Source: an uncultured Methanobrevibacter sp. (GTDB lineage: Archaea; Methanobacteriota; Methanobacteria; Methanobacteriales; Methanobacteriaceae). From it: a DNA stretch of 64,000 nt. Below the pieces are notes generated by a model that saw only the letters and a program-made list of their open reading frames with translations, did no database searches and was not told the DNA's origin. The stretch is taken from the NCBI GenBank assembly GCA_902774685.1, contig CACYJH010000008.1:1-64000 (forward strand), written 5' to 3'. The position numbers and the translations under genes are program-made. Every line of letters starts with the position of its first letter. Within the stretch, counting starts at the first letter, position 1. This document shows positions 1 to 64,000 of this stretch, piece by piece.

Positions 1-680
1 CCAACATACAATACAGTGTGGTCTCCTACAATGTCTCCACCACGTACAGCATGCAATCCGATTTCCTCTTTGGTTCTTTTACCTACTTGACCTTGTCTTC
101 CATAGACTCCCACTTCTTCAGGGTCTCTTTCCAAAGCATCTGCGATTACTTCAAATGCAGTCATTGCAGTTCCGGAAGGAGCATCTGCCTTTTGGTTGTG
201 GTGAGCTTCAATGATTTCAATATCAAAGTCATTCAATATAGGAGTCAAGTCCTTCAATACCTTAAAGAATACATTTACTCCAATTGAGAAATTAGAGGAA
301 ATAACTGCTTTGATGTTCTTTTCCTTGATTACATCTGCATTTCCCTGTGCTTGCTCTTCTGTAAATCCAGTGGTACCGACCACTAAGTTTACTCCACAGT
401 CAGCAGTTCTTTTAATGGTTTCAACAGCAGCAGGAGCAATGGTAAAGTCTACTAATACTTCAGCTCCAGATTCTTTCAATGCTTTTTCCAAATCCTCTGA
501 ACCGACAATAGGAACTCCAAGTTTACCAATACCTGCTTTTTCACCTGCATCTACACCTGCTAAAGGGGTGTTTGGCATTTCAATAGCAGCTACTACTTCC
601 ATATCATCCTGTTCAGTAATTTTTCTTATAATTCCGGAGCCCATTCTTCCAGCAGCTCCAGTTACAGCAACTTTTATCAT
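1..680 (-). CDS. dapB: 4-hydroxy-tetrahydrodipicolinate reductase (DapB), 3' end cut by window edge
   Basis: Reduces 4-hydroxy-tetrahydrodipicolinate with NAD(P)H in the diaminopimelate route to lysine, a cytosolic step. The protein begins MIKVAVTGAAGRMG, with the nucleotide-binding GxxGRMG motif at residues 8-14. About 226 codons are visible; the family runs to about 270, so the C-terminal substrate-binding end lies outside the window. The start ATG is at 678-680. It follows dapA in the same direction across a 97-bp AT-rich gap, and lysC lies upstream of that, so the three form a lysine cluster. Lysine is also a component of Methanobrevibacter pseudomurein, which makes this pathway relevant to the cell wall. 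Family call is confident. Confidence 0.93.
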   Translation of the reverse strand, partial: MIKVAVTGAAGRMGSGIIRKITEQDDMEVVAAIEMPNTPLAGVDAGEKAGIGKLGVPIVGSEDLEKALKESGAEVLVDFTIAPAAVETIKRTADCGVNLVVGTTGFTEEQAQGNADVIKEKNIKAVISSNFSIGVNVFFKVLKDLTPILNDFDIEIIEAHHNQKADAPSGTAMTAFEVIADALERDPEEVGVYGRQGQVGKRTKEEIGLHAVRGGDIVGDHTVLYV

Positions 681-777
681 AATATCATCTATTAATTAAT
701 TTGGTTAATATTAAAAAATTCAAAAAAATAATATTAGAAAATAGGAACTTGTCCTATATTCCGAATAAGAAATAAAA

Positions 778-1671
778 TTATATAATTCCAGCATCTTCCA
801 ATGCTTTTCTTAAGATTGCCTTGTTCTCTTCCAACATAGGAACTAAAGGTAATCTTAAAGGTCCTGCAGGCATTCCCATCATTTTCAATGCTTCTTTTGC
901 AGGTGCTGGGCTGGTTTCAATGAATAAAGCTTTGATCAAGTCATATTGTTTGTAGTGCAATTCCATTGCTTTATCATAGTCACCGTCTAAGATGCAATTT
1001 ACCATTTGAACCATGGTTCTTGGGTCGATGTTTGCAGATGCACTTACTACTCCTCTTGCACCAACAGACATTAAAGGAAGGGTCAATTCGTCACTACCGG
1101 ACAATATTACAATATCGTCTTCCAAACCTTCATCCCTTAATAATTTCATGGTTTTGGATACTTTGTCCACATTGGAGGAAGCTTCTTTCAAAGCGGTTAT
1201 GTTGTCCACTTTTGCAAGTTCAACAATGGTTTCAGGAGCCATATCCAAACTGGTACGTGATGGAACATTATAAGTGATCAAATCAATGTCAACTGCATTT
1301 GCAATTTTGGTATAATGTTCAATGACACCATGTTGTTGTGGTTTGTTGTAATATGGGGTGATTAAAAGAGCCATGTCTGCTCCTGCATCATCTGCATATA
1401 CGGTTAAGTCCAATGCTTCAGAAGTTGCATTACTTCCAGTTCCTGCAATTGTGGTTACTCTGCCGTCAACTTCATCAACCATGATGTCAATGACTCTTCT
1501 GTGTTCTTCATGGCTAATGGTAGCAGATTCACCAGTGGTTCCTGCAGCAACTAAACCGTCAACATCCTGATCAATCAACCAGTTAATATTTTGTCTGTAT
1601 CCTTCTTCGTCTATGGATCCATCCTCATGCATAGGAGTGACCATAGCAACAGCTGTACCTTCAAAACGCAT
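778..1671 (-). CDS. dapA: 4-hydroxy-tetrahydrodipicolinate synthase
   Basis: Condenses pyruvate with aspartate semialdehyde, the first committed step of lysine and diaminopimelate synthesis. At 297 aa it is normal length. The class I aldolase features are visible: TTGES at about 45-49, the YNVPSRT block with Tyr134, and the Schiff-base lysine Lys162 in LKEAS. The start ATG at 1671 has a GGTG Shine-Dalgarno motif 5 nt upstream. It lies between lysC and dapB on the same strand. The 291-bp gap to lysC suggests its own promoter rather than tight operon coupling. Confidence 0.96.
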
Positions 1672-1702
1672 AATAACACCTTACTTACTATATAATTGTT
1701 TA

Positions 1703-1754
1703 ATTTATAATTCTAATTTATAATTTTGATTTATAATTTTGATTTAAATTTTAT
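1703..1754. repeat. 13-bp AT-rich tandem repeat upstream of dapA
   Basis: Four imperfect 13-bp units of the form ATTTATAATTTTG lie head to tail in the dapA leader and promoter region (units start at 1703, 1716, 1729 and 1742). The repeat is purely AT-rich. It could be slippage in low-complexity DNA or could offer several TATA-like sites. The rest of the 1672-1962 gap holds no other structure I can support. Confidence 0.6.
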
Positions 1755-1962
1755 TTTTAATTTAATTTTAATTTTTAAAAAGTCTTAGCAATTTCAAATA
1801 CTTAATCTATTAAAGTTCGTAGAAATAAAAACCAAATATTTTTACGAAACCCCAATGATTGTGTTGGAATTACATACAAAAAACGATAGAAGCAAATTAC
1901 TTCCCTTTAATGAAAATAAAAGCAAATGCCTCTTTATAAGATTAAAATAATAAAAGCGAGAG

Positions 1963-3180
1963 TTATAAAACTCCCTTGATTAAGTCGTATGCTACCTTAC
2001 CATCTTCCCAGTTAATAAATAAAACAATAGCAGTTTGGGATGATGAGATTTCAACAATGTTTATGTGTGCTTCCTTAAGTGGATTGGTGATTTCAGTGAT
2101 TACTCCAGGAGTTTCTATAAAGTCCGGATTAATCATGGTTAACATAGCAATGTCTCTACCTAAGGATATTGAACTTAAACTGTCTTCAGCAATGACTAAC
2201 TTGTGCAATAAATGGTATGCTTCATCAGCATCACATTTATCCAAGAATAAGGTAATTGAATTTTGACCTGCAGAAATGCCATAAATGTTAATGTTAGCTT
2301 CCGCTACCAAACTTGTCATCTTTGCAAGAAGGCCTATTTGATTAAGCAAATCCTCTCCAACCAAAGCAACTACAGATATTGGTTCAGGATGCAAACATAC
2401 TGATTTGTTCATGGAATCTTCAAAGGGACCTACAATCTCAGTCCCAGGGTCAGACAAATCACCTTTTTCAAAGCTAATGATCTTTGCTTTTATTTCAGGA
2501 TCTTTAAATCTTAAAGCATGAGGGTGTAAAACTTGAGCTCCATGAGTAGCTAAATCTCTCATCTCTTCAACAGAGATATAATCCAATTTTTCAGCTTCAT
2601 TGATTTTTCTTGGATCAGTGGACATGACTCCATCCACATCTGTAACGATGATTACATCATCTGCATTTAAGCAATGACCTAATAGGAATGCAGTTACATC
2701 ACTTCCACCTCTTCCTAAGGTGGTGACTTCTCCATTTTCAGTTCTTCCTAAGAATCCGCAGACAACTGGAATGATTCCTTGCTCTAAAAGTCCTAAAAGT
2801 CCTTGAGATTGCTCCTCAGTTCTTTCAAAATCAATTTGAGCTTTTCCATAGTTGTCATCAGTTATGACAGGCCATAAATCATGACTTGGATCTATGTATT
2901 CAGATTTTACGCCTAAGGATTCCAAGACTGATGAAAATACTCTGATACTAGTTCTCTCACCCATGGATAAAATTTCCGCCAATTGCTTTTCGGTTACTTC
3001 TTTTCCAATGGATTCATCAGCAATAGTTACTAAATCATCAGTAGTCTTGTTAATAGCTGATACAACAACCACAACCTTCTTTCCTTCCATATATGCATTT
3101 ACGATAGATTGTGCAGCTTTTCTAATTCTTTGTCCATTTCCAATTGAAGTACCGCCAAATTTGGCCACAATTAATTCCAT
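1963..3180 (-). CDS. lysC: Aspartate kinase
   Basis: Phosphorylates aspartate, the entry to the lysine, threonine and methionine branches. The amino acid kinase domain opens with VAKFGGTS, and LGRGGSD lies near residue 155. Two ACT domains occupy about 265-405, so feedback control by an end product is likely. I start it at the ATG at 3180 ([10 protein letters not shown]). A GTG four codons upstream is in frame, but it overlaps the AAAGGTG Shine-Dalgarno motif that serves the ATG. It is co-directional with dapA and dapB. Confidence 0.95.
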
Positions 3181-3489
3181 TTGTTTACACACCTTTTAAA
3201 TAAATTAAAAATTAAAATAATATTTTCACAAAATCATATTTTAAACTATTATCCATTATTATATTTTATAAAAGGGTATTAATAAATTTATTTATTTACT
3301 AATGATTTTTTTAATAAAAATTACTTATTTTTTAATAAAAATCCATTAAAAATAGTTAATATGGTAAAATAACCAATTAAATAAATTTATCAAATATATC
3401 TTTAGATCAAATGGAAAAACAGTTAAAAAATTTATAAAAATAAGTAGAAGATTAAAGTTAATTAATCTTAAAAAAAGTAAAAAATAAAA
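3181..3489. other. Intergenic region upstream of lysC
   Basis: About 310 bp of AT-rich DNA between the lysC start and the end of the S17e gene. It must hold the lysC promoter on the minus strand. Several TATA-like runs lie near 3263-3290, but none stands out enough to call. I see no small gene and no strong inverted repeat. Confidence 0.5.
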
Positions 3490-3687
3490 TTAAGCTTGGT
3501 TTGCTTGTTGTCTTACTAATCTAGTAATGTAACCAGCAATTTTATTTCTTAAATGTTTGGTACTTACAGTAGAGTATTCTGCTACTAATTTTTTGTTTTC
3601 TTCAAAGTCAGTAGTAAATTTGCCTTGGTGAGTTTCGATTAATTCTTTTGATATACGTTTTACAAATGAGGTTCTAATATTTCCCAT
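3490..3687 (-). CDS. rps17e: 30S ribosomal protein S17e
   Basis: Small archaeal/eukaryotic-type ribosomal protein of the 30S subunit, 65 aa. The start [18 protein letters not shown] and the later [14 protein letters not shown] block are characteristic of S17e. I place the start at the ATG at 3687. The upstream ATG at 3693 abuts the GGAGG Shine-Dalgarno sequence, whereas 3687 sits at ideal spacing. It follows the chorismate mutase gene, whose stop codon lies 2 nt before this ATG, so the two are translationally coupled. Confidence 0.95.
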
Positions 3688-3689
3688 AA

Positions 3690-4013
3690 TCATTCCTCCA
3701 ATATTTCTTTTTGTCGATTTTTACTTAAAGTTGTTAGCATGTCCATAATATCGCTAAGAATATCTTTATCAATATTCAAGTCTTCAGCTAATTTATTTAC
3801 TTTGGCATGAACTTGAGCTTCTCTTGACTTATCATAAATTTCCATGCCTAAAAAAACTTTAGCCAAAATAATATCCTTAGCAAGTGAAGTTCTTTCACTT
3901 ATTAAGTTAACTAAATCATTATCAATTTCATCGATTCTTTTTCTAGACTTTTCAAGAACATTTTGAGCGTCTTCTTCCTTTTCAAACAGACTCATTATTT
4001 CTTTTTCATCCAC
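3690..4013 (-). CDS. aroQ: Chorismate mutase, AroQ type
   Basis: Converts chorismate to prephenate for phenylalanine and tyrosine synthesis. The 107-aa all-helical protein carries the AroQ pattern: [18 protein letters not shown] in helix 1, Lys-rich helix 2 around residue 50 and SREAQV near 63-69. It is the stand-alone archaeal form without a fused dehydrogenase. The start codon is GTG at 4013, 8 nt after a GGAG motif. It overlaps the start region of rps17e and probably forms a two-gene transcript from the TATA box at 4060-4069. Confidence 0.88.
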
Positions 4014-4059
4014 AAAAATTACTCCATAGTTTTGATAATAATTATACTTTATATTTCAT

Positions 4060-4069
4060 CTTATATAAA
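4060..4069 (-). promoter_or_regulatory. TATA box of aroQ-rps17e
   Basis: On the minus strand this reads TTTATATAAG, close to the archaeal TATA consensus. It lies about 50 bp before the GTG start, allowing a leader of about 25 nt that contains the GGAG motif. Confidence 0.6.
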
Positions 4070-4199
4070 CATGCTTATTGAAATTAACTTTTACTAAAAA
4101 TAAGTTTTTTCAAATTTCTTTTCAAATGCTCTCAAAAATAATTAAATATAATAAAACCAATATTAGAGTAAGAAAAAAATAGAAAATACAAGTGAAATC

Positions 4200-5069
4200 A
4201 TGCATTACGTTAACGCTAAAAGCATCCTGTCCAACAAGAATGGAATGAACCTATACAGAGGCTGCACACATGGCTGCATCTACTGCGATTCCAGAAGCAA
4301 TGTCTATAATATGGACCATGCATTTGAAGATATTGAAATAAAGGCAAATGCAACAGAACTCCTTAAGAAAGCCCTAAGAAATAAAAAGGAAAAGGTGATG
4401 GTTGGAACAGGATCAATGACAGACCCATACATACCTCTTGAAAAGAAGATACAAAGTGTAAGGGAATCACTAGAACTCATTAACAAATACGGTCATGGAT
4501 TTACTTGCATCACAAAATCAAATCTAATATTAAGGGACTTAGATTTGCTTAAAGAAATCAATGAAAAGGCAAAAGCAGTCATTCAGATGACCTTAACAAC
4601 ATACGATGAAGAATTGTGCAAAATACTTGAACCTAATGTTTGCACTACAAGGGAAAGGGTGGAAGTATTGAAAATTCTAAACAAACACGACATACCGACA
4701 GTTGTTTGGCTATGCCCGATTCTCCCATTCATAAACGATACAGAAGAAAACATAAATGGAATACTTGACTATTGCATAGAATCAAATGTGAAAGGAATAA
4801 TCTGCTTTGGAATGGGAATGACCTTAAGGGAAGGAAACAGGGAATATTTCTATAATAAGTTAGACAAGCATTTCCCTGGACTTAAGGAGAAATACATAAA
4901 GACTTATGGAAACAGCTATGGATTGGCTAGTCCAAATCAAAAGAAATTAATGAATATTTTCTATCAAAGAACAGATGAAAACAATATAATGAACAATCCA
5001 GATGAAATATTCGAATATCTTCATGAGTTTCCAAGTAATGACAAGACTAATCAGACCACTTTATTTTAA
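4200..5069 (+). CDS. SPL-family radical SAM protein
   Basis: A 289-aa radical SAM enzyme. The [4Fe-4S] cluster motif C-x3-C-x2-C is at Cys22, Cys26 and Cys29 (RGCTHGCIYCDSR), an arrangement typical of the group related to spore photoproduct lyase (COG1533). The radical SAM barrel continues through VGTGSMTDPYIPLE and QMTLTTYDEEL. The substrate is unknown; homologues are common in anaerobes and the name photolyase should not be taken as function. It is divergently oriented from aroQ and stands alone. A short TATA-like region at 4146-4160 would serve it. Confidence 0.8.
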   Translation: MHYVNAKSILSNKNGMNLYRGCTHGCIYCDSRSNVYNMDHAFEDIEIKANATELLKKALRNKKEKVMVGTGSMTDPYIPLEKKIQSVRESLELINKYGHGFTCITKSNLILRDLDLLKEINEKAKAVIQMTLTTYDEELCKILEPNVCTTRERVEVLKILNKHDIPTVVWLCPILPFINDTEENINGILDYCIESNVKGIICFGMGMTLREGNREYFYNKLDKHFPGLKEKYIKTYGNSYGLASPNQKKLMNIFYQRTDENNIMNNPDEIFEYLHEFPSNDKTNQTTLF

Positions 5070-5169
5070 AAAAAAATAGTATTAAAATAGCTTTAAAAAT
5101 AGTAAAAAAATGAAAAAATAGATAAAAATTTGTCAAGCTATAATTTAAAGAGCTGAATTAAACTCATAC

Positions 5170-5733
5170 CTAATCATGCATAAATTCATTTCTTGCATCA
5201 ATTGCATCATTATTGTGAGGCTCAATCCTCAAGGCCTTATCAATTAACTTAAAGGCCATGTCATAATCCTTCAAATCATAGGAGATTGAAGCTGTTTCTA
5301 CCAAAGCAGGAACATATTTGCTGTCAATCTTCAGCATCCTGTAGCAGACGTCGACAGCATCCTCATATCGCCCCATTTGATGCAGTATTTGAGCTTTGTT
5401 TTCCAATGCAAACATGTAGTCCGCATCTATTTCCAATGCCTTGTCAATTAGCACAATGGCCTTATTATAGTCAGTGATCCTTTGATAAAAATGTCCTAGA
5501 CATGCCAGAAGCACTGGATTTTTGGGATCTGTTTCCAAGGCTTTCTTATATCCTGATAAAACCTTACTGTTTATTGCAAAATTGAAATCACCGATTTTAT
5601 CGGCTTCAGGAAAGTTAATACCTTCAGGATATTTTTTCAAGGATTTTTCAAGAAACACCGTGCAGTCCATATAACGACCACTGCCAATCAGATTGTCAAT
5701 CTTTTCCAGCACTTCATCCAACTCATTTTCCAC
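5170..5733 (-). CDS. Tetratricopeptide repeat protein
   Basis: A 187-aa cytosolic protein made largely of TPR units. About four helical pairs with the W/L-G-Y-A-F-A-P pattern run from residue 65 to the end (for example NPVLLACLGHFYQR and YMFALENKAQILHQMGRYEDA). TPR arrays mediate protein-protein contacts; no catalytic domain is present. The start is GTG at 5733, preceded by GAGGGG at good spacing. It follows the zinc-ribbon gene on the same strand after about 140 bp. Partner unknown. Confidence 0.8.
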   Translation of the reverse strand: MENELDEVLEKIDNLIGSGRYMDCTVFLEKSLKKYPEGINFPEADKIGDFNFAINSKVLSGYKKALETDPKNPVLLACLGHFYQRITDYNKAIVLIDKALEIDADYMFALENKAQILHQMGRYEDAVDVCYRMLKIDSKYVPALVETASISYDLKDYDMAFKLIDKALRIEPHNNDAIDARNEFMHD

Positions 5734-5870
5734 AGTATCCCCTCAAGCAAATAAAAAATTTTAATAATCAAACTCAAATTGTCTCTTTTTCAAATATTAA
5801 TTACAATTGTTTTTTCAATCCCCATTCCATTTTACTTTTTCTTAATCTTTCATATTCTTTCTGTTTTTTT

Positions 5871-6467
5871 TCACTCTTCACGTTCCCGTTTTCTTTTTAG
5901 CCATTGATCATGCTCATCACTGCCAATAGCTGACTTTAAAACTAAATTTCCATTAATGGAAATCTCTTGGAGTGCATAAGGATGTCTTGGGGCATTCTTG
6001 AAATCCATAACCCAAATAGGCTCTCTGTCTTCTTCAGAGTCTTCAGCATCTAGACTGCGCTGCCATTCATCGTCAGGGTCGGGACTATTACATTCTTTCC
6101 TCTTTTTATATTCCTCATAAATCAAACGTCTTCGATATTCATCACGCGCATGGGCCTTGGCCTTCAAATGAGTGAATACTCTGCCCATATCATTATCATC
6201 AAAGCCTTCATCTACATTCAAGAAAGTATTGCTTTCCATATCGACGGCATTTAATAAAATATTTACGTTCCCTCTGCTTTCGCTCTTGATTGAATCATCA
6301 TCGACAGCATTGTCAAAATAATCATAATAATTAGTGATTTGAGGATTATCATCGACATTTCCAGACTCCAAATCAGAATCCTCATCCTTCAATTTAGTTC
6401 CGCACTTAATGCAAAACTTCTGATTCTCCTCTAAAAGCTTGGTTCCACAATTAAAGCAAAACTTCAT
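5871..6467 (-). CDS. Zinc-ribbon protein of unknown function
   Basis: 198 aa. A double CxxC zinc ribbon sits at the N-terminus (Cys4, Cys7, Cys19, Cys22 in MKFCFNCGTK and FCIKCGTK). The rest is acidic and charged, with an Asp/Ser-rich linker at about 25-90 and an Arg/Glu-rich helical region at about 105-135. No enzyme motif is recognised. Such proteins are often regulators or scaffolds, but nothing here decides that. The ATG at 6467 has a GGTGA motif. It lies 60 bp after the shikimate kinase gene and may share its transcript. Confidence 0.65.
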   Translation of the reverse strand: MKFCFNCGTKLLEENQKFCIKCGTKLKDEDSDLESGNVDDNPQITNYYDYFDNAVDDDSIKSESRGNVNILLNAVDMESNTFLNVDEGFDDNDMGRVFTHLKAKAHARDEYRRRLIYEEYKKRKECNSPDPDDEWQRSLDAEDSEEDREPIWVMDFKNAPRHPYALQEISINGNLVLKSAIGSDEHDQWLKRKREREE

Positions 6468-6527
6468 AATGTCACCTTATAATCTAAAAACCAACAATAA
6501 AGTACAACAAAATCAAAATCAATTAAA

Positions 6528-7436
6528 TCAAATAATCCTTGTTCCCCTATTATCCACACTTGTTTCAATGACTCTTCCGTCATATGATGCCCATGCCTCT
6601 TTAACGCCATCAATTGAACTTTCATCCACAATAGCTACAAAAGAGGAACCTGTTCCAGACAATCCAGAAGCAAGTGCACCAGCTTGAAGTGCATCAAGGG
6701 CAATGTTGTTGTCAAATCCTAAAACATTACCGTACAATAGCCCATTTAATGTCAAAGCTTCTAGAAAATCTCCATCAAGAGCCTTGTTAAAGGCCATGCT
6801 TACAAATGGAGCAACCAATTTCATTCTATCAACATCCGAAGACCCGCTTAGGGATTCCTTATCCGGCATAAATACCAAAACATCATATTCAGGCATTCTT
6901 TCCTGATGCAAAATCTCCCTATTGCCATTGTCTGTAATTGTTAATCCTCCAAAGAAAGATGCTGAAGCATCATCAAAAGCGCCTGTAATTGTAACACCTG
7001 CATCAAGGGATGCATCAATACCCATGCTTATCATTTCCAGATCTGTCAATGGCTCAAGGCAAAACTCGCTTGCAACCAATGCAGCAGTTGCCATGACAAC
7101 AGCATTGGATAAAGCGCTGCTTGAAGAAAGACCTGAACCTAAAGGTAAATTGGATTTTGTATTGACTTCAATTCCCTGCCCATTTCCAAAATCCAAACTA
7201 GGTATGATATCATCGAAATCCAATGCACTACCTATCTTATAATGGTCTAAAACCTGTTCAACACATAAGTTCATCAAATGAGGGTCAGCCCCTATATCTG
7301 ATGAGCAGTTGACACCCACATCAGAAAACTTAGCCTCCGCCTCAATACCTAAGCCTATACCGAATGCAGAACCGAAACCTGTTGAAATAGCATTGATTAC
7401 TGTTGCAGAACCTGGAGAAAATACTGTTTTAGTCAA
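6528..7436 (-). CDS. aroK: Shikimate kinase, archaeal GHMP type
   Basis: Phosphorylates shikimate in aromatic amino acid synthesis. Archaea use this GHMP-fold enzyme instead of the bacterial AroK fold. The GHMP ATP-binding motif is visible at about residues 91-102 (NLPLGSGLSSSS), as is the C-terminal glycine-rich SGLSGTGSSFVA near 270. At 302 aa the length is normal. The start is a TTG at 7436, placed 4 nt after AGGTGA; the sequence MTKTVFSPGSATVINAISTG matches where the family begins. A shikimate kinase and a chorismate mutase within 4 kb suggest a loosely gathered aromatic pathway. Confidence 0.93.
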   Translation of the reverse strand: MTKTVFSPGSATVINAISTGFGSAFGIGLGIEAEAKFSDVGVNCSSDIGADPHLMNLCVEQVLDHYKIGSALDFDDIIPSLDFGNGQGIEVNTKSNLPLGSGLSSSSALSNAVVMATAALVASEFCLEPLTDLEMISMGIDASLDAGVTITGAFDDASASFFGGLTITDNGNREILHQERMPEYDVLVFMPDKESLSGSSDVDRMKLVAPFVSMAFNKALDGDFLEALTLNGLLYGNVLGFDNNIALDALQAGALASGLSGTGSSFVAIVDESSIDGVKEAWASYDGRVIETSVDNRGTRII

Positions 7437-7675
7437 AAAATCACCTAATTATCTTTAATAAATCTATATATTAATCTTAAAATCAAATGATATATATTTA
7501 ATGTAAATCAATGCAAGTATCCTATGATTTTTATAAAAAAATAAACTTTATATTAATGTAAGTAAATATATTATAATACAATAATTTTTAAAAATGATAA
7601 TGAGACATTCAAAGGATTGTTCATAAGAAAATATGAAATCATGATAAAAAAAAATAAAAATGCAAGAGTGATACT

Positions 7676-8512
7676 ATGAGTGAAAATAAATCAAAATGGC
7701 TTAACATAGGAATAGGCGCATTTATCATATTAGCTATAGTGTTGCTTTTAGTTCTTATTTTACCATTTGGCAATTTAATGATGGAACAGGATGAGATAGC
7801 AGTGATAAGCATTAGCGGAACTGTTACATACGATTCATCCAACTCAACTAAGGTATTTACAACTGCAAGCCAAATTGAGAAAGCACTGGATGAGGCAAAT
7901 TCCAACCCTAATGTTAAGGGAATTGTCTTGGATATAAACAGCAAAGGCGGAAGTGGAGTGGCATGTTCAGAGATAGCTGAAAAAATCAAGAATTCTTCTA
8001 AACCTGTAATCGCATATATTGGAGACAAGGGATTGGATGAAAGCTATATGATTGCCACAAGTGCAGATTCCATTGTTGCAAGTTCCTCATCATCAGTTGG
8101 AGGAATCGGCCTTAGCTTTATTGATAGTAGGAAATACTCTAAAGAAAATCTTACTGGAGTGTATAATAAGGATTATCTCAAATTGAAAAAATCAAATAAT
8201 GCCACCCCAGACAATCTTGAAATGGCTCAAAAGATGATTGATCAAGATTATACACAATTCATTAAGAAAATAGCTGAAAACAGAGACTTAAAACCAAATT
8301 ATGTTGCAAAATTGGCAAATGGCCAAAAATACAATGGAAATGAAGCTAAAAACTTAGGCCTAATTGATAAGATTGGAAATAAAAACAAGGCAATCAAACT
8401 TGCTGCATCAGATGCAAATGCAAAAAATTACACTGCAGTCAATTATCCTAAAGCTAAAAAAAGCCTAACTGAAACATTAGGAGAAAATAAGATATTCAAC
8501 TTATCATTTTAG
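7676..8512 (+). CDS. sppA: Signal peptide peptidase SppA (S49 family)
   Basis: Membrane-anchored serine protease expected to cleave leftover signal peptides. One N-terminal transmembrane helix spans about residues 9-31, followed by an extracytoplasmic S49 domain: IAVISISGTV, the PNVKGIVLDINSKGG block and ATSADSIVASSSSSVGGIG, where Ser140 in SVGGIG is the expected nucleophile. The dyad lysine should lie in the Lys-rich stretch near 165-172, but I cannot fix which one. At 278 aa it is the short archaeal form. The ATG at 7676 follows GAGTGA. It is divergent from the shikimate kinase gene. Confidence 0.85.
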   Translation: MSENKSKWLNIGIGAFIILAIVLLLVLILPFGNLMMEQDEIAVISISGTVTYDSSNSTKVFTTASQIEKALDEANSNPNVKGIVLDINSKGGSGVACSEIAEKIKNSSKPVIAYIGDKGLDESYMIATSADSIVASSSSSVGGIGLSFIDSRKYSKENLTGVYNKDYLKLKKSNNATPDNLEMAQKMIDQDYTQFIKKIAENRDLKPNYVAKLANGQKYNGNEAKNLGLIDKIGNKNKAIKLAASDANAKNYTAVNYPKAKKSLTETLGENKIFNLSF

Positions 8513-8638
8513 ATTCATTTAAAATTTAATCTTATAAATTTCTTTTAATAGGAATATTTATATATTAACGAACAATAATATAATAATAAATTTTACAAAA
8601 AACAAAATTAATTGAATAAACAAATCAAAGGTGATAAA

Positions 8639-8890
8639 ATGGTACACAGAATAGAAGTATTTACCTCACCAACTTGCCCACACTGCCCAGGTGCAGTAAA
8701 AGTTGTTGAAGAAGCAAAAGCAAAATTAGGAGACGAAATAGAAGTACAAATCCTCAGTATTGCTGATCCTGCTAACAGAGATTTAGCTATTGACTATGGA
8801 GTTCATGCAGTACCTGCAATTGCAATCAACAATTCATTAGCATTTATTGGTGCTCCAACTCTTGAAGAATTATTAGAAAGATTAGAATAA
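8639..8890 (+). CDS. Small thioredoxin/glutaredoxin-like redox protein
   Basis: An 83-aa thioredoxin-fold protein with the active site TCPHC (residues 11-15) and the cis-proline block AVPAIAI near 54-60. This compact form is known in methanogens as a thioredoxin or glutaredoxin-like disulfide reductant. The start is set at the ATG at 8639 (MVHRIEVFT), preceded by AAAGGTGA; an in-frame TTG 27 nt upstream has no such motif. It is a single-gene unit followed by a long AT-rich tail with repeated ACTATTTTT motifs. Confidence 0.88.
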   Translation: MVHRIEVFTSPTCPHCPGAVKVVEEAKAKLGDEIEVQILSIADPANRDLAIDYGVHAVPAIAINNSLAFIGAPTLEELLERLE

Positions 8891-8940
8891 TTGTTTTTAC
8901 AATTTTCTAATATTACTTTTCTTTTTTTAAACATTTTATT

Positions 8941-9114
8941 TACAAATTTTTAACTATTTTTAAACATTAACTCATTTTAACATTTTTTTTACAAACTTTA
9001 AACTATTTTTAAACATTGGCTCATTTTAACTATTTTCTGATTAATTTTTATAATGTCAAAAACACTATTTTTACTGTTTACCTATTAATTTTTATACATC
9101 AAAACACTATTTTT
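8941..9114 (+). repeat. Imperfect tandem duplications downstream of the thioredoxin gene
   Basis: Two diverged tandem duplications lie in this 313-bp gap (8891-9203). One has a 49-bp period (copies at 8941-8989 and 8990-9038, sharing AACTATTTTTAAACATT and CTCATTTTAAC). The other has a 44-bp period (from 9040 and from 9084, sharing ATTAATTTTTATA). ACTATTTTT occurs at 8953, 9002, 9064 and 9106, all in the sense direction of the upstream gene. I read the region as transcription end signals multiplied by duplication. No gene is visible. Confidence 0.65.
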
Positions 9115-9203
9115 AAAATAAAAATAAATAGAATTAATCAGATATATTATAATATTACACTAAAAAATTAAACAAAATATAAATTTTTATAAGAGGTAAA
9201 AAC

Positions 9204-10319
9204 ATGAAAATTGCAATGGTTGGACAGTTTCCACCACATATTGGAGGAGTTGGAGTACATATACACAGCCTATCAAAGGAATTGGTCAAGCAAGGCCATG
9301 AAGTCTATGTGATAACCTATCCCCACAAGGACATTAAGGATATTGATGGAATCCATGTAATCGGCACAAAAGGAATAAACATTCCAGGACTTAGAGGCAT
9401 GCTGTTTGCAATCAATGCCAAAAAGGAACTAAAAAAATTGATTGAAAGGGAAAACATCGATATAATCCACGGCCACTACCTGTTCCCTGCAGGATGGGCA
9501 GCGGTTAAAGCAGGCAAAGCAACTGGAACAAAAACCTATGTGACAGCACATGGATCAGACATGTTTGAAATGTATAAAAAGCAATCATACACACGACCTC
9601 TTATTAAAAAAGTATTGAAAGATGCTGATGTGGTTCTTGCAGTGAGCAATGCATTGAAGGATGAAATCATAAGCACAAAAATTCCAAAAATTGAAGAAAA
9701 GACAAGATTGCACTGGAATAGTGTAGATATCGACAGGTTTAAAACTACAAAAGAGAACCAAGGTAAATTTAGAAAAGAGTTGGCTCATTTATTCGACATA
9801 GCTGCAGACAAACCTATCATTTTATTTGTCGGAAATATCATTAAAAGAAAGAATGTTGACTTGCTCCTTGAAGCTAAGAAACATATGAAAACCAAAGCCA
9901 ATCTTGTCATTGTTGGTGACGGCCCTCTCTTGAATCAAATGAAGGAAAAGGCAGAGAAGGAATACTTTGATGGAAATCTTGACAATGTCTACTTTACAGG
10001 TTCAAGAAGAGATGTTGAGGACATCTACCCAAGCTGTGACTTGCTTGTGCTGCCTTCATTTACAGAAAGTTTCGGTCTTGTGCTGATTGAAGCGTTGGCA
10101 TGTGGCAAACCGGTTATTGGAAGTGATGTAGGTGGAATCAGGGAAATCATTACAGAAGATGTAGGCCTATTGATTGATCCAAATGACAGCAAGGATTTGG
10201 CTAATGCAATAGATAGGATATTAGGTGATGAGGAATTGATGGAAAGGTTCAAATCCAATGCAAGAAATAGGGCAAAAGACTTTGCAGAAACCAAATTGCC
10301 TTATGATGAGCTGAACTAA
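9204..10319 (+). CDS. Glycosyltransferase family 4 protein
   Basis: A 371-aa GT-B glycosyltransferase. The N-terminal acceptor domain begins MKIAMVGQFPPHIGGVGVHI. The C-terminal GT4 domain has the nucleotide-sugar motif E-x7-E at TESFGLVLIEALACGKPVI (about residues 293-311). No signal peptide or membrane helix is seen, so it acts on the cytosolic face on a lipid or protein acceptor or makes a free glycoside. Donor and acceptor cannot be told. Cell-surface glycan or glycolipid synthesis is the usual role. AGAGGT precedes the ATG at good spacing. Single-gene unit. Confidence 0.85.
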   Translation: MKIAMVGQFPPHIGGVGVHIHSLSKELVKQGHEVYVITYPHKDIKDIDGIHVIGTKGINIPGLRGMLFAINAKKELKKLIERENIDIIHGHYLFPAGWAAVKAGKATGTKTYVTAHGSDMFEMYKKQSYTRPLIKKVLKDADVVLAVSNALKDEIISTKIPKIEEKTRLHWNSVDIDRFKTTKENQGKFRKELAHLFDIAADKPIILFVGNIIKRKNVDLLLEAKKHMKTKANLVIVGDGPLLNQMKEKAEKEYFDGNLDNVYFTGSRRDVEDIYPSCDLLVLPSFTESFGLVLIEALACGKPVIGSDVGGIREIITEDVGLLIDPNDSKDLANAIDRILGDEELMERFKSNARNRAKDFAETKLPYDELN

Positions 10320-10507
10320 AATGTCATGAAATCATTGAAAAATTGATTTAAATAAATAATTTTGATTTAAATTAAAAAATAATAATTAATCAGCGAAATT
10401 ATAATCAGATTTTCGATAAGAGTTATTAATTATAAAAAATAAACTAAAAATAGAAATAAATTAAAAAATATTATTATGCTTTTCATTGAATAAAAAGAGG
10501 TTTTTAT

Positions 10508-10978
10508 ATGGGAGAAAAAGAATTCACACACTTGACTGAAACTGGTGTGCATATGGTTGAAGTTGGAGAAAAGCCCCAGCAAAGAAGAACTGCAAAGGCA
10601 AGTGGAAAGATCCATCTTCAAAAAGAGACAATTGATATGATTAAGAATGCGGAAATCAAAAAGGGAAATGTATTGACAACTGCTCAAATAGCTGGAATTC
10701 AAGCGGTTAAAAAGACATCAGACATTATCCCGCTTTGCCATCCGTTAAATCTTAGTGGAATTGAAATAGAGTTTGATGTTGGAGAAACAGAAATCACTGC
10801 TACTTGCGAATGCAGATTAACCGGACAGACTGGTGTGGAAATGGAAGCGATTACAGGTGTCAGTGTAGCTCTTTTGACAATTTGGGACATGACAAAAGCG
10901 GTTGAAAAGGATGAGAATGGCCAATACCCAGACACTAAGATTTCTGACATTGTAGTACTTAAAAAAGAGAAAATCTAA
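10508..10978 (+). CDS. moaC: Cyclic pyranopterin monophosphate synthase
   Basis: Second step of molybdopterin or tungstopterin cofactor synthesis: converts 3',8-cyclo-7,8-dihydro-GTP to cPMP. In a methanogen the cofactor serves formylmethanofuran dehydrogenase and formate dehydrogenase. The 156-aa protein has the MoaC blocks IPLCHPL (residues 75-81), GVEMEAITGVSVALLTIWDM and TKAVEKD, which hold the catalytic Asp and Lys. The ATG at 10508 follows AGAGGT. No other moa gene is in the window. Confidence 0.95.
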   Translation: MGEKEFTHLTETGVHMVEVGEKPQQRRTAKASGKIHLQKETIDMIKNAEIKKGNVLTTAQIAGIQAVKKTSDIIPLCHPLNLSGIEIEFDVGETEITATCECRLTGQTGVEMEAITGVSVALLTIWDMTKAVEKDENGQYPDTKISDIVVLKKEKI

Positions 10979-11130
10979 AAAAACTAATCAAATGCTCTAT
11001 GATAAGTGAGATTTTATATAAACTATAAATAATATTATAAAAACTTAGAATTATAAAAATTATAAAATTTAGAGTCGTAAGGTCTAGAGTTAAAAATATT
11101 ACGAATTATAAAATTTATTGACTGATTACT

Positions 11131-13200
11131 ATGGAAAACATCCCAGAAAACATAAAGACAATCATAAATAGCTGCTATCCCTACATTGAAGATTTCAATC
11201 CTGCACAAAAGGCAGTTATAGAATCAGGATACCTTGAAAACAACAGAAATTGTGTCATAGCTATCCCTACTGCCAGTGGGAAAACAGTATTGGGAATAAT
11301 GGCAGCACTCAAATCCATTTTAGATGGAGGAAAAGCGGTTTATGCTGCACCTCTTCTTTCAATTCAAAATGAAAAAGTGAAGGAATTCAAGAAATTTGAG
11401 GAATTTGGAATTAAAGTAGGAAAACACCCATCCTCTTCAGACTTATCAGTTATGGTCTTTGAATCATTTGATGCATTGACCAGATTTTCATGGGATGCAC
11501 TTAGGGAAGTCGATACATTAATTATCGATGAATTCCATATGATCGGCGAATTTTCAAGAGGCCCAACAATAGAATGTGCAATCACAAGGGCCAAAATCAT
11601 CAATCCAGGATTAAGAATCATTGCATTATCCGCTACACTTGAAAATATGGAAGAGATAGAGACCTGGCTGGATGCAGTTGTTGTAGAACACGACTACAGG
11701 CCAGTTCCACTTCATAAGGATGTGTTGGATACTGAAATGTTCAATACCAAAAACAAGAATGATGTTGTTGTCAAGGTCTTGGAAAAGGCTTTGGAAGACG
11801 ATTCACAAGCATTAAGCTTTGTTTCAACAAGAAGGTTTACAGAAAGTTTGGCAAGCTATGTTGCTGGAAAACTTAAAAGGAAAACCACTGCAGAGCAGAA
11901 GCAACGTTTCAAGGAAGTTGCCGATAAGTTGCTTGCAGTTCCTGAGAAAAAGGGATCAAGGCCAACTTCAACCTGCCTTAAATTAGCTGAAAGCTGTGAA
12001 AACGGAGCGGTTTTCCACCATGCAGGATTGTTCAGCGAGCAAAAGGAAATTATCGAAGAGGAATTCAGAAACGGCAATATTCTAATGATTGCAGCTACTC
12101 CAAGTTTAATGTATGGGGTTAACTTGCCATCAAAATATGTTGTTATAAGGGATTATACCCGATGGACTTCCCAAGGACCTCAGGCAATTCCTGTCTTTGA
12201 TTATGAACAGATGTCCGGAAGGGCAGGCAGGCCACAGTATGATGATGTGGGATACTCCTATTTGGTTGCAAAATCAATGGAAGAATCCATGACCCTTGAA
12301 GAGCGTTATGTCAACGGCCAGGTGGAGCCTACAAACTCAAAATTGATTGAAAACAAGGATGCTGTATTTAAGCAAATCATTGCACAAGTGGCATCAACTC
12401 TCTCAAAGACTCCAGAAGACCTTCAGGATTTCTTCAACAAGACCTTTTATGGATATCAGATGACCAACTCCTCAATGAGTTTCTTTGCAGAGGAAGGGTT
12501 GAAGTTTGAAATCCAAAATGCTTTGGAGTTCCTATTGCACAACCAGATATTGCAGGCAACACCAAGTGGATTGAAGACTACTGCATTTGGTAATTTAATA
12601 GCAAGATCCAACTATAGTGTTGAAACTGCTGTAAAAATCAAGGAATATGCAAACCATCTTGATGCATTCAATCCTGAAGAATTGATTTACCAATTGGCTC
12701 AAACTCCTGATTTGCCTCTCATATCATTTAAAGGCAGAAAATCAAAAGACCCAGTTCGTGAAATGCTTTCAAACTATGGTCTTTTCGCCCTCGACATAGG
12801 CAATCCTGAAGCTACAGCTGTCTCTTTGATTGAATGGATCAATGAAAGAACAGAGTATCAAATCGAAAATGCATATCATGTCTACTCCTCATCCACCAGA
12901 CGTTCTGCATATGAGGCATCATTGCTTGTAAGATTTACCAAAAACACACTTGAAGTTCTTGGAAAATACCAGTACTCAAAAGATTTGGATTTCCTCTCAG
13001 CAAGACTCTACTATGGTGTAAAGGAAGACATCATACCTCTTGTAATTGGCGTGAAACGTTTAGGAAGACGTCGTGCAAGAGCATTGGTTGATGTATTCGG
13101 TGAGGACTTAAGACCATATTCAGAAAAAGAGCTTCAAAAGGTTGAGGGAATAGGCCCTAAATTAGCTCAAAGCATTAAAAACTTCGCAGATAATTCTTAA
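11131..13200 (+). CDS. hel308: Hel308-like superfamily 2 DNA helicase
   Basis: A 689-aa ATP-dependent helicase of the Hel308/Ski2-like group, a 3'-5' DNA helicase linked to stalled-fork repair. Motifs in order: Q-motif FNPAQ (22-26), Walker A AIPTASGKT (44-52), DEFH (133-136) in place of the usual DEAH/DEIH, motif III SATL, motif IV-V region GVNLPSKYVV, motif VI QMSGRAGRP near 364-372, then the winged-helix and ratchet domains. A helix-hairpin-helix close to the C-terminus (VEGIGPKLAQSI, about 671-682) is where Hel308 carries its domain 5. The call is Hel308-like rather than proven Hel308. Single gene; ACTATTTTT follows it at 13212. Confidence 0.8.
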   Translation: MENIPENIKTIINSCYPYIEDFNPAQKAVIESGYLENNRNCVIAIPTASGKTVLGIMAALKSILDGGKAVYAAPLLSIQNEKVKEFKKFEEFGIKVGKHPSSSDLSVMVFESFDALTRFSWDALREVDTLIIDEFHMIGEFSRGPTIECAITRAKIINPGLRIIALSATLENMEEIETWLDAVVVEHDYRPVPLHKDVLDTEMFNTKNKNDVVVKVLEKALEDDSQALSFVSTRRFTESLASYVAGKLKRKTTAEQKQRFKEVADKLLAVPEKKGSRPTSTCLKLAESCENGAVFHHAGLFSEQKEIIEEEFRNGNILMIAATPSLMYGVNLPSKYVVIRDYTRWTSQGPQAIPVFDYEQMSGRAGRPQYDDVGYSYLVAKSMEESMTLEERYVNGQVEPTNSKLIENKDAVFKQIIAQVASTLSKTPEDLQDFFNKTFYGYQMTNSSMSFFAEEGLKFEIQNALEFLLHNQILQATPSGLKTTAFGNLIARSNYSVETAVKIKEYANHLDAFNPEELIYQLAQTPDLPLISFKGRKSKDPVREMLSNYGLFALDIGNPEATAVSLIEWINERTEYQIENAYHVYSSSTRRSAYEASLLVRFTKNTLEVLGKYQYSKDLDFLSARLYYGVKEDIIPLVIGVKRLGRRRARALVDVFGEDLRPYSEKELQKVEGIGPKLAQSIKNFADNS

Positions 13201-13347
13201 ATTATCTGTTTACTATTTTTTTAAAAAAAAAAGTTAATTCATAATTATAAAAAACTTAATTAAAAAAAGCAATAGGATAAATTAACTAATTTTGACTCAA
13301 AATCAATAAAATAAAAAAAGTTAAAAAAAGAAATAAAAAGCAGAGGA

Positions 13348-13650
13348 TTATCCTCCACCTTCACAACCTTGAATATCATTCAAGTTAGCATTAAGTTCTT
13401 CATATCCTTCCTTAATGTCTTTTACCTTTTCAAGAGTGTCCTTATCTTGGCTTTCAACACCAAGGATGTCCTTTTCATTAACTACTTCTAAAGAATCAGC
13501 TGCATACCATAAGGCAGGTTCATCTAATTTCACCCATTGTTCGTTGTCTTCCTCTTTCAATTCAACAACTTTGCTTATGGTACCAGTACCTGTATATCTT
13601 ATGAAAGCACCGACATCGATTGTTTCTCCTCGAATATCACAAAAACTCAT
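13348..13650 (-). CDS. DUF2098 family protein
   Basis: A 100-aa protein of a family seen in methanogens and known by sequence only (DUF2098). An SH3-like beta-rich N-terminal part holds VGAFIRYTGTGTISKVV and WVKLDEPALWYAADSLEVV, followed by a charged helix. It ends in GCEGGG, an odd cysteine-glycine tail. The ATG at 13650 follows GGTGA. It is convergent with the helicase and possibly co-transcribed with the PRC-barrel gene upstream. Function unknown. Confidence 0.75.
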   Translation of the reverse strand: MSFCDIRGETIDVGAFIRYTGTGTISKVVELKEEDNEQWVKLDEPALWYAADSLEVVNEKDILGVESQDKDTLEKVKDIKEGYEELNANLNDIQGCEGGG

Positions 13651-13752
13651 ATTATCACCAACAAGTTTTAGAAATTCTTCTAAGAAGAATATTTAAGCAT
13701 TATCAATTATTTTAAAAAACAATTGGATAATGCATTTAAAATAAAATAAAAT

Positions 13753-14121
13753 TTATTCTATTTTTACATCAGCTGTTTCTTCGACTTCTTCTTCAGCCTC
13801 TTCAGCAGCTTCTTCTTCCTCTTCAACAATTTCAGCTTCAACTTCTTCAGCTACTTCAGCAGCTTCTTCTTTTGCTTTTTTAGATTCTTCAATTGCAGCT
13901 TCTTTGTTGATTTCTTTATTTAATAATACGTAATCTCCAATGCTTTTTACATCTTCAAAGTCAACTTCGATTTTGTTGGAAGAAATAATGTTTTTCTTAA
14001 GGACAATGGTTATAGCGTTAATTTTTCCTTCTTCTGGATCAAATTCAGCATCATCGATTTTACCAACTTCATTTGCATTTGCATCTAAAGCCATCATACC
14101 TAATAATTGTTTAATTTTCAT
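13753..14121 (-). CDS. PRC-barrel domain protein with acidic tail
   Basis: 122 aa. Residues 1-75 form a PRC-barrel (MKIKQLLGMMALDANANEVGK, then INAITIVLKK and DVKSIGDYVLL), a small beta-barrel that in other proteins binds RNA or reaction-centre and processing partners. Residues about 76-118 are an extreme Glu/Ala run with long stretches of E, likely helical and very acidic. Such proteins are abundant in Methanobacteriales genomes but have no assigned role. GAGGTATTAGA precedes the ATG at 14121. Confidence 0.75.
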   Translation of the reverse strand: MKIKQLLGMMALDANANEVGKIDDAEFDPEEGKINAITIVLKKNIISSNKIEVDFEDVKSIGDYVLLNKEINKEAAIEESKKAKEEAAEVAEEVEAEIVEEEEEAAEEAEEEVEETADVKIE

Positions 14122-14172
14122 TCTAATACCTCAATTATTATTTTTATGAAATTATGTCAATTCAACAATCAT

Positions 14173-14192
14173 ATAATTCAAGAGAGAATTAT
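14173..14192. promoter_or_regulatory. Small inverted repeat upstream of the PRC-barrel gene
   Basis: ATAATTC and GAATTAT form 7-bp arms around a 6-nt loop, about 50 bp upstream of the start codon. It could be an operator. AT-rich DNA yields such repeats by chance, so support is weak. Confidence 0.3.
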
Positions 14193-14414
14193 TTCTTAAA
14201 AAAATATTTAATACATAATTTCAATTATTTATGAATATGATTAGAAAATTATATAAACTTATCTAAAAATTTTTTATAAGAAATAAAATTTATATAATAT
14301 AAGAAATAATTTAATATTTTAAAAACAAATATAATAAGTAATTTAAAAAAATCAATTAATAATAAAAATACTAAAAAAGCAATATTTAAACAACATTATC
14401 ATTAGGTGAACTTG

Positions 14415-16121
14415 ATGGAAGAAGCATGTCGAATCATCATAGAGGATATCATAAATGGGAAAATAACTACTCGACGTGAGCTTGAAGTAGAAAAAAGGCA
14501 ACTTTGCAGAGATAGGAACTTAAAGAAATTTATGAGCAATTCTGTAATCTTGGAACATGCTAGCCTTGAGGAGAAGAAAATCGTTTCTAACCTATTAAGA
14601 AAGAAACCGACAAGGACCATCTCTGGAGTGGCAATAGTTGCAGTGATGTGCCACCCTCACCAATGCCCTCATGGAAGATGCTATTATTGTCCTGAAAGTG
14701 ATATTGCACCTCCAAGCTATACTGGGGAGGAACCTGCAGCGCTTAGAGGCAGAATGTTCAAATTCCATCCATATGTTCAGTGCTACAATCGTCTAAAGCA
14801 ACTCCATAAGGTAGGGCATCCTATTGATAAGGTTGAACTCATTATTATGGGAGGAACATTCCCATCAAAGGACATCTGCTATCAGGAATGGTTTGTTTCA
14901 CAATGCCTGAAAGCTATGAGCGATTTTGGAGTGATACTTGAAAACATCAGGGAAATCGATGATGTTGAAGCATTTACTAAAGAGGACCTTTTGAAATATC
15001 CTCCATACAGCAACAATGCCTTAAAGACATACCCTCCAAGTGATTATGTCCTGATAGATGATATTCAAAAAGTGAATGAAAGCTCCAAGGTCAGATGCAT
15101 TGGAATGACCTTCGAGACACGTCCTGACTACTGCAAAGAGCCTCATGTTGATAAGATGCTTAGCATGGGAGTGACTCGTGTTGAATTGGGCGTCCAGACC
15201 ATCCATAATCATATCTATGAAAAGATTAAAAGAGGCCACACCGTTGAGGACGTTATTGAAGCAAATAGGATTTTAAGGGATTCCGGCGTAAAGGTGGCAA
15301 TGCACATGATGCCTGGGCTATTCCCTCTTGAAAGAGATGAACCAAGAGCTGAACAATGTCCAGAGAAAGATTTGGAAATGTTCAAAACCATCTTCACAAA
15401 TGAAAACTTCAAACCGGATATGCTGAAGATCTATCCTTGCCTTGTAACTGACGGCAGTGAACTTCACGACTTATGGAAAGAAGGAAAATACAGACCATAT
15501 AGCGATGAGGAAGCCGTTGATTTGATAGTTCAAATCAAAAAGATCTTGCCGAAATGGGTAAGGACCATGAGAATCCAAAGGGATATACCTTCAACCTTGA
15601 TTGAAGATGGAGTTAAGAAATCCAACCTTGGTGAACTTGTATATAACCGTCTTGAAGAGGAAGAAATCAATTGCCAATGCATAAGATGCAGGGAAATCGG
15701 ACATAAAAAGACCAAGGAAGAATATGGCATTGATGATTATAAGCTGTTTGAAGAAGATTATATTGCTACTAATGGACAAGAACACTTCCTATCCATTGAA
15801 GACAAGAATGAGGAAAGCCTTGCAGGATTCTTAAGATTAAGAATGCCATCAGAAAAAGCCCATAGAGAAGAGATTGATGATAAGACAGCAATCGTTCGTG
15901 AATTGCATGTCTATGGAAACATGATAAAGATTGGACATAAGGGAAATAATATCGGCCAGCACACAGGATTTGGTGAAAAGCTATTGAAACGTGCTGAAGA
16001 GATAAGCATTGACCAAAACAAAGAGGAGCTTTTGATTATCAGCGGTATTGGAGCCAGAAACTATTACCGTAAATTTGGATATGAACGTAAAGGTCCTTAT
16101 ATGGCTAAAAAATTAATATAA
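14415..16121 (+). CDS. elp3: tRNA uridine-34 modification enzyme Elp3 (radical SAM/GNAT)
   Basis: Archaeal Elp3 makes 5-carboxymethyl-uridine at the wobble position of tRNA, joining a radical SAM domain to an acetyltransferase domain. The cluster motif [12 protein letters not shown] lies near residue 80, preceded by the family's MCHPHQ block. The C-terminal GNAT domain (about 440-569) carries [12 protein letters not shown] and [15 protein letters not shown]. At 569 aa it is normal length. I choose the ATG at 14415 ([11 protein letters not shown]); the GTG at 14406 lies inside the AGGTGA ribosome-binding motif. It is divergent from the PRC-barrel gene. Confidence 0.95.
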
Positions 16122-16342
16122 TTAGTTTTCAACATTGTTTTATTAAAAATATAAAAAAATCAAAACAATCTAACAAGACAAAAGTATTATATAGTTTGAA
16201 ATTAAACTAACTATTATATACATATAAAACTAATATTGATTTAATGGATATGGATACCAATATTCATAAAATCATTGCAAATTATTGTAAAAATCATATT
16301 TATTGGAGATTATATCGTTTTAAAAATAGGGAGATGAATTAA

Positions 16343-17068
16343 ATGATCAATAAAGCTGAAAAACTTGCACAAGCTATTGAATTTACCCATTTAGATAATA
16401 CTGCAACAGTTGAAGAAATGAAAGCATTTTTCGATAAAGCTAAGGAATATCCTTTTTACTCCGTTGTAGTCTTACCACACTTTGTTAAATTAGCAAAAGA
16501 AGAATTGAAAGATACTGACATGAAAGTAGTTACTGTTGTAGACTTCCCATTAGGTGCAGGAAATACTGAAGGAAAAGTTGCTGAAGCTAAAGCTGCAATC
16601 GCAGATGGAGCAGATGAAATCGACATGATGGCGAATATTCCATCAATCAAACAACGTGACTTTGAATATGTGAAAAATGACATTGCAGCAGTTAAAGAAG
16701 CAATCGGAGACCATATTCTTAAAGTAATTATCGAAAACCCACTTCTTAACGAAGATGAAATGGCTGGAGCTTCCAGAATGTGTGAAGAAGGAGGGGCAGA
16801 TTATGTTAAGACTTCAAGTGGATTCAATGGAAAACAGCATTTCTATTCCTTGATGGAAAGTTTAAGAATCATGAAAAAGAATGCACCTCACCTTGAAATG
16901 AAGGCAGCTGGTGGAATCGACAACTACAAATTGGCAAACAATGTAATGGCTGCAGGGGTTACTAAAATCGGAACCTCTTCAGGACATATCATTATGGATC
17001 AACTCAATCATGTACTTGATAATCAAAAAACAGATCCTAATCAAAAAACAGGGCCAAGACTTATTTAA
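16343..17068 (+). CDS. deoC: Deoxyribose-phosphate aldolase
   Basis: Cleaves 2-deoxyribose 5-phosphate to glyceraldehyde 3-phosphate and acetaldehyde. The class I aldolase residues are present: the Schiff-base lysine Lys127 in LKVIIENPLL, the second lysine Lys156 in YVKTSSGF and Asp94 in DEIDMMANI. At 241 aa it is within the family range. GGGAGATGA lies before the ATG. In archaea it may serve nucleoside breakdown. Single gene, followed by a T-rich tandem repeat that probably ends transcription. Confidence 0.94.
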   Translation: MINKAEKLAQAIEFTHLDNTATVEEMKAFFDKAKEYPFYSVVVLPHFVKLAKEELKDTDMKVVTVVDFPLGAGNTEGKVAEAKAAIADGADEIDMMANIPSIKQRDFEYVKNDIAAVKEAIGDHILKVIIENPLLNEDEMAGASRMCEEGGADYVKTSSGFNGKQHFYSLMESLRIMKKNAPHLEMKAAGGIDNYKLANNVMAAGVTKIGTSSGHIIMDQLNHVLDNQKTDPNQKTGPRLI

Positions 17069-17133
17069 ATAAATTTTTATAATTTATTTAAATTTCTTTT
17101 TTATTTTCTTTTTTTCTATTTATAATTTTTTTA

Positions 17134-17200
17134 TTTTTAGTTAATTTTTAGTTTATTTTTAGTTAATTTTTAGTTAATTTTTAGTTAATTTTTATTTAAC
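17134..17200 (+). repeat. 11-bp T-rich tandem repeat after deoC
   Basis: About six units of TTTTTAGTTAA or close variants follow one another in the 245-bp gap between deoC and tRNA-Phe. The repeated oligo-T blocks lie in the sense direction of deoC and could act as serial transcription end sites. Confidence 0.6.
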
Positions 17201-17313
17201 TTATTTTAACTTAATTCGCTAATTTTGCTTATTTTACATAAAAAATTAAAATAAATTGTTTTTTAAAAAATAGTTCGTAATAAATAAAACTAAAATATCT
17301 TAGATAAAAAAAG

Positions 17314-17386
<73 letters not shown>

Positions 17387-17389
17387 AAA

Positions 17390-17412
17390 TGGACCGAACG
17401 AGATTCGAACTC
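17390..17412 (-). pseudogene. tRNA 3' fragment (T-arm plus acceptor 3' strand)
   Basis: On the minus strand this 23-nt stretch ends in TCGGTCCA, read as the 3' acceptor strand and discriminator base. It is preceded by GAGTTCGAATCTC, a T-loop with the invariant TTCGAAT. No 5' half, D-arm or anticodon arm is upstream; AT-rich promoter DNA begins at once. Only 3 nt separate it from tRNA-Phe. It is a relic of a neighbouring tRNA gene or of an integration site. Which amino acid it served cannot be told. Confidence 0.7.
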
Positions 17413-17420
17413 TATAATTA

Positions 17421-17428
17421 TATATAAA
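17421..17428 (-). promoter_or_regulatory. TATA box for tRNA-Phe
   Basis: On the minus strand it reads TTTATATA, an ideal archaeal TATA box, with a purine-rich GAAACA just upstream as a possible BRE. Transcription should start about 25 nt downstream, inside the tRNA relic, giving a short leader before tRNA-Phe that RNase P would remove. Confidence 0.65.
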
Positions 17429-17671
17429 TGTTTCTAAATCAAGATATTTTTGAATTTAAATCATATATTTCCAATGAAAAATAACTCTTTTTAAAAACCA
17501 AATATATCAAAACCGATGTCTAGAATACAACATCTAAAATGATAGACATATTAAATTATGTTAATAATTACTTATAAACTTAATGGAAAATTAATAGAAA
17601 AAATAGGAAAAACTAGTAAAAAATACTCTAAAATAATATAAAAATAGTTAAAAACAAGATAAAAAATTGAA

Positions 17672-17708
17672 AAAAAAAATAATTGGCCAATGAAAGATCT
17701 TGGCCAAT
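17672..17708 (-). terminator. Hairpin terminator of the first histone gene
   Basis: On the minus strand ATTGGCCA and TGGCCAAT form an 8-bp stem around an 11-nt loop, followed directly by a long T run. It starts about 30 nt after the histone stop codon. This is one of the few GC-containing hairpins in the window and has the form of an intrinsic terminator. Confidence 0.75.
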
Positions 17709-17739
17709 AGTTAACAGTTAAAAACTAGAGATAACGAAA

Positions 17740-17940
17740 TTATTTGATTGCTAATTTGATATCTTCAGCTTTTACGGTTTTTCTACCAGCGTGGCGTGCG
17801 AAATTAACTGCTTTTTTAGCTAATTCGTCACCTTTTTCTTCAAGAGCTTCAGCTAATGCAACTTTTGCATCATCACTAATTCTTTGTGCGCCAGCATTTT
17901 TTAAAATACGACCGACAGGTGCGATTGGTAATTCACTCAT
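17740..17940 (-). CDS. Archaeal histone (HMf family), copy 1
   Basis: A 66-aa single histone fold that dimerises and wraps DNA. Features are [17 protein letters not shown] in helix 1 and loop 1, and [15 protein letters not shown] at the end, matching HMfA/HMfB. The ATG at 17940 follows AAGTGA. It stands alone, with a 575-bp AT-rich gap upstream and a hairpin terminator downstream. A second histone gene is at 56.5 kb with a different N-terminus, so hetero-dimers are possible. Confidence 0.96.
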
Positions 17941-18515
17941 TAAATCACTTATAATTTAAAAATTAGAAACATAAATATAGATTTTTTGATATTAAGAAAT
18001 ATTAAAACTTATTAAAAAAATATGGATAAAAATATATAAAAAATGGGTATTTTAAAGCATTAGAACTCTTAAAAATTAAACTCTTTAAAAACTCTTAATT
18101 CTTTAAATAAAGAGCGAAATATTTTTATTTAATTAAAATAAAAAAGTATAAGCTTTAAAAAGATAAAATAAAGAAATTTTTCTTTAAAAGCCAAATAAAA
18201 TATTAATTATTCTTTAAAACAAAAATACAAGTTAAATTATGTGTTATTTTAAAAAATAATTGATTTAGAAAGAGTTTTTTACCTAAATTTTCTAAGAATT
18301 TTCTAAATAAAAAAATAATGAAAATTATATAATTAAAGTTGAAAAAAGTAATAAAAAAATCCTTAAAAAAATAAATAAGGAACAATTAATTTTATAATTG
18401 AAAAATAAGTAAAAAATAAAAGAGAAAAATAGTCAAAAATATTGGTCAAAAAATCAACAATCTAAAGTAAAAATTAAAAATGGAACTAAAAAATTAAACA
18501 AAATCTAAAAAATCA
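17941..18515. other. 575-bp AT-rich gap upstream of histone 1
   Basis: Almost pure A/T DNA between the histone start and the end of the methylthiotransferase gene. It holds the histone promoter on the minus strand, a short run of ctcttta/taaagag repeats at 18075-18115 and a minus-sense ACTATTTTT near 18427 after the methylthiotransferase gene. A 60-codon reading frame at 18203-18385 has Phe/Ile/Leu/Asn-biased composition and no ribosome-binding site, so I do not call it. The gap is long for this genome. Confidence 0.5.
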
Positions 18516-19790
18516 TTAAATCTTATGACCAATCAAATAAGTTCCAGTGGTTTCATCAATATGGACTTTAATGAATTCCCCCAATTCAACATCCTGAACC
18601 ACTACAGGAATATAGGAATCAGTTTTTGCAATGAATCCTCCTTTAGATCCTTTGCCAACCACCAATGCATTCAATTCCTTATCCTTCAATATCTTATTTT
18701 CCTCTTCAATGATTCCAAATTTAATGTCAGACAAATATTTGGACCTTCTTTTCATATCCTCAAAAGGAATGTTCTTAAGATTTGAAGATGTAGCACCTTC
18801 CCTATGCTGATATTTGGATAAGTGAATCAAATTGAATTTGATTTCCTCAATCAAATCTGCAGTCATCATGAAGTCCTCTTCAGTTTCTGTAGGATATCCT
18901 ATGATTATATCGGTAGCTAATGTAAGGTCTGGAATTTCCTCTTTGAACCTATAGACAATTTTCTTATAGTCCTCAACAGTATGATTTCTTTTCATATGCT
19001 TTAAAACCGCATCACTGCCTGACTGAATAGGCAAATGGATGAAATTGTATACCTTTTCCATCTTGAATGCATCAATCAGATCTTCAAGGTCATCACCTAT
19101 GTTCTTAGGGTGCATCATTCCAACACGTACCTTGAAATCTCCATCCAAACTGGCAACTTCCCTAATCAAATCAGCAAGCCTTTCACCAGTATCCTTACCA
19201 AATGCAGATGTATCCTGAGCAGTAAGTTCAATCTCTACACATCCATCATCAATAGCTTGCTTTGCTTCGGCAACAATATCCTTTATAGGATAGCTGTTTA
19301 AATGGCCTCTTGCAAAACGTGTACAGCAGTAGGTGCAGGCACCTAAACAGCCTTCACATATTTGGATAACATGAACATAAGGGTCTTGACGTATTTTAGG
19401 AACACAAACCTTTGGCTCATCTGAAAAACCGAACTCCCTTGACACCTCACCTGCAATTGCAGACTTAACCACATCTGCAGTCTTGTTCAATTGATGAGGT
19501 CCAATCCAAGAACAGTTTGGCCCAATGTCCTCAAGCTTTTTAGGATCCACTTCAACCATACATCCTGCAACAATGATTTCCTTGTCTGGAAATTCACTTT
19601 GCAGCCTTTTGATTCTGTTGATTACCTTACTTTCAGTAGGCAATTTTACATAACAGGTGTTGACAATGATGGCATCCGCCTCTTCCTGACTGTCAACTAT
19701 TTCAATAGAATTTGCATTCAATATACCTGCCATAATCTCAGAATCTGCCTGATTGAATGTGCATCCATAAGTTTCTATAAATACTTTCAT
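18516..19790 (-). CDS. tRNA N6-threonylcarbamoyladenosine-37 methylthiotransferase (MtaB/CDKAL1 type)
   Basis: Radical SAM enzyme that adds a methylthio group to t6A at tRNA position 37, next to the anticodon of ANN-reading tRNAs. The MiaB-type N-terminal domain has Cys10 (ETYGC), Cys46 (VNTCYVK) and a third in VAGCMVE. The radical SAM motif CLGACTYC lies near residues 148-155. A TRAM domain ends the 424-aa protein (ALVVGKGSKGG onwards). The archaeal members group with human CDKAL1. The ATG at 19790 is followed by a normal-length protein. Confidence 0.9.
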   Translation of the reverse strand: MKVFIETYGCTFNQADSEIMAGILNANSIEIVDSQEEADAIIVNTCYVKLPTESKVINRIKRLQSEFPDKEIIVAGCMVEVDPKKLEDIGPNCSWIGPHQLNKTADVVKSAIAGEVSREFGFSDEPKVCVPKIRQDPYVHVIQICEGCLGACTYCCTRFARGHLNSYPIKDIVAEAKQAIDDGCVEIELTAQDTSAFGKDTGERLADLIREVASLDGDFKVRVGMMHPKNIGDDLEDLIDAFKMEKVYNFIHLPIQSGSDAVLKHMKRNHTVEDYKKIVYRFKEEIPDLTLATDIIIGYPTETEEDFMMTADLIEEIKFNLIHLSKYQHREGATSSNLKNIPFEDMKRRSKYLSDIKFGIIEEENKILKDKELNALVVGKGSKGGFIAKTDSYIPVVVQDVELGEFIKVHIDETTGTYLIGHKI

Positions 19791-19903
19791 ATTATCATCA
19801 ATTATCTTTAATTTTCAAATATTCTCAATTCCCAAATAGGATTTAGATAAATTAGTCATTTACTGTTTCTTATTTATACAAATATGATTTAGATTTTTAG
19901 CAA

Positions 19904-20542
19904 TTAAGGCTTTTTGTTTAAAGGTTTAGCCTGAACGATATATTTGGTTAAATCATAATCATAATGATTGAACTTGACCGGTTTAGCATAAACCCTTTTG
20001 ATAACCTTTGCCTTAGCAAAACCTTTTGTGGTTTTTCTCTCTTCGGTTTTGATTACATGAACTCTTGCAACGTATTTGTCGATTTTAAGAATATCATCAA
20101 CTGCTATCTTAAAGTCACGTTCTGTTTCACATTTGAAAGAAGCGACTTTTCCATGCAAGTCAATTGAAACTCCGAAACGTGCAGGAATCTCTTCTGATGA
20201 TGCCCAAATAGTTCTTACATCTCGAGCAACAGCTTTCTTAACTCTCTTTTCATCATCAAGTTCCAAAGAAGTAATTTTAACCTTTCCAAGTTCTGATATT
20301 AAGAAATCCCCAACAGCCAACTCTTCATCAGGGAATAAGTCAATGATTGTTTTATGAGTATCTTCATGTTCACTAATGATCAACCTATATGGTTTAGGAT
20401 TGTCTTGGGTGACTCTTTCCTTATAAACAGATCCACATTCATCACATTTCAATAGGAATTCTCTGATTTCCTTTGATTTGGCATTGATGATCTTATTCTT
20501 TAAGATGACTGCTTCATCAGAACCACAAACTGGACAAACCAT
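19904..20542 (-). CDS. HVO_0476-family zinc finger protein
   Basis: 212 aa with a two-CxxC zinc finger at the N-terminus (MVCPVCGSDE and LLKCDECGSVY), followed by beta-rich domains containing GDFLISELGKVKITSLEL and RDVRTIWASSEEIPARFG. The family is found across archaea and is uncharacterised. A strong GTGAGGTGA lies before the ATG at 20542. It stands alone with a 413-bp gap upstream. RNA-related work is plausible given the fold but unproven. Confidence 0.82.
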   Translation of the reverse strand: MVCPVCGSDEAVILKNKIINAKSKEIREFLLKCDECGSVYKERVTQDNPKPYRLIISEHEDTHKTIIDLFPDEELAVGDFLISELGKVKITSLELDDEKRVKKAVARDVRTIWASSEEIPARFGVSIDLHGKVASFKCETERDFKIAVDDILKIDKYVARVHVIKTEERKTTKGFAKAKVIKRVYAKPVKFNHYDYDLTKYIVQAKPLNKKP

Positions 20543-20736
20543 ATTTTCACCTCACATTTTTTTATTTTGCATTAATAACGTAACTAAGAATAATCCAAAT
20601 GGAAAACTTAAGTAAAAGTAATAAATTAAAACATAAGAACATTAATTTTTCTCATGAAAAACTAAAAAAATAATTAAAAATAGCTATGTTATTAATTTAA
20701 ATTAATAAATTTAATTGATTATTATAATATTATAGA

Positions 20737-20757
20737 ATAAGTTCGTTATAAACTTAT
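20737..20757. promoter_or_regulatory. Inverted repeat in the HVO_0476 upstream gap
   Basis: ATAAGTT and AACTTAT form 7-bp arms with a 7-nt loop about 200 bp upstream of the zinc finger gene. It could be an operator or chance in AT-rich DNA. Confidence 0.3.
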
Positions 20758-20776
20758 GTATTGATTTTAAAAAAAT

Positions 20777-20807
20777 TATCCTAAAATCTAAAAATCATCT
20801 TAGGATA
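20777..20807 (-). terminator. Hairpin in the hacB 3' region
   Basis: TATCCTAA and TTAGGATA form an 8-bp stem with a 15-nt loop, about 150 nt past the hacB stop. It may be a second end signal after the stronger hairpin at 20885-20936. Confidence 0.35.
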
Positions 20808-20884
20808 TTAAAACATCATTCTCCAATATACCTAAAAATAAAAGAAAAAACATATTTCAAAATGATGGCATTTAAAATAAAAGT

Positions 20885-20936
20885 TTGATTAATTTAACGA
20901 ATAGTTTACCATAAAAACATAACGTTAAATAATCAA
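20885..20936 (-). terminator. Long hairpin just after hacB
   Basis: A 14-15 nt inverted repeat (TTGATTAATTTAACG against CGTTAAATAATCAA, one bulged base) with a 23-nt loop begins 20 nt after the hacB stop. On the minus strand it is followed by ACTTTTATTTT. The form suits a terminator or an mRNA 3' protective hairpin. Confidence 0.5.
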
Positions 20937-20955
20937 CCAATTGATTTAATTAAAC

Positions 20956-21441
20956 CTATTCTTTTTCTGCCAAATAATGTTTAACTAGACCACCATCAGA
21001 CAATATATTTATCATGAATTCTTTAAAAGCCTGGAATTCAACTTCAATATTTTTTGTCTCATTGACGATGATTCCCTTTTCCAAATCAACTGAAAGAACA
21101 TCACCATCATCTGCTTCAATATCTGCAACAACTACAGGCAGACCAATATTGATTGCATTCCTATAGAAGATACGTGCAAATGATTTTGCAACAATAGCTT
21201 CAACACCTGCAGCCTTGATAGCTACTGGAGCCTGTTCCCTTGAAGATCCGCAGCCGAAGTTTTCACCTGCAAGTATGATGTCACCTTGCTTAACGTTTTT
21301 AGTGAAATCCGCTCTTTCCCCTTCAAGAACATGGAGCGCCAAATCCTTTGGATTGAATGTTCTCAAATATCTTCCAGGAATGATAACGTCAGTATCAATG
21401 TTATCTCCAAAATTCCAAACTTTTCCCCTAATTTCAGCCAT
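20956..21441 (-). CDS. hacB: Small subunit of homoaconitase / 3-isopropylmalate dehydratase
   Basis: Small, swivel-domain subunit of an aconitase-family hydro-lyase, 161 aa. Family marks are [18 protein letters not shown] at 11-28 and the [11 protein letters not shown] block near 67-77. Methanogens have two such small subunits: LeuD for leucine and HacB for the homocitrate chain elongation of coenzyme B. Published work on the Methanocaldococcus enzymes ties the loop YLRT to homoaconitase; this protein has YLRT at 25-28, so I favour HacB. LeuD remains possible. Start is the ATG at 21441 (MAEIRG); an in-frame GTG at 21450 overlaps the GTGA motif. The large subunit is not in the window. Confidence 0.85.
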
Positions 21442-21546
21442 AGTATTCACTACATATATAAATATTTAAAAAAAATAAAAATTATGGAAATTAATTCCAT
21501 AACAAACAATAAAGTATTCTAACTAATTCCAATTCTTTCATTGAAC

Positions 21547-22527
21547 TTATTTTTCAATTACATAACCGTGGTTTTGAGCTTTGGTTACTTTTACACGGTC
21601 TTTACCTACTAATTCCTCTGCTGCTTTTACAACATCTTTATTGTTGTCGTCAAAGACTGTGTATAATGTAGGACCGAAGGAACTGATACCAGTACCATAA
21701 GCTCCTGCATCATCAAGGGCTTGCATAGTAGGCAAGTAATGTGGATCTAAACTGTGTTCAAGTTTATTGAACCCGACTTTTTGAAGTTCTTTAATTGCCC
21801 AACCAAAGTTAACAATGTCTTTTTCAAGCAAGAATGGGAGCAAATTCATTAATATCAAATGAGAAACTTGTTCCACTTCTGTTTTTGGAAGAGGACAGTA
21901 TGTTTGGAAAACATTTACTTCCTGTTGATCATGCATGGTTTCCTCTACTTCAGGCATAGCAAGCAAAATGTCCCATTCTTCAGGGAATTCATATCTTGCA
22001 ATCAATGTTGCAGGTTTTGCCTTGGATGCAGAGGATGGCAAGAATCCAGGTTTTTCTTCCAAGCTGTGACCTCCATCAACAATGAATCCGCCTAAATCAT
22101 GAGCAAAAGTACCGATACCAGAGGTTCCACCTCTGCCAACCATAGCACTTAAGTCTCTGCTTGAGTATTCAAGTCCTGCAGTTGCAGTCATTAAATGAGC
22201 TGTACAAACTGAGATTTGAGTTCCAGAACCTAAACCAGAGTGTGCTGGGTAAGCTTCTAAAACCTTAAAGTGGAATCCGGATTCAATATCACAGAGTTCT
22301 GCAATTTTTTCAGCAGCTTTTGGAATCTTGTCTTGACATTCTTCTACGGAATCTTGTCTAATTCCATCAGCAAATTCTAATGTATATCCTTTTTCATTGG
22401 TTTCTTCACTTTCTAATACAAATTGTGGATCGCTAAGTGCGAGACCTATACCACCATCAATTCTCTTATAAGACCCATTCATGTCGATAAGAGACATGTG
22501 TAATCTTGAAGGTGCTCTAATAATCAT
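21547..22527 (-). CDS. mptG: Beta-ribofuranosylaminobenzene 5'-phosphate synthase
   Basis: Joins 4-hydroxybenzoate or p-aminobenzoate to PRPP with loss of CO2 and pyrophosphate, a committed step of tetrahydromethanopterin synthesis, the C1 carrier of methanogenesis. The 326-aa protein has the GHMP-like fold: RAPSRLHMSLIDMNG at the N-terminus, AHSGLGSGTQISVC near 94-107 and GRGGTSGIGTFAHDLGGF near 131-148. GTGAAAAA precedes the ATG at 22527. It is co-directional with hacB, spaced about 100 bp, linking two coenzyme pathways. Confidence 0.94.
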   Translation of the reverse strand: MIIRAPSRLHMSLIDMNGSYKRIDGGIGLALSDPQFVLESEETNEKGYTLEFADGIRQDSVEECQDKIPKAAEKIAELCDIESGFHFKVLEAYPAHSGLGSGTQISVCTAHLMTATAGLEYSSRDLSAMVGRGGTSGIGTFAHDLGGFIVDGGHSLEEKPGFLPSSASKAKPATLIARYEFPEEWDILLAMPEVEETMHDQQEVNVFQTYCPLPKTEVEQVSHLILMNLLPFLLEKDIVNFGWAIKELQKVGFNKLEHSLDPHYLPTMQALDDAGAYGTGISSFGPTLYTVFDDNNKDVVKAAEELVGKDRVKVTKAQNHGYVIEK

Positions 22528-22955
22528 TTTTTCACGACCATTTTTAATTTATTCAATAACTGAATCGAATAATAAAATTTCATCTTCCTCACACGATTCA
22601 ATCATCAAATGTATAATTATAATTTAAAAAATATTTTTTTAAAAAATATTTAACAAACTTAAATGTTCACTATACTTAAATATTCATTTTAAATATATAA
22701 ACTTTATTATATATATTAAAGGGAAATTGTGGAAAAATAGAAAAAATTGTAAAAAAATAGTCAAAAGTAGAAAAATAATATATAAAACAAAAAAATTATG
22801 TATAAAAAATAGTCAAAAGATTAAGAAAAAATAAAAAAATCTTAGAAAAAATAGTCAAAATAAATAAAAACTATAAATAAAAACTATAAAAAAAGTATAA
22901 AAAAAGTATAAAAAAATAAAAAAGAAATAAAAAGAGAAAAAATTAATCAAATGAT
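22528..22955. other. AT-rich gap between tes and mptG
   Basis: 428 bp downstream of tes and upstream of mptG, both on the minus strand. The half next to tes (22735-22955) is filled with repeats of AAAAATAGT (minus-sense ACTATTTTT) and GTATAAAAAAA runs, read as transcription end signals of tes. The half next to mptG holds TATA-like runs near 22690-22715. No gene is visible. Confidence 0.5.
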
Positions 22956-24482
22956 TTATTCATCCTCTTCTTCTTTTCCAGTCTTATCATTAAATTCAGT
23001 CATTTTCTGATTTAATGGAACGGAAAATTCATCTTCAATTCCTTGTCTGTAGATAGAGTTCATTGTACAGAATGGAATAATTCTGCCGTCAGGAACTGCA
23101 TAATGGATAACGCAGTCTTTTACCCTATCGGTATCGAAGTTAAATGGATCCATGAAATGCATACAGGATACAAGTAATGAATTTACGTGGAATTCACCTA
23201 ATGCATCATAGGATTGACTTTTGAAGATATCCAATAAGATCTTTTTCATATCTAATCCAGATGGAGCTTCATCCTCATTGATGATTTTAGGAAGGTTTTT
23301 AGCAGCACTTGCTAAAACTCTGGATTTGATACCAAAACCGCCATCTTCCAATTTGTCTGTGTATTTGTTCAAGAATGACAAGAACTTGTCAATGTCAATG
23401 AAACGGGTAATAGGTATGATTTTACCATTATCCATAAAGATATAAGTAGCTGAACCACAGTGTTGGTGACAGTTTAATGTAACTGGAGGCTCTTCGTTTC
23501 TTAAAGCTCCGATGAAACTGGATACAGGTTGAACGGATGTTGCGGAATAGAAATCATCTTTTGCAATTTGACCGTCAGTCTGTTCATCAACCAATTGTAA
23601 AAAGTCAGGAATTGTGATTCTTTGCTCTTCCACTTGGTCAGATGGAGTTCTTCCAGAGAATGATACTGGCTGGAAGTTTACACCGTGAACGATGTCGATG
23701 TTTTCAATAGCAAATCTGATGATGTCACCAATTTGCTGGTCATTGACACCTTTTACAACAGTAGGTACGATTACAACACCAAGTCCTGCTTCCCTACATT
23801 TTTCAATAGCTTCCAATTTTACATTCAATAGGTTTTTGTTTCTTGCTATAAGATAAGGCTCTTCAGTGACCCCATCGAATTGCAAGTAAACAGTGTTTAA
23901 TCCTGCATCTTTCAATTCTTGAGCATAACCTTCTTTCTTAGCAATCCTAATACCGTTGGTAGCTATTTGAGTATGTGAAAATCCTTCTTCCCTTGCCATT
24001 CTGATTAAGTCAGGCAAATCTTTTCTTACGGTAGGTTCACCACCAGCATATTGAATAGCTGGAGCAGGAACAGGCTTTTCATTTCTTAAGTTCTTAAGCA
24101 TTTGACGAATTTCATCTTGAGTAGGTTCAAATAACTTTTTGGAAGTTGCTGCATTTGCAAAACATATTGGGCATTTTAAGTTGCATCTGTTTGTTACATC
24201 AATCAAACCTAATACAGTGTATGATTCATGTTCGGAACAGATACCACAGTTTTGTGGACATTTTGCAACCTTATTAACCATAGGATTTTCCAAATCTTGA
24301 GTAATGGAGTCAACTTGATCAACTCTGTCATATAACTCTGCATCACTCCAATAAGTATTATTGAACTCTCCATGTTCTGGACATTCCTTTTTAATCCAGA
24401 CTTTTCCATCCTCTTCATAAACCTCAGCATCTAAAGGTTTAAGACAGATTGGACATAAACTAGTTGTATTTTTAATATGCAC
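22956..24482 (-). CDS. tes: Tetraether lipid synthase-type radical SAM protein (Tes family)
   Basis: A 508-aa radical SAM protein of the MJ0619/Tes family, which joins the phytanyl tails of two archaeol lipids into membrane-spanning caldarchaeol. N-terminal zinc-type cysteines come first (CPICLKPL, CPEHG, CPQNCGICSEH). The radical SAM motif CNLKCPICF then lies near residues 99-107, and further cysteines in LNCHQHCGS and VSCMHF suit the extra clusters known in Tes. The start is GTG at 24482 after GGTGA. The family was earlier proposed to methylate methanopterin, so an older annotation may differ. Near carS, another lipid gene. Confidence 0.82.
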   Translation of the reverse strand: MHIKNTTSLCPICLKPLDAEVYEEDGKVWIKKECPEHGEFNNTYWSDAELYDRVDQVDSITQDLENPMVNKVAKCPQNCGICSEHESYTVLGLIDVTNRCNLKCPICFANAATSKKLFEPTQDEIRQMLKNLRNEKPVPAPAIQYAGGEPTVRKDLPDLIRMAREEGFSHTQIATNGIRIAKKEGYAQELKDAGLNTVYLQFDGVTEEPYLIARNKNLLNVKLEAIEKCREAGLGVVIVPTVVKGVNDQQIGDIIRFAIENIDIVHGVNFQPVSFSGRTPSDQVEEQRITIPDFLQLVDEQTDGQIAKDDFYSATSVQPVSSFIGALRNEEPPVTLNCHQHCGSATYIFMDNGKIIPITRFIDIDKFLSFLNKYTDKLEDGGFGIKSRVLASAAKNLPKIINEDEAPSGLDMKKILLDIFKSQSYDALGEFHVNSLLVSCMHFMDPFNFDTDRVKDCVIHYAVPDGRIIPFCTMNSIYRQGIEDEFSVPLNQKMTEFNDKTGKEEEDE

Positions 24483-24825
24483 ACTCTCACCACAATAACT
24501 AATTAATAAATGATTTTTGAAATTTATTTTTTAATAAGATTTAATATAAATTAAATTGATTTGATAAAGAAACTGATTAGAAAAAATCATGATTTCCATT
24601 ATCATATCCCAATAGAAATTAACAATTAAAATAAAGTAAGTAAATTTAGTTTATAAAAACCTTATTTTAACATAATATATTTAATATATCTTTTATTGTA
24701 TATAAAGTTAATATTAAATTAGATATCTATTATTGTAAAAAAATTTAGAATATATTAAGTAATAGAAAGAAGAAAAATAGTATTTAAGATAAAATAAAAG
24801 AAAAAATTATGTTTAGGTGCAGAAT
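24483..24825. other. Divergent promoter region of tes and the 98-aa gene
   Basis: 343 bp of AT-rich DNA between two divergent genes. TATA-like runs occur around 24665-24710 for both directions (ATATATTTAATATAT and TATATAAAG). No gene and no strong inverted repeat. Confidence 0.45.
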
Positions 24826-25122
24826 ATGAAATTAAGTGAGTGGATTAAATTAAACAACATCCCAAACAATAGAATTTTAACAATACTCGAAGAATATGAA
24901 AATATTGAACCTATAAGCTTCAACGATCCTGAAGACGTAAAGGCAGAAGTTGAAGAACACGGCTTAAGATGGGTAGCCAACAGATATGGCGTCAGTGAAA
25001 AAGAGCTTAAGGAATACGGTTGGAGATTCAGAAAACGAGACGATAAAGGTAAAAAAAGAGAAGAAACTCCAATCATAAAAACAGATGAACAAAAGCCTTT
25101 GGTAGATATTTTTGATGACTAA
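24826..25122 (+). CDS. Conserved-looking small protein of unknown function
   Basis: 98 aa, not recognised. The N-terminal 70 residues look like a compact helical domain: LSEWIKLNNIPNNRILTILE, then VKAEVEEHGLRWVANRYGVSEKELKEYGWRF, where NRYGVSEKEL resembles a helix-turn-helix turn. A basic linker (FRKRDDKGKKRE) and an acidic end follow. DNA binding is possible but unproven. The start is the ATG at 24826 after TTAGGTG; an in-frame GTG 9 nt upstream lies in that motif. It faces away from tes and converges on carS. Confidence 0.65.
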   Translation: MKLSEWIKLNNIPNNRILTILEEYENIEPISFNDPEDVKAEVEEHGLRWVANRYGVSEKELKEYGWRFRKRDDKGKKREETPIIKTDEQKPLVDIFDD

Positions 25123-25144
25123 TTCAAACTTTCATAAAGATTGA

Positions 25145-25720
25145 TTAGTACCAAACATCCTTGATTCCAAGCAAATAAGCAATAGTGTTAGCACCTAAAT
25201 GTAAAATAAGTGAAAGCAATACGATAATGATAAATAGGCTCCAACTGATTCTAACCATCAATAAAGCAAATACAAGTGCACCTAAAACAAAATCCAATTG
25301 GTCCATAAATGGAGCTGGCTGTCCACTTTGAAGACCCATTCTTCTTTTAATGAAACTTCCGACCAAATCACCAAACAATGCACCGAAAGCCATAAGGAAT
25401 CCTAAAATCAAACCGCCAACTATACTGCCATAAACATGAAGATCTATTACTCCACCGGTTAATGCGCTTAAATCTCCAAAGTATGTGCCGATTATTCCTA
25501 AAAGCACTCCAACACATGTTCCAAGGATGGTTCCGTTCATGAAACCTTTCCATGTTACCCCATTACCGATAAGCCTACGCCCATCTTTATAGTTTTTTCC
25601 ACCATCAATTGGTTTTCCTCCACCAAAAGCAAGGCCACTGAGGTTAGAAACATATGCCGGCAGCATAAAATAAACTGCACCTAAAACAGCAATGAGTAAT
25701 TTAAATATTTCAGAATCCAT
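25145..25720 (-). CDS. carS: CDP-2,3-bis-(O-geranylgeranyl)-sn-glycerol synthase (CarS)
   Basis: Activates digeranylgeranylglyceryl phosphate with CTP, giving the CDP-archaeol precursor of archaeal phospholipids. The integral membrane protein of 191 aa has about five hydrophobic segments. The family block GGKPIDGGKNYKDGRRLIG (about 33-51) and FGDLVGSFIKRRMGL near 120 mark it as CarS. The ATG at 25720 (MDSEIFKLL) has GAGG at good spacing; longer in-frame starts lack one. It ends 22 bp from the convergent 98-aa gene. Confidence 0.93.
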   Translation of the reverse strand: MDSEIFKLLIAVLGAVYFMLPAYVSNLSGLAFGGGKPIDGGKNYKDGRRLIGNGVTWKGFMNGTILGTCVGVLLGIIGTYFGDLSALTGGVIDLHVYGSIVGGLILGFLMAFGALFGDLVGSFIKRRMGLQSGQPAPFMDQLDFVLGALVFALLMVRISWSLFIIIVLLSLILHLGANTIAYLLGIKDVWY

Positions 25721-25893
25721 TATTTGCCTCAAAAAAATTTTATACAATATTCATTTATGAATATATTGTTAATTGTTAATAAATTTAAGCATGAAAAATA
25801 TTATTATGAACAGTTTTTGGAGAATATTAAAAGAAGCTCCAAAAATCTAAATTAATTTTTAAAATGATCATATAAGCTTCTAAAAATCCATAA

Positions 25894-26583
25894 TTAATTT
25901 TTTAAACGATTATAGGAAGCTTCCAATAGTTTATAAGATTCCCAAAATGCAACAGAACGCATATCTGTCTCAGGGATTTCATAAACAAATACACGAGTAC
26001 CTGTTTTAACAATAGGATTGTCTACAGTCTTGATTGATGTGCTCTTTGTAGGTCTTGTCTTGTTTCTCTTATAATAATTGAATCCAATGTCTTCAGTTAC
26101 CGTTTGAGCCAATTCAACAGATGCATTATCCATTGTTGGAGTTGCTATATAATACCCTGCACCATAATTTGGCTCGTGGTCATGGCCAATGATGACCAAA
26201 TCAGGATCCTGCTTTGCCACATCAGAAACGACATAATCATGAACAAGGGACTCCCCGTTGGCACGACCCCTGTTAAAGTCTTCAGGAGAATCAGTTACCT
26301 GAACACGATAGTTGATTACATCAACATCCCTATGAGTCAATGCAAAGAATCTGCATGCCAAAGGAAGAACGAATATATGAAGTTTCTCTCTTGAATGCAT
26401 TCCAGAAACAACTGCTATTTTTATGGAAGCATTATCTGAATATGAATGGTCAACCCTTGTAACGGAACCTAAGTCATTTTCACCTACTAGTTCAGAGCTT
26501 CCTTCTGTAAAAATAAAAAATCCGAAAACAACTGCAAGGATAATTATTAAACTTACAAGGATAATTTTAGCCTTTTTTCCCAT
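25894..26583 (-). CDS. Membrane-anchored M14/AstE-like putative metallopeptidase
   Basis: 229 aa. One transmembrane helix at about residues 6-26 leaves the rest outside the membrane. The soluble part shows VVSGMHSRE with an H-x2-E pair (His63, Glu66), FNRGRANGE with Asn104-Arg105, LVHDYVV with His115 and LVIIGHDHEPNYG with His134 and His136. HxxE, then NR, then a later His is the order seen in M14 carboxypeptidases and succinylglutamate desuccinylase-like proteins. Wall-peptide or peptide trimming would be a sensible role. I am not certain of the family. GATGATATT precedes the ATG. Confidence 0.55.
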   Translation of the reverse strand: MGKKAKIILVSLIIILAVVFGFFIFTEGSSELVGENDLGSVTRVDHSYSDNASIKIAVVSGMHSREKLHIFVLPLACRFFALTHRDVDVINYRVQVTDSPEDFNRGRANGESLVHDYVVSDVAKQDPDLVIIGHDHEPNYGAGYYIATPTMDNASVELAQTVTEDIGFNYYKRNKTRPTKSTSIKTVDNPIVKTGTRVFVYEIPETDMRSVAFWESYKLLEASYNRLKN

Positions 26584-26629
26584 AATATCATCAAAAAATT
26601 TTTAATAAATAGAATAATTAAATCAACGT

Positions 26630-27652
26630 CTAGTCCAAGTAATTCTTCATCATGATTGCAGTTCCAATAGCTGGAGCAACTGTACATTCATCATCACTAT
26701 AGAAGTCTCCCATTGACTTAACATCAAGACCTAATAGCTTAGCTGCTTCAGCACATAATATATCCTTTCCAAGGCCAGTTACAACAACCTTATCCAATCC
26801 TTCTCTTTCACTAACTTCCTTAAGACCTGAAGCGATTTGCTTAACCTGTTCCTTATGGATATAATCTGCCATTTCTTCAATGTCTTCCATTGACAAAATA
26901 TCCAAATCTGCACATACAACTCTTGAAATCCTTCTTGCAGATTCCTCTTTTGATTTGCCTGCACCATCCGCAGTAGCACAGACATAATCCTCATCCTTAA
27001 TCAAACCTAAGACATTGTATACATCAGCAGTGATTGCAAACAATTCAGAAGCGACTCTGTAATTTTCTCCATTCAAAGGAATGGAGTCAACAAAGCTTGT
27101 TAGGTTGGTTCTTAATGTTCCTGTATAGACAAGTTCTCCAGTAGCTGACCTTTCAAAATCGGTTCTGCCCTTTGCACATTCCTTTCCATCCTTGATTGGT
27201 ATGATGTCAGTGGTTGTGCTTCCAGTATCTACAAAAATGCAGTCCTTTTCAATTTCAGCAACGATTTGGGAGGTGGCAATCCAATTTGCCGCAGCAACTT
27301 CAAGAGGATTTGCCATAAGTTCTGCAAGTGACAATACCTTATCAGTACCAATGTATGCTACTGGGCAGTCAAACAATTTTTCACAAGTGGTTGCAATGTC
27401 CATCACTCCTTGTGTTTTGGTTTCAAATGCATCCACCAATTCTGCAGTCATTGAGATTCCAACTGCATCAATCTCTTCAATCGGACAGATCTTTTCAATC
27501 AAATCAATCAATGTGATTCCCAATCTGTCATTATCAGACCACATAGGCAAATATTCAAAAACCGTTTGAATATCCTTTATTTCACCATTTTCATATTCCA
27601 CAATTGCCAAATCAGTGTTTGCACCACCAATATCAAAACCTGCTACTTTCAC
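26630..27652 (-). CDS. mfnF: Methanofuran biosynthesis protein MfnF
   Basis: Joins the phosphorylated furan amine unit to gamma-glutamyltyramine, forming the ether-linked core of methanofuran, the first C1 carrier of methanogenesis. The 340-aa ASKHA-fold protein opens with VAGFDIGGANTDLAIVE, and the second phosphate loop is CIFVDTGSTTTDIIPI near 137-152. It was long annotated as a hydantoinase-like or H4MPT-linked C1 transfer protein. The start is GTG at 27652 after GGTGATAAT. mfnD lies directly upstream, supporting the assignment. Confidence 0.87.
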   Translation of the reverse strand: MKVAGFDIGGANTDLAIVEYENGEIKDIQTVFEYLPMWSDNDRLGITLIDLIEKICPIEEIDAVGISMTAELVDAFETKTQGVMDIATTCEKLFDCPVAYIGTDKVLSLAELMANPLEVAAANWIATSQIVAEIEKDCIFVDTGSTTTDIIPIKDGKECAKGRTDFERSATGELVYTGTLRTNLTSFVDSIPLNGENYRVASELFAITADVYNVLGLIKDEDYVCATADGAGKSKEESARRISRVVCADLDILSMEDIEEMADYIHKEQVKQIASGLKEVSEREGLDKVVVTGLGKDILCAEAAKLLGLDVKSMGDFYSDDECTVAPAIGTAIMMKNYLD

Positions 27653-27685
27653 ATTATCACCAAATAAGTATAATTTTCCCCTGTC

Positions 27686-27797
27686 TAATCTCTAAAATCA
27701 ATTATCATTTTTATAAACTAATTATCTTCAATTTTAATCTCTAAAATCAATTATCCTTTTTATAAACTAATTATCTTCAATTTTAATCTCTAAAATC
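27686..27797. repeat. 49-bp tandem repeat copying the mfnD 3' end
   Basis: A 49-bp unit is present about 2.3 times (copies at 27691-27739 and 27740-27788, plus flanking partial matches). The copies differ at one position (TTATCATTTT against TTATCCTTTT). The rightmost part lies inside mfnD and encodes its last residues and stop; the left copies are outside the gene, between mfnD and mfnF. Confidence 0.85.
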
Positions 27798-28945
27798 CCA
27801 TCATCATTCTTATAGAAGCTCGCTTTGGAACTGTAAGCTATTTCTCCAATATCCGCCACACTTATCTTTTGATCAATCAAATCAATGATTGTTTTAGCTA
27901 TATTAATATTAATTATTTTTTGAAGGCCTACATATGAAGTTGTGAATCTTGAGTTTATCTCCAAAAGATAAACATATTCATCCTCAATAATGAAGTCAAT
28001 ACCTATAAATCCTTTTAATCCAGGAACATATTCACATGCGATTTTTGCATGCTTAAAGACCTTTTCTTTAAGAGGATGCTCATATGGAACATATCCTCCA
28101 AGATACTCTCCACCATTTTCATCTATTTCAACAATCTGCTTGTTTAAGCTTATAGGAAGTGCCTCTTTGCCATCACTTATTAGGCATACACTGCAGACAT
28201 CCCCTTCAATGTATGGTTGAACAATGAATCTGGAACCTTCACCGTAAATTTCCTCCAAGTCATCAATGTCATTTTTGCATGCAATGATCTTTATGTTGTC
28301 ACAATCCACTCCAAAACGTGGCTTTGCAATGAGCTTGTTCTTTTTCACCACATCCCTATCTGAATTGTCCAAAACTGGAATGTCCTTAGGCTTCTGCATG
28401 ATAGGAACAGCATTGTCATTGCTTCCATCACCATAATCACCATTGATTGTATCAAAGAAGATTTGAATAGCCCTTTTCCAATAGGTCTTTTTATTTAAAA
28501 GAATGTTATAGGTCAATGGCTGAGGGATTCTATTTGCCAAATAGTCAAAGGTTTCATATTTGTCAGATGCAAGCTTAACAGCAAAATGGTCACTGCCGTA
28601 AACTTTAATATCCTTTGATTCAAGCAATTTGGTTAAATTGTATAGGTTATTGTCATTTTCAGCAGCTATGAACATTGCCCTATCAAATATATATGACTCT
28701 TTTTCCAGCCAATCCTCTAAGGATTCATCAATGATTATTGTCTTGACATCGAAGTCAAAATCATCAAAGATATCTTCAAATTGCTTTGCAAGCAAAACAT
28801 AAGTATCCTCATCCTTTAAATCACTTACAAGTGATCTGATAAGTTCTACAGCTTCACTGACAATTGACAAGTCCTCTACACCAGAAGCGGTAAAGTATTC
28901 AAAAACCAATATTGAATCATCATTTACATCTTTTAAATCAAGCAT
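27767..28945 (-). CDS. mfnD: Tyramine-L-glutamate ligase (MfnD)
   Basis: ATP-grasp enzyme that links glutamate to tyramine in methanofuran synthesis. ATP-grasp features are LIAKPRFGVDCDNIKII near 203-219, FIVQPYIEGDVCSV near 239-252 and FIGIDFIIEDEYVYLLEINSR near 309-329, where the metal-binding Glu and Asn sit. At 392 aa it is somewhat longer than typical because of Asp/Glu-rich insertions. AAGGTGGCAAT precedes the ATG at 28945. It lies 9 bp after wecB and 114 bp before mfnF, all on the minus strand, so the three are probably one operon. Confidence 0.88.
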   Translation of the reverse strand: MLDLKDVNDDSILVFEYFTASGVEDLSIVSEAVELIRSLVSDLKDEDTYVLLAKQFEDIFDDFDFDVKTIIIDESLEDWLEKESYIFDRAMFIAAENDNNLYNLTKLLESKDIKVYGSDHFAVKLASDKYETFDYLANRIPQPLTYNILLNKKTYWKRAIQIFFDTINGDYGDGSNDNAVPIMQKPKDIPVLDNSDRDVVKKNKLIAKPRFGVDCDNIKIIACKNDIDDLEEIYGEGSRFIVQPYIEGDVCSVCLISDGKEALPISLNKQIVEIDENGGEYLGGYVPYEHPLKEKVFKHAKIACEYVPGLKGFIGIDFIIEDEYVYLLEINSRFTTSYVGLQKIININIAKTIIDLIDQKISVADIGEIAYSSKASFYKNDDGILEIKIEDN

Positions 28946-28954
28946 ATTGCCACC

Positions 28955-30286
28955 TTAATTAGCATAATCCTCATAAATAATTGTTAAACCGTTTAAATTC
29001 AAATCATCATAAGGGAATTTGATTTCCTCACCATCAAAGGCAATCTTAATCAATGAATTGTTATTCTCTTCAAACTCCTTTACACTCATATCCCCATCAA
29101 TGACTTTCATTTTTCTTGTAAAGCTTGACATCACCTCATCTGGAGCTTCCATCTTAAGGGTGTCATTTGCTTTTGCATCTTCTATGATCTTAATCATCAA
29201 TTCTGCAGCATTTCCCATACCATAAGGGTTTTTAGCGGATTTCATCTTATTTGCAAAGTCCTCATCATCCAAAATCCTTCTTGCATTTTCAAGTATGACT
29301 TCCTTGTCGGAACCTACAAGAATATTGCCTCCTGCAGTTACTGTTTCAGGCCTTTCAGTATTGTACCTTAAGGTAAGTGCAGGCACATCAAGGGTGATCG
29401 CTTCCTCCTGCAATCCTCCAGAATCTGTTAAGATAATTGTGGATTTTGAAATGAGAAGCAGGAAATCAAGATACCCTACAGGTTTTATGATATGAACATG
29501 CTTGAGATTATTTAATCTGTCGAACAAACCGAAGTTCTCCATTGTTTTCTTTGTTCTTGGATGAATTGGGAATATGATGTTCATGTCATCAAGTTCCTCC
29601 AATGCTTCAATGATGTTGGTTAGCCTTTCTTTATCATCAACTGTTTCTGCTCTGTGCATTGTTAAGGTAAGGATGTTTTTCATATTGTCAATGTCGAGCT
29701 CTGCAAGACCTTCATCATACTCTGACTTGTCCCTGTTTTTGGATATTTCAAGGTTTCTGAAACATGCATCCACAACAGTGTTTCCAGTGATGAAGATTCT
29801 TTTTCTGGAAATCCCTTCCATTGCAAGGTTTACTGCTGACTCTTCAGTTGGAACAAAGTACAATTTGGAACAGATGTCTGCAGCAAGCCTGTTGATTTCT
29901 TCAGGCATGGTTTCATCAAATGAACGAAGACCTGCCTCAACGTGACCTACTGGAATATGCAATTTACTTGCAACAAGTGCACCTGCAAGAACTGCATTTG
30001 TATCCCCTTGAACAAGGAGAATATCAGGTTTTTCATCTAAGAGGACCTCTTCAATACCTTCCATCATCTTTCCAGTCTGCTTTCCATGGGAACCTGATCC
30101 AACATGAATGTTATAGTTAGGGGTAGGCAACTTCAAGTCAATGAAGAAATTCTCAGACATTTCCTTATCATAATGCTGACCAGTGTGAATGAGCAGCAAT
30201 TCGTGGCCTCTCTTTTCAATCTCATCCATTACAGAAGCCATTTTAATTATTTCCGGTCTTGTTCCAAGTACAATAGCTATTTTCAT
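28955..30286 (-). CDS. wecB: UDP-N-acetylglucosamine 2-epimerase (non-hydrolysing)
   Basis: Interconverts UDP-GlcNAc and UDP-ManNAc for cell-surface glycans. The GT-B-fold signature blocks are present: KIAIVLGTRPEIIKMASV at the start, VQGDTNAVLAGALVASKL, HVEAGLRSFDETMPEEINR and DSGGLQEEA. At 443 aa it carries about 60 extra C-terminal residues beyond the usual 360-390 aa enzyme (from about 385, ending NGLTIIYEDYAN), not a domain I recognise. It sits directly upstream of mfnD, an odd pairing of surface sugar and coenzyme genes. AGGATG precedes the ATG. Confidence 0.92.
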   Translation of the reverse strand: MKIAIVLGTRPEIIKMASVMDEIEKRGHELLLIHTGQHYDKEMSENFFIDLKLPTPNYNIHVGSGSHGKQTGKMMEGIEEVLLDEKPDILLVQGDTNAVLAGALVASKLHIPVGHVEAGLRSFDETMPEEINRLAADICSKLYFVPTEESAVNLAMEGISRKRIFITGNTVVDACFRNLEISKNRDKSEYDEGLAELDIDNMKNILTLTMHRAETVDDKERLTNIIEALEELDDMNIIFPIHPRTKKTMENFGLFDRLNNLKHVHIIKPVGYLDFLLLISKSTIILTDSGGLQEEAITLDVPALTLRYNTERPETVTAGGNILVGSDKEVILENARRILDDEDFANKMKSAKNPYGMGNAAELMIKIIEDAKANDTLKMEAPDEVMSSFTRKMKVIDGDMSVKEFEENNNSLIKIAFDGEEIKFPYDDLNLNGLTIIYEDYAN

Positions 30287-30488
30287 TTTTTAGACATCCT
30301 TTAAGTTAGTTGATAATATTTGTTTAAAAATTGATAAATTTTATAATAATTTATATTATATAAAATTATGTTCTTCAAATAATATATAGTTTAATTAAAA
30401 TGGAAATTAAAAAGAAAGAAAAAAATGAAAAAAATGAAAAAATAAAAAATATATAAATGGATATTTAAAATAATTATTGAGGGCAAAC

Positions 30489-31166
30489 ATGAACCAAAAA
30501 CTAAATATAAACAATAAACACTATAAAAAGGCAGATGACTTAGAATCATTGAATATGTTCAAAGGACAGCTCTATGAAACAATTGTCACTACACAAAGCA
30601 ATGAGCATGTCAAAAATGCTGCACCTATTGGAGTTATCTGCAAGGACTCAAATCATGTTGTCATTCATTTGGACAACTGCGTTCACACCCACTTGAACAT
30701 CATGGAAAATGGAGAACTGATTGTAAACATCACAAATAATCCACTTATTTTTACTTATTCCACTCTTGGAGAACTTGAGGATGAATATTTTGATGAATTC
30801 AATGGTTTCCCAATGATAAAGGATTCATTAGGATTCTTCAAGGCACATGTCATCAAGACAATAGAAAAGAAGAGGGAAAATGATTACAATGATGGAATTG
30901 GAAATGTTGTAACCTGTGAAGTTGAAGACATTTACATCAGCGATAATAATGAGATTGTTCCTCTAAACAGAGCCATGAATGCAGTTATAGAAAGTTTGGT
31001 TTATTATTGCAGATTTGACCATAAATACAAAGATAAACAGGATATGATCTGGACTCATATGAAAGAGCTGAATAGGGTATGTCAAAAGGTGGGAAATGAG
31101 TCTGAAAAAGAGTCTATGAAACTTATTTTAGATAAAATGAGAGAAACATATGAATATTTAGATTAA
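30489..31166 (+). CDS. DUF447 family protein, copy 1
   Basis: 225 aa. The DUF447 pattern is clear: ESLNMFKGQLYETIVTTQ, then KNAAPIGVICK, ELIVNITNNPLIFTYSTL and EIVPLNRAMNAVIESLVYY. Structures of family members show a flavin-reductase-like split barrel that binds FMN, from memory. Biological role is unknown. The start is the ATG at 30489 after GAGG; a TTG 12 nt upstream overlaps it. It is divergent from wecB. A second DUF447 gene is at 59.6 kb. Confidence 0.82.
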   Translation: MNQKLNINNKHYKKADDLESLNMFKGQLYETIVTTQSNEHVKNAAPIGVICKDSNHVVIHLDNCVHTHLNIMENGELIVNITNNPLIFTYSTLGELEDEYFDEFNGFPMIKDSLGFFKAHVIKTIEKKRENDYNDGIGNVVTCEVEDIYISDNNEIVPLNRAMNAVIESLVYYCRFDHKYKDKQDMIWTHMKELNRVCQKVGNESEKESMKLILDKMRETYEYLD

Positions 31167-31189
31167 TGCAATTAAAAATAGCGATAAAA

Positions 31190-31300
31190 TACAGTATCAT
31201 AATAACATAAAAGAAATTTTAAAAGAAATAGTAAAAAAATATAAAAATAGTAAAAAAATAGTAAAAAAATAGTAAAAAAAAGAATAAAAAAATTATTTAA
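31190..31300 (-). terminator. Repeated ACTATTTTT block between convergent genes
   Basis: Several copies of AAAAATAGT (ACTATTTTT on the minus strand) follow one another between DUF447 copy 1 and the small membrane protein gene, whose transcript would run into them. This is the clearest serial case of the putative end motif described under findings. Confidence 0.5.
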
Positions 31301-31310
31301 AATAATTTAT

Positions 31311-31529
31311 TTATTCACTTGCCATTACATAAGCATCATATGCTGCATAAATTGAGATAAGTAAGTTAATAATACCTACAAGCCATTGTTTGAATACAAT
31401 TGCAGCTAAGAAACCCATTATTAATGCAAGTACAAATAATATGATACCTTTTTTTAAATCTCCAGCAATAACTTGACCTAAACCTGGGATAATGAAAGAT
31501 AAAATAGCACAAATAATAGCTTTAATCAT
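31311..31529 (-). CDS. Small membrane protein
   Basis: 72 aa, two or three hydrophobic helices. The N-terminal block SFIIPGLGQVIAGDLKKGI (P-G-x-G-Q) is shared with small TM2-like or DUF5683-like membrane proteins of unknown role, followed by a second hydrophobic segment (LALIMGFLAAIV) and a third (GIINLLISIYAAYDAY). A strong GGAGGTAACAAT precedes the ATG at 31529. Single gene after truA on the same strand. Confidence 0.65.
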   Translation of the reverse strand: MIKAIICAILSFIIPGLGQVIAGDLKKGIILFVLALIMGFLAAIVFKQWLVGIINLLISIYAAYDAYVMASE

Positions 31530-31642
31530 ATTGTTACCTCCATAATTATTAAAAGAATTAATTATTCTTCAGAAATAATTTATTGAAACTAATATATAAA
31601 TTTTAAAAGAAAAAAATAGAAAAAGATGTAATAAATTAAGAT

Positions 31643-32515
31643 TTACCTTAAATCGTCTAAACAATTTAACATAGATTCTGTAACGGAATAAGTCTTTTGC
31701 AGACAAAATAGATTATCCACCAAATATCTTCTGAACCTTTCACAAGCATAGTCATCATATCTGAACCTTATTCCATCATATTCAATATCCATTAGGATAA
31801 GATTATCAGGTTCGACAACTTTGATGTATGCCCTTGGTTCATCCTCTTCTGGATCAAGCAATCTTCTCACATCATCAAGAGTGAGCTTTCCATAATTTAC
31901 ATCCAAGAAGACTCTCATCATCTTACGAACCATATTCCATAAGAAGCTTTCACCATAAATGTCTATAAAGATAGGAGTGTAAGTCTTGTTTAAATGAGCA
32001 AAATCATTGTTCCTATTCTTATCTGCCTCATCAATTGTCGGCTTGGATATTATGATGTCTTCAATTGTCCTTTCAGTTGTCTTCTGTTTTCTTTTTGTAA
32101 AATTAGTGAAGTTGTGGGTTCCCTTAAAGACTTCAGCAGTTTGCCTTAATAGGTCAATGTCCAAATCCTCTTCAAAGAGTATGTACCTATACCAACGCAT
32201 CTTGGCATATCTTGGCTTGAACCCAAATCTTACAGGTGCCCAAGCGATTATCTGAATGTCATCAGGTAAGCTATTGTTTATCTGATTGATGCGAACTTCC
32301 TTTTCGCTTTGAAAACTTATTACGTTTCCAAGACTATGAACTCCTGCATCGGTTCTTCCAGCTATTCTGAACCTTGAAGCCTTCAAATCATCTATGTATC
32401 CTAATTTCCTAAGATGATAAATAAGTTCCTCTTCAACGGTTCTTACATCAGGCTGTCTTTGAAAACCATGAAAATGAGTTCCAATGTAAGCAATCTTTAA
32501 GGCAGTTCTTTTCAT
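31643..32515 (-). CDS. truA: tRNA pseudouridine(38-40) synthase TruA
   Basis: Forms pseudouridine in the anticodon stem-loop of tRNAs. 290 aa. The catalytic aspartate is in FRIAGRTDAGVHSLGNV near residue 50. The KIAYIGTHFHGFQRQP start and FIDIYGESFLWNMVRKMMR near 205 are TruA blocks. I start it at the ATG at 32515 (MKRTALKIAY); the six extra in-frame residues upstream are hydrophobic and lack a ribosome-binding site. It is divergent from nudC. Confidence 0.94.
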   Translation of the reverse strand: MKRTALKIAYIGTHFHGFQRQPDVRTVEEELIYHLRKLGYIDDLKASRFRIAGRTDAGVHSLGNVISFQSEKEVRINQINNSLPDDIQIIAWAPVRFGFKPRYAKMRWYRYILFEEDLDIDLLRQTAEVFKGTHNFTNFTKRKQKTTERTIEDIIISKPTIDEADKNRNNDFAHLNKTYTPIFIDIYGESFLWNMVRKMMRVFLDVNYGKLTLDDVRRLLDPEEDEPRAYIKVVEPDNLILMDIEYDGIRFRYDDYACERFRRYLVDNLFCLQKTYSVTESMLNCLDDLR

Positions 32516-32670
32516 AACAATCACAAAAAACAATTTTAAAAATAATTTTAATTTTCATATTAATTTTTAAATATTAATTTTTAAATATTAATTTTTAATA
32601 TTAATTTTTTTATTAAAAATATAAATATTTAGCTATTGGATTGAAAAAACTGAGGATTAATAATTAAAGA

Positions 32671-32676
32671 TATAAA
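32671..32676 (+). promoter_or_regulatory. TATA box of nudC
   Basis: GATATAAACT lies 23-28 nt before the nudC ATG, and no Shine-Dalgarno motif precedes that ATG. The spacing suggests a leaderless or near-leaderless transcript. Confidence 0.5.
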
Positions 32677-32698
32677 CTAAAATAACATATTATAAAAT

Positions 32699-33601
32699 AT
32701 GAAAACACAACACGATACAAATGAATCCATAAGCTTATACGACAATTATAAAATAAATCTTAAAGCTAAAGATACTGATAAAAAATTTTATTTAATATTC
32801 CATGAAAGAAATCTTCTATTGATTGAGCATCAGCTCCCTCTTTTAAAAGACTTGAGCGAGCTTAATATTAATGAAGAAGCTGTTAAAAACTGCATTTACT
32901 TTGGAGAATTTTACCTTAAGGACGCTTATGCAGTTGAACTTTATGAAGACTTTGATCTTGATGGATTCAAGGAAGAACATGATGAAATCAATTTGCAATT
33001 CATAAATTTATATGAAGTTTACGACATTAATCAAGAAACCTACTATCTTGGCGGAAGGGCAATTCAAATCATAGATTGGGAAAACAACCACCAATATTGT
33101 GGAAGATGCGGTGCAAAAACCGTCACATCCGATATAGAAATGGCTAAAGTATGTCCGGAATGTGGATTTACAAGCTTTACAAGGATTTGCCCTGCAATAA
33201 TTACCACAATCATCAAGGAGGATGAAGAGGATCTTGATGAAAATGGAAATCCTACCAAAAAGATTTTGATGGCAAGACATTCCTATCACGAATATCCAAG
33301 ATACGCTTTGATTGCAGGATTCTTGGAAGCTGGAGAAAGTGTTGAGGAGGCAGTCAAAAGAGAAGTTATGGAAGAAGTGGGAATTGAAGTGGAAGATGTC
33401 CAATACTTTGGAAGCCAATCATGGCCATTCCCAAATTCATTGATGATAGGCTGCATCTGCAAATACAAGTCTGGTGAAATCAAGGTGGATGAAAATGAAA
33501 TCACCAAGGCGAAATGGTTTAAAAAAGAGGAAATCGAACAACCGCCATCAGATATTTCCATATTTGCCAGATTACTGAAGAATTTCAAGGAAAATTACTA
33601 A
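32699..33601 (+). CDS. nudC: NAD(+) diphosphatase (NudC-like Nudix hydrolase)
   Basis: Cleaves NAD(H) to NMN(H) and AMP. Order of parts: an N-terminal domain (1-130), a four-cysteine zinc ribbon (CGRCG and CPECG, about 138-160), then the Nudix domain. The Nudix box runs from GFLEAGES to REVMEEVGIE (about 206-229), followed by the NudC-specific SQSWPFPNS motif that marks NADH pyrophosphatases. 300 aa is typical. Probably leaderless. It ends at a 28-bp palindrome that may terminate the transcript. Confidence 0.92.
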   Translation: MKTQHDTNESISLYDNYKINLKAKDTDKKFYLIFHERNLLLIEHQLPLLKDLSELNINEEAVKNCIYFGEFYLKDAYAVELYEDFDLDGFKEEHDEINLQFINLYEVYDINQETYYLGGRAIQIIDWENNHQYCGRCGAKTVTSDIEMAKVCPECGFTSFTRICPAIITTIIKEDEEDLDENGNPTKKILMARHSYHEYPRYALIAGFLEAGESVEEAVKREVMEEVGIEVEDVQYFGSQSWPFPNSLMIGCICKYKSGEIKVDENEITKAKWFKKEEIEQPPSDISIFARLLKNFKENY

Positions 33602-33622
33602 AAAACTTTTTTTATTGCTTAT

Positions 33623-33650
33623 TTAATTTCATGTAATTACATGAAATTAA
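33623..33650. terminator. Perfect 28-bp palindrome after nudC
   Basis: The arms TTAATTTCATGTAA and TTACATGAAATTAA are exact reverse complements with no spacer. It lies 22 nt after the nudC stop and is followed by TATTTTACTATTTTTTT, so it can act as a terminator for nudC. It lies between convergent genes and may also serve the minus strand, or be a protein-binding site. Confidence 0.6.
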
Positions 33651-33770
33651 TATTTTACTATTTTTTTATTGAGAATTTCAAAATCCTCTGCAAAAAGAAA
33701 ATAAAAATAATGAAAAAAATAGGTGGTTTAGAAAATAAAAATAAAAAATAATAAATAATTTTTAACAATG

Positions 33771-34391
33771 CTACTTCATTGCAGCATTGATATCCTTTAA
33801 ATATATCTTGTCATCACAGATTGTGTCCACCAAATCCATATCGTGACTTACCAACAAGAATCCCATTTTTCTATCTTTAACTATTTTTAAAACAGTATCC
33901 AAGATTTGTGCTTGGGTAATTGCATCAAGCATTGTGGTCATCTCATCAGCAATCAGGAATTTTGTATTTGGATTCAATGATCTCAATACTGAAAACCTTT
34001 GAAGCTCCCCACCGGACAATTCCTGTGGGAATCTTGTAAGCCATGACTTTTGAATTCCAAATTGAGCCAAATCCTCATCCTGTACATTCCAAGACTCTTC
34101 CAAAACCTGTTTCATTCTCCATTTAGGATTCATTACCTTTTCAGGATGTTGATAAATCAATTGAACTGGCTTGAATCCTTTTTTTGGAAGTGGATTGCCA
34201 TCGAATATTACTTCACCTTGGAATTTGGTAACGTATCCTGATAAAATCTTACATAATGTAGATTTTCCGCTACCACTATCTCCAATCAATCCAATGATTT
34301 TCTTATTGTCCAATTCCAGATTAACATCCTGCAATAAGTATTTTTTAGCTGATGGATATTTAAAGGAAATGTTTTTTGCTATAAGTTCCAT
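33771..34391 (-). CDS. Opp/Nik-type ABC transporter ATP-binding protein (second ATPase)
   Basis: ATPase half of an importer of the oligopeptide/nickel family (OppF/NikE position). 206 aa. Walker A GDSGSGKST, signature LSGGELQRFS and Walker B FLIADEMTT are present. It lacks the C-terminal oligopeptide-binding extension. I start it at the ATG at 34391 (MELIAKNISF), one nt after the stop of the first ATPase gene, with GAAGGTG inside that gene's end; the two are translationally coupled. Last gene of the operon. Confidence 0.88.
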   Translation of the reverse strand: MELIAKNISFKYPSAKKYLLQDVNLELDNKKIIGLIGDSGSGKSTLCKILSGYVTKFQGEVIFDGNPLPKKGFKPVQLIYQHPEKVMNPKWRMKQVLEESWNVQDEDLAQFGIQKSWLTRFPQELSGGELQRFSVLRSLNPNTKFLIADEMTTMLDAITQAQILDTVLKIVKDRKMGFLLVSHDMDLVDTICDDKIYLKDINAAMK

Positions 34392-34392
34392 T

Positions 34393-35346
34393 TTATGCAC
34401 CTTCTTCATATTTGAAACATCTGACCTTTTTATTGTTGCCAACATCAGTTAATTCGGGTCTTTCTACCTTACATCTATCAAATCTCATTTCACACCTATC
34501 ATAAAATGGACATCCTTCAATTATTTCGCCATGCAATGGCTGATAACCTTCCACCACTTCAAATCCATTAGCAGGCAATGCTTTGAATAATGATTTTGTA
34601 TATGGGTGCAATAGGTTTTCTCCATCTCCGGAGAAGTCTTCCTTCAATGCTATTTCAATTACATATCCTGAATAGAATATTCCTATCCTGTCAGCCACTT
34701 CCAATGCTGCATGGATATCGTGAGTGATTAAAAGAACACCTATCCCCTCTTCTTTCATATGCTTAAAGTGATTTAATGTCTCTTGAACAGTCTTTTCATC
34801 TAGACCTGGAGTCGGTTCATCAGCTACAACAAGGTCTGGATCAGCAAGCAATGCAGTTGAAACAAGAACTCTTCTTGCCATACCTCCAGATAATTGGAAC
34901 GGATACATATCATCCACTTCAGGGCCCAAATTATAATGTTCAAAGATTTCCCTTTGCTTTATCTTCTTCGCCTTTTTCTCTTCTTCAGTTTCACAGTGGC
35001 CAATTGCTATATCTGATATCTTCATTAAAGGGTCCAAAAAGTTTACAGATTGAGGCACTAGCACAATGCCTTTACCCCTAATTTCTTCTTTATCCTCTTG
35101 AGACAATTCTTTTCCTTTAAATTTGATTTTTCCATTAAGTCTTGCATTTTCAGGCAAGATTCCAAATATTGCATGTGCAAGCAAACTTTTACCAGAACCA
35201 CTTGAACCTAATACTGCCAAAATTTCTCCTTCAGATATATCTAAGGTCAAATCAGTGATAACTTTCAGATCTCTCTGATTTAATCCCCTTGTGTATTGTA
35301 TAAATGAAATCGAAACATTTTCAACATCCAATAATTTGTCCATCAA
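34393..35346 (-). CDS. Opp/Nik-type ABC transporter ATP-binding protein (first ATPase)
   Basis: 317-aa ATPase in the OppD/NikD position. Walker A GSSGSGKSL, signature LSGGMARRV, Walker B LVVADEPTPGLDE. The C-terminal oligopeptide-transporter domain is present (PYTKSLFKALPANG, then GCPFYDRC with further cysteines up to VRCF). GGTGGTTTG lies before the ATG at 35346. It is separated from the upstream GNAT gene by 141 bp that contain a short tandem repeat. Confidence 0.9.
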   Translation of the reverse strand: MMDKLLDVENVSISFIQYTRGLNQRDLKVITDLTLDISEGEILAVLGSSGSGKSLLAHAIFGILPENARLNGKIKFKGKELSQEDKEEIRGKGIVLVPQSVNFLDPLMKISDIAIGHCETEEEKKAKKIKQREIFEHYNLGPEVDDMYPFQLSGGMARRVLVSTALLADPDLVVADEPTPGLDEKTVQETLNHFKHMKEEGIGVLLITHDIHAALEVADRIGIFYSGYVIEIALKEDFSGDGENLLHPYTKSLFKALPANGFEVVEGYQPLHGEIIEGCPFYDRCEMRFDRCKVERPELTDVGNNKKVRCFKYEEGA

Positions 35347-35415
35347 ACCACCTAATCACTTTAATTCTCTTTTTATCAAAACAATAATTAAAGCACAATA
35401 AATAATCAAATAATA

Positions 35416-35480
35416 ATTAAATTAAATTAAATTAAATTAAACTAATAAACTAAATTAAACTAAATTAAACTAAATTAAAC
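35416..35480. repeat. Pentamer and decamer tandem repeats inside the transporter operon
   Basis: Five exact copies of ATTAA (35416-35440), then three exact copies of TAAATTAAAC (35451-35480), lie between the GNAT gene and the first ATPase gene. Exact short repeats of this kind are prone to slippage. Confidence 0.85.
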
Positions 35481-35487
35481 TAAACAA

Positions 35488-35994
35488 CTAATCTAATATT
35501 TTTATCATATGAGTTGTTTCATCATAATCGTCTTCTTCTACAGTTACTATAAACCCTTGAGCTTTCCAAAATGGCAATCCAGAGTCAAGATACCTATGAG
35601 TATGCAAATAGATTTGTTTATAATCCACTTTTTTAGCGAACTCCTCCATAGATTTTACGAGACGACGTGCAATGCCTTTTCTCCTATAGTTTTCATCAAC
35701 CATTAATCTCCAAATGCTTGCTGTATTCTCTTGTGTGTATTGTCCTCTAAAAAACTCAAAATCTCTGTCATATGCCCTAATTCCTGCGGTTGCAACTATC
35801 TTATCCCCATCATAGGCTGCAAAAAAGCAATTTCTTTTAGGCAAAACATAATACTCATCCAATCCTTCAATATCGTAGTGAAATTTAGGAGTAGGACCAA
35901 TATCATAGACTATTCTAATTTGTTCATACAAAAATTTCTGAACAGATCCTATTTCATCTGCATCATTTTGAATCTCTCTAATTTCTATATCCAT
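35488..35994 (-). CDS. GNAT-family N-acetyltransferase within the transporter operon
   Basis: 168 aa. The GNAT acetyl-CoA motif is YRRKGIARRLV (about 113-123) after IWRLMVDENYRR, and the C-terminal block is IYLHTHRYLDSGLPFWKAQGF. Substrate unknown. It is placed between the permease and ATPase genes of an ABC importer, which suggests it acts on the imported compound or is co-regulated with it. A clear paralogue lies at 40744-41304, sharing the DEYY-x-x-PKRN-x-FFAAY and GIRAYD-x-DFE blocks. GGGGATTAT precedes the ATG. Confidence 0.85.
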   Translation of the reverse strand: MDIEIREIQNDADEIGSVQKFLYEQIRIVYDIGPTPKFHYDIEGLDEYYVLPKRNCFFAAYDGDKIVATAGIRAYDRDFEFFRGQYTQENTASIWRLMVDENYRRKGIARRLVKSMEEFAKKVDYKQIYLHTHRYLDSGLPFWKAQGFIVTVEEDDYDETTHMIKILD

Positions 35995-36039
35995 ATAATC
36001 CCCAAAAAAATTAAAAAAGAGAAATTATGAAAATTTCTC

Positions 36040-36894
36040 TTATTCTTGTGCAGTTTCAGGATTGAGTAATTTTTCAACATTTTCTCCAATCAAGTCAAAT
36101 AGCAATACAACTAAGAGCAATGATAAACCAGGATAGAATGCTAACCACCAGCATCCTGATGACAAGTAGTGCATGGATTCCGCTAATATCACCCCAATTG
36201 CAGGTTCATGAGGAGGTAATCCAAATCCTAAAAATGTAATCGCAGCTTCGTGCATGATAGCATGAGGGAACATCAGGATTACACCTACAATTATTTGGGA
36301 AATGATTAATGGGAAAATGTGTTTAATTGCTATCCAAACTTTATTTCTTCCAAGATTTTCTGAAAGGGAAATGTACTCTTTTGTCATGATTTCCTTAACT
36401 TCAGATCTTAAAACCCTTGCAAGTGGTGTCCAATGTGTCAAACCGACACCCATGATTACACCGTATACTCCTCCACCAAACATTATTGAAACAAGAATGA
36501 TCAAAAGGATGTGAGGAATTGATCCGAATAAGTCTATTATTCCCGCAACAACTTCATCTGCGAATTTGTTGAAGCTTGAGAATAATCCTAAAATGATGGA
36601 AATTATTGTACTGACAACAGATGCAATGAAACCTACCATAATACTTAATCCAAGTCCAGCAATTGTTCGCTGAAACATGTCCCTTCCCATCCAATCAGTT
36701 CCGAAAATATGTTCTAAGGAAGGCATCTGCATTGCACTAGCAAAGTTAGTAGGGATATCTCTAATGAAATAACCACTTATGAAAATGCTTAGGATAATCA
36801 CAATTGCGAGCCCAATAACTACAAGGGTTTTTGTTCTAAGATTCGCATGGTATATGAACCATTGCTCTTTATCATTAGCCTTTTTCTTAATCAT
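36040..36894 (-). CDS. Opp/Nik-type ABC transporter permease (C subunit)
   Basis: 284-aa inner permease of the DppC/NikC type with about six transmembrane segments. The N-terminal helix spans about 27-50, EHIFGTDWMGRDMFQR follows, and the EAA loop is near EAAITFLGFGLPPHEPAIG. I choose the ATG at 36894 (MIKKKANDKEQ), 9 nt after AAGGAG; an ATG at 36903 is too close to that motif. Its start overlaps the end of the B permease gene, showing coupling. It pairs with the B subunit to form the channel. Confidence 0.9.
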   Translation of the reverse strand: MIKKKANDKEQWFIYHANLRTKTLVVIGLAIVIILSIFISGYFIRDIPTNFASAMQMPSLEHIFGTDWMGRDMFQRTIAGLGLSIMVGFIASVVSTIISIILGLFSSFNKFADEVVAGIIDLFGSIPHILLIILVSIMFGGGVYGVIMGVGLTHWTPLARVLRSEVKEIMTKEYISLSENLGRNKVWIAIKHIFPLIISQIIVGVILMFPHAIMHEAAITFLGFGLPPHEPAIGVILAESMHYLSSGCWWLAFYPGLSLLLVVLLFDLIGENVEKLLNPETAQE

Positions 36895-37876
36895 TGAACT
36901 CATTCTCCTTAATTCTTGGATCTATAAAGTAATAGGAAATATCCGCAAGCAGGTTACCGACAAATACAAATATTGCACTGATGACTACAATTCCTAAAAA
37001 CAGAGGAACGTCATTTTGCAGACCAGCTGCAACTGCAGTCTGTCCAATTCCAGGATATGAAAATACCTGCTCTATCATTACTGCTCCACCGAACAATTCA
37101 CTGAATGATAGGAATTGCAATGTAATTGCAGGCAATAATATATTCCTTATACCATGGTTTTTCACTAAATCCCAACCTTTCTCACCTCTTGATTTTGCAA
37201 ACAATACAAAATCAGAAGATAAAACTTGGGTCAATTCATTACGTGTGTACATTGTAATTGGAGCAAGACCGACAAGACTTAATGTCAATGTAGGAAGGAC
37301 AAGCCTTGTTGCCCACTCTATAAATGTTGCATCAGTACTTCTAACACCAATAGGAACACCAAATCCTATTGGGAACCATCCTAGATAAACTGAAAATATC
37401 ATCAATACAAGCATACCAACCCAAAATGATGGTGCAGATTGAATTGCATAACAATATACCTTTACTGCCTTATCAATCCAAGAACCTTTGTTTTTACCTG
37501 CAACAACTCCTAATGCAAAGCCGATGACTCCGCTTAATATCCATGATAGAGCCATAAGAGCTAGGGAAGCCATGAATTTATCAATGATAACATCGATAAC
37601 AGGCCTACGATATATTAGAGAAGTTCCCAAATTTCCTTGAATCAAGTCCATAAGCCAATGAAAAATCTTTTCAGTCATTGGGACATTAGTACCGAAATAC
37701 TGTTGTAAAATTTGCCTTTGAGTTTCTGATACTGCAGCACCATGTAAATAAGCATTAACTGGGTCAATAGGGGATAAATCTAATAATACAAAACTAAATA
37801 TTGCAACTGCAATCATCAATACGATAAAACGTACCAATTTCCAACCAAAATATTTTGCTACTTTTTGTTTATTCAT
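36887..37876 (-). CDS. Opp/Nik-type ABC transporter permease (B subunit)
   Basis: 329-aa permease of the DppB/NikB type: cytoplasmic start, first helix at about 13-33, LSPIDPVNAYL near 50, then five further helices and SRGEKGWDLVKNHGIRN, the EAA-like cytoplasmic loop that contacts the ATPases. The start ATG at 37876 follows GGGGGT. It lies 143 bp after the substrate-binding protein gene and overlaps the next permease gene. Confidence 0.92.
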   Translation of the reverse strand: MNKQKVAKYFGWKLVRFIVLMIAVAIFSFVLLDLSPIDPVNAYLHGAAVSETQRQILQQYFGTNVPMTEKIFHWLMDLIQGNLGTSLIYRRPVIDVIIDKFMASLALMALSWILSGVIGFALGVVAGKNKGSWIDKAVKVYCYAIQSAPSFWVGMLVLMIFSVYLGWFPIGFGVPIGVRSTDATFIEWATRLVLPTLTLSLVGLAPITMYTRNELTQVLSSDFVLFAKSRGEKGWDLVKNHGIRNILLPAITLQFLSFSELFGGAVMIEQVFSYPGIGQTAVAAGLQNDVPLFLGIVVISAIFVFVGNLLADISYYFIDPRIKENEFND

Positions 37877-38019
37877 TGAAAATAAACCCCCATTATTTTT
37901 TTAAATCCGAAATATTCTTTAAATAAATTAAAAATGAATTTAAACTTTAAATTAAAATTGAAGTTTTTAAAAAATTAAAAGAATAAATTAATAAAAAAAA
38001 TAAAAAAGGAAATGAAAAA

Positions 38020-39633
38020 TTAAGCTGTGGAATTGGTTCTAGTCCATTCACAGATATTAATTAAGAAGTCATTTCCTAAACCGTCAGGTTGTTCACCCAT
38101 ATCAATATCTTCTTTTACGAAGTAGTTGTAGTTGTAGTTAGCGATCCATACCCATGGAGCGTCTCCAGCAGGACCCCAACCTCCGCCGTTTACAAGAGCG
38201 GATTGTGCCCATAAAGCATTAGCAGCATCAAAGTTGTTGGAATGCATAGCTTGTTCCATTAAAGCATCAGATGCAGAATTGCTATATAAGTTAGGGTTCA
38301 TGTAGAAGTCATCTACATCTTTACTGTGGTATTGTTGATAGATGGATTTATATGGGTCCGGTGAAGTTTGTTGCATTACTGCAGCAGAGGAATACATGTT
38401 TAAGTAAATGGTATCCCAGTCAGCACCTTGGAGGTTTACTTCAATACCTAAATCTTTAGCTTGTTCTGCAAATACAGTTGCTAAGGATTGTCTGTCAAGG
38501 TAGTCTGGAGGGTAGTATAAATCGAAGGATGCTTTTACGCCATCTTTTTCAACGATTCCATCACCGTCAGTGTCTTCCCATCCACCTTCTTTTAAGATTT
38601 GTTTAGCTTTTGCAACATCACCATCTTTAACTTTTGCATTAGGGTTTGCAAAGTCTCTGGTATCTACACTGGTAAATTCTGGGGAAGCGTGACCTGAGAA
38701 TACTTCATCACAGATTTTTTGACGGCTGATACCTACGTTCAATGCTTCTCTGATTGCTTTATCAGCAGTTACATTGTTACCTATTTTTGCACCTGCTGGG
38801 CTTGTTTTTCCAGTGTCTTCAATGTAAGGTAAAGAAATACCTTGTGCTCTTCCTGCAGATTTTTCAACGAAGTTGTAACCGTCTACACTTTCGTTTAATG
38901 CAGAAGTTGCAACAGGAGCCACATCCACTTCTCCAGATTTAGCGAGTTCTAACCAGGTAGCTTCTTCAGGGAACAACATGTTGATTTGAGTGAAGTAAGG
39001 TTTGTCACCATACCAGTTGTCATTTAATGTGAATATTGCTTGTTGACCTTTATCCCAGTGGTCTAATACGTAAGGTCCAGTACCGATTGGGTTTTCACCG
39101 TAGGTTTCATTGTCATACTCTTCAGGTACAATACCTACATATCTTAAATCATAAATAAATGTTGATCTTGGCTCTACTAATTTAAATTCAACACAAGTGT
39201 CATTTTTAGCAGTAACCTTGTCAAGGTTGGTTAAATCCAAATCAGTCTCAGTGTCTTTTGCAGTGTTGAATGTAAATGCTACATCCTTTGCATCAAAAGT
39301 AGAGTTGTCTGAGAATTTAACGTCATCTCTAACATTTACTGTCCAGGTTAAACCGTCTGCACTGATTGAATAATCTGTTGCAAGATCAGGAACTATGTCT
39401 CCACTTTTATCTGTTTTGAATAAACAGCTTTGTACCAATGGATTATAGTTCATGTGTCCGCAACCCCAACCAGTAAGTGGGTTAAAACCTGCTTCAGGTT
39501 CTGCCATATTACTGTGTGTCGCTACAGTTAAATGAGTAGGATCGCTGTCATGGCTTCCACCTGAAAGAGCGAAAGCTGCAATAGCGATAATTACAATAGC
39601 AGCAACAGCACCTATAATTAATTTTTTATCCAT
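38020..39633 (-). CDS. Substrate-binding protein of the Opp/Nik-type ABC transporter
   Basis: 537-aa extracytoplasmic solute-binding protein (SBP family 5). An N-terminal hydrophobic helix at about 3-25 acts as signal or anchor; no lipobox cysteine is seen. The block PLTGWGCGHMNYNPLVQSCL and SADGLTWTVNVRDDVKFSD resemble, from memory, the nickel or opine-metallophore binders NikA/CntA more than oligopeptide binders, so a metal-complex substrate is possible. The substrate is not proven. I use the ATG at 39633 (MDKKLIIGA), 6 nt after GGTG; an ATG 12 nt upstream would put GGTG inside the gene. AGTANTACT sites lie upstream. Confidence 0.9.
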   Translation of the reverse strand: MDKKLIIGAVAAIVIIAIAAFALSGGSHDSDPTHLTVATHSNMAEPEAGFNPLTGWGCGHMNYNPLVQSCLFKTDKSGDIVPDLATDYSISADGLTWTVNVRDDVKFSDNSTFDAKDVAFTFNTAKDTETDLDLTNLDKVTAKNDTCVEFKLVEPRSTFIYDLRYVGIVPEEYDNETYGENPIGTGPYVLDHWDKGQQAIFTLNDNWYGDKPYFTQINMLFPEEATWLELAKSGEVDVAPVATSALNESVDGYNFVEKSAGRAQGISLPYIEDTGKTSPAGAKIGNNVTADKAIREALNVGISRQKICDEVFSGHASPEFTSVDTRDFANPNAKVKDGDVAKAKQILKEGGWEDTDGDGIVEKDGVKASFDLYYPPDYLDRQSLATVFAEQAKDLGIEVNLQGADWDTIYLNMYSSAAVMQQTSPDPYKSIYQQYHSKDVDDFYMNPNLYSNSASDALMEQAMHSNNFDAANALWAQSALVNGGGWGPAGDAPWVWIANYNYNYFVKEDIDMGEQPDGLGNDFLINICEWTRTNSTA

Positions 39634-39680
39634 AATAAACACCATATAAAATTTTGATTAAAATAACTTAATCTTATGAG

Positions 39681-39721
39681 AGTATTACTTTTTTTGTGAA
39701 AAATGTCATATTAGTAATACT
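39681..39721 (-). promoter_or_regulatory. Paired AGTANTACT operators of the transporter operon
   Basis: AGTATTACT at 39681-39689 and AGTAATACT at 39713-39721 are each near-palindromic 9-mers and are reverse complements of one another, with starts 32 bp apart (about three helical turns). A TATA-like CTATATAC lies just upstream at 39735-39742 on the minus strand, which would put the start of transcription at the upper site. The same motif pair occurs before the second GNAT gene. Confidence 0.6.
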
Positions 39722-39901
39722 AATCTTAATTATTTTAATACTGTATATAGTTAAGTCAATAAAAATATAAAAACATATTTATTACTTTTCAATTATATTT
39801 GATAAATACAATTTTGTTTAAAAAAATTCTAAAAAATAGTCAAATTAAGAATAAAATTAATTAATTTTAAAAATATTATAAATATAATTAAATAAATTTT
39901 A

Positions 39902-39923
39902 CAAACCCAAATATTTAGGTTTG
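39902..39923. promoter_or_regulatory. 22-bp near-perfect palindrome upstream of the QueG-like gene
   Basis: CAAACC and GGTTTG flank AAATATTT, with a single mismatched pair across the whole 22 bp. It lies 25 bp before the TATA box of the QueG-like gene, the usual place for an archaeal activator or repressor site. Confidence 0.55.
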
Positions 39924-39947
39924 ACTAAAAATAATACTTAAAATAGA

Positions 39948-39955
39948 TTTAAATA
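39948..39955 (+). promoter_or_regulatory. TATA box of the QueG-like gene
   Basis: TTTAAATA, matching the archaeal consensus, is centred 27 nt before the ATG at 39979. No Shine-Dalgarno motif precedes that ATG, so the mRNA is probably leaderless. Confidence 0.65.
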
Positions 39956-39978
39956 TCATTAAATGTAAATATTCGACC

Positions 39979-40671
39979 ATGTCATTATCGATTGAATTGA
40001 AAGACTATTTGCAAAGCCATGGTGCAACAGAGGTAGGATTTGCAGACATCACCAATTTTTCACCTAAGGAAGGATTGAATTCTGGTGTTGTCTTTTATAT
40101 CACATACCCGAAGGAAATTATCAGAGATATGGAAAATGCACCAACATTAGAGTATGTTCTTGAATTAGTGGATTTGAATACTCGATTGGATGCTCTTGGA
40201 ATGCTTTGCGAAGAATATTTGATTGATAAGGGATATGATGCATATGCACAAACAAAAAAGAGGTTGGGAACTGATTTTGGAGAGTTCAATTCTTTTGAAC
40301 TTCCTCATAAAACTATAGCTACTCGTGCAGGATTAGGTTGGATTGGAAAGTCAGCACTCTTTACAACATTGAAGTATGGTTCCGCCTTAAGATTGTCATC
40401 AGTCTTGACAAATGCTCCTCTTGATTTTGGAGAACCTGTTCTTAAGTCAAAATGTGGAAAATGCATGATCTGCAGGGATGCCTGTCCTGGTGGTGCAATA
40501 AGTGGGATTAACTGGAATTATAAACTGAAAAGAAATGAGTTTTATGATGATAAAAAGTGTGAAAGGTATGCATTGATAGTTTCTGAAGAAAATTTAGGAA
40601 AACCAGATACTGTATGTGGAAAATGCATTTACGCATGTCCCCACACACAAAAATATATAAAAAGACCATAA
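39979..40671 (+). CDS. QueG-like 4Fe-4S double-cluster protein
   Basis: 230 aa. The C-terminal half holds two 4Fe-4S motifs: KCGKCMICRDACPGGAI (about 154-170) and, near the end, VCGKCIYACPHTQKY. The middle block ATRAGLGWIGKSALF is the epoxyqueuosine reductase/corrinoid-reductase-like signature. It is shorter than bacterial QueG and lacks HEAT repeats. In archaea such short forms have no proven role; reductive activation of a corrinoid is one idea. Divergent from the transporter operon and flanked by the two GNAT genes. Confidence 0.75.
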   Translation: MSLSIELKDYLQSHGATEVGFADITNFSPKEGLNSGVVFYITYPKEIIRDMENAPTLEYVLELVDLNTRLDALGMLCEEYLIDKGYDAYAQTKKRLGTDFGEFNSFELPHKTIATRAGLGWIGKSALFTTLKYGSALRLSSVLTNAPLDFGEPVLKSKCGKCMICRDACPGGAISGINWNYKLKRNEFYDDKKCERYALIVSEENLGKPDTVCGKCIYACPHTQKYIKRP

Positions 40672-40743
40672 TCTTTTTTAAAAAAAATTATCCCATAATT
40701 TTAATGTTTATTTGCTTTTTTTGAATGTTAATATTTTAATAGC

Positions 40744-41304
40744 CTATAACTTGATTGCATAAGTCAAAATGCTTGCTTGTGGTGAAATTTCTAGTTTTTT
40801 AATGTGCTTGTCCATATGAACAGTTTCAAGATCATCCTGTTCATCTAATCGAATAATGAAACCCATTTTTGTCCAATACTCAAGTGCCCCATCCAAATTC
40901 CTATGGGTATGCAAATAAATGTCACTGAATCCATTTTCCTTTGCAAAATTTTCAGCTATGCTATAAATTTTAGATGCCAAACCGCAACGTCTGTATCTTT
41001 CATCTACGAATAATCTCCAAATGCTTGTAGTGGTTTCATTTGAATAAATATGCTTGAATTGCTCGAAGTCCTTATCGTAAGCCCTTATGCCAATGGTGCC
41101 TATAATTTCACCATCTTCAGAATATGCTACAAAAAAGGCATTTCTTTTTGGGTTAATGTAATATTCATCCAAATTCACTATATCCTGATGCCACTCTGGC
41201 ACATAACCATAGCCAAACTCTTTTTTAATCATTTTAAATAAGAATTTTTGAACGTTTCTTATTTCATTCGGATCATTGCTTAACTCTTTAATATTAACAT
41301 TCAT
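40744..41304 (-). CDS. GNAT-family N-acetyltransferase, paralogue of the operon copy
   Basis: 186 aa. Acetyl-CoA motif YRRCGLASKIY after IWRLFVDER; shared blocks with the copy at 35488 include DEYY, PKRNAFFVAY, GIRAYDKDFEQF and IYLHTHRNLDGALEYW. A C-terminal tail of about 20 residues is extra. The start is the ATG at 41304 (MNVNIKEL); the in-frame GTG 9 nt upstream overlaps the GTGGT motif. It is convergent with the QueG-like gene. AGTANTACT sites lie upstream, as for the transporter operon. Confidence 0.82.
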   Translation of the reverse strand: MNVNIKELSNDPNEIRNVQKFLFKMIKKEFGYGYVPEWHQDIVNLDEYYINPKRNAFFVAYSEDGEIIGTIGIRAYDKDFEQFKHIYSNETTTSIWRLFVDERYRRCGLASKIYSIAENFAKENGFSDIYLHTHRNLDGALEYWTKMGFIIRLDEQDDLETVHMDKHIKKLEISPQASILTYAIKL

Positions 41305-41355
41305 AATTACCACATCAAGAAAAGTTATTACTATTTTAAATAAAAAATTGGTTTT

Positions 41356-41385
41356 AGTAATACTTTTTTATGAATTAGTACTACT
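41356..41385 (-). promoter_or_regulatory. Paired AGTANTACT operators of the second GNAT gene
   Basis: AGTAATACT at 41356-41364 and AGTACTACT at 41377-41385 start 21 bp apart (two helical turns). They lie just upstream of a TATA-like TATTTAAAA on the minus strand at about 41334-41342. A degraded third site, GTTATTACT, is at 41324-41332. Confidence 0.55.
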
Positions 41386-41446
41386 ATTCTTTATTAAGTA
41401 ATAAATCATATTTAAAATTTATTATTTCATTTTCAAATAAAAAAAA

Positions 41447-41506
41447 ATGAAAAAAGATGTTAATAGAAAAATGAAAAAAGATGTTAATAGAAAAATGAAA
41501 AAGAGG
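41447..41506. repeat. 24-bp tandem repeat after the ABC exporter genes
   Basis: A unit beginning ATGAAAAAAGATGTTAATAG repeats with a 24-bp period at 41447 and 41471, with a partial third unit at 41495. Each unit carries the right arm of the terminator hairpin described next, so the arm is present twice. Confidence 0.75.
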
Positions 41507-41533
41507 TTGAGAATTTATTAACATCTTTTTTTT
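41479..41533 (-). terminator. Hairpin terminator of the ABC exporter operon
   Basis: On the minus strand AAAAAAGATGTTAATA can pair with TATTAACATCTTTTTT, with a loop of about 26 nt and a T tail. It lies about 35 nt after the permease stop. A second copy of the distal arm at 41455-41464 offers an alternative fold. Confidence 0.6.
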
Positions 41534-41565
41534 AAACTTAAGTGGAAATTTAAAAAAACAAAGCT

Positions 41566-42291
41566 TTAAAGAGGAACATCTTTTTTTGTAAAGTAAATAT
41601 ATGAAATAGCTATTCCGACTATGAAAGTAGCTAAAATAACGGCATAAGGAGTCATCAGACTTACGCCATAGTCTGCTATCTCACCAGATGATATCAAGTA
41701 AGGGCATGCCCAAGGGACATACGGAGCCCAGCTTTGTCCATGGACCAAGAGATTTACTAAAGTCAAGGTTGCACCACCAACCATTGCAGGAACCATATTT
41801 GTAATGAACAAAGAAATGAATACAAACGGGGAGAATGTCAAAAACAACAGAAGATTTGCAAAGAGCAATTCTATAAAGCTGTTTATGAACAATCCTAATG
41901 TAAATCCGCTAAGCCCTGCCAAAAAACCAAAGGCAAGAGTTGATATGCTTGTTACAACTGATAAGATTAGAATCCAAATCAAGAACATGAGATATTTGGA
42001 AACTAAAAACTTTCCTCTTGATATTGGAACAGTCAGCATTGTCTTAAGGGTATGCTCATTATATTCCCTTCCAAAAAGGTATGAGATTATTATTGAAAAC
42101 AGGAGAATTGCAAACAATGCAGACATGTACATATTTACTGTGGAAAACAATGCATCAAAGCTTTGAGTTTCATCAAAAGCAAATGTTGCAATAAACATTA
42201 AGATTGATGGCAAAGCTGCCATAAGTATGCTCAATAAGAATATCTTTGATCTTTTTAGCTTTAGAAATTCCATTTCAATAAAAGTAAGCAT
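41566..42291 (-). CDS. ABC-2 type permease of a Bcr-like exporter
   Basis: 241-aa membrane protein with six hydrophobic segments, starting MLTFIEMEFLKLKRSK, and the YLFGREYNEHTLKTMLTVPISR block that marks BcrB/MutE/lantibiotic-immunity type ABC-2 permeases. With the ATPase upstream it forms an exporter, probably for a peptide antibiotic or lipid-like compound; the substrate cannot be read from sequence. GGTGATTAG precedes the ATG at 42291. 26 bp separate it from the ATPase gene. Confidence 0.87.
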   Translation of the reverse strand: MLTFIEMEFLKLKRSKIFLLSILMAALPSILMFIATFAFDETQSFDALFSTVNMYMSALFAILLFSIIISYLFGREYNEHTLKTMLTVPISRGKFLVSKYLMFLIWILILSVVTSISTLAFGFLAGLSGFTLGLFINSFIELLFANLLLFLTFSPFVFISLFITNMVPAMVGGATLTLVNLLVHGQSWAPYVPWACPYLISSGEIADYGVSLMTPYAVILATFIVGIAISYIYFTKKDVPL

Positions 42292-42317
42292 CTAATCACC
42301 TATACATTAAAATTAAC

Positions 42318-43298
42318 TTAAGCATTGGAAATGATTCTTGTAAAGAACTCTTCCAAATTCTCTTCACACAAATTTACCTTTCGGACATTGATGCCTGAAC
42401 TTACGAACAATGTGTTGAACTTGTCTCTTAAATCCAAATGGGAAAGCAAATGAATGGTTCCGCCAACAGTGTTTTCTTCACCAGTTTCATCAGAATCCAA
42501 ATCATCAATATATTCACCTAAACTTCTCTTGAAACAGTAATCCTTATTTTCCTTAAATCCTGTTTTATTCATGAGTTCAAGTGCCAAATCAATGTCTGAA
42601 ACCTCAAATTCAACATACTTATTCAATCTTTGATGAAGTTCCTCTCTTGTCACCTCATCAATCAAGACTCCTTGGTCCATAAATCCTATCACATCAGCAA
42701 TGTTTTCTATTTCACTTAAGATATGGCTTGAAATCAGGATTGTCACCCCATACTCACAGGACAACTTTTTTAGCAAATCCCTGATTTCCTTAATTCCAAA
42801 TGGATCAAGACCATTGATAGGTTCGTCAAGAATCAGCAATTCAGGATTGTGCATAATTGCAGCAGCTATTCCCAATCTCTGCTTCATACCTAATGAAAAA
42901 TCCTTGAATTGCTTTGATTTTTCATGGTCCAAATTAACCATCTCCAAAACCATTTTCACATTTAGAGGATTGTAGTTTCCTCGAAGTTTGGCAATGATTT
43001 CTAAATTTTCATAAGCTGTCAGATTCTCATAGAATCCTGGAGTTTCTATAATCGAACCTATGTTTGAATAAACTTCCTTCGAATGCCTTCGAGGGTCTTT
43101 GCCAAAAAGAAGGATTTCTCCATCACTTGGATAGACAAGATTTAAAAGCATGCACATTGTAGTGGTTTTTCCAGCTCCGTTTTTACCTAAAAGACCATAG
43201 ATCTTTCCCTTTTCCACATGCATATCTATGGAATCCACTACCAGATTTTTTGAATACTCTTTTGATAGATTAGCAGTTTCAATAATGTACTCAGTCAC
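42318..43298 (-). CDS. ATP-binding protein of a Bcr-like ABC exporter
   Basis: 326 aa. Walker A GLLGKNGAGKTTT (about 34-46), signature FSLGMKQRLGIA, Walker B LLILDEPINGLDP, and a C-terminal regulatory region with an acidic insert (DDLDSDETGEEN). It is the BcrA type that resists bacitracin-like peptides in bacteria. The start is GTG at 43298 after AAAGGTGA. The promoter lies about 200 bp upstream and is overlapped by a 20-bp-period repeat array, suggesting inducible control. Confidence 0.9.
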   Translation of the reverse strand: MTEYIIETANLSKEYSKNLVVDSIDMHVEKGKIYGLLGKNGAGKTTTMCMLLNLVYPSDGEILLFGKDPRRHSKEVYSNIGSIIETPGFYENLTAYENLEIIAKLRGNYNPLNVKMVLEMVNLDHEKSKQFKDFSLGMKQRLGIAAAIMHNPELLILDEPINGLDPFGIKEIRDLLKKLSCEYGVTILISSHILSEIENIADVIGFMDQGVLIDEVTREELHQRLNKYVEFEVSDIDLALELMNKTGFKENKDYCFKRSLGEYIDDLDSDETGEENTVGGTIHLLSHLDLRDKFNTLFVSSGINVRKVNLCEENLEEFFTRIISNA

Positions 43299-43440
43299 AA
43301 AATCACCTTTGATAATAAATAATAATTATAATAATTTTCAAAATTTTTTTAATTTGTTAAATTTTAGAATTTAGAATTTAGACTTTTTTCATTTTTTTGA
43401 ATATTATGTGCACAAAATAATCAAAGGAGGAAATTGAAAA

Positions 43441-43523
43441 AATATGTAATTAATTTTTTACTTTTGTTAAAAATTATTTACTTTTGTAAAAAATACATTA
43501 CATATGTAATAATTATTTTACAT
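43441..43523 (-). promoter_or_regulatory. Array of 20-bp imperfect repeats at the exporter promoter
   Basis: Four units of exactly 20 bp begin at 43441, 43461, 43481 and 43501, with a partial fifth at 43521. Each boundary forms a dyad of the type TTACWTWTGTAA: TTACTTTTGTTAA at 43458, TTACTTTTGTAAA at 43478 and TTACATATGTAAT at 43498, the last a perfect palindrome ATTACATATGTAAT at 43497-43510. The dyads lie on one face of the helix. They sit at and downstream of the expected start site of the exporter operon, as repressor sites would. Confidence 0.7.
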
Positions 43524-43525
43524 CA

Positions 43526-43533
43526 TATATAAA
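43526..43533 (-). promoter_or_regulatory. TATA box of the ABC exporter operon
   Basis: On the minus strand it reads TTTATATA. The start of transcription should fall near 43503, within the repeat array, leaving a leader of about 200 nt before the GTG start. Confidence 0.6.
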
Positions 43534-43709
43534 TGTTTTGCAAAAAATATGAAAAATTTATGATATTATTATAAAAGAAGAACTAAATCCATATGAAAAA
43601 AATCCATAAATAAGAAATAATTTAATAATATAAAGTAAATATATTATAATATTATAATTGTTAGAAAAAAATCAGAATTATAATTTCAAAGATTAAAAAA
43701 GGAATCAAA

Positions 43710-44385
43710 ATGTCATTTCAAGATAATAAAATGCTAATTATGCCTGCTGTAGACATTAAAAATGGAAAATGCGTACAGCTAGTGCAAGGAGAACCTGGAA
43801 CCGAACAGGTGATAATTGAAAACCCTGAAAAGGTTGCAAGAAAATGGGAAGACTTAGGTGCAGAAGTTGTTCATGTCATCGACCTTGACGGTGCACTTGA
43901 AAGCACAACAAACATTGAAACCATTAAAAAGGTGCTTGATGAAGTAAGCGTTCCCATCCAACTTGGAGGAGGCATAAGAAGCATTGAATATGCAGAGGAA
44001 TTGCTCAACCTTGATATTGATAGATTGATTATTGGAACCATGGGAATCAAGAACCCAGAGACAATAACAAAGCTATCTGATGAATATGGCAGTGAAAGGG
44101 TGATGATTTCCCTTGACAGCAAAGACAATAAGGTTGTCATAAATGGTTGGCAGGAAAAGATTGACAAGTCTGCAACTGAAATAAGCAAAGAATTCCAAGA
44201 TCTTGGTGCAGGAAGCATATTGTTTACAAATGTTGATGTCAGTTGTGTACTCTGGAGGAGTTACAAGCTTGGATGACTTGAAGCAATTGCAAACTACCGG
44301 CGCTAAAGGAGTTGTAATCGGTTCAGCATTATACAAAGACAAAATAAATCTTGTAGACGCTTTGAAATACCAAGACATTAAATAA
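43710..44385 (+). pseudogene. hisA: hisA, disrupted by an out-of-frame internal deletion
   Basis: HisA isomerises ProFAR in histidine synthesis. The first frame gives MPAVDIKNGKCVQLVQGEPG with the catalytic Asp, the QLGGGIRS phosphate loop and VMISLDSKDNK, up to GAGSILFTNVDV near 44240. It then reads unrelated residues to a stop at 44276. The +1-shifted frame resumes exactly at VVYSGGVTSLDDL and runs to a natural end at 44385. Roughly 15-25 codons between NVDV and VVYSGG, including strand/helix 6, are missing and the frame is lost. Start ATG after AAAGGA. Either a real null allele or an assembly fault. Confidence 0.9.
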
Positions 44386-44453
44386 AAACTAAAAATTTAA
44401 AATTTAAAAAATTATTATTCTTATAAATTATTATTTTAAAATGGAGACAAAAT

Positions 44454-44924
44454 ATGAAAGTAATGGCAACAGGAGCATTTGACCTATTGCACCCAGGACA
44501 TGGATTGTATCTTGAAAAGGCAAAGGAATTAGGTGGAGAAGATGCAGTCCTTGTAGTTGTAATAGCAAGAGATTCAACTGTTAAAAAGAAAAAGAGAATT
44601 CCTGTTATTGATGAAAATCAAAGATTAGAAATGATCAAATATCTCAAGCCCGTTGATGAGGCTTATATCGGTTATGATGGAGATATGTTCAAGATTGTAG
44701 AGGAAATTCAACCGGACATAATAGCTATCGGTTCAGATCAAAATCATGATATTGCAAAACTTCAGGAACAGCTTGATAAAAGAGGAATCAAAGCCGTAGC
44801 TAAAAGAGTTAAAGATTACAGAAAAGGAGAACTCGACAGCACCTGTAAGATAATCAATAGAATCAAGCATTCTGAATTGGAAGAGAAAAACTTGGATTGC
44901 ACTAATGTAATCAATGATGAATAA
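44454..44924 (+). CDS. ribL: FAD synthase (archaeal RibL)
   Basis: Transfers AMP from ATP to FMN, making FAD; archaea use this nucleotidyltransferase-family enzyme. The HxGH motif is HPGH in GAFDLLHPGHGLYL (residues 5-18), and the family's second motif ISSS/T is replaced by the C-terminal region KGELDSTCKIINRI, which keeps a cysteine typical of RibL. The length of 156 aa is normal. GGAGA precedes the ATG. It follows hisA by about 70 bp. Confidence 0.9.
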   Translation: MKVMATGAFDLLHPGHGLYLEKAKELGGEDAVLVVVIARDSTVKKKKRIPVIDENQRLEMIKYLKPVDEAYIGYDGDMFKIVEEIQPDIIAIGSDQNHDIAKLQEQLDKRGIKAVAKRVKDYRKGELDSTCKIINRIKHSELEEKNLDCTNVINDE

Positions 44925-44995
44925 AATTAGAATCAAAAGAGAATAGATAAAAAAATCATAATTATAAAAATTAACAATTTGAAAAGGTGTAAAAA

Positions 44996-46012
44996 ATGGT
45001 AAGTGTAGCAATTGTAGGTGGAAGCGGATATACTGGAGGAGAATTGATCAGACTTCTTTCTGCTCATCCAGAAGTTGAAATAGTGGATATAACCTCAAGA
45101 CAGTTTGAGGGAACTCCAGTGCACAAAGTTCACCCACATATTAGAGGAACAGATTTGGTATTTAGAAACAAAAAGCCAAGTGAATTGGATGCAGACATCA
45201 TATTTACAGCAACTCCACATGGAGCTTCAATGAAAATCGTACCGGATTTACTTGATACCGGTGCAAAGGTAATTGACTTAAGTGGAGATTACAGATTCAA
45301 TGACATTGAGGTTTATGAAAAATGGTATGGTCTTGAACATACCTCTGACTTGAAAGGAGTTTTCGGACTTCCTGAAATTCACAGAGAGGAAATCAAAAAG
45401 GCAACCTTGCTTGCAAACCCTGGATGCTTTGTAACTGGAGCTATCCTCTCCGGATACCCATTGTCAAAAGCAAAGCTTGCAGATAGAATGATTTTCGATT
45501 CAAAAACTGGAGTAAGCGGTGCAGGAGTTAATCCGGCTGCAACAACACATTACCCAAACATTGGAGATAACGTAAATCCTTATAAGGTAACCCAACACAG
45601 ACACATGCCTGAAATCCAACAGGAACTTGGTGCATTTTCAGATGTCAAGATTTCATTCACACCTCATTTGGTGCCAGTTATCAGAGGAATTCTTACCACC
45701 AACCATTGTTTCTTGGTTGATGGAGCAGACATCACCAGCGAAGAGGTATTGGACATCTACAAGGAAACCTACAAAGGAGAACCATTCATCCAAATCTTAG
45801 AAGATGGAGAGATTCCACGCTTAAGCAGCGTAAGAGGATCCAACTATGCTCAAATCGGATGCTTTGAAATTGATGAAACCGGAAGATTGGTCATCATTTC
45901 AGCTATTGACAATTTAGTTAAAGGAGCATCAGGCCAAGCTGTTCACAATATGAACATCATGTGCGGATTTGATGAAAAGACTGGTTTGGACTTCTTTGGA
46001 ATGCACCCATAA
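44996..46012 (+). CDS. argC: N-acetyl-gamma-glutamyl-phosphate reductase
   Basis: NADPH-dependent step of arginine synthesis. 338 aa. The nucleotide loop is [18 protein letters not shown] at the N-terminus; the catalytic cysteine is in [14 protein letters not shown] near residue 140-150, and the histidine-bearing block [14 protein letters not shown] follows. AAAAGGTGT precedes the ATG at 44996. Co-directional with hisA and ribL, but spacing of about 70 bp suggests loose coupling. Confidence 0.96.
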
Positions 46013-46114
46013 GAGTTCAATTAAACTTAACTATTAGGAAATAACTATTTAGATATTCCTTAGGGAAATATTTAAATAGATTATTTTTTATAAAATAGTT
46101 CAAGGGGAGAAAAT

Positions 46115-46600
46115 ATGGAAAGAATAATCTTATACTATTCAGATGGCGGAAAAACAAAAGTGGTTGCAGAAACACTTGCACTTAATTTTAAATGCGATAT
46201 CTGTCAAATCAGGGATTTGAAGAAACGTGAAGGATTTAGAAACAGATTAAGCTCTACTATTGATGCATTTAGAGAAAATAAGACAGAAATTTATCCTCCT
46301 ACCCTTGATCTTGAAGAATATGATACAGTATATATCGGCACCCCAATTTGGGCAAGCAACCCCACCCCCGCAATCATTACATTAATTGACAGATGCGACT
46401 TACGTGGAAAGGATGTGGTATTGTTCACTACAAGCAATTCCAATGGGGAAGGTGCACTTGAAAAGATGGAAATGAAGATTAGGGCAAGAGGTGCAAGGGT
46501 AGTTCAGCAGTTTAACTTAAATACTGACAATAAAAGCCCTGCAAGAATCCAAAAGGATACTGAAGCATTGATAGTGACTAAGGATTTATATTTATACTAA
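46115..46600 (+). CDS. Flavodoxin-like protein
   Basis: 161 aa, flavodoxin fold. The FMN phosphate loop is ILYYSDGGKTKVVAETLA (about 4-21), and the flavin-flanking loops are IGTPIWASNPTPAI (about 73-86) and FTTSNSNGEG. This type lacks the strongly acidic surface of classic flavodoxin and resembles stand-alone flavodoxins of methanogens, possibly an electron carrier. CAAGGGGAG precedes the ATG. Confidence 0.85.
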   Translation: MERIILYYSDGGKTKVVAETLALNFKCDICQIRDLKKREGFRNRLSSTIDAFRENKTEIYPPTLDLEEYDTVYIGTPIWASNPTPAIITLIDRCDLRGKDVVLFTTSNSNGEGALEKMEMKIRARGARVVQQFNLNTDNKSPARIQKDTEALIVTKDLYLY

Positions 46601-46852
46601 ATATATTCCTTGTTATCTTTTCTATATATTTACTTTTTTTAAAAATAATACTTATCTCATCAAAACAGCTATTTTTTTAATAACTTTATAAGAATTTTTC
46701 TTGATTAATCCAATTTTAAAATCAAATTTAAGGAAACTATTTAATAATATAAATAAGATAATTATTAATGTATAATTTTTATTAACATATTTTATAATAA
46801 TTATTATCAAATTATTTCAAAACGAATTAAGTTTAATGGGTGCAAAAGAAAA

Positions 46853-47986
46853 ATGTTAGAAAAAATGATGGAAAATCACAAAATCTTAATTGCTATTCCA
46901 ATTATTCTTGCACTTTTATCATTAGTTCTTATAGGTGTTAACGGCTTGGAACAAGGTGTTGACCTAAAAGGAGGTTCACAAGCAGAATTACAATTATTAG
47001 GTTCTGTCACTCCAACTGAATTAGAGCAAACCCTTGATGCCAAATTAAACACAAACAATATAAAAGTAACAAATAATGGAAACAATAAGGTTACTGTTGA
47101 ATTGGAAAATAATATTAATTCAAGTACATTTACAAGCGCCATAAACGGAAAGGCGAAAGTGATCAGCTATAATGAAATTGGTCCTGTTTTAAGTGAAGAG
47201 GCAATGGGACAAATTTATGTTGCTATGATCTTTGCGTTCCTATTTATGGCAGTTACCGTATTTATTGTATTTAGAGAACCTGTACCATCTGTAGCAATCA
47301 TACTTGCAGCATTATGTGATATACTTATCGCTCTTGGTGGAATGTCTATCTTTAAGATTCCACTGTCAATTGCATCTGTCGGTGCATTGCTAATGCTTAT
47401 TGGGTACAGTGTAGATACAGATATTCTTCTTACCACAAGACTTTTAAAAAGAAGAGAAGGAACTGTAGAAAGCAGAGCTAAAAATGCTATGTACACCGGT
47501 TTGACCATGTCCCTTGCGGCAATAGCTGCAATGGGTGTCTTATTTGTAGTTACTAAACTCATCATGCCTGAAGCAACTACATTAAGTAACATTTCTGCAG
47601 TATTGGTAATCGGATTAATTGGGGATATCCTTTCCACTTGGTTAATGAACTTAGGAATCCTTAAGACTTATATCGATTGGAGACAATCCAAAAAGCAAGA
47701 CAAATACAATATAAGTCCATCTGCAACAAATTCCAAATCTTCTGACAACACTAAGGAATCAGATGAAACTTCAGAGAAAAAATCCAAATTAAGCTTTAAA
47801 GACAAATTGAAGAAGAAAACTGAAGTTGAAGATGATGAGGTAATGAATAAGATTGAAGAGGAATTGGAAAAGATTGACAATATGGAAGAATCTTCACCAG
47901 CTCCTAAAAAGTCTAAGAATAAGAAATCCGGTAAGAAAGTTAACAAACGTAAAGCTAAAAAACAAAAAGGAAAAGGAGGCAAATAA
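46853..47986 (+). CDS. secF: Protein-export membrane protein SecF
   Basis: Part of the SecDF complex that assists translocation through SecYEG at the membrane. One N-terminal helix (12-30), DLKGGSQAEL near 38-47, a short external domain, then five helices with the SecF blocks SVGALLMLIGYSVDTDILLTTR and RAKNAMYTGLTMSL. Residues from about 277 to 377 form a Lys/Ser/Glu-rich cytoplasmic tail ending KKQKGKGGK. The tail is long for SecF. Its end carries the GGAGG that serves secD, so the genes are coupled. Confidence 0.93.
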   Translation: MLEKMMENHKILIAIPIILALLSLVLIGVNGLEQGVDLKGGSQAELQLLGSVTPTELEQTLDAKLNTNNIKVTNNGNNKVTVELENNINSSTFTSAINGKAKVISYNEIGPVLSEEAMGQIYVAMIFAFLFMAVTVFIVFREPVPSVAIILAALCDILIALGGMSIFKIPLSIASVGALLMLIGYSVDTDILLTTRLLKRREGTVESRAKNAMYTGLTMSLAAIAAMGVLFVVTKLIMPEATTLSNISAVLVIGLIGDILSTWLMNLGILKTYIDWRQSKKQDKYNISPSATNSKSSDNTKESDETSEKKSKLSFKDKLKKKTEVEDDEVMNKIEEELEKIDNMEESSPAPKKSKNKKSGKKVNKRKAKKQKGKGGK

Positions 47987-47988
47987 TT

Positions 47989-49212
47989 ATGGCAAGCGAT
48001 TTATCAAAATTCTTTAAAGATAGACAAGTAATTATCCTCTTAATATTCCTTATAATCAGTATTTTAAGTATCAGTCTACTTGGTGTTGAACAAGGACTTG
48101 ACCTAAAAGGTGGTTCCTCAATCCAATTGGAATTGGAACATCCTGTTAACGACACTACCATGAAAATTGTAACCTCTGTTTTAGATAAAAGGCTTAACCT
48201 TTATGGTGTAAGTGATGTAAAGGTCAGATCCAGTGGAGACAAAATGGTTATAGTTGAAATGGCTGGAAAGACACCTGAAGAGGTAGAACGGCTGATTGGA
48301 AATCCAGGTATCTTTGAAGCTAAAATAGACAATAAGACTGTTCTTGTAGGAAGTGATGTCGCTTCAGTTGATGCTCCTATAGTTGGAGAGTCTGGAGAAT
48401 GGCATGTACCATTTACACTGACAACCGAGGGAGCTAAGAAGTTTGCAGAACTTGCAAAAGGAAAAGGTGGACATGAAGTTGTAATGTACCTTGATGGAAA
48501 ACAGATTGATGACCATCCGCCAGCATTATCTGAAGGATTGGCAAGTGGAGAACCTGTAGCAGAAGTTGAAGTGACAGGTGGTGCAGATGATGTGGATGCA
48601 GCAAAAGAGGAATCCAACACTGTATTTACAGTTTTGAAAACCGGTTCCTTGCCAGTTAAGATTCATACTGTCGGTTCCAATACAGTTTCACCTGAATTAG
48701 GTCAACAATTCGCACAAGGTGCTTTGATTGCAGGATTACTTGCAATTTTAGCTATTTCCGTTGTTGTATACATTAGATACAGAAGAGCTTTCTTGGCAAT
48801 CCCAATATTGATTACTACATTATCTGAGATTATAATCATCTTAGGTGTGGCTTCAATTATCCATTGGAATATAGACTTAGCAGCAATTGCTGGTTTAATC
48901 GCATCTGTAGGTACTGGGGTAGACGACCAGATCATCATTACAGATGAGGTATTGCACCACGATGATGAAAACACAAGACACAGAAGAACAAGAACCCAAA
49001 TGAACGTTAAAAATGCATTGTTCATTATCTTTGCATCTGCAGGAACTTTAATAGCTGCAATGTTACCTCTTGCTTATGTTGGATTTGCAAGAGGAAGTAG
49101 TGGTATCGGTACCATCGCAGGTTTCGCATTCACTACAATCATAGGGGTTTTAATTGGTGTATTCATTACCAGACCAGCTTATGCTAAATTTATTGAAATC
49201 TTTGTTTCATAA
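47989..49212 (+). CDS. secD: Protein-export membrane protein SecD
   Basis: Partner of SecF. 407 aa. N-terminal helix, DLKGGSSIQLELEH (about 41-54), external P1-like domain with VEMAGKTPEEVERLIGNPGIFEA, then five helices with LAAIAGLIASVGTGVDDQIII and FIIFASAGTLIAAMLPLAYVG. It starts 2 nt after the secF stop, a true operon. A hairpin plus T run follows at 49248. Confidence 0.95.
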   Translation: MASDLSKFFKDRQVIILLIFLIISILSISLLGVEQGLDLKGGSSIQLELEHPVNDTTMKIVTSVLDKRLNLYGVSDVKVRSSGDKMVIVEMAGKTPEEVERLIGNPGIFEAKIDNKTVLVGSDVASVDAPIVGESGEWHVPFTLTTEGAKKFAELAKGKGGHEVVMYLDGKQIDDHPPALSEGLASGEPVAEVEVTGGADDVDAAKEESNTVFTVLKTGSLPVKIHTVGSNTVSPELGQQFAQGALIAGLLAILAISVVVYIRYRRAFLAIPILITTLSEIIIILGVASIIHWNIDLAAIAGLIASVGTGVDDQIIITDEVLHHDDENTRHRRTRTQMNVKNALFIIFASAGTLIAAMLPLAYVGFARGSSGIGTIAGFAFTTIIGVLIGVFITRPAYAKFIEIFVS

Positions 49213-49247
49213 ATTAAAATAAAATTAAACAATTTAAAACTACTTAA

Positions 49248-49286
49248 AAAGAATAATTTCAATTATTCTTTCTTTTTTTATTTTTC
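49248..49286 (+). terminator. Hairpin terminator of secFD
   Basis: AAAGAATAATT pairs with AATTATTCTTT around a 2-nt loop (49248-49271), followed by CTTTTTTTATTTTT. It lies 36 nt after the secD stop. Confidence 0.75.
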
Positions 49287-49296
49287 TACTTATTTT

Positions 49297-49350
49297 ATTT
49301 AATCTATTTAATCTATTTAATCTATTTATCCTATTTATCCTATTTATTCT
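49297..49350 (+). repeat. 9-bp tandem repeat after secD
   Basis: Six units with an exact 9-bp period: ATTTAATCT three times, ATTTATCCT twice, ATTTATTCT once. They lie just past the secFD terminator in the 309-bp gap before the GMC gene, which otherwise holds only that gene's promoter. Confidence 0.8.
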
Positions 49351-49521
49351 ATTTTTTAAAAACTATTAAAACCATAATAGAAATATAACAATTGTTAATT
49401 ATTTATATGATAAAATCAAATATTAAAATGAAGGGATTGAACTAGTTTTAAAATTTAATTACAAATAATTAATTAAATGATAAAACAAATATATTTAATA
49501 AAAAAATAACGGAGATAAAAA

Positions 49522-50763
49522 ATGGTTATAGTTATAGGTACAGGTGCTGGAGGTTCATTAATAGCTATGGAACTTGCAAAAGCAAATATTCCAGTTACCA
49601 TCATAGAAAGGGGACCATACATAAAAAGCAAGGACTCCTTTGAATATTATGACATGAAATACTACGACAAGCGTTTGAAAAATACAAACAGCATCGATTT
49701 ATTGAAGACCACATGTATTGGAGGATCCACTATCGTAGCTGCAGGAAATGGTGTAAGGTTACTTGAAGATGAATTCAAGGAACTTGGAATAGACATATCT
49801 GCAGAATATGACAAAATCGAAGAATTGGTTGGAATTCATCAAATGGATGATGAGCATATCGGAAAGGGAACACAACTCTTTATAGACTGTGCAAATGAAT
49901 TGGGATTTGAAGCAATCAGAATGCCAAAATTCATCAGGGATGAGGATTGCAAACCTTGTGGTAAATGTTCATTCGGATGTCCAAGAGATGCCAAATGGAG
50001 TGGAAAGGACTTTGTTGACATTGCAATAGAAAATGGTGCAGACTTAATCACTGATGCAGAAGTAACTAAAGTCATCTTCTCTGATAAAAAAATAAGCGGT
50101 GTTGAATACATTAAGGACAACATGACACAAACCATTGATTCCGATTTGGTAATCCTTTGTGCAGGAGCTGTCGATACTGCAGTAATCCTTCAAAAATCAG
50201 GAATTGATGCAGGAAACAAGCTCTTCTTTGACCCATTTGTAAGTGTTGGAGGATATTTGAAGGACATTAACTTCAATAGTGAAGTTCAGATGAATGGACT
50301 TGCTATAGGAAAAGAATACATTCTTGCACCTCATTTCTCATCATTTATCGCCAAATACATCAAGGAATCAAATCCAGATGTTGAAGATAAGGATATCTTA
50401 AGCATTATGGTTAAAGTTGAAGATGATATGGTAGGTACTGTTGATGCGGATGGAAACGTATTCAAATTCAATACCATCGATGACATCAGAAGATTGGCGC
50501 AAGGCTGTGCAGCAGCAAGTTCCATACTTGAGAAGGCCGGTGTTGATCCAACAACCATGACCTCCACTATATTCAGAGGGGCACACCCTGGAGGAACAGC
50601 GGCAATCGGAGATGTAGTTGACAATAACTTAAAAACAGAAATAGACGGTCTGTATCTGGGGGATGCAAGTGTAATTCCAATGTCTCCTGGAAAACCACCA
50701 ATTTTATTAATCTTAGCATTGGCCTTAAGATTAGCTAATCATTTAATTGAAGAAGTTATTTAA
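49522..50763 (+). CDS. GMC-type flavoprotein oxidoreductase with ferredoxin-like cysteine cluster
   Basis: 413-aa FAD protein. The dinucleotide-binding fold is at the start (VIVIGTGAGGSLIAMELAKA, with ER at 29-30). GGSTIVAAGNGVRL near 67-80 and the C-terminal HPGGTAAIGDVVD and GLYLGDASVIPMSPGKPP are GMC-oxidoreductase blocks. An insert at 143-153 has Cys143, Cys146, Cys149 and Cys153 (CKPCGKCSFGC), the spacing of a 4Fe-4S ferredoxin site. Substrate unknown; an alcohol or hydroxyl-bearing lipid or sugar is typical of the fold. CGGAGATAAA precedes the ATG. Confidence 0.8.
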   Translation: MVIVIGTGAGGSLIAMELAKANIPVTIIERGPYIKSKDSFEYYDMKYYDKRLKNTNSIDLLKTTCIGGSTIVAAGNGVRLLEDEFKELGIDISAEYDKIEELVGIHQMDDEHIGKGTQLFIDCANELGFEAIRMPKFIRDEDCKPCGKCSFGCPRDAKWSGKDFVDIAIENGADLITDAEVTKVIFSDKKISGVEYIKDNMTQTIDSDLVILCAGAVDTAVILQKSGIDAGNKLFFDPFVSVGGYLKDINFNSEVQMNGLAIGKEYILAPHFSSFIAKYIKESNPDVEDKDILSIMVKVEDDMVGTVDADGNVFKFNTIDDIRRLAQGCAAASSILEKAGVDPTTMTSTIFRGAHPGGTAAIGDVVDNNLKTEIDGLYLGDASVIPMSPGKPPILLILALALRLANHLIEEVI

Positions 50764-50780
50764 CTTCTTTTTTCTTTTTT

Positions 50781-50868
50781 TATAACTATGACAAAAAAAT
50801 AGATTTAATTGATTATTTCTTTTTTTATAAATATGACAAAAAATAGTTTAAATAGATTTATTCTTTTT
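50781..50868. repeat. 45-bp imperfect direct repeat between convergent genes
   Basis: Two diverged copies about 45 bp apart share CTTTTTTTATAA, TATGACAAAAAA and ATAGATTTA (from about 50772 and 50817), with a third oligo-T block at the end. They lie between the GMC and EamA genes and probably supply end signals on the plus strand. Confidence 0.5.
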
Positions 50869-51297
50869 TTAACCCATATTGATTAAAAACAAGCCTACAC
50901 AACAAACTAAAATTCCCATCACCTGCTTTAATGAAATGTTCTCGCCATATAGAATGACACCAACAAATATCAGCACTATTGCCAATCCAATATTTGCAAC
51001 AAGTGATGCAGAACTTACTTTCCAACCTGCACGGTATGCAAAAATGTAAGCTAATTCCAATCCTACAATAGCCATTCCCAATACTACAGAAGTCCAGTTT
51101 ACACGGGACAATTCAGTTAAGACATTTTCAGGTTTGACAAGAAAAACAAAAATAAGAGCTGTCAAGATAGTTGCTACAGCATATGTTATCATCAATGTGC
51201 CAAATGCATTTACATTGCCGGGAGTTGATTTGGTACAAATATTATAAACAGTATTAGATAATATAACCAACAAGATAGGCCAAATCATTTCCCACAT
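50869..51297 (-). CDS. EamA-type small transporter (half-size DMT protein)
   Basis: 142 aa with five hydrophobic helices. It is one EamA unit (WPILLVILSNTVYNICTK at the start, then VVLGMAIVGLELAYIFAYRAGW and the end block LKQVMGILVCCVGLFLIN), where full-size transporters have two. It must act as a dimer, like small multidrug or EamA half transporters. Substrate unknown. AAAGGTTG precedes the ATG at 51297. Confidence 0.82.
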   Translation of the reverse strand: MWEMIWPILLVILSNTVYNICTKSTPGNVNAFGTLMITYAVATILTALIFVFLVKPENVLTELSRVNWTSVVLGMAIVGLELAYIFAYRAGWKVSSASLVANIGLAIVLIFVGVILYGENISLKQVMGILVCCVGLFLINMG

Positions 51298-51408
51298 AAT
51301 CTTACAACCTTTAAAAACATTAAATCAATTAATAAAAAAAAATTAGAAAAAATAATCTAAAAAATTAATTAGAATAATTAAAAAACTAGATAAAAAGTTA
51401 AAAACCAT

Positions 51409-51867
51409 TTAAAATTGTTTTGAAATTTCATCAGCTTGAACTAATCTTTCGCAATAATGACATCTGAGAGTAATAGGATCAGATTCAACCAAATAAAATT
51501 TGCTTTCAATAGGCTCATCAGTATTTGATATGCATTTAGGGTTAGTGCACTTTACAATTCCATTCAACACTTCCACAGACTCCACTTTCTTTTTAGAGAC
51601 TATTTCATAATCTCTAATAATGTTTATGGTTGCATGAGGAGCAATCAATGAAATCTTATCTATTTCACTATGTTCCACTTCCCTATTTTCAATCTTAACT
51701 ATGTCTTTAAAACCTAATTTAGAAGGAACATTCATTGCAAGGGTAACATTAATTCCTTCCTTTGGAAGACCCAATATCTTCAATACCTGAAGTGCCTTAT
51801 TGGCTTGAATATGGTCAATCACAGTACCATTTTCAATAGGTTTAACTTTTAACTCATGTTTAGTCAT
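51409..51867 (-). CDS. pyrI: Aspartate carbamoyltransferase regulatory subunit
   Basis: Regulatory chain that binds nucleotides and confers allosteric control on PyrB in pyrimidine synthesis. 152 aa. The N-terminal allosteric domain has [15 protein letters not shown] and [17 protein letters not shown]. The C-terminal zinc domain has four cysteines in the pattern CTNPKC and CHYC. The ATG at 51867 lacks a clear ribosome-binding motif. pyrB is not in the window. Divergent from tldD. Confidence 0.95.
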
Positions 51868-52006
51868 GATTAATTATATCTTTTAAATTTTATTTATAAT
51901 TTATTATTAAACATTTAATTAATAAATAGTTATATCTATTAAAAACAATATACTAATAAATGTATAAACTTTAAAAGTAAATTTAATTAAAAAAAGGAGT
52001 CTTAAA

Positions 52007-53377
52007 ATGGAAGCACATATAGACTTATTTAAAAAAATATTAACTAAAATCGAAGATAAGGTGGATTATGCAGACATAAGAGCAGGTAGTGGAAACAATA
52101 CAGGCATAATCATGAAAGACAACCAAATTCAGGAAATCAACACAGGCATGTCCACCGTTGCAAGAATAAGGGTTTTAAACAATGGAGCATGGGGATTTGC
52201 TTCAACAAATGACTTTTCAAAACTAGAGGAAATTACAGAAAAGGCAATTAAGATATCAAACTCACTTACTGGAGACATTGAACTTGCAGAATGTGAAATC
52301 ATAGAGGATGAAGTCAAAACAGATAGAAAAATAGCTGCAAGTGATGTTACAATTGAAGATAAAAAGGAACTTATTCAAGAAGTGAACAAGGCAAGCAATG
52401 TCGGAAAAGTGGTAAGTACAACAGTAAGCTATTCCGATGGCGAAAGCAACAGTGCATTTGTAAGCACTGAAGGAAGCGAAATACTTATAGATAGTTCAAG
52501 AGTGGTTCTTTCATTGAATGCAGTTGCTTCAAACGGTGAACTTATTCAATTTAACCATGGAAGCTTAGGTGGAGTGAAAGGTTTTGAAGTACTTGAAGAT
52601 GCAGACATCGAATCATTTGGAAGAAAGATCGGTGAAAAGGCAACTGAACTTTTAGATGCAAAACCTGCACCATCTGGAAGATTCCCAATTGTAGCTGACA
52701 ACAACCTCACAGGAGTGTTTATCCACGAAGCAGTAGGACATGCTGTGGAAGCGGACCTCGTATTGCAGGACGACTCAATATTGCATGACCAAATGAATAA
52801 GAAAATCGGATCAGACATCGTCAACATCTATGATGACTCAAGCTATAAGGAAGGATTCGGATATTATCCTTATGATGTTGAAGGAGTCAAAACCAGAAAG
52901 AACCAGCTTGTTAAAAATGGAGAGTTAGTGTCATTCCTAAGCTCCAGAGAAAGTGCAGGCAAATTGGACATTCCGCTTACTGGAAATGCAAGGTCATCAA
53001 TAAGTGACCAACCTATTGTAAGAATGAGCAACACATTCCTCGAACCTGGAGACTTAAGTTTTGAAGAATTGATAGAAGACATCAAGGATGGAATCTATCT
53101 TAAAGGTTCAAGAGGAGGACAAGTTGATACAGGAAAAGGAATTTTCCAGTTCAATGCAACTGAAGCATACAAGATTGAAAATGGTGAACTTAAGGATCAT
53201 TTCAGAGATGTATCATTATCTGGTAATATTCTTGAAACACTTAATGGTGTTGATGGAATAGGCTCCGACTTCAAGCTTAGTGTAGGTTACTGTGGTAAAG
53301 GTGGACAAACTGCACCAGTCGGTGATGGAGGACCACACACCAGAATTTTGAATGCTATAGTAGGTGGAAGCAACTAA
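52007..53377 (+). CDS. tldD: TldD-family metalloprotease
   Basis: 456 aa, TldD/PmbA family. The zinc motif HExxxH is HEAVGH in GVFIHEAVGHAVEADLV near residue 243-259, placing it with the catalytic TldD branch. N-terminal domain blocks such as QIQEINTGMSTVARIRVL and the C-terminal RGGQVDTGKGIFQFN agree. The pair degrades flexible peptides in the cytosol. Its PmbA/TldE partner is not adjacent. GGAGTC precedes the ATG. Confidence 0.92.
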   Translation: MEAHIDLFKKILTKIEDKVDYADIRAGSGNNTGIIMKDNQIQEINTGMSTVARIRVLNNGAWGFASTNDFSKLEEITEKAIKISNSLTGDIELAECEIIEDEVKTDRKIAASDVTIEDKKELIQEVNKASNVGKVVSTTVSYSDGESNSAFVSTEGSEILIDSSRVVLSLNAVASNGELIQFNHGSLGGVKGFEVLEDADIESFGRKIGEKATELLDAKPAPSGRFPIVADNNLTGVFIHEAVGHAVEADLVLQDDSILHDQMNKKIGSDIVNIYDDSSYKEGFGYYPYDVEGVKTRKNQLVKNGELVSFLSSRESAGKLDIPLTGNARSSISDQPIVRMSNTFLEPGDLSFEELIEDIKDGIYLKGSRGGQVDTGKGIFQFNATEAYKIENGELKDHFRDVSLSGNILETLNGVDGIGSDFKLSVGYCGKGGQTAPVGDGGPHTRILNAIVGGSN

Positions 53378-53461
53378 TATTTATAAAAATTAATTTTATA
53401 TTAATTTCATTATACTATTCATTTAATTGAAGCTATATTCAAAATAAACGATTGGATATGA

Positions 53462-53524
53462 ATATTAAACAAATTGATAAAAGAATATGTAGATGAAGCA
53501 GTTGAAAAATACCATTTTAATTAA
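53462..53524 (+). other. Possible C-terminal coding relic in the tldD-AMMECR1 gap
   Basis: A 20-codon open stretch reads like a normal protein end (KEYVDEAVEKYHFN, then stop), in contrast to the AT noise around it. It has no start codon or ribosome-binding site and a stop codon lies directly before it. It could be the remnant of a lost gene or chance. The rest of the gap 53378-53691 is AT-rich without features. Confidence 0.25.
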
Positions 53525-53691
53525 AAATGGAAATTATTTAGAAAAAAATTAAATTGAAAAATTTAAAAAAATAAAAATTTTTTAAAAAAGTAATTTTCCA
53601 ATATTGAAAATTAAATTTTAAAAAAATAAATTATAAAAAATTAAAAATTAAAAATTAAAAAAATTAATTTCAAAAATTTGAAGGTGAAAAT

Positions 53692-54249
53692 ATGTTAAGT
53701 GAAAGTGATGGAAAATATTTACTAAGTTTAGCAAAAGATGCCATTGAAACATATGTTAAAGAAAATAGAAAAATTGACACACCTTCAGATTGTCCGGACT
53801 ACATGTATGATGAACTTGGTGTATTTGTAACCTTGAACAAACACAATAATCTTAGAGGATGCATAGGTTATCCAGAACCAGTCTATCCACTGCTTGATGC
53901 TGTGATTGATTCTGCAATATCCGCTGCAATCAGAGACCCACGTTTTCCAAGTGTTGATGAAAGTGAATTGGATAGTCTTGAATATGAAATTACCGTCTTG
54001 ACCAAACCACAGCTAATCGAAGTTGAAAAGCCAATTGATTATTTGGACAAAATCATTATTGGTGAAGACGGATTGATAGTGGAGAAAGGATTCTATAAAG
54101 GATTGCTATTGCCTCAAGTCGCTCCAGAACATAATATGGACAAGGAAGAATTCATATCTCATACCTGTATGAAAGCAGGGCTCAGACCAGACGCATGGCT
54201 TGATGAAAATACAAAAGTATACAAATTCCAAGGGCAAATATTTAAATAA
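53692..54249 (+). CDS. AMMECR1-domain protein
   Basis: 185 aa, AMMECR1 family (TIGR00296), found in archaea and eukaryotes. The family signature LRGCIGYPEPVYPL is at about 57-70, and AAIRDPRFPSV and VAPEHNMDKEEFISHTC follow. Molecular role is unknown; an RNA- or nucleotide-related function has been guessed from the fold. GAAGGTGA precedes the ATG. Single gene. Confidence 0.92.
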   Translation: MLSESDGKYLLSLAKDAIETYVKENRKIDTPSDCPDYMYDELGVFVTLNKHNNLRGCIGYPEPVYPLLDAVIDSAISAAIRDPRFPSVDESELDSLEYEITVLTKPQLIEVEKPIDYLDKIIIGEDGLIVEKGFYKGLLLPQVAPEHNMDKEEFISHTCMKAGLRPDAWLDENTKVYKFQGQIFK

Positions 54250-54391
54250 AGCTTTTTATAAATGTATTAACTTAAAACATTGAAGAAAAATGATTTTTAA
54301 AATTTCTAAACTATAAAATTTTGAATAATGATTATAAAAATTACCAATTAAAAAAAAAAAATACTAAATTATGATTACACGGTGATAAAAA

Positions 54392-55447
54392 ATGATGTTA
54401 CCAACTATTCCAACTCCAGACGAATTATTAGATAAAGGTTTTAGAAGAGGTAAGAAGGCAGCTGATTTACGTAGAGGAGAAAAGATGCCTAAACACTTAA
54501 AGGGCAAACGTATTGAAGAGACAAGAGTAATCACTGCTTGCCAAGTCATTAAAGACAGACTTAAAATGATTTTGGACCGTACCCCTGAAATCGAAGAACT
54601 GCCAGAATTTTATCAGGATTATATAGACATCACTGTAGGTGTGGATGATTTCAAGCAAGCATTAGGTGCACTTAATTGGGCATATGGTATTATTACCCAA
54701 CTCGAAAAGGAATATGGTGCAAAAATAAGAAAGTCTTCATCTGAAAGAGCAACTGGCCTTAGAAAACAGGCTTATGGAAGAATCTCTTCAGTTGTTCATA
54801 AGATTGAAAAGGATTTGGACTTTTTAGATTTTGCAAAGCAATCCTTAAGAAATATGCCTACTGTTGACTTTGATGCAATAAGCATTGTTATTGCAGGATT
54901 CCCAAATGTAGGAAAATCAACATTGTTGACACACATCACTGATGCTGAACCTCAAGTGGCTAATTATCCATTCACTACAAAAGGTATTCAAATAGGACAC
55001 TTCGAGAAGAAATGGCAGCATTACCAAATCATTGACACTCCAGGTTTATTGGATAGGCCAATCGGAGACATGAATGATATTGAAATGAACGCTATGGTTG
55101 CTCTCGAACACTTGGCAGATGCTATATTGTTCATATTTGACGGATCTGAAACTTGCGGTTACCTTCTTGAAAATCAATACAATCTTTTAGAAGAAATCAA
55201 AAATGTTTTTGATGCTCCTATCATCTATCTATTCAATAAGATGGATATTGCGGAGTATGATGGCATGAGACATGATTATATCCAACAATACATTGACAAA
55301 ACCGAAAATCCTTTGCTTATCTCAGCTGCAGAGGGTGAAGGTATTGAAGAGATTATCGACTTGATCATGCAAGTGGAAAAAAGGGAAAGAGCAAGTGAAG
55401 ATGAAGACGAATATGAAGATGATGAGAATTACTTTGATTTAACATAA
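54392..55447 (+). CDS. Nog1-family GTP-binding protein
   Basis: 351-aa archaeal relative of Nog1, a GTPase of large ribosomal subunit assembly. The helical Nog1 N-terminal domain (1-165) is followed by the G domain: G1 GFPNVGKST near 170, G2 NYPFTTKG, G3 [10 protein letters not shown]4 NKMD and G5 ISAAEGEG. It ends in an acidic tail ([13 protein letters not shown]). ACGGTGA precedes the ATG at 54392, and a second ATG follows directly, so the start may be one codon later. Confidence 0.92.
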
Positions 55448-55622
55448 GTAATCTTTCTCATATTATTTTTAATTTTATTTTATTTAATTTCTAATATTTT
55501 TTTATTTTTTAAATTTGATTTTTATTTGAATTTGATTTTTATTAATTTTATTTTTTATTCCAAATTCTTTTAAATTTTAATTTATGCTTAATTAATTTAA
55601 TTAATTTTATTTGAGTGATGAT

Positions 55623-56294
55623 ATGGATTTTTATTTAGTAAACGGTAGCCCAAGAAAGAAATTTAATACCGCCCAATTATTGGAAAAGGCAAGTGAAGGA
55701 ATTATTGATGAATTAAAGAAAGACTTTGATGGAGATGAAATAAACATTCATCAAATTCACTTATATGATTTGGATTATAAAGGTTGCAAATCCTGTTTCC
55801 ATTGTAAAAGGATTGGTGGAAAATATTATGCACAGTGCCCTATTAAAGATGACTTAAGGGAATTGTTGCCAAAAATGCAAAATGCAGATGGAATCATTTT
55901 CGGCACCCCTATTTACTTCGGTGAAATTACCGGTGAACTCAGGTCCTTTTTAGAAAGATTCCTATTTTCCGTATTCGTTTATGGTGGAGAATCCAATGCT
56001 CCAAAAAGAATGCCTATTGGTATGATCTATTCAATGAATGTTACAGAAGAAGTTTGTGAACAAATCTATGGCAATAAATTTGAAATTTTGGAAAACGTTT
56101 TCGGTGATGTGTATTCACAGCCTCACATTTTAAGAGTTTATGACACTTACCAATTTAAAGACTATTCCAAATATGAAAACTATGCATTTGATCCTGAATT
56201 AAAAGCTAAAAGAAAAGAGGAACATTTCCATATTGACTTAGAGGATGCTTATAATTTAGGTAAAAAAGTAGCCGAAGACAGTTTGAAAATATAA
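55623..56294 (+). CDS. Flavodoxin-family NAD(P)H-dependent reductase with cysteine motif
   Basis: 223 aa, flavodoxin-like fold. The FMN loop is LVNGSPRKKFNTAQLLEKA (about 4-22). Cysteines in YKGCKSCFHCK and AQCPIKDDL (about 55-80) resemble the iron-sulfur flavoproteins of anaerobes but have fewer spaced cysteines, so cluster binding is uncertain. GTPIYFGEITGELRSFLERF is the flavin-contact block. Start set at the ATG at 55623; the TTG 12 nt upstream overlaps GAGTGA. Probable oxidoreductase, substrate unknown. Confidence 0.78.
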   Translation: MDFYLVNGSPRKKFNTAQLLEKASEGIIDELKKDFDGDEINIHQIHLYDLDYKGCKSCFHCKRIGGKYYAQCPIKDDLRELLPKMQNADGIIFGTPIYFGEITGELRSFLERFLFSVFVYGGESNAPKRMPIGMIYSMNVTEEVCEQIYGNKFEILENVFGDVYSQPHILRVYDTYQFKDYSKYENYAFDPELKAKRKEEHFHIDLEDAYNLGKKVAEDSLKI

Positions 56295-56379
56295 AATTTC
56301 TTTTTTTCTTTTCCTTTTTAAAAACATAACATCTTTTCTTTTTTTCTCTTTTTAAAAATCAATCCAATCCAAAAATAGT

Positions 56380-56515
56380 GGAAAATCGTTAAAATAGTCT
56401 AAAATTAATTAAATAGATTAAAAAATTGTAAAAATAGTTAAAACCTTAAAAATAGTAAATTCTTAAAAAAATAGTAAAAAAATAAAATAAATTTTATTAA
56501 AAAAAATAAAAGTAA
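56380..56515 (-). terminator. Serial minus-sense ACTATTTTT motifs after histone 2
   Basis: Within the 239-bp gap between the flavodoxin-family gene and histone 2, AAAATAGT or AAAAATAGT occurs about five times, which reads ACTATTTTT in the histone's sense direction. Plus-strand oligo-T runs at 56295-56360 would end the flavodoxin-family transcript. Confidence 0.45.
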
Positions 56516-56533
56516 TAAGATAAGTTAATTATC

Positions 56534-56737
56534 TTATTCTTTGTCGATAGCTAATGCAATATCATCTGCTTTTACAGTTTGTCTTTTTGCAATTTTAGCG
56601 TATTCAATTGCTTTTTTAGCGACTGCTGCTGCGTCAGCTTCTAAGTATGCTACTAATGCGTCTACTGCGTCAGCACTTACTCTTTCAGCACCAGCTTCTT
56701 TGATAATCCTATTTACAGGAGCTTTAGGAATTGCCAT
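56534..56737 (-). CDS. Archaeal histone (HMf family), copy 2
   Basis: 67 aa. MAIPKAPVNRIIKEAGAERVS and RQTVKADDIALAIDKE are the histone-fold ends. It differs from copy 1 by a more acidic middle (YLEADAAAVAKKA) and a longer end. The start is the ATG at 56737, 5 nt after GGAGGTGA, a very strong ribosome-binding site in keeping with a highly expressed chromatin protein; the MKI extension upstream lies between that motif and the ATG. Confidence 0.96.
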   Translation of the reverse strand: MAIPKAPVNRIIKEAGAERVSADAVDALVAYLEADAAAVAKKAIEYAKIAKRQTVKADDIALAIDKE

Positions 56738-57009
56738 AATTTTCACCTCCGTTTTAATAGTATAGTAATATTATATCAATACTTAGTATTAAAGCTTTTC
56801 CCTTTTTTAGGTCAAATTTACTCAATTTTACTTGATTTCTTCGATACTTTTAGTAGAATACTGATTTTTTTCAAATAAAAATTCATCATATATCTTTTGA
56901 AAAATCAGTGCAAAATTTATATTATTTTTTTAAAAAAAGATTATTGCTATTGAAATTTTATAAAAAAATAATCAATTTAAAATGAGTGAAAAAATTTAAA
57001 AAAAAATAA

Positions 57010-57034
57010 TTTTTGCAAGAGGATCTTGCAAAAA
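57010..57034 (-). terminator. Second hairpin after the Hsp20-like gene
   Basis: TTTTTGCAAGA pairs with TCTTGCAAAAA around a 3-nt loop. On the minus strand it is followed by TTATTTTTTT. With the hairpin at 57084 it makes a double terminator between the Hsp20-like gene and histone 2. Confidence 0.7.
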
Positions 57035-57083
57035 TCAAAAAAAGTATTTAAGGTGTTAATTATGTAAATAATTTTAAAAAATA

Positions 57084-57116
57084 TTTAAAGATTAACAAAA
57101 AATGTTAATCTTTAAA
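57084..57116 (-). terminator. First hairpin terminator of the Hsp20-like gene
   Basis: TTTAAAGATTAACA and TGTTAATCTTTAAA form a perfect 14-bp stem with a 5-nt loop, 35 nt after the stop codon. A T-rich stretch follows on the minus strand. Confidence 0.8.
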
Positions 57117-57150
57117 AGGTTGAGATATATTTTGATAATTTACAATGAAC

Positions 57151-57795
57151 TTATTCGATGTCTATTTTAGTTTTTGGAATAATTCTTTTTGGGATTGTTA
57201 CGAATAAGGTTCCATTGTTATGTTTAGCAGTAATTTCTTCTTTTACTATGTCGGATGCGAAACTAATAGATCTTTCTGCTTCACCTTCTTTGACTCCAGC
57301 GATAATTAAGTTAGCTGGGTCTTCTTCGCTGCTTTCAATTTTTTTCATGATGTTTTCAAAGCATGCTTTGATGGTTACAGAGTTGTTAGTTGCTTCAATG
57401 GAAATGTCTTCTTTTTCGATACCTGCTAAGTAAGCGAGTAAGTAGTAGAAATCTTTGTTTTCTGCTAAATCAACACTGATCTTATTAGCTACAGCAGTTT
57501 CTTTGTAGCCTTGGTATCTGGTATCGAAATTCTTTTGAATACCTTTCATTGCAATGATTGCATCGTCAATAGTTTTACTGAGATTTTCACCAACTTTACC
57601 TGCAACATCTTTACTTCTGTTAAGAGTTTCGTCTAATTTTTCTTTGTTAGCTTCAGATCTTGCTTCGTATTTGGTTTTGAAATCTTCTTTGAATTCTTCA
57701 GCTTTACCTTTGAGTTCATCAGCTTTAGAAGTTTCTACTTCTACTTCAACTTCTTCGTAATCTACTTCAATGTCTTCATTTACATCTTCAGGCAT
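57151..57795 (-). CDS. Hsp20/alpha-crystallin-like protein with long acidic N-terminus
   Basis: 214 aa. The C-terminal 100 residues resemble the alpha-crystallin domain: FYYLLAYLAGIEKEDISIEATNNSVTIKA, ERSISFASDIVKEEITAKHNNGTLFVTIPK, with a final IPKTKI that fits the I-x-I tail. The N-terminal 110 residues are acidic and probably coiled coil (VDYEEVEVEVETSK, then helical K/E repeats), unlike ordinary small heat-shock proteins. The start is the ATG at 57795 after AAAGGAGTG; the in-frame GTG 9 nt upstream overlaps it. GTATAC sites surround its TATA box, suggesting tight control. Confidence 0.75.
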   Translation of the reverse strand: MPEDVNEDIEVDYEEVEVEVETSKADELKGKAEEFKEDFKTKYEARSEANKEKLDETLNRSKDVAGKVGENLSKTIDDAIIAMKGIQKNFDTRYQGYKETAVANKISVDLAENKDFYYLLAYLAGIEKEDISIEATNNSVTIKACFENIMKKIESSEEDPANLIIAGVKEGEAERSISFASDIVKEEITAKHNNGTLFVTIPKRIIPKTKIDIE

Positions 57796-57904
57796 GATAA
57801 ACACTCCTTTACATTATTTTTTAATTTTCAATTTTGGTATCTATTTTATAGATAAAATTTAACAACAACAGATATGTGTAAAAAGTTATGAATTTCAAAA
57901 CTTA

Positions 57905-57970
57905 GTGTACATATCTTCCTACTGTATACTATATTTCTCATAGTTTATAAATATTTCTATAAATGTATAC
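57905..57970 (-). promoter_or_regulatory. Hsp20-like gene promoter with flanking GTATAC sites
   Basis: The TATA-like TATTTATAAA on the minus strand lies at 57944-57953. GTATAC occurs at 57924-57929, at the expected start of transcription, and at 57965-57970, just upstream of the TATA box, with a variant GTGTAC at 57905-57910. Palindromes placed on both sides of a TATA box suit a repressor. Confidence 0.55.
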
Positions 57971-58068
57971 TTTTTTTAAATTTGAAATACAAAATTCTTG
58001 ATTTTTTTAGATCTTTTTATGATTTTTTCATGATTTTGGTATTTTCTAAAAAAATTTTGAATTTTTTA

Positions 58069-58094
58069 GTATACTTTTTGTTTACAATGTATAC
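58069..58094. promoter_or_regulatory. Upstream GTATAC pair
   Basis: GTATAC at 58069-58074 and 58089-58094, exactly 20 bp apart, each followed by ACTT. They lie about 120 bp upstream of the Hsp20 TATA box in the 518-bp gap. The rest of that gap is AT-rich with no gene. Confidence 0.45.
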
Positions 58095-58313
58095 TTGTGA
58101 TTCATCATTTATAAACTTTTCTATTTTAGTAAATAAAAGTTACTAAAAGTTTTGATAAAAATAGTTAGAATAGAAATATAGAATAAAAATAATGGAATAA
58201 AAATATTAGAATAAAAATAGCCAGAATAGAAATAATAAAATAGTGAAAATAAAAAAAGAGTGGAGAGAATAATAAATTATTTATTCATCTCAATAAAAGA
58301 AAAAATTAACTGT

Positions 58314-59327
58314 TTATTCATATCTTACTTTTCCAATATGTCTTGTGCTACCTGGATCTTCACCATTGAAATGTGCCAAGTAGTAAACAAACCATTCTAA
58401 AGGTATTACAAGTACAAATGGAGCAAGTAATGGATTGATGTCTGCATAATCACTAAGATTGTAGATTATGGTTTTGGCATCCAATTTATTCTTTGAGAAA
58501 TTGATTGCTATTTTGGTTAACTTGTCACTTTCCAAATCAGCATTCAAGAAGATCAAAGGAACATCCTTTTCAGCCCTTTCAATTAAACCGTGCCTAAATT
58601 CAGCAGAATAAAGAGGGCAAGCATGCTTTATAGCACCTTCCATCAACATGGTCATAGCCAACTTATAGGCAAGACCGAAGTTGACGCCACTACCTAAACA
58701 ATAGAAACCATCCTCATCTTTCATCTCTTCAGCAAGATTCTTGTTCTCTTCTTCAGTGCTTACTAAAAGCTCTTCAATTAAATCAGGAATAGTTGCTAAT
58801 TGTTCCAAGATCTCATCAGCCTTTTCATATCCTGAAGCTGCAAATAAAATTTGATAGAGACAAGCTAATTGAGTGATATAAGTCTTAGTGCCTAAAATAG
58901 CAGTTTCAGTATTTCCTAATGTTACAACAGGATATTTAGCTTCCTTAATCATAGAGCTTTCAGGTTCATTGGAAATTGAAACAGTATCAATATTGAATTC
59001 ATTAGCTCTTCTTAATGCAGCTAAAGTATCTGCAGTTTCTCCAGATTGGGAAGTTGCGATAAATAATGAATTCTCACCTTCATTTAATTTTTTATTATAA
59101 ACAAATTCATAACCTGTAAACACATGTATATTTAAATCAGAAACTGAAGACAATGCATCTCTTATAGAATAGCAAGTGGAAATAGAACTTCCACAGCCAA
59201 TTAAATAAATAGTATCAACAGACTGTGCTAATTCAGAAATATTAGCCATATTATCTAATTCAGAATCAAAAGTCCTCCTTAAAGCTTCTGGTTGTTCCAT
59301 CATTTCATAATACATCTGATATTTCAT
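58314..59327 (-). CDS. SIS-domain protein (GlmS isomerase-like)
   Basis: 337 aa, two sugar isomerase (SIS) domains and no glutaminase domain. Sugar-phosphate loops are [15 protein letters not shown] (about 40-54) and [13 protein letters not shown] (about 88-100). The C-terminal [16 protein letters not shown] corresponds to the end of GlmS. It could be a fructosamine deglycase-type or an ammonia-using glucosamine-6-phosphate enzyme; archaeal cases of both exist. GAGTGA precedes the ATG at 59327. Confidence 0.82.
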
Positions 59328-59604
59328 AAAATCACTCTAATTTTTAAAATAAATATGTTTTAATAATTATTATTAATTAATTTCAATTATTATTAATTAA
59401 TCTCATTAACTAATATATTACATATATTTTTATTATTTATAATATAAAAAGTTTTTATAATTATAAAAAGAAAAAGAATGAGAAAAACAAAAAAAATAAT
59501 GAAAAATCAAGCAAAATTATAAAATAAATAAATAATAAACATCATATCAGATTAAGCAAAATAAATTAAAAAAATAAGTCATAGCTTTGGATTTGAGGGA
59601 AAAA

Positions 59605-60258
59605 ATGGAAATCGATTTAACTGAAATAGGCATGTTCAAAGGCCAGCAATACGAAGCGATCATCACTACAACAGATAAGGAAGGCCATAGCAATGCAGCG
59701 CCTTTTGGAGTTAGAGTGCTGGAAAATGATGAAATCTTTTTAAGGATTTTTGAAGGTGGAAATACAATAAAAAACATTAAGGAAAAGGAAGAGTTTATTG
59801 TAAACATCACAAGCAGCCCACTTATGTTTACTCTTGCCACCACAAATACAATTCCAGATGAACATTTAAGCAGAATCCCTGAAACTAATGCCAATGGTGA
59901 AATGACTTATATCACTGATGCTGATGCCTACTTAATCTGCAAAGTCAAAAGCCTGAAAAGCAGTTTTAGAGAAAATGATCCAATCAAGGATACTGAAGTG
60001 AATTTCATAAAAGCTGAAGTGCTTGAAATGAACATTAAAAACAAATGCGTCAAACCGATCAACAGAGGAATTCACGCTTTAATTGACGCTTTGGTAAACT
60101 ATTCAAGAATAAACATTGTAGATGAAAAAACAAAAGAATACTTCATTGAAAGATTCTTGGAATCTGAAAGAATAATAAAAAGAGTAGGAAATGATGAGGA
60201 AAAGGAATCCATAAAAATCCTAAAAGAGGATTTAATAGGCCAAGGATTTGACCTTTAA
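59605..60258 (+). CDS. DUF447 family protein, copy 2
   Basis: 217 aa. Family blocks are IGMFKGQQYEAIITT, SNAAPFGVRV, EFIVNITSSPLMFTLATT and KPINRGIHALIDALVNYSR. Clearly a paralogue of the protein at 30.5 kb (same order of blocks, same C-terminal GNDEEKES-type helix). An FMN-binding split barrel is expected. The start is the ATG at 59605 after GAGGGA; a TTG 18 nt upstream lacks a motif. ACTATTTTT begins at its stop region (60259). Divergent from the SIS gene. Confidence 0.82.
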   Translation: MEIDLTEIGMFKGQQYEAIITTTDKEGHSNAAPFGVRVLENDEIFLRIFEGGNTIKNIKEKEEFIVNITSSPLMFTLATTNTIPDEHLSRIPETNANGEMTYITDADAYLICKVKSLKSSFRENDPIKDTEVNFIKAEVLEMNIKNKCVKPINRGIHALIDALVNYSRINIVDEKTKEYFIERFLESERIIKRVGNDEEKESIKILKEDLIGQGFDL

Positions 60259-60319
60259 ACTATTTTTAACTAAATTGGAAACATTGCCTCTTTACTTTCC
60301 CAAAAGAATTTTTGAATAA

Positions 60320-62197
60320 TTATACTAAATATTGTTTTATCAAATAGGATAATTCAAAACTTTCAAAGTCAAATACACCCTTATCACTTATTTTAAAGCT
60401 TGGAATAACAAGCAATGCCATAAATGACAAAGTCATGAATGGAGATGTCAAAGTACATCCTAAATTATGGGATAAATCAATCAAATGAGTCAATTTGGAT
60501 CCCACATAATCAACATCCTTATTAGACATCAAGCCTGCAATTGGCAATTCAAGAATCTCTTCGATTCCATCTTCAGCAGATACAACAGCAAGTCCACCTT
60601 CCTTTTCTCTAATCAGATTGACTGCTTTTGCCATATCTTCTGAATTTGTACCGACAACTACAATATTGTGGGAATCATGTGCAACAGAAGAAGCGAAAGC
60701 CCCCCTTTTGAGATGGAATCCTTTGATAAAACCATTTGCCAAATTATTTCCACCATATCTGTTTACAACAGCTATTTTAATGATGTCCTTATTCAAATCA
60801 GGCTGAATGACCTTATTCTTTATCAAAAGAGTCTCTTCTGATTTTCCTGTAATCAAATCACCATCGTATGCCTCAATAACAAAGACATTGGTGGTTTCAT
60901 CCATCAAGGAACTGACATAATCCATTTCCATTATTACATCAAAGTCTTCAGGACTGACTTCATCCAAATCAAAGGTGTTCTTCAGATTAGGTGATTCTAC
61001 ATCAAACAAGACTTCACCATCATCAAAGACAGGTTCACCATGAACCCAAACCTTGCTTACATTCAAGTTTCTTAAGTCATCAACCAAAACAAAATTAGCA
61101 ACCTTGCCTGTTTCTATAGCACCAGAATTCAAACCGTAGTGCTCTGCAGGATTTAAAGTCACCATCTTAATGGCTTCTTTTGGATTGACCTTTAATGAGA
61201 TGGCCTTTTTAATCAAATTATCCAAATGACCTTTAGACAAGTCTCTTGCGTTGATATCATCACAGACTAAAAAGTCAAATGGAGGAACCGCTAATGCTTC
61301 ATCCATATTGCCTATTTCAATATTTCCAGCCATTTCCTCTTCAATCAAGTAATTCAACCTTTTGTCAACGTCCAATAATCTGTCCATATCCTTAGCAGAG
61401 GAACCTTCACGAACCATAATGTTCATGCCTAATTTTTGCTTTTCAATAGCTTCTTCAAAGGTACTGCATTCATGGTCTGTGCTGATTCCATATGAAGCAT
61501 ATTTCACTAAATCATCACCAGCAACAAGTGGAGCATGACCATCTATAGGCTTATTTAGTCTGTTAGCTGCATCAAGTTTTTTAAGAACCTCTTCATCTTC
61601 AGCAATGACACCTGGGAAATTCATCATTTCCCCAAGGGCAACAACTTCATCACGTTTCAATAGCTCTTCAATATCAGAACTGGTCAATACTGCACCAGAA
61701 GTTTCAAATGGGGTTGCAGGAACACAGGATGGAGCTGCATAATAGAAATCAAATGGAACTTTCTTTCCATCATTTATCATAAAGTCAATACCTTCTATTC
61801 CAAGAACATTTGCTATTTCATGAGGGTCTGCAACAACTGAAGTGGTTCCATGAGGAATAACCGCCTTTGCAAAATTAGCAGGAGTGATTTTTGAACTTTC
61901 AATATGAATATGGGAATCGATGAATCCTGGTATCAAGACACCTTCATAATCCAAATCAAGAGAATCATCGTCATCAGTTATGATTGGTATAACATCCTTA
62001 AAATAGCCGTCTTCAACAACCACAACTGCAGGATAGACTTCACCTAATTCCACTTCCAATATTTTTGCAGTGATAACAAGATCCCCTTCAGGCTCTTCTG
62101 CATCTTCAATGATTATATCGCTTATCTCAATATCATCAAGACCTTCTGCAGTGATTATAATCTCATTGCCATCAACATTAATTATCTTTTCATCCAT
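60320..62197 (-). CDS. ade: Adenine deaminase
   Basis: Converts adenine to hypoxanthine and ammonia in purine salvage. 625 aa of the amidohydrolase superfamily. Metal ligands are in GFIDSHIHIESSKITPANFA (about 95-114), VADPHEIANVLG and the later DGHAPLV and STDHECS. The C-terminal Ade domain has KRGAFASSVAHDSHNIVVVG. It is longer than bacterial Ade (about 590) because of an N-terminal beta domain of about 30 residues. The ATG at 62197 (MDEKIINVDG) has GGTG at good spacing. Confidence 0.95.
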   Translation of the reverse strand: MDEKIINVDGNEIIITAEGLDDIEISDIIIEDAEEPEGDLVITAKILEVELGEVYPAVVVVEDGYFKDVIPIITDDDDSLDLDYEGVLIPGFIDSHIHIESSKITPANFAKAVIPHGTTSVVADPHEIANVLGIEGIDFMINDGKKVPFDFYYAAPSCVPATPFETSGAVLTSSDIEELLKRDEVVALGEMMNFPGVIAEDEEVLKKLDAANRLNKPIDGHAPLVAGDDLVKYASYGISTDHECSTFEEAIEKQKLGMNIMVREGSSAKDMDRLLDVDKRLNYLIEEEMAGNIEIGNMDEALAVPPFDFLVCDDINARDLSKGHLDNLIKKAISLKVNPKEAIKMVTLNPAEHYGLNSGAIETGKVANFVLVDDLRNLNVSKVWVHGEPVFDDGEVLFDVESPNLKNTFDLDEVSPEDFDVIMEMDYVSSLMDETTNVFVIEAYDGDLITGKSEETLLIKNKVIQPDLNKDIIKIAVVNRYGGNNLANGFIKGFHLKRGAFASSVAHDSHNIVVVGTNSEDMAKAVNLIREKEGGLAVVSAEDGIEEILELPIAGLMSNKDVDYVGSKLTHLIDLSHNLGCTLTSPFMTLSFMALLVIPSFKISDKGVFDFESFELSYLIKQYLV

Positions 62198-62543
62198 TTT
62201 AAACACCAAAGAAAAGTAAGTCAGTTTTCACTTTTAACTCAAATATAACTCATTAATTAATCTTAAAATTATTATAATTTTTAACTATTAAATTAAATAA
62301 TTAAAAATAATTTTTATCTAATTAAAAATCTATAAAAACTTAATAAAAAAAGTTTCTAAAAAAACTTAATGAAATTAACTATATGATGAAATTTTTAAAA
62401 AAATTGAGGATGAAAACTAATAAAAAACTGTGAAGAATTGATAAAAAAATAATACAAAAAATAGTTAAAAAATAAGGCAAAAAATAGTAAAAAAACAAAA
62501 ATAGTTAAATTAATTAAAAAAATAAAAAAGAAAGAATAAAAAT
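62198..62543. other. Gap between the TIGR00300 gene and ade
   Basis: 346 bp. The right part (62440-62543) repeats AAAAATAGT-like units, minus-sense ACTATTTTT, after the TIGR00300 gene. The left part (62200-62330) must hold the ade promoter; TATA-like runs are present near 62265-62330 but none is decisive. No gene is visible. Confidence 0.45.
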
Positions 62544-63711
62544 TTATTCTTCTTGTAATGCATCATATAAAACTGGTAAGAATGCTCCTACATCAGTTAC
62601 AATACCTACAACTTGTGCACTACCTCTATCTGAAAGTTTAGTAACGGTAGATGGATTGATATCTACACAAATACTTTTAACTCTTGAAGGCAATAAGTTA
62701 CCAGTTGCAATGGAATGTAACATTGTGGAAATCATAATGACCATGTCAACTTCTTGAGCATATTTACGCATTAGTTTTTGAGACTCTACAGTGTCTGTAA
62801 TTACATCAGGAAGTGGACCATCATCACGAATGGAACCTGCCAATACAAATGGAACATCATTTTTAATACATTCATACATGATTCCGCTTTTTAAGGTTCC
62901 GTCTTCTACAGCTTCTCTAATAGAACCGGATTTATTGATTCTATTGATTGCTCTCATATGGTGAGTATGACCATGAGCAACAACTTCACCGGTCTTTACA
63001 TTTACACCAAGAGAAGTTCCGAATTGATCGCATTCAATATCGTGAGTAGCTAAAGCGTTACCTGCAAAAATAACATCGATGATTCCATCCTTTACAAGTT
63101 GTGCAACGATTCCTGCAGAACCTGTATGCACAATAGCTGGACCTCCAACAAGTGCAATCTTTCCGCCTTTAGCCTTGACATTCTTAATCTCAGTTGCAAC
63201 ATCATTGATGATGCTCATCATAGGTTTTTCAGAAGAAACTTCACTGTTCATGAATTCAAATACACCTTGCTTGCCTCTTGATCTTTGAGGTGGTGTGATT
63301 TTAACTCCTTCCCTACCAACTACAATCAAGTCTCCTTTCTTAATGTCTGCAATTGGTTTGCATCTGGCAGTCTTGTTTTCTTCATCTATAACGATTAAAC
63401 AGTCCATTTCAATTTCATCTACAAGAATCCATTCATCTTTATAATAAATATGAGTTACATGATGGCTTGTTGAGTAAAAACCTTCTGGAGCTACTTGATC
63501 TTTTGGAGAAGGGACTAAATTGACCTCTTCAATTTCAGATATTGAAACCCCAATAAAGTTAAGTTCATCAAGAAGTATCAGATTTGCGTTTTCCTATATC
63601 AAACTCTAGTATATCAAAGTCTCCACCCTTATCCATAATAATATCCATGGTTTTAGGAAGAGTTAAAGAATCAATGATATGACCAGACAATTCTATTTCT
63701 CTTTTATACAT
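62544..63711 (-). pseudogene. TIGR00300 family (ornithine cyclodeaminase-like) gene with internal frameshift deletion
   Basis: The family is reported to be archaeal ornithine cyclodeaminase. The first frame starts at the ATG at 63711 (after AGGAGA) and gives [20 protein letters not shown] to [11 protein letters not shown], then stops at 63568. A second frame resumes at [20 protein letters not shown] and runs unbroken to 62544 through the conserved [28 protein letters not shown] and [10 protein letters not shown] blocks. About 20 codons between KSDTS and the LLDEL helix are missing and the frame is lost. Everything else is intact, so the lesion is recent or an assembly fault. The open part from 63407 alone would be annotated as a 287-aa protein. 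Confidence 0.85.
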
Positions 63712-64000
63712 TAAAAATCTCCTAATTTTTTATAATTTGTAAAAATGATTTAAATTAATATTTTTTAAAAATATGATTAATAAATTTTATAATTTGATTT
63801 TTATAATTTAAATTTTACTTATAATTTAAATTTTACTTATATAGTAAATAATAAATTATAATTAAAATATGTGTTTAAGTAATATTTAATATTATTTGTT
63901 GAAAAACAATAGCCAAATAAAAAGTAAAAAATGATAATTGAAAAATGAAAAATAAAGACTTATCTAAGCAAATAAAGTCAAGAAATCATAGATTATTTTA
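63712..64000. other. Upstream region of the TIGR00300 gene
   Basis: 289 bp of AT-rich DNA to the window end. An 18-bp unit, TTATAATTTAAATTTTAC, occurs twice in tandem at about 63801-63836. TATA-like sequence (ACTTATATAG) follows. No gene is visible. Confidence 0.5.

Follow-up and report, generated by a model that had tools for sequence, protein, structure and literature searches.

A 65-nt out-of-frame gap in hisA of a Methanobrevibacter draft genome, probably made in assembly

The hisA locus

The hisA gene occupies positions 43710–44385 on the + strand of the window, by which we mean the whole stretch of DNA analysed (64 000 nt). The window belongs to a draft assembly (2.07 Mb, 61 contigs, 87.13% complete), the nearest named relatives of which are Methanobrevibacter. 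The reading frame of hisA switches at the junction 44239|44240, so that the gene is present in two parts:

43710..44239, + strand: hisA 5′ part, codons 1–176 plus two bases of codon 177 of ∼246; frame 3
44239..44240, + strand: hisA junction, exactly 65 nt absent in comparison with 11 intact relatives; 0 nt microhomology
44240..44385, + strand: hisA 3′ part, from VVYSGG to the native stop; frame 1

The reference set consisted of 11 intact same-genus Methanobrevibacter genes, each exactly 741 nt (246 codons) long. When aligned to these, the window gene differed in length at a single place, a 65-nt gap with conserved flanks. The alignment confirms the preliminary description of this DNA, which had proposed a short out-of-frame deletion in hisA, with two HisA frames abutting at ∼44240 and the segment between them absent. 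The ORF of the 5′ part, as called mechanically, continues out of frame to 44276, while the 3′ part opens inside the Pro codon preceding VVYSGG.

The two parts match the NCBIfam profile PRK13585.1 separately, 43710–44240 at profile positions 2–172 of 241 and 44242–44382 at positions 195–239 of 241; an intact relative (L010) matches positions 2–238 without interruption. The single continuous frame over the whole profile (PRK13585.1 / TIGR00007) expected of a functional HisA is thus not found in the window gene. The first 177 residues are 90–99% identical to those of most same-genus relatives. We observed an intact frame in all same-genus relatives with a complete hisA region, and the 18-mer at the hisA junction was absent from 18 of 18 other same-genus genomes.

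Remaining hisA sequence and other his genes

Compared with the nearest relative, the related draft G009, the codons of hisA carry 36 synonymous and 3 non-synonymous changes, and therefore no decay is seen. The pattern of changes in the remaining codons resembles that left by purifying selection, in line with the earlier remark that the rest of hisA is undegraded.

The nearest relatives of the two parts differ. Positions 43710–44239 are nearest to G009 (95% at the DNA level, with 87% to L091/L018), while positions 44240–44385 are nearest to L091/L018 (93%, with only 89% to G009). This difference could reflect an old recombination, a mixture of strains in the assembly or, given how short the stretch is, chance. 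Residue 145 (∼44142–44144) is Asn, with Lys in 11 of 11 intact same-genus relatives.

Besides the broken hisA, a whole-genome PF00977 search found two full-length members of the superfamily, neither of which could be taken as a second hisA. The match on contig C5 is HisF (TIGR00735) and that on C21 is a HisA/HisF-related protein (TIGR00734), both below the HisA cut-off. Hence the second copy for which the preliminary description had advised a search was not found: this search revealed no other hisA in the 61-contig, 87.13%-complete assembly. The missing segment was present nowhere else in the assembly at DNA or protein level, and we rejected the idea that it sits on another contig. The assembly also contains hisG, hisB, hisD and hisF, all with open frames.

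Similar gaps elsewhere in the assembly

A survey for deletions covered 1.24 Mb of this genome, set against the genes in 1.28 Mb of G009 (502 genes compared). We observed eight sharp deletions of ≥12 nt, six of them out of frame, with sizes of 53, 65, 67, 79, 110 and 146 nt. The proportion out of frame is near the 2/3 expected without selection. Identical bases at the breakpoints did not exceed chance, with an overlap of 0 nt at hisA and 0–1 nt at the other five deletions that shift the frame. Frame-changing indels of 1–11 nt were absent from all 502 compared genes, and on this ground homopolymer-type long-read errors were rejected as the cause; N-filled scaffold gaps were rejected as well, as none occur in the DNA checked. 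We discarded a candidate gap of 61 nt at C2:88242, the flanks of which were too diverged.

Besides hisA, the following genes carry such breaks, the last of them found when the window's genes were set against two relatives, G009 and G004:

C12:9884: RNA polymerase subunit B (rpoB, TIGR03670), 146 nt absent, out of frame; sole copy found in the genome
C16:1409: class I lysyl-tRNA synthetase (lysS, TIGR00467), 79 nt absent, out of frame; sole copy found in the genome
62550..63711, − strand: ornithine cyclodeaminase (TIGR00300), out-of-frame gap of 53 nt at 63574 with 1 nt of overlap

No cell could survive such breaks in RNA polymerase subunit B and lysyl-tRNA synthetase, which are essential. Since the breaks in rpoB and lysS would be lethal if real, the assembly must make spurious sharp deletions. 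The signature seen at hisA thus recurs in this assembly in genes that are both essential and single-copy.

Gaps of this kind are not confined to one draft. In G009, rated 99% complete, we observed nine sharp deletions in 501 genes, six of them out of frame; given this similar rate, the frequency of out-of-frame gaps is not special to the assembly studied here. The pattern in G009 points to what may be a general weakness of such drafts. Out-of-frame gap sites in G009 include C6:186805, C6:177931, C9:102893, C9:153437 and C1:154686, and among the gapped genes are two named by eye from sequence, those of an isoleucyl-tRNA synthetase and of a flavodiiron-like protein.

Origin of the hisA gap

Judged from these sequence comparisons, the break in hisA is very probably an assembly artefact, one of a systematic class of short deletions, rather than the mark of a histidine auxotroph; most likely, hisA is intact in the organism itself and histidine is produced. 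The draft would carry sporadic sharp losses of ∼50–150 nt, at which two correct stretches have been joined without real overlap, and one such loss would have fallen inside hisA. We infer that the gap arose in assembly, in gap closing or through chimeric reads. This reading is favoured because the hisA gap belongs to the same size class as the gaps that are necessarily artificial, and like them lacks overlap, is out of frame and is free of decay; by this analogy, the gap in hisA and those in the essential genes would share an origin. Real gene decay usually starts with 1–2-nt indels and stop codons. As small frame-changing indels are what one would expect to see most often in real pseudogenes, their absence from the survey also favours an artefact.

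Some considerations weigh on the other side. The case for an artefact is argued from lethality at other loci and would extend to hisA by inference only, the similar rate in G009 means that such gaps do not single out this assembly, and a rumen methanogen taking up histidine could in principle tolerate the loss of hisA.

The best surviving alternative, which we consider unlikely, is a real and recent out-of-frame deletion of 65 nt, produced with no notable homology through end joining or slippage of the polymerase, that would make the strain or the sampled cells histidine auxotrophs. The gap is clean, it affects the only copy of hisA, and the gene is otherwise undegraded, as one would expect of a very recent event. 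Still, this assembly shows the same signature in rpoB and lysS, and there it cannot be of biological origin; each of the other his genes tested is kept, and the frame is intact in all same-genus relatives with a complete region. The preliminary description had left the choice at ‘recent or artificial’; the second of these terms is now favoured over the first, given that cuts of this kind also occur in the assembly in single-copy genes that no cell can lose. It is improbable, too, that a rumen-type Methanobrevibacter lineage otherwise keeping its histidine pathway has very recently suffered a real loss of hisA and become a fresh natural auxotroph fed by its community. A search of the literature on histidine auxotrophy in Methanobrevibacter and on this class of artefact returned nothing useful.

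The preliminary description had attributed the break to recombination between two GTTGATGT-like repeats flanking the lost segment, with an additional loss of 1 nt. VDV and VDI codons do flank the segment in the intact relatives, most often as GTTGATGTG on the left and GTAGACATT on the right, but these stretches match at only 5–7 of 9 bases. They lie 63 nt apart, and recombination between them would therefore give an in-frame loss of 63 nt. We compared the junction with the strain's own ancestral hisA sequence as inferred from relatives. Over 70 nt around the junction, the best 63-nt deletion leaves 20–26 mismatches with the window, while the best 65-nt blunt deletion (cut after base 530) leaves 2–8, with 0 nt overlap. 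Nor does ‘GTTGATGTC’ hold as a copy of the repeat, since its last C already belongs to the downstream CCAGTTGT (Pro-Val-Val). As the junction sequence contradicts the proposed microhomology, we give this model hardly any credence.

That the two pieces form a functional split or recoded HisA, expressed by frameshifting or as two subunits, is extremely improbable: both pieces retain HisA sequence without decay, but ∼22 residues between strands 6 and 7 are gone, which puts the barrel beyond rescue by recoding, the sole listed ORF for the second piece starts at TTG in the other frame inside the first piece, and no relative shares the arrangement.

Implications for draft genomes

Auxotrophy should not be deduced from one broken biosynthetic gene in the draft genome of a methanogen. 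Short out-of-frame gaps occur in ∼1% of the compared genes in two drafts of the genus, indispensable genes among them. Checks for contamination and fragmentation miss these gaps, which may depress estimates of completeness and produce false pseudogenes.

Comparison with known systems

Both pieces in the window match the family of the archaeal HisA (ProFAR isomerase, PRK13585.1 / TIGR00007) of Methanobrevibacter. The window gene differs from it in lacking 65 nt near the 3′-end, which leaves no full-length frame in the assembly. The second comparison is with short deletions made by assembly in draft or metagenome-assembled genomes, seen in this draft and in G009 as sharp out-of-frame gaps of ∼50–150 nt without overlap, genes whose loss is lethal included; from these the gap in hisA shows no distinguishing feature.
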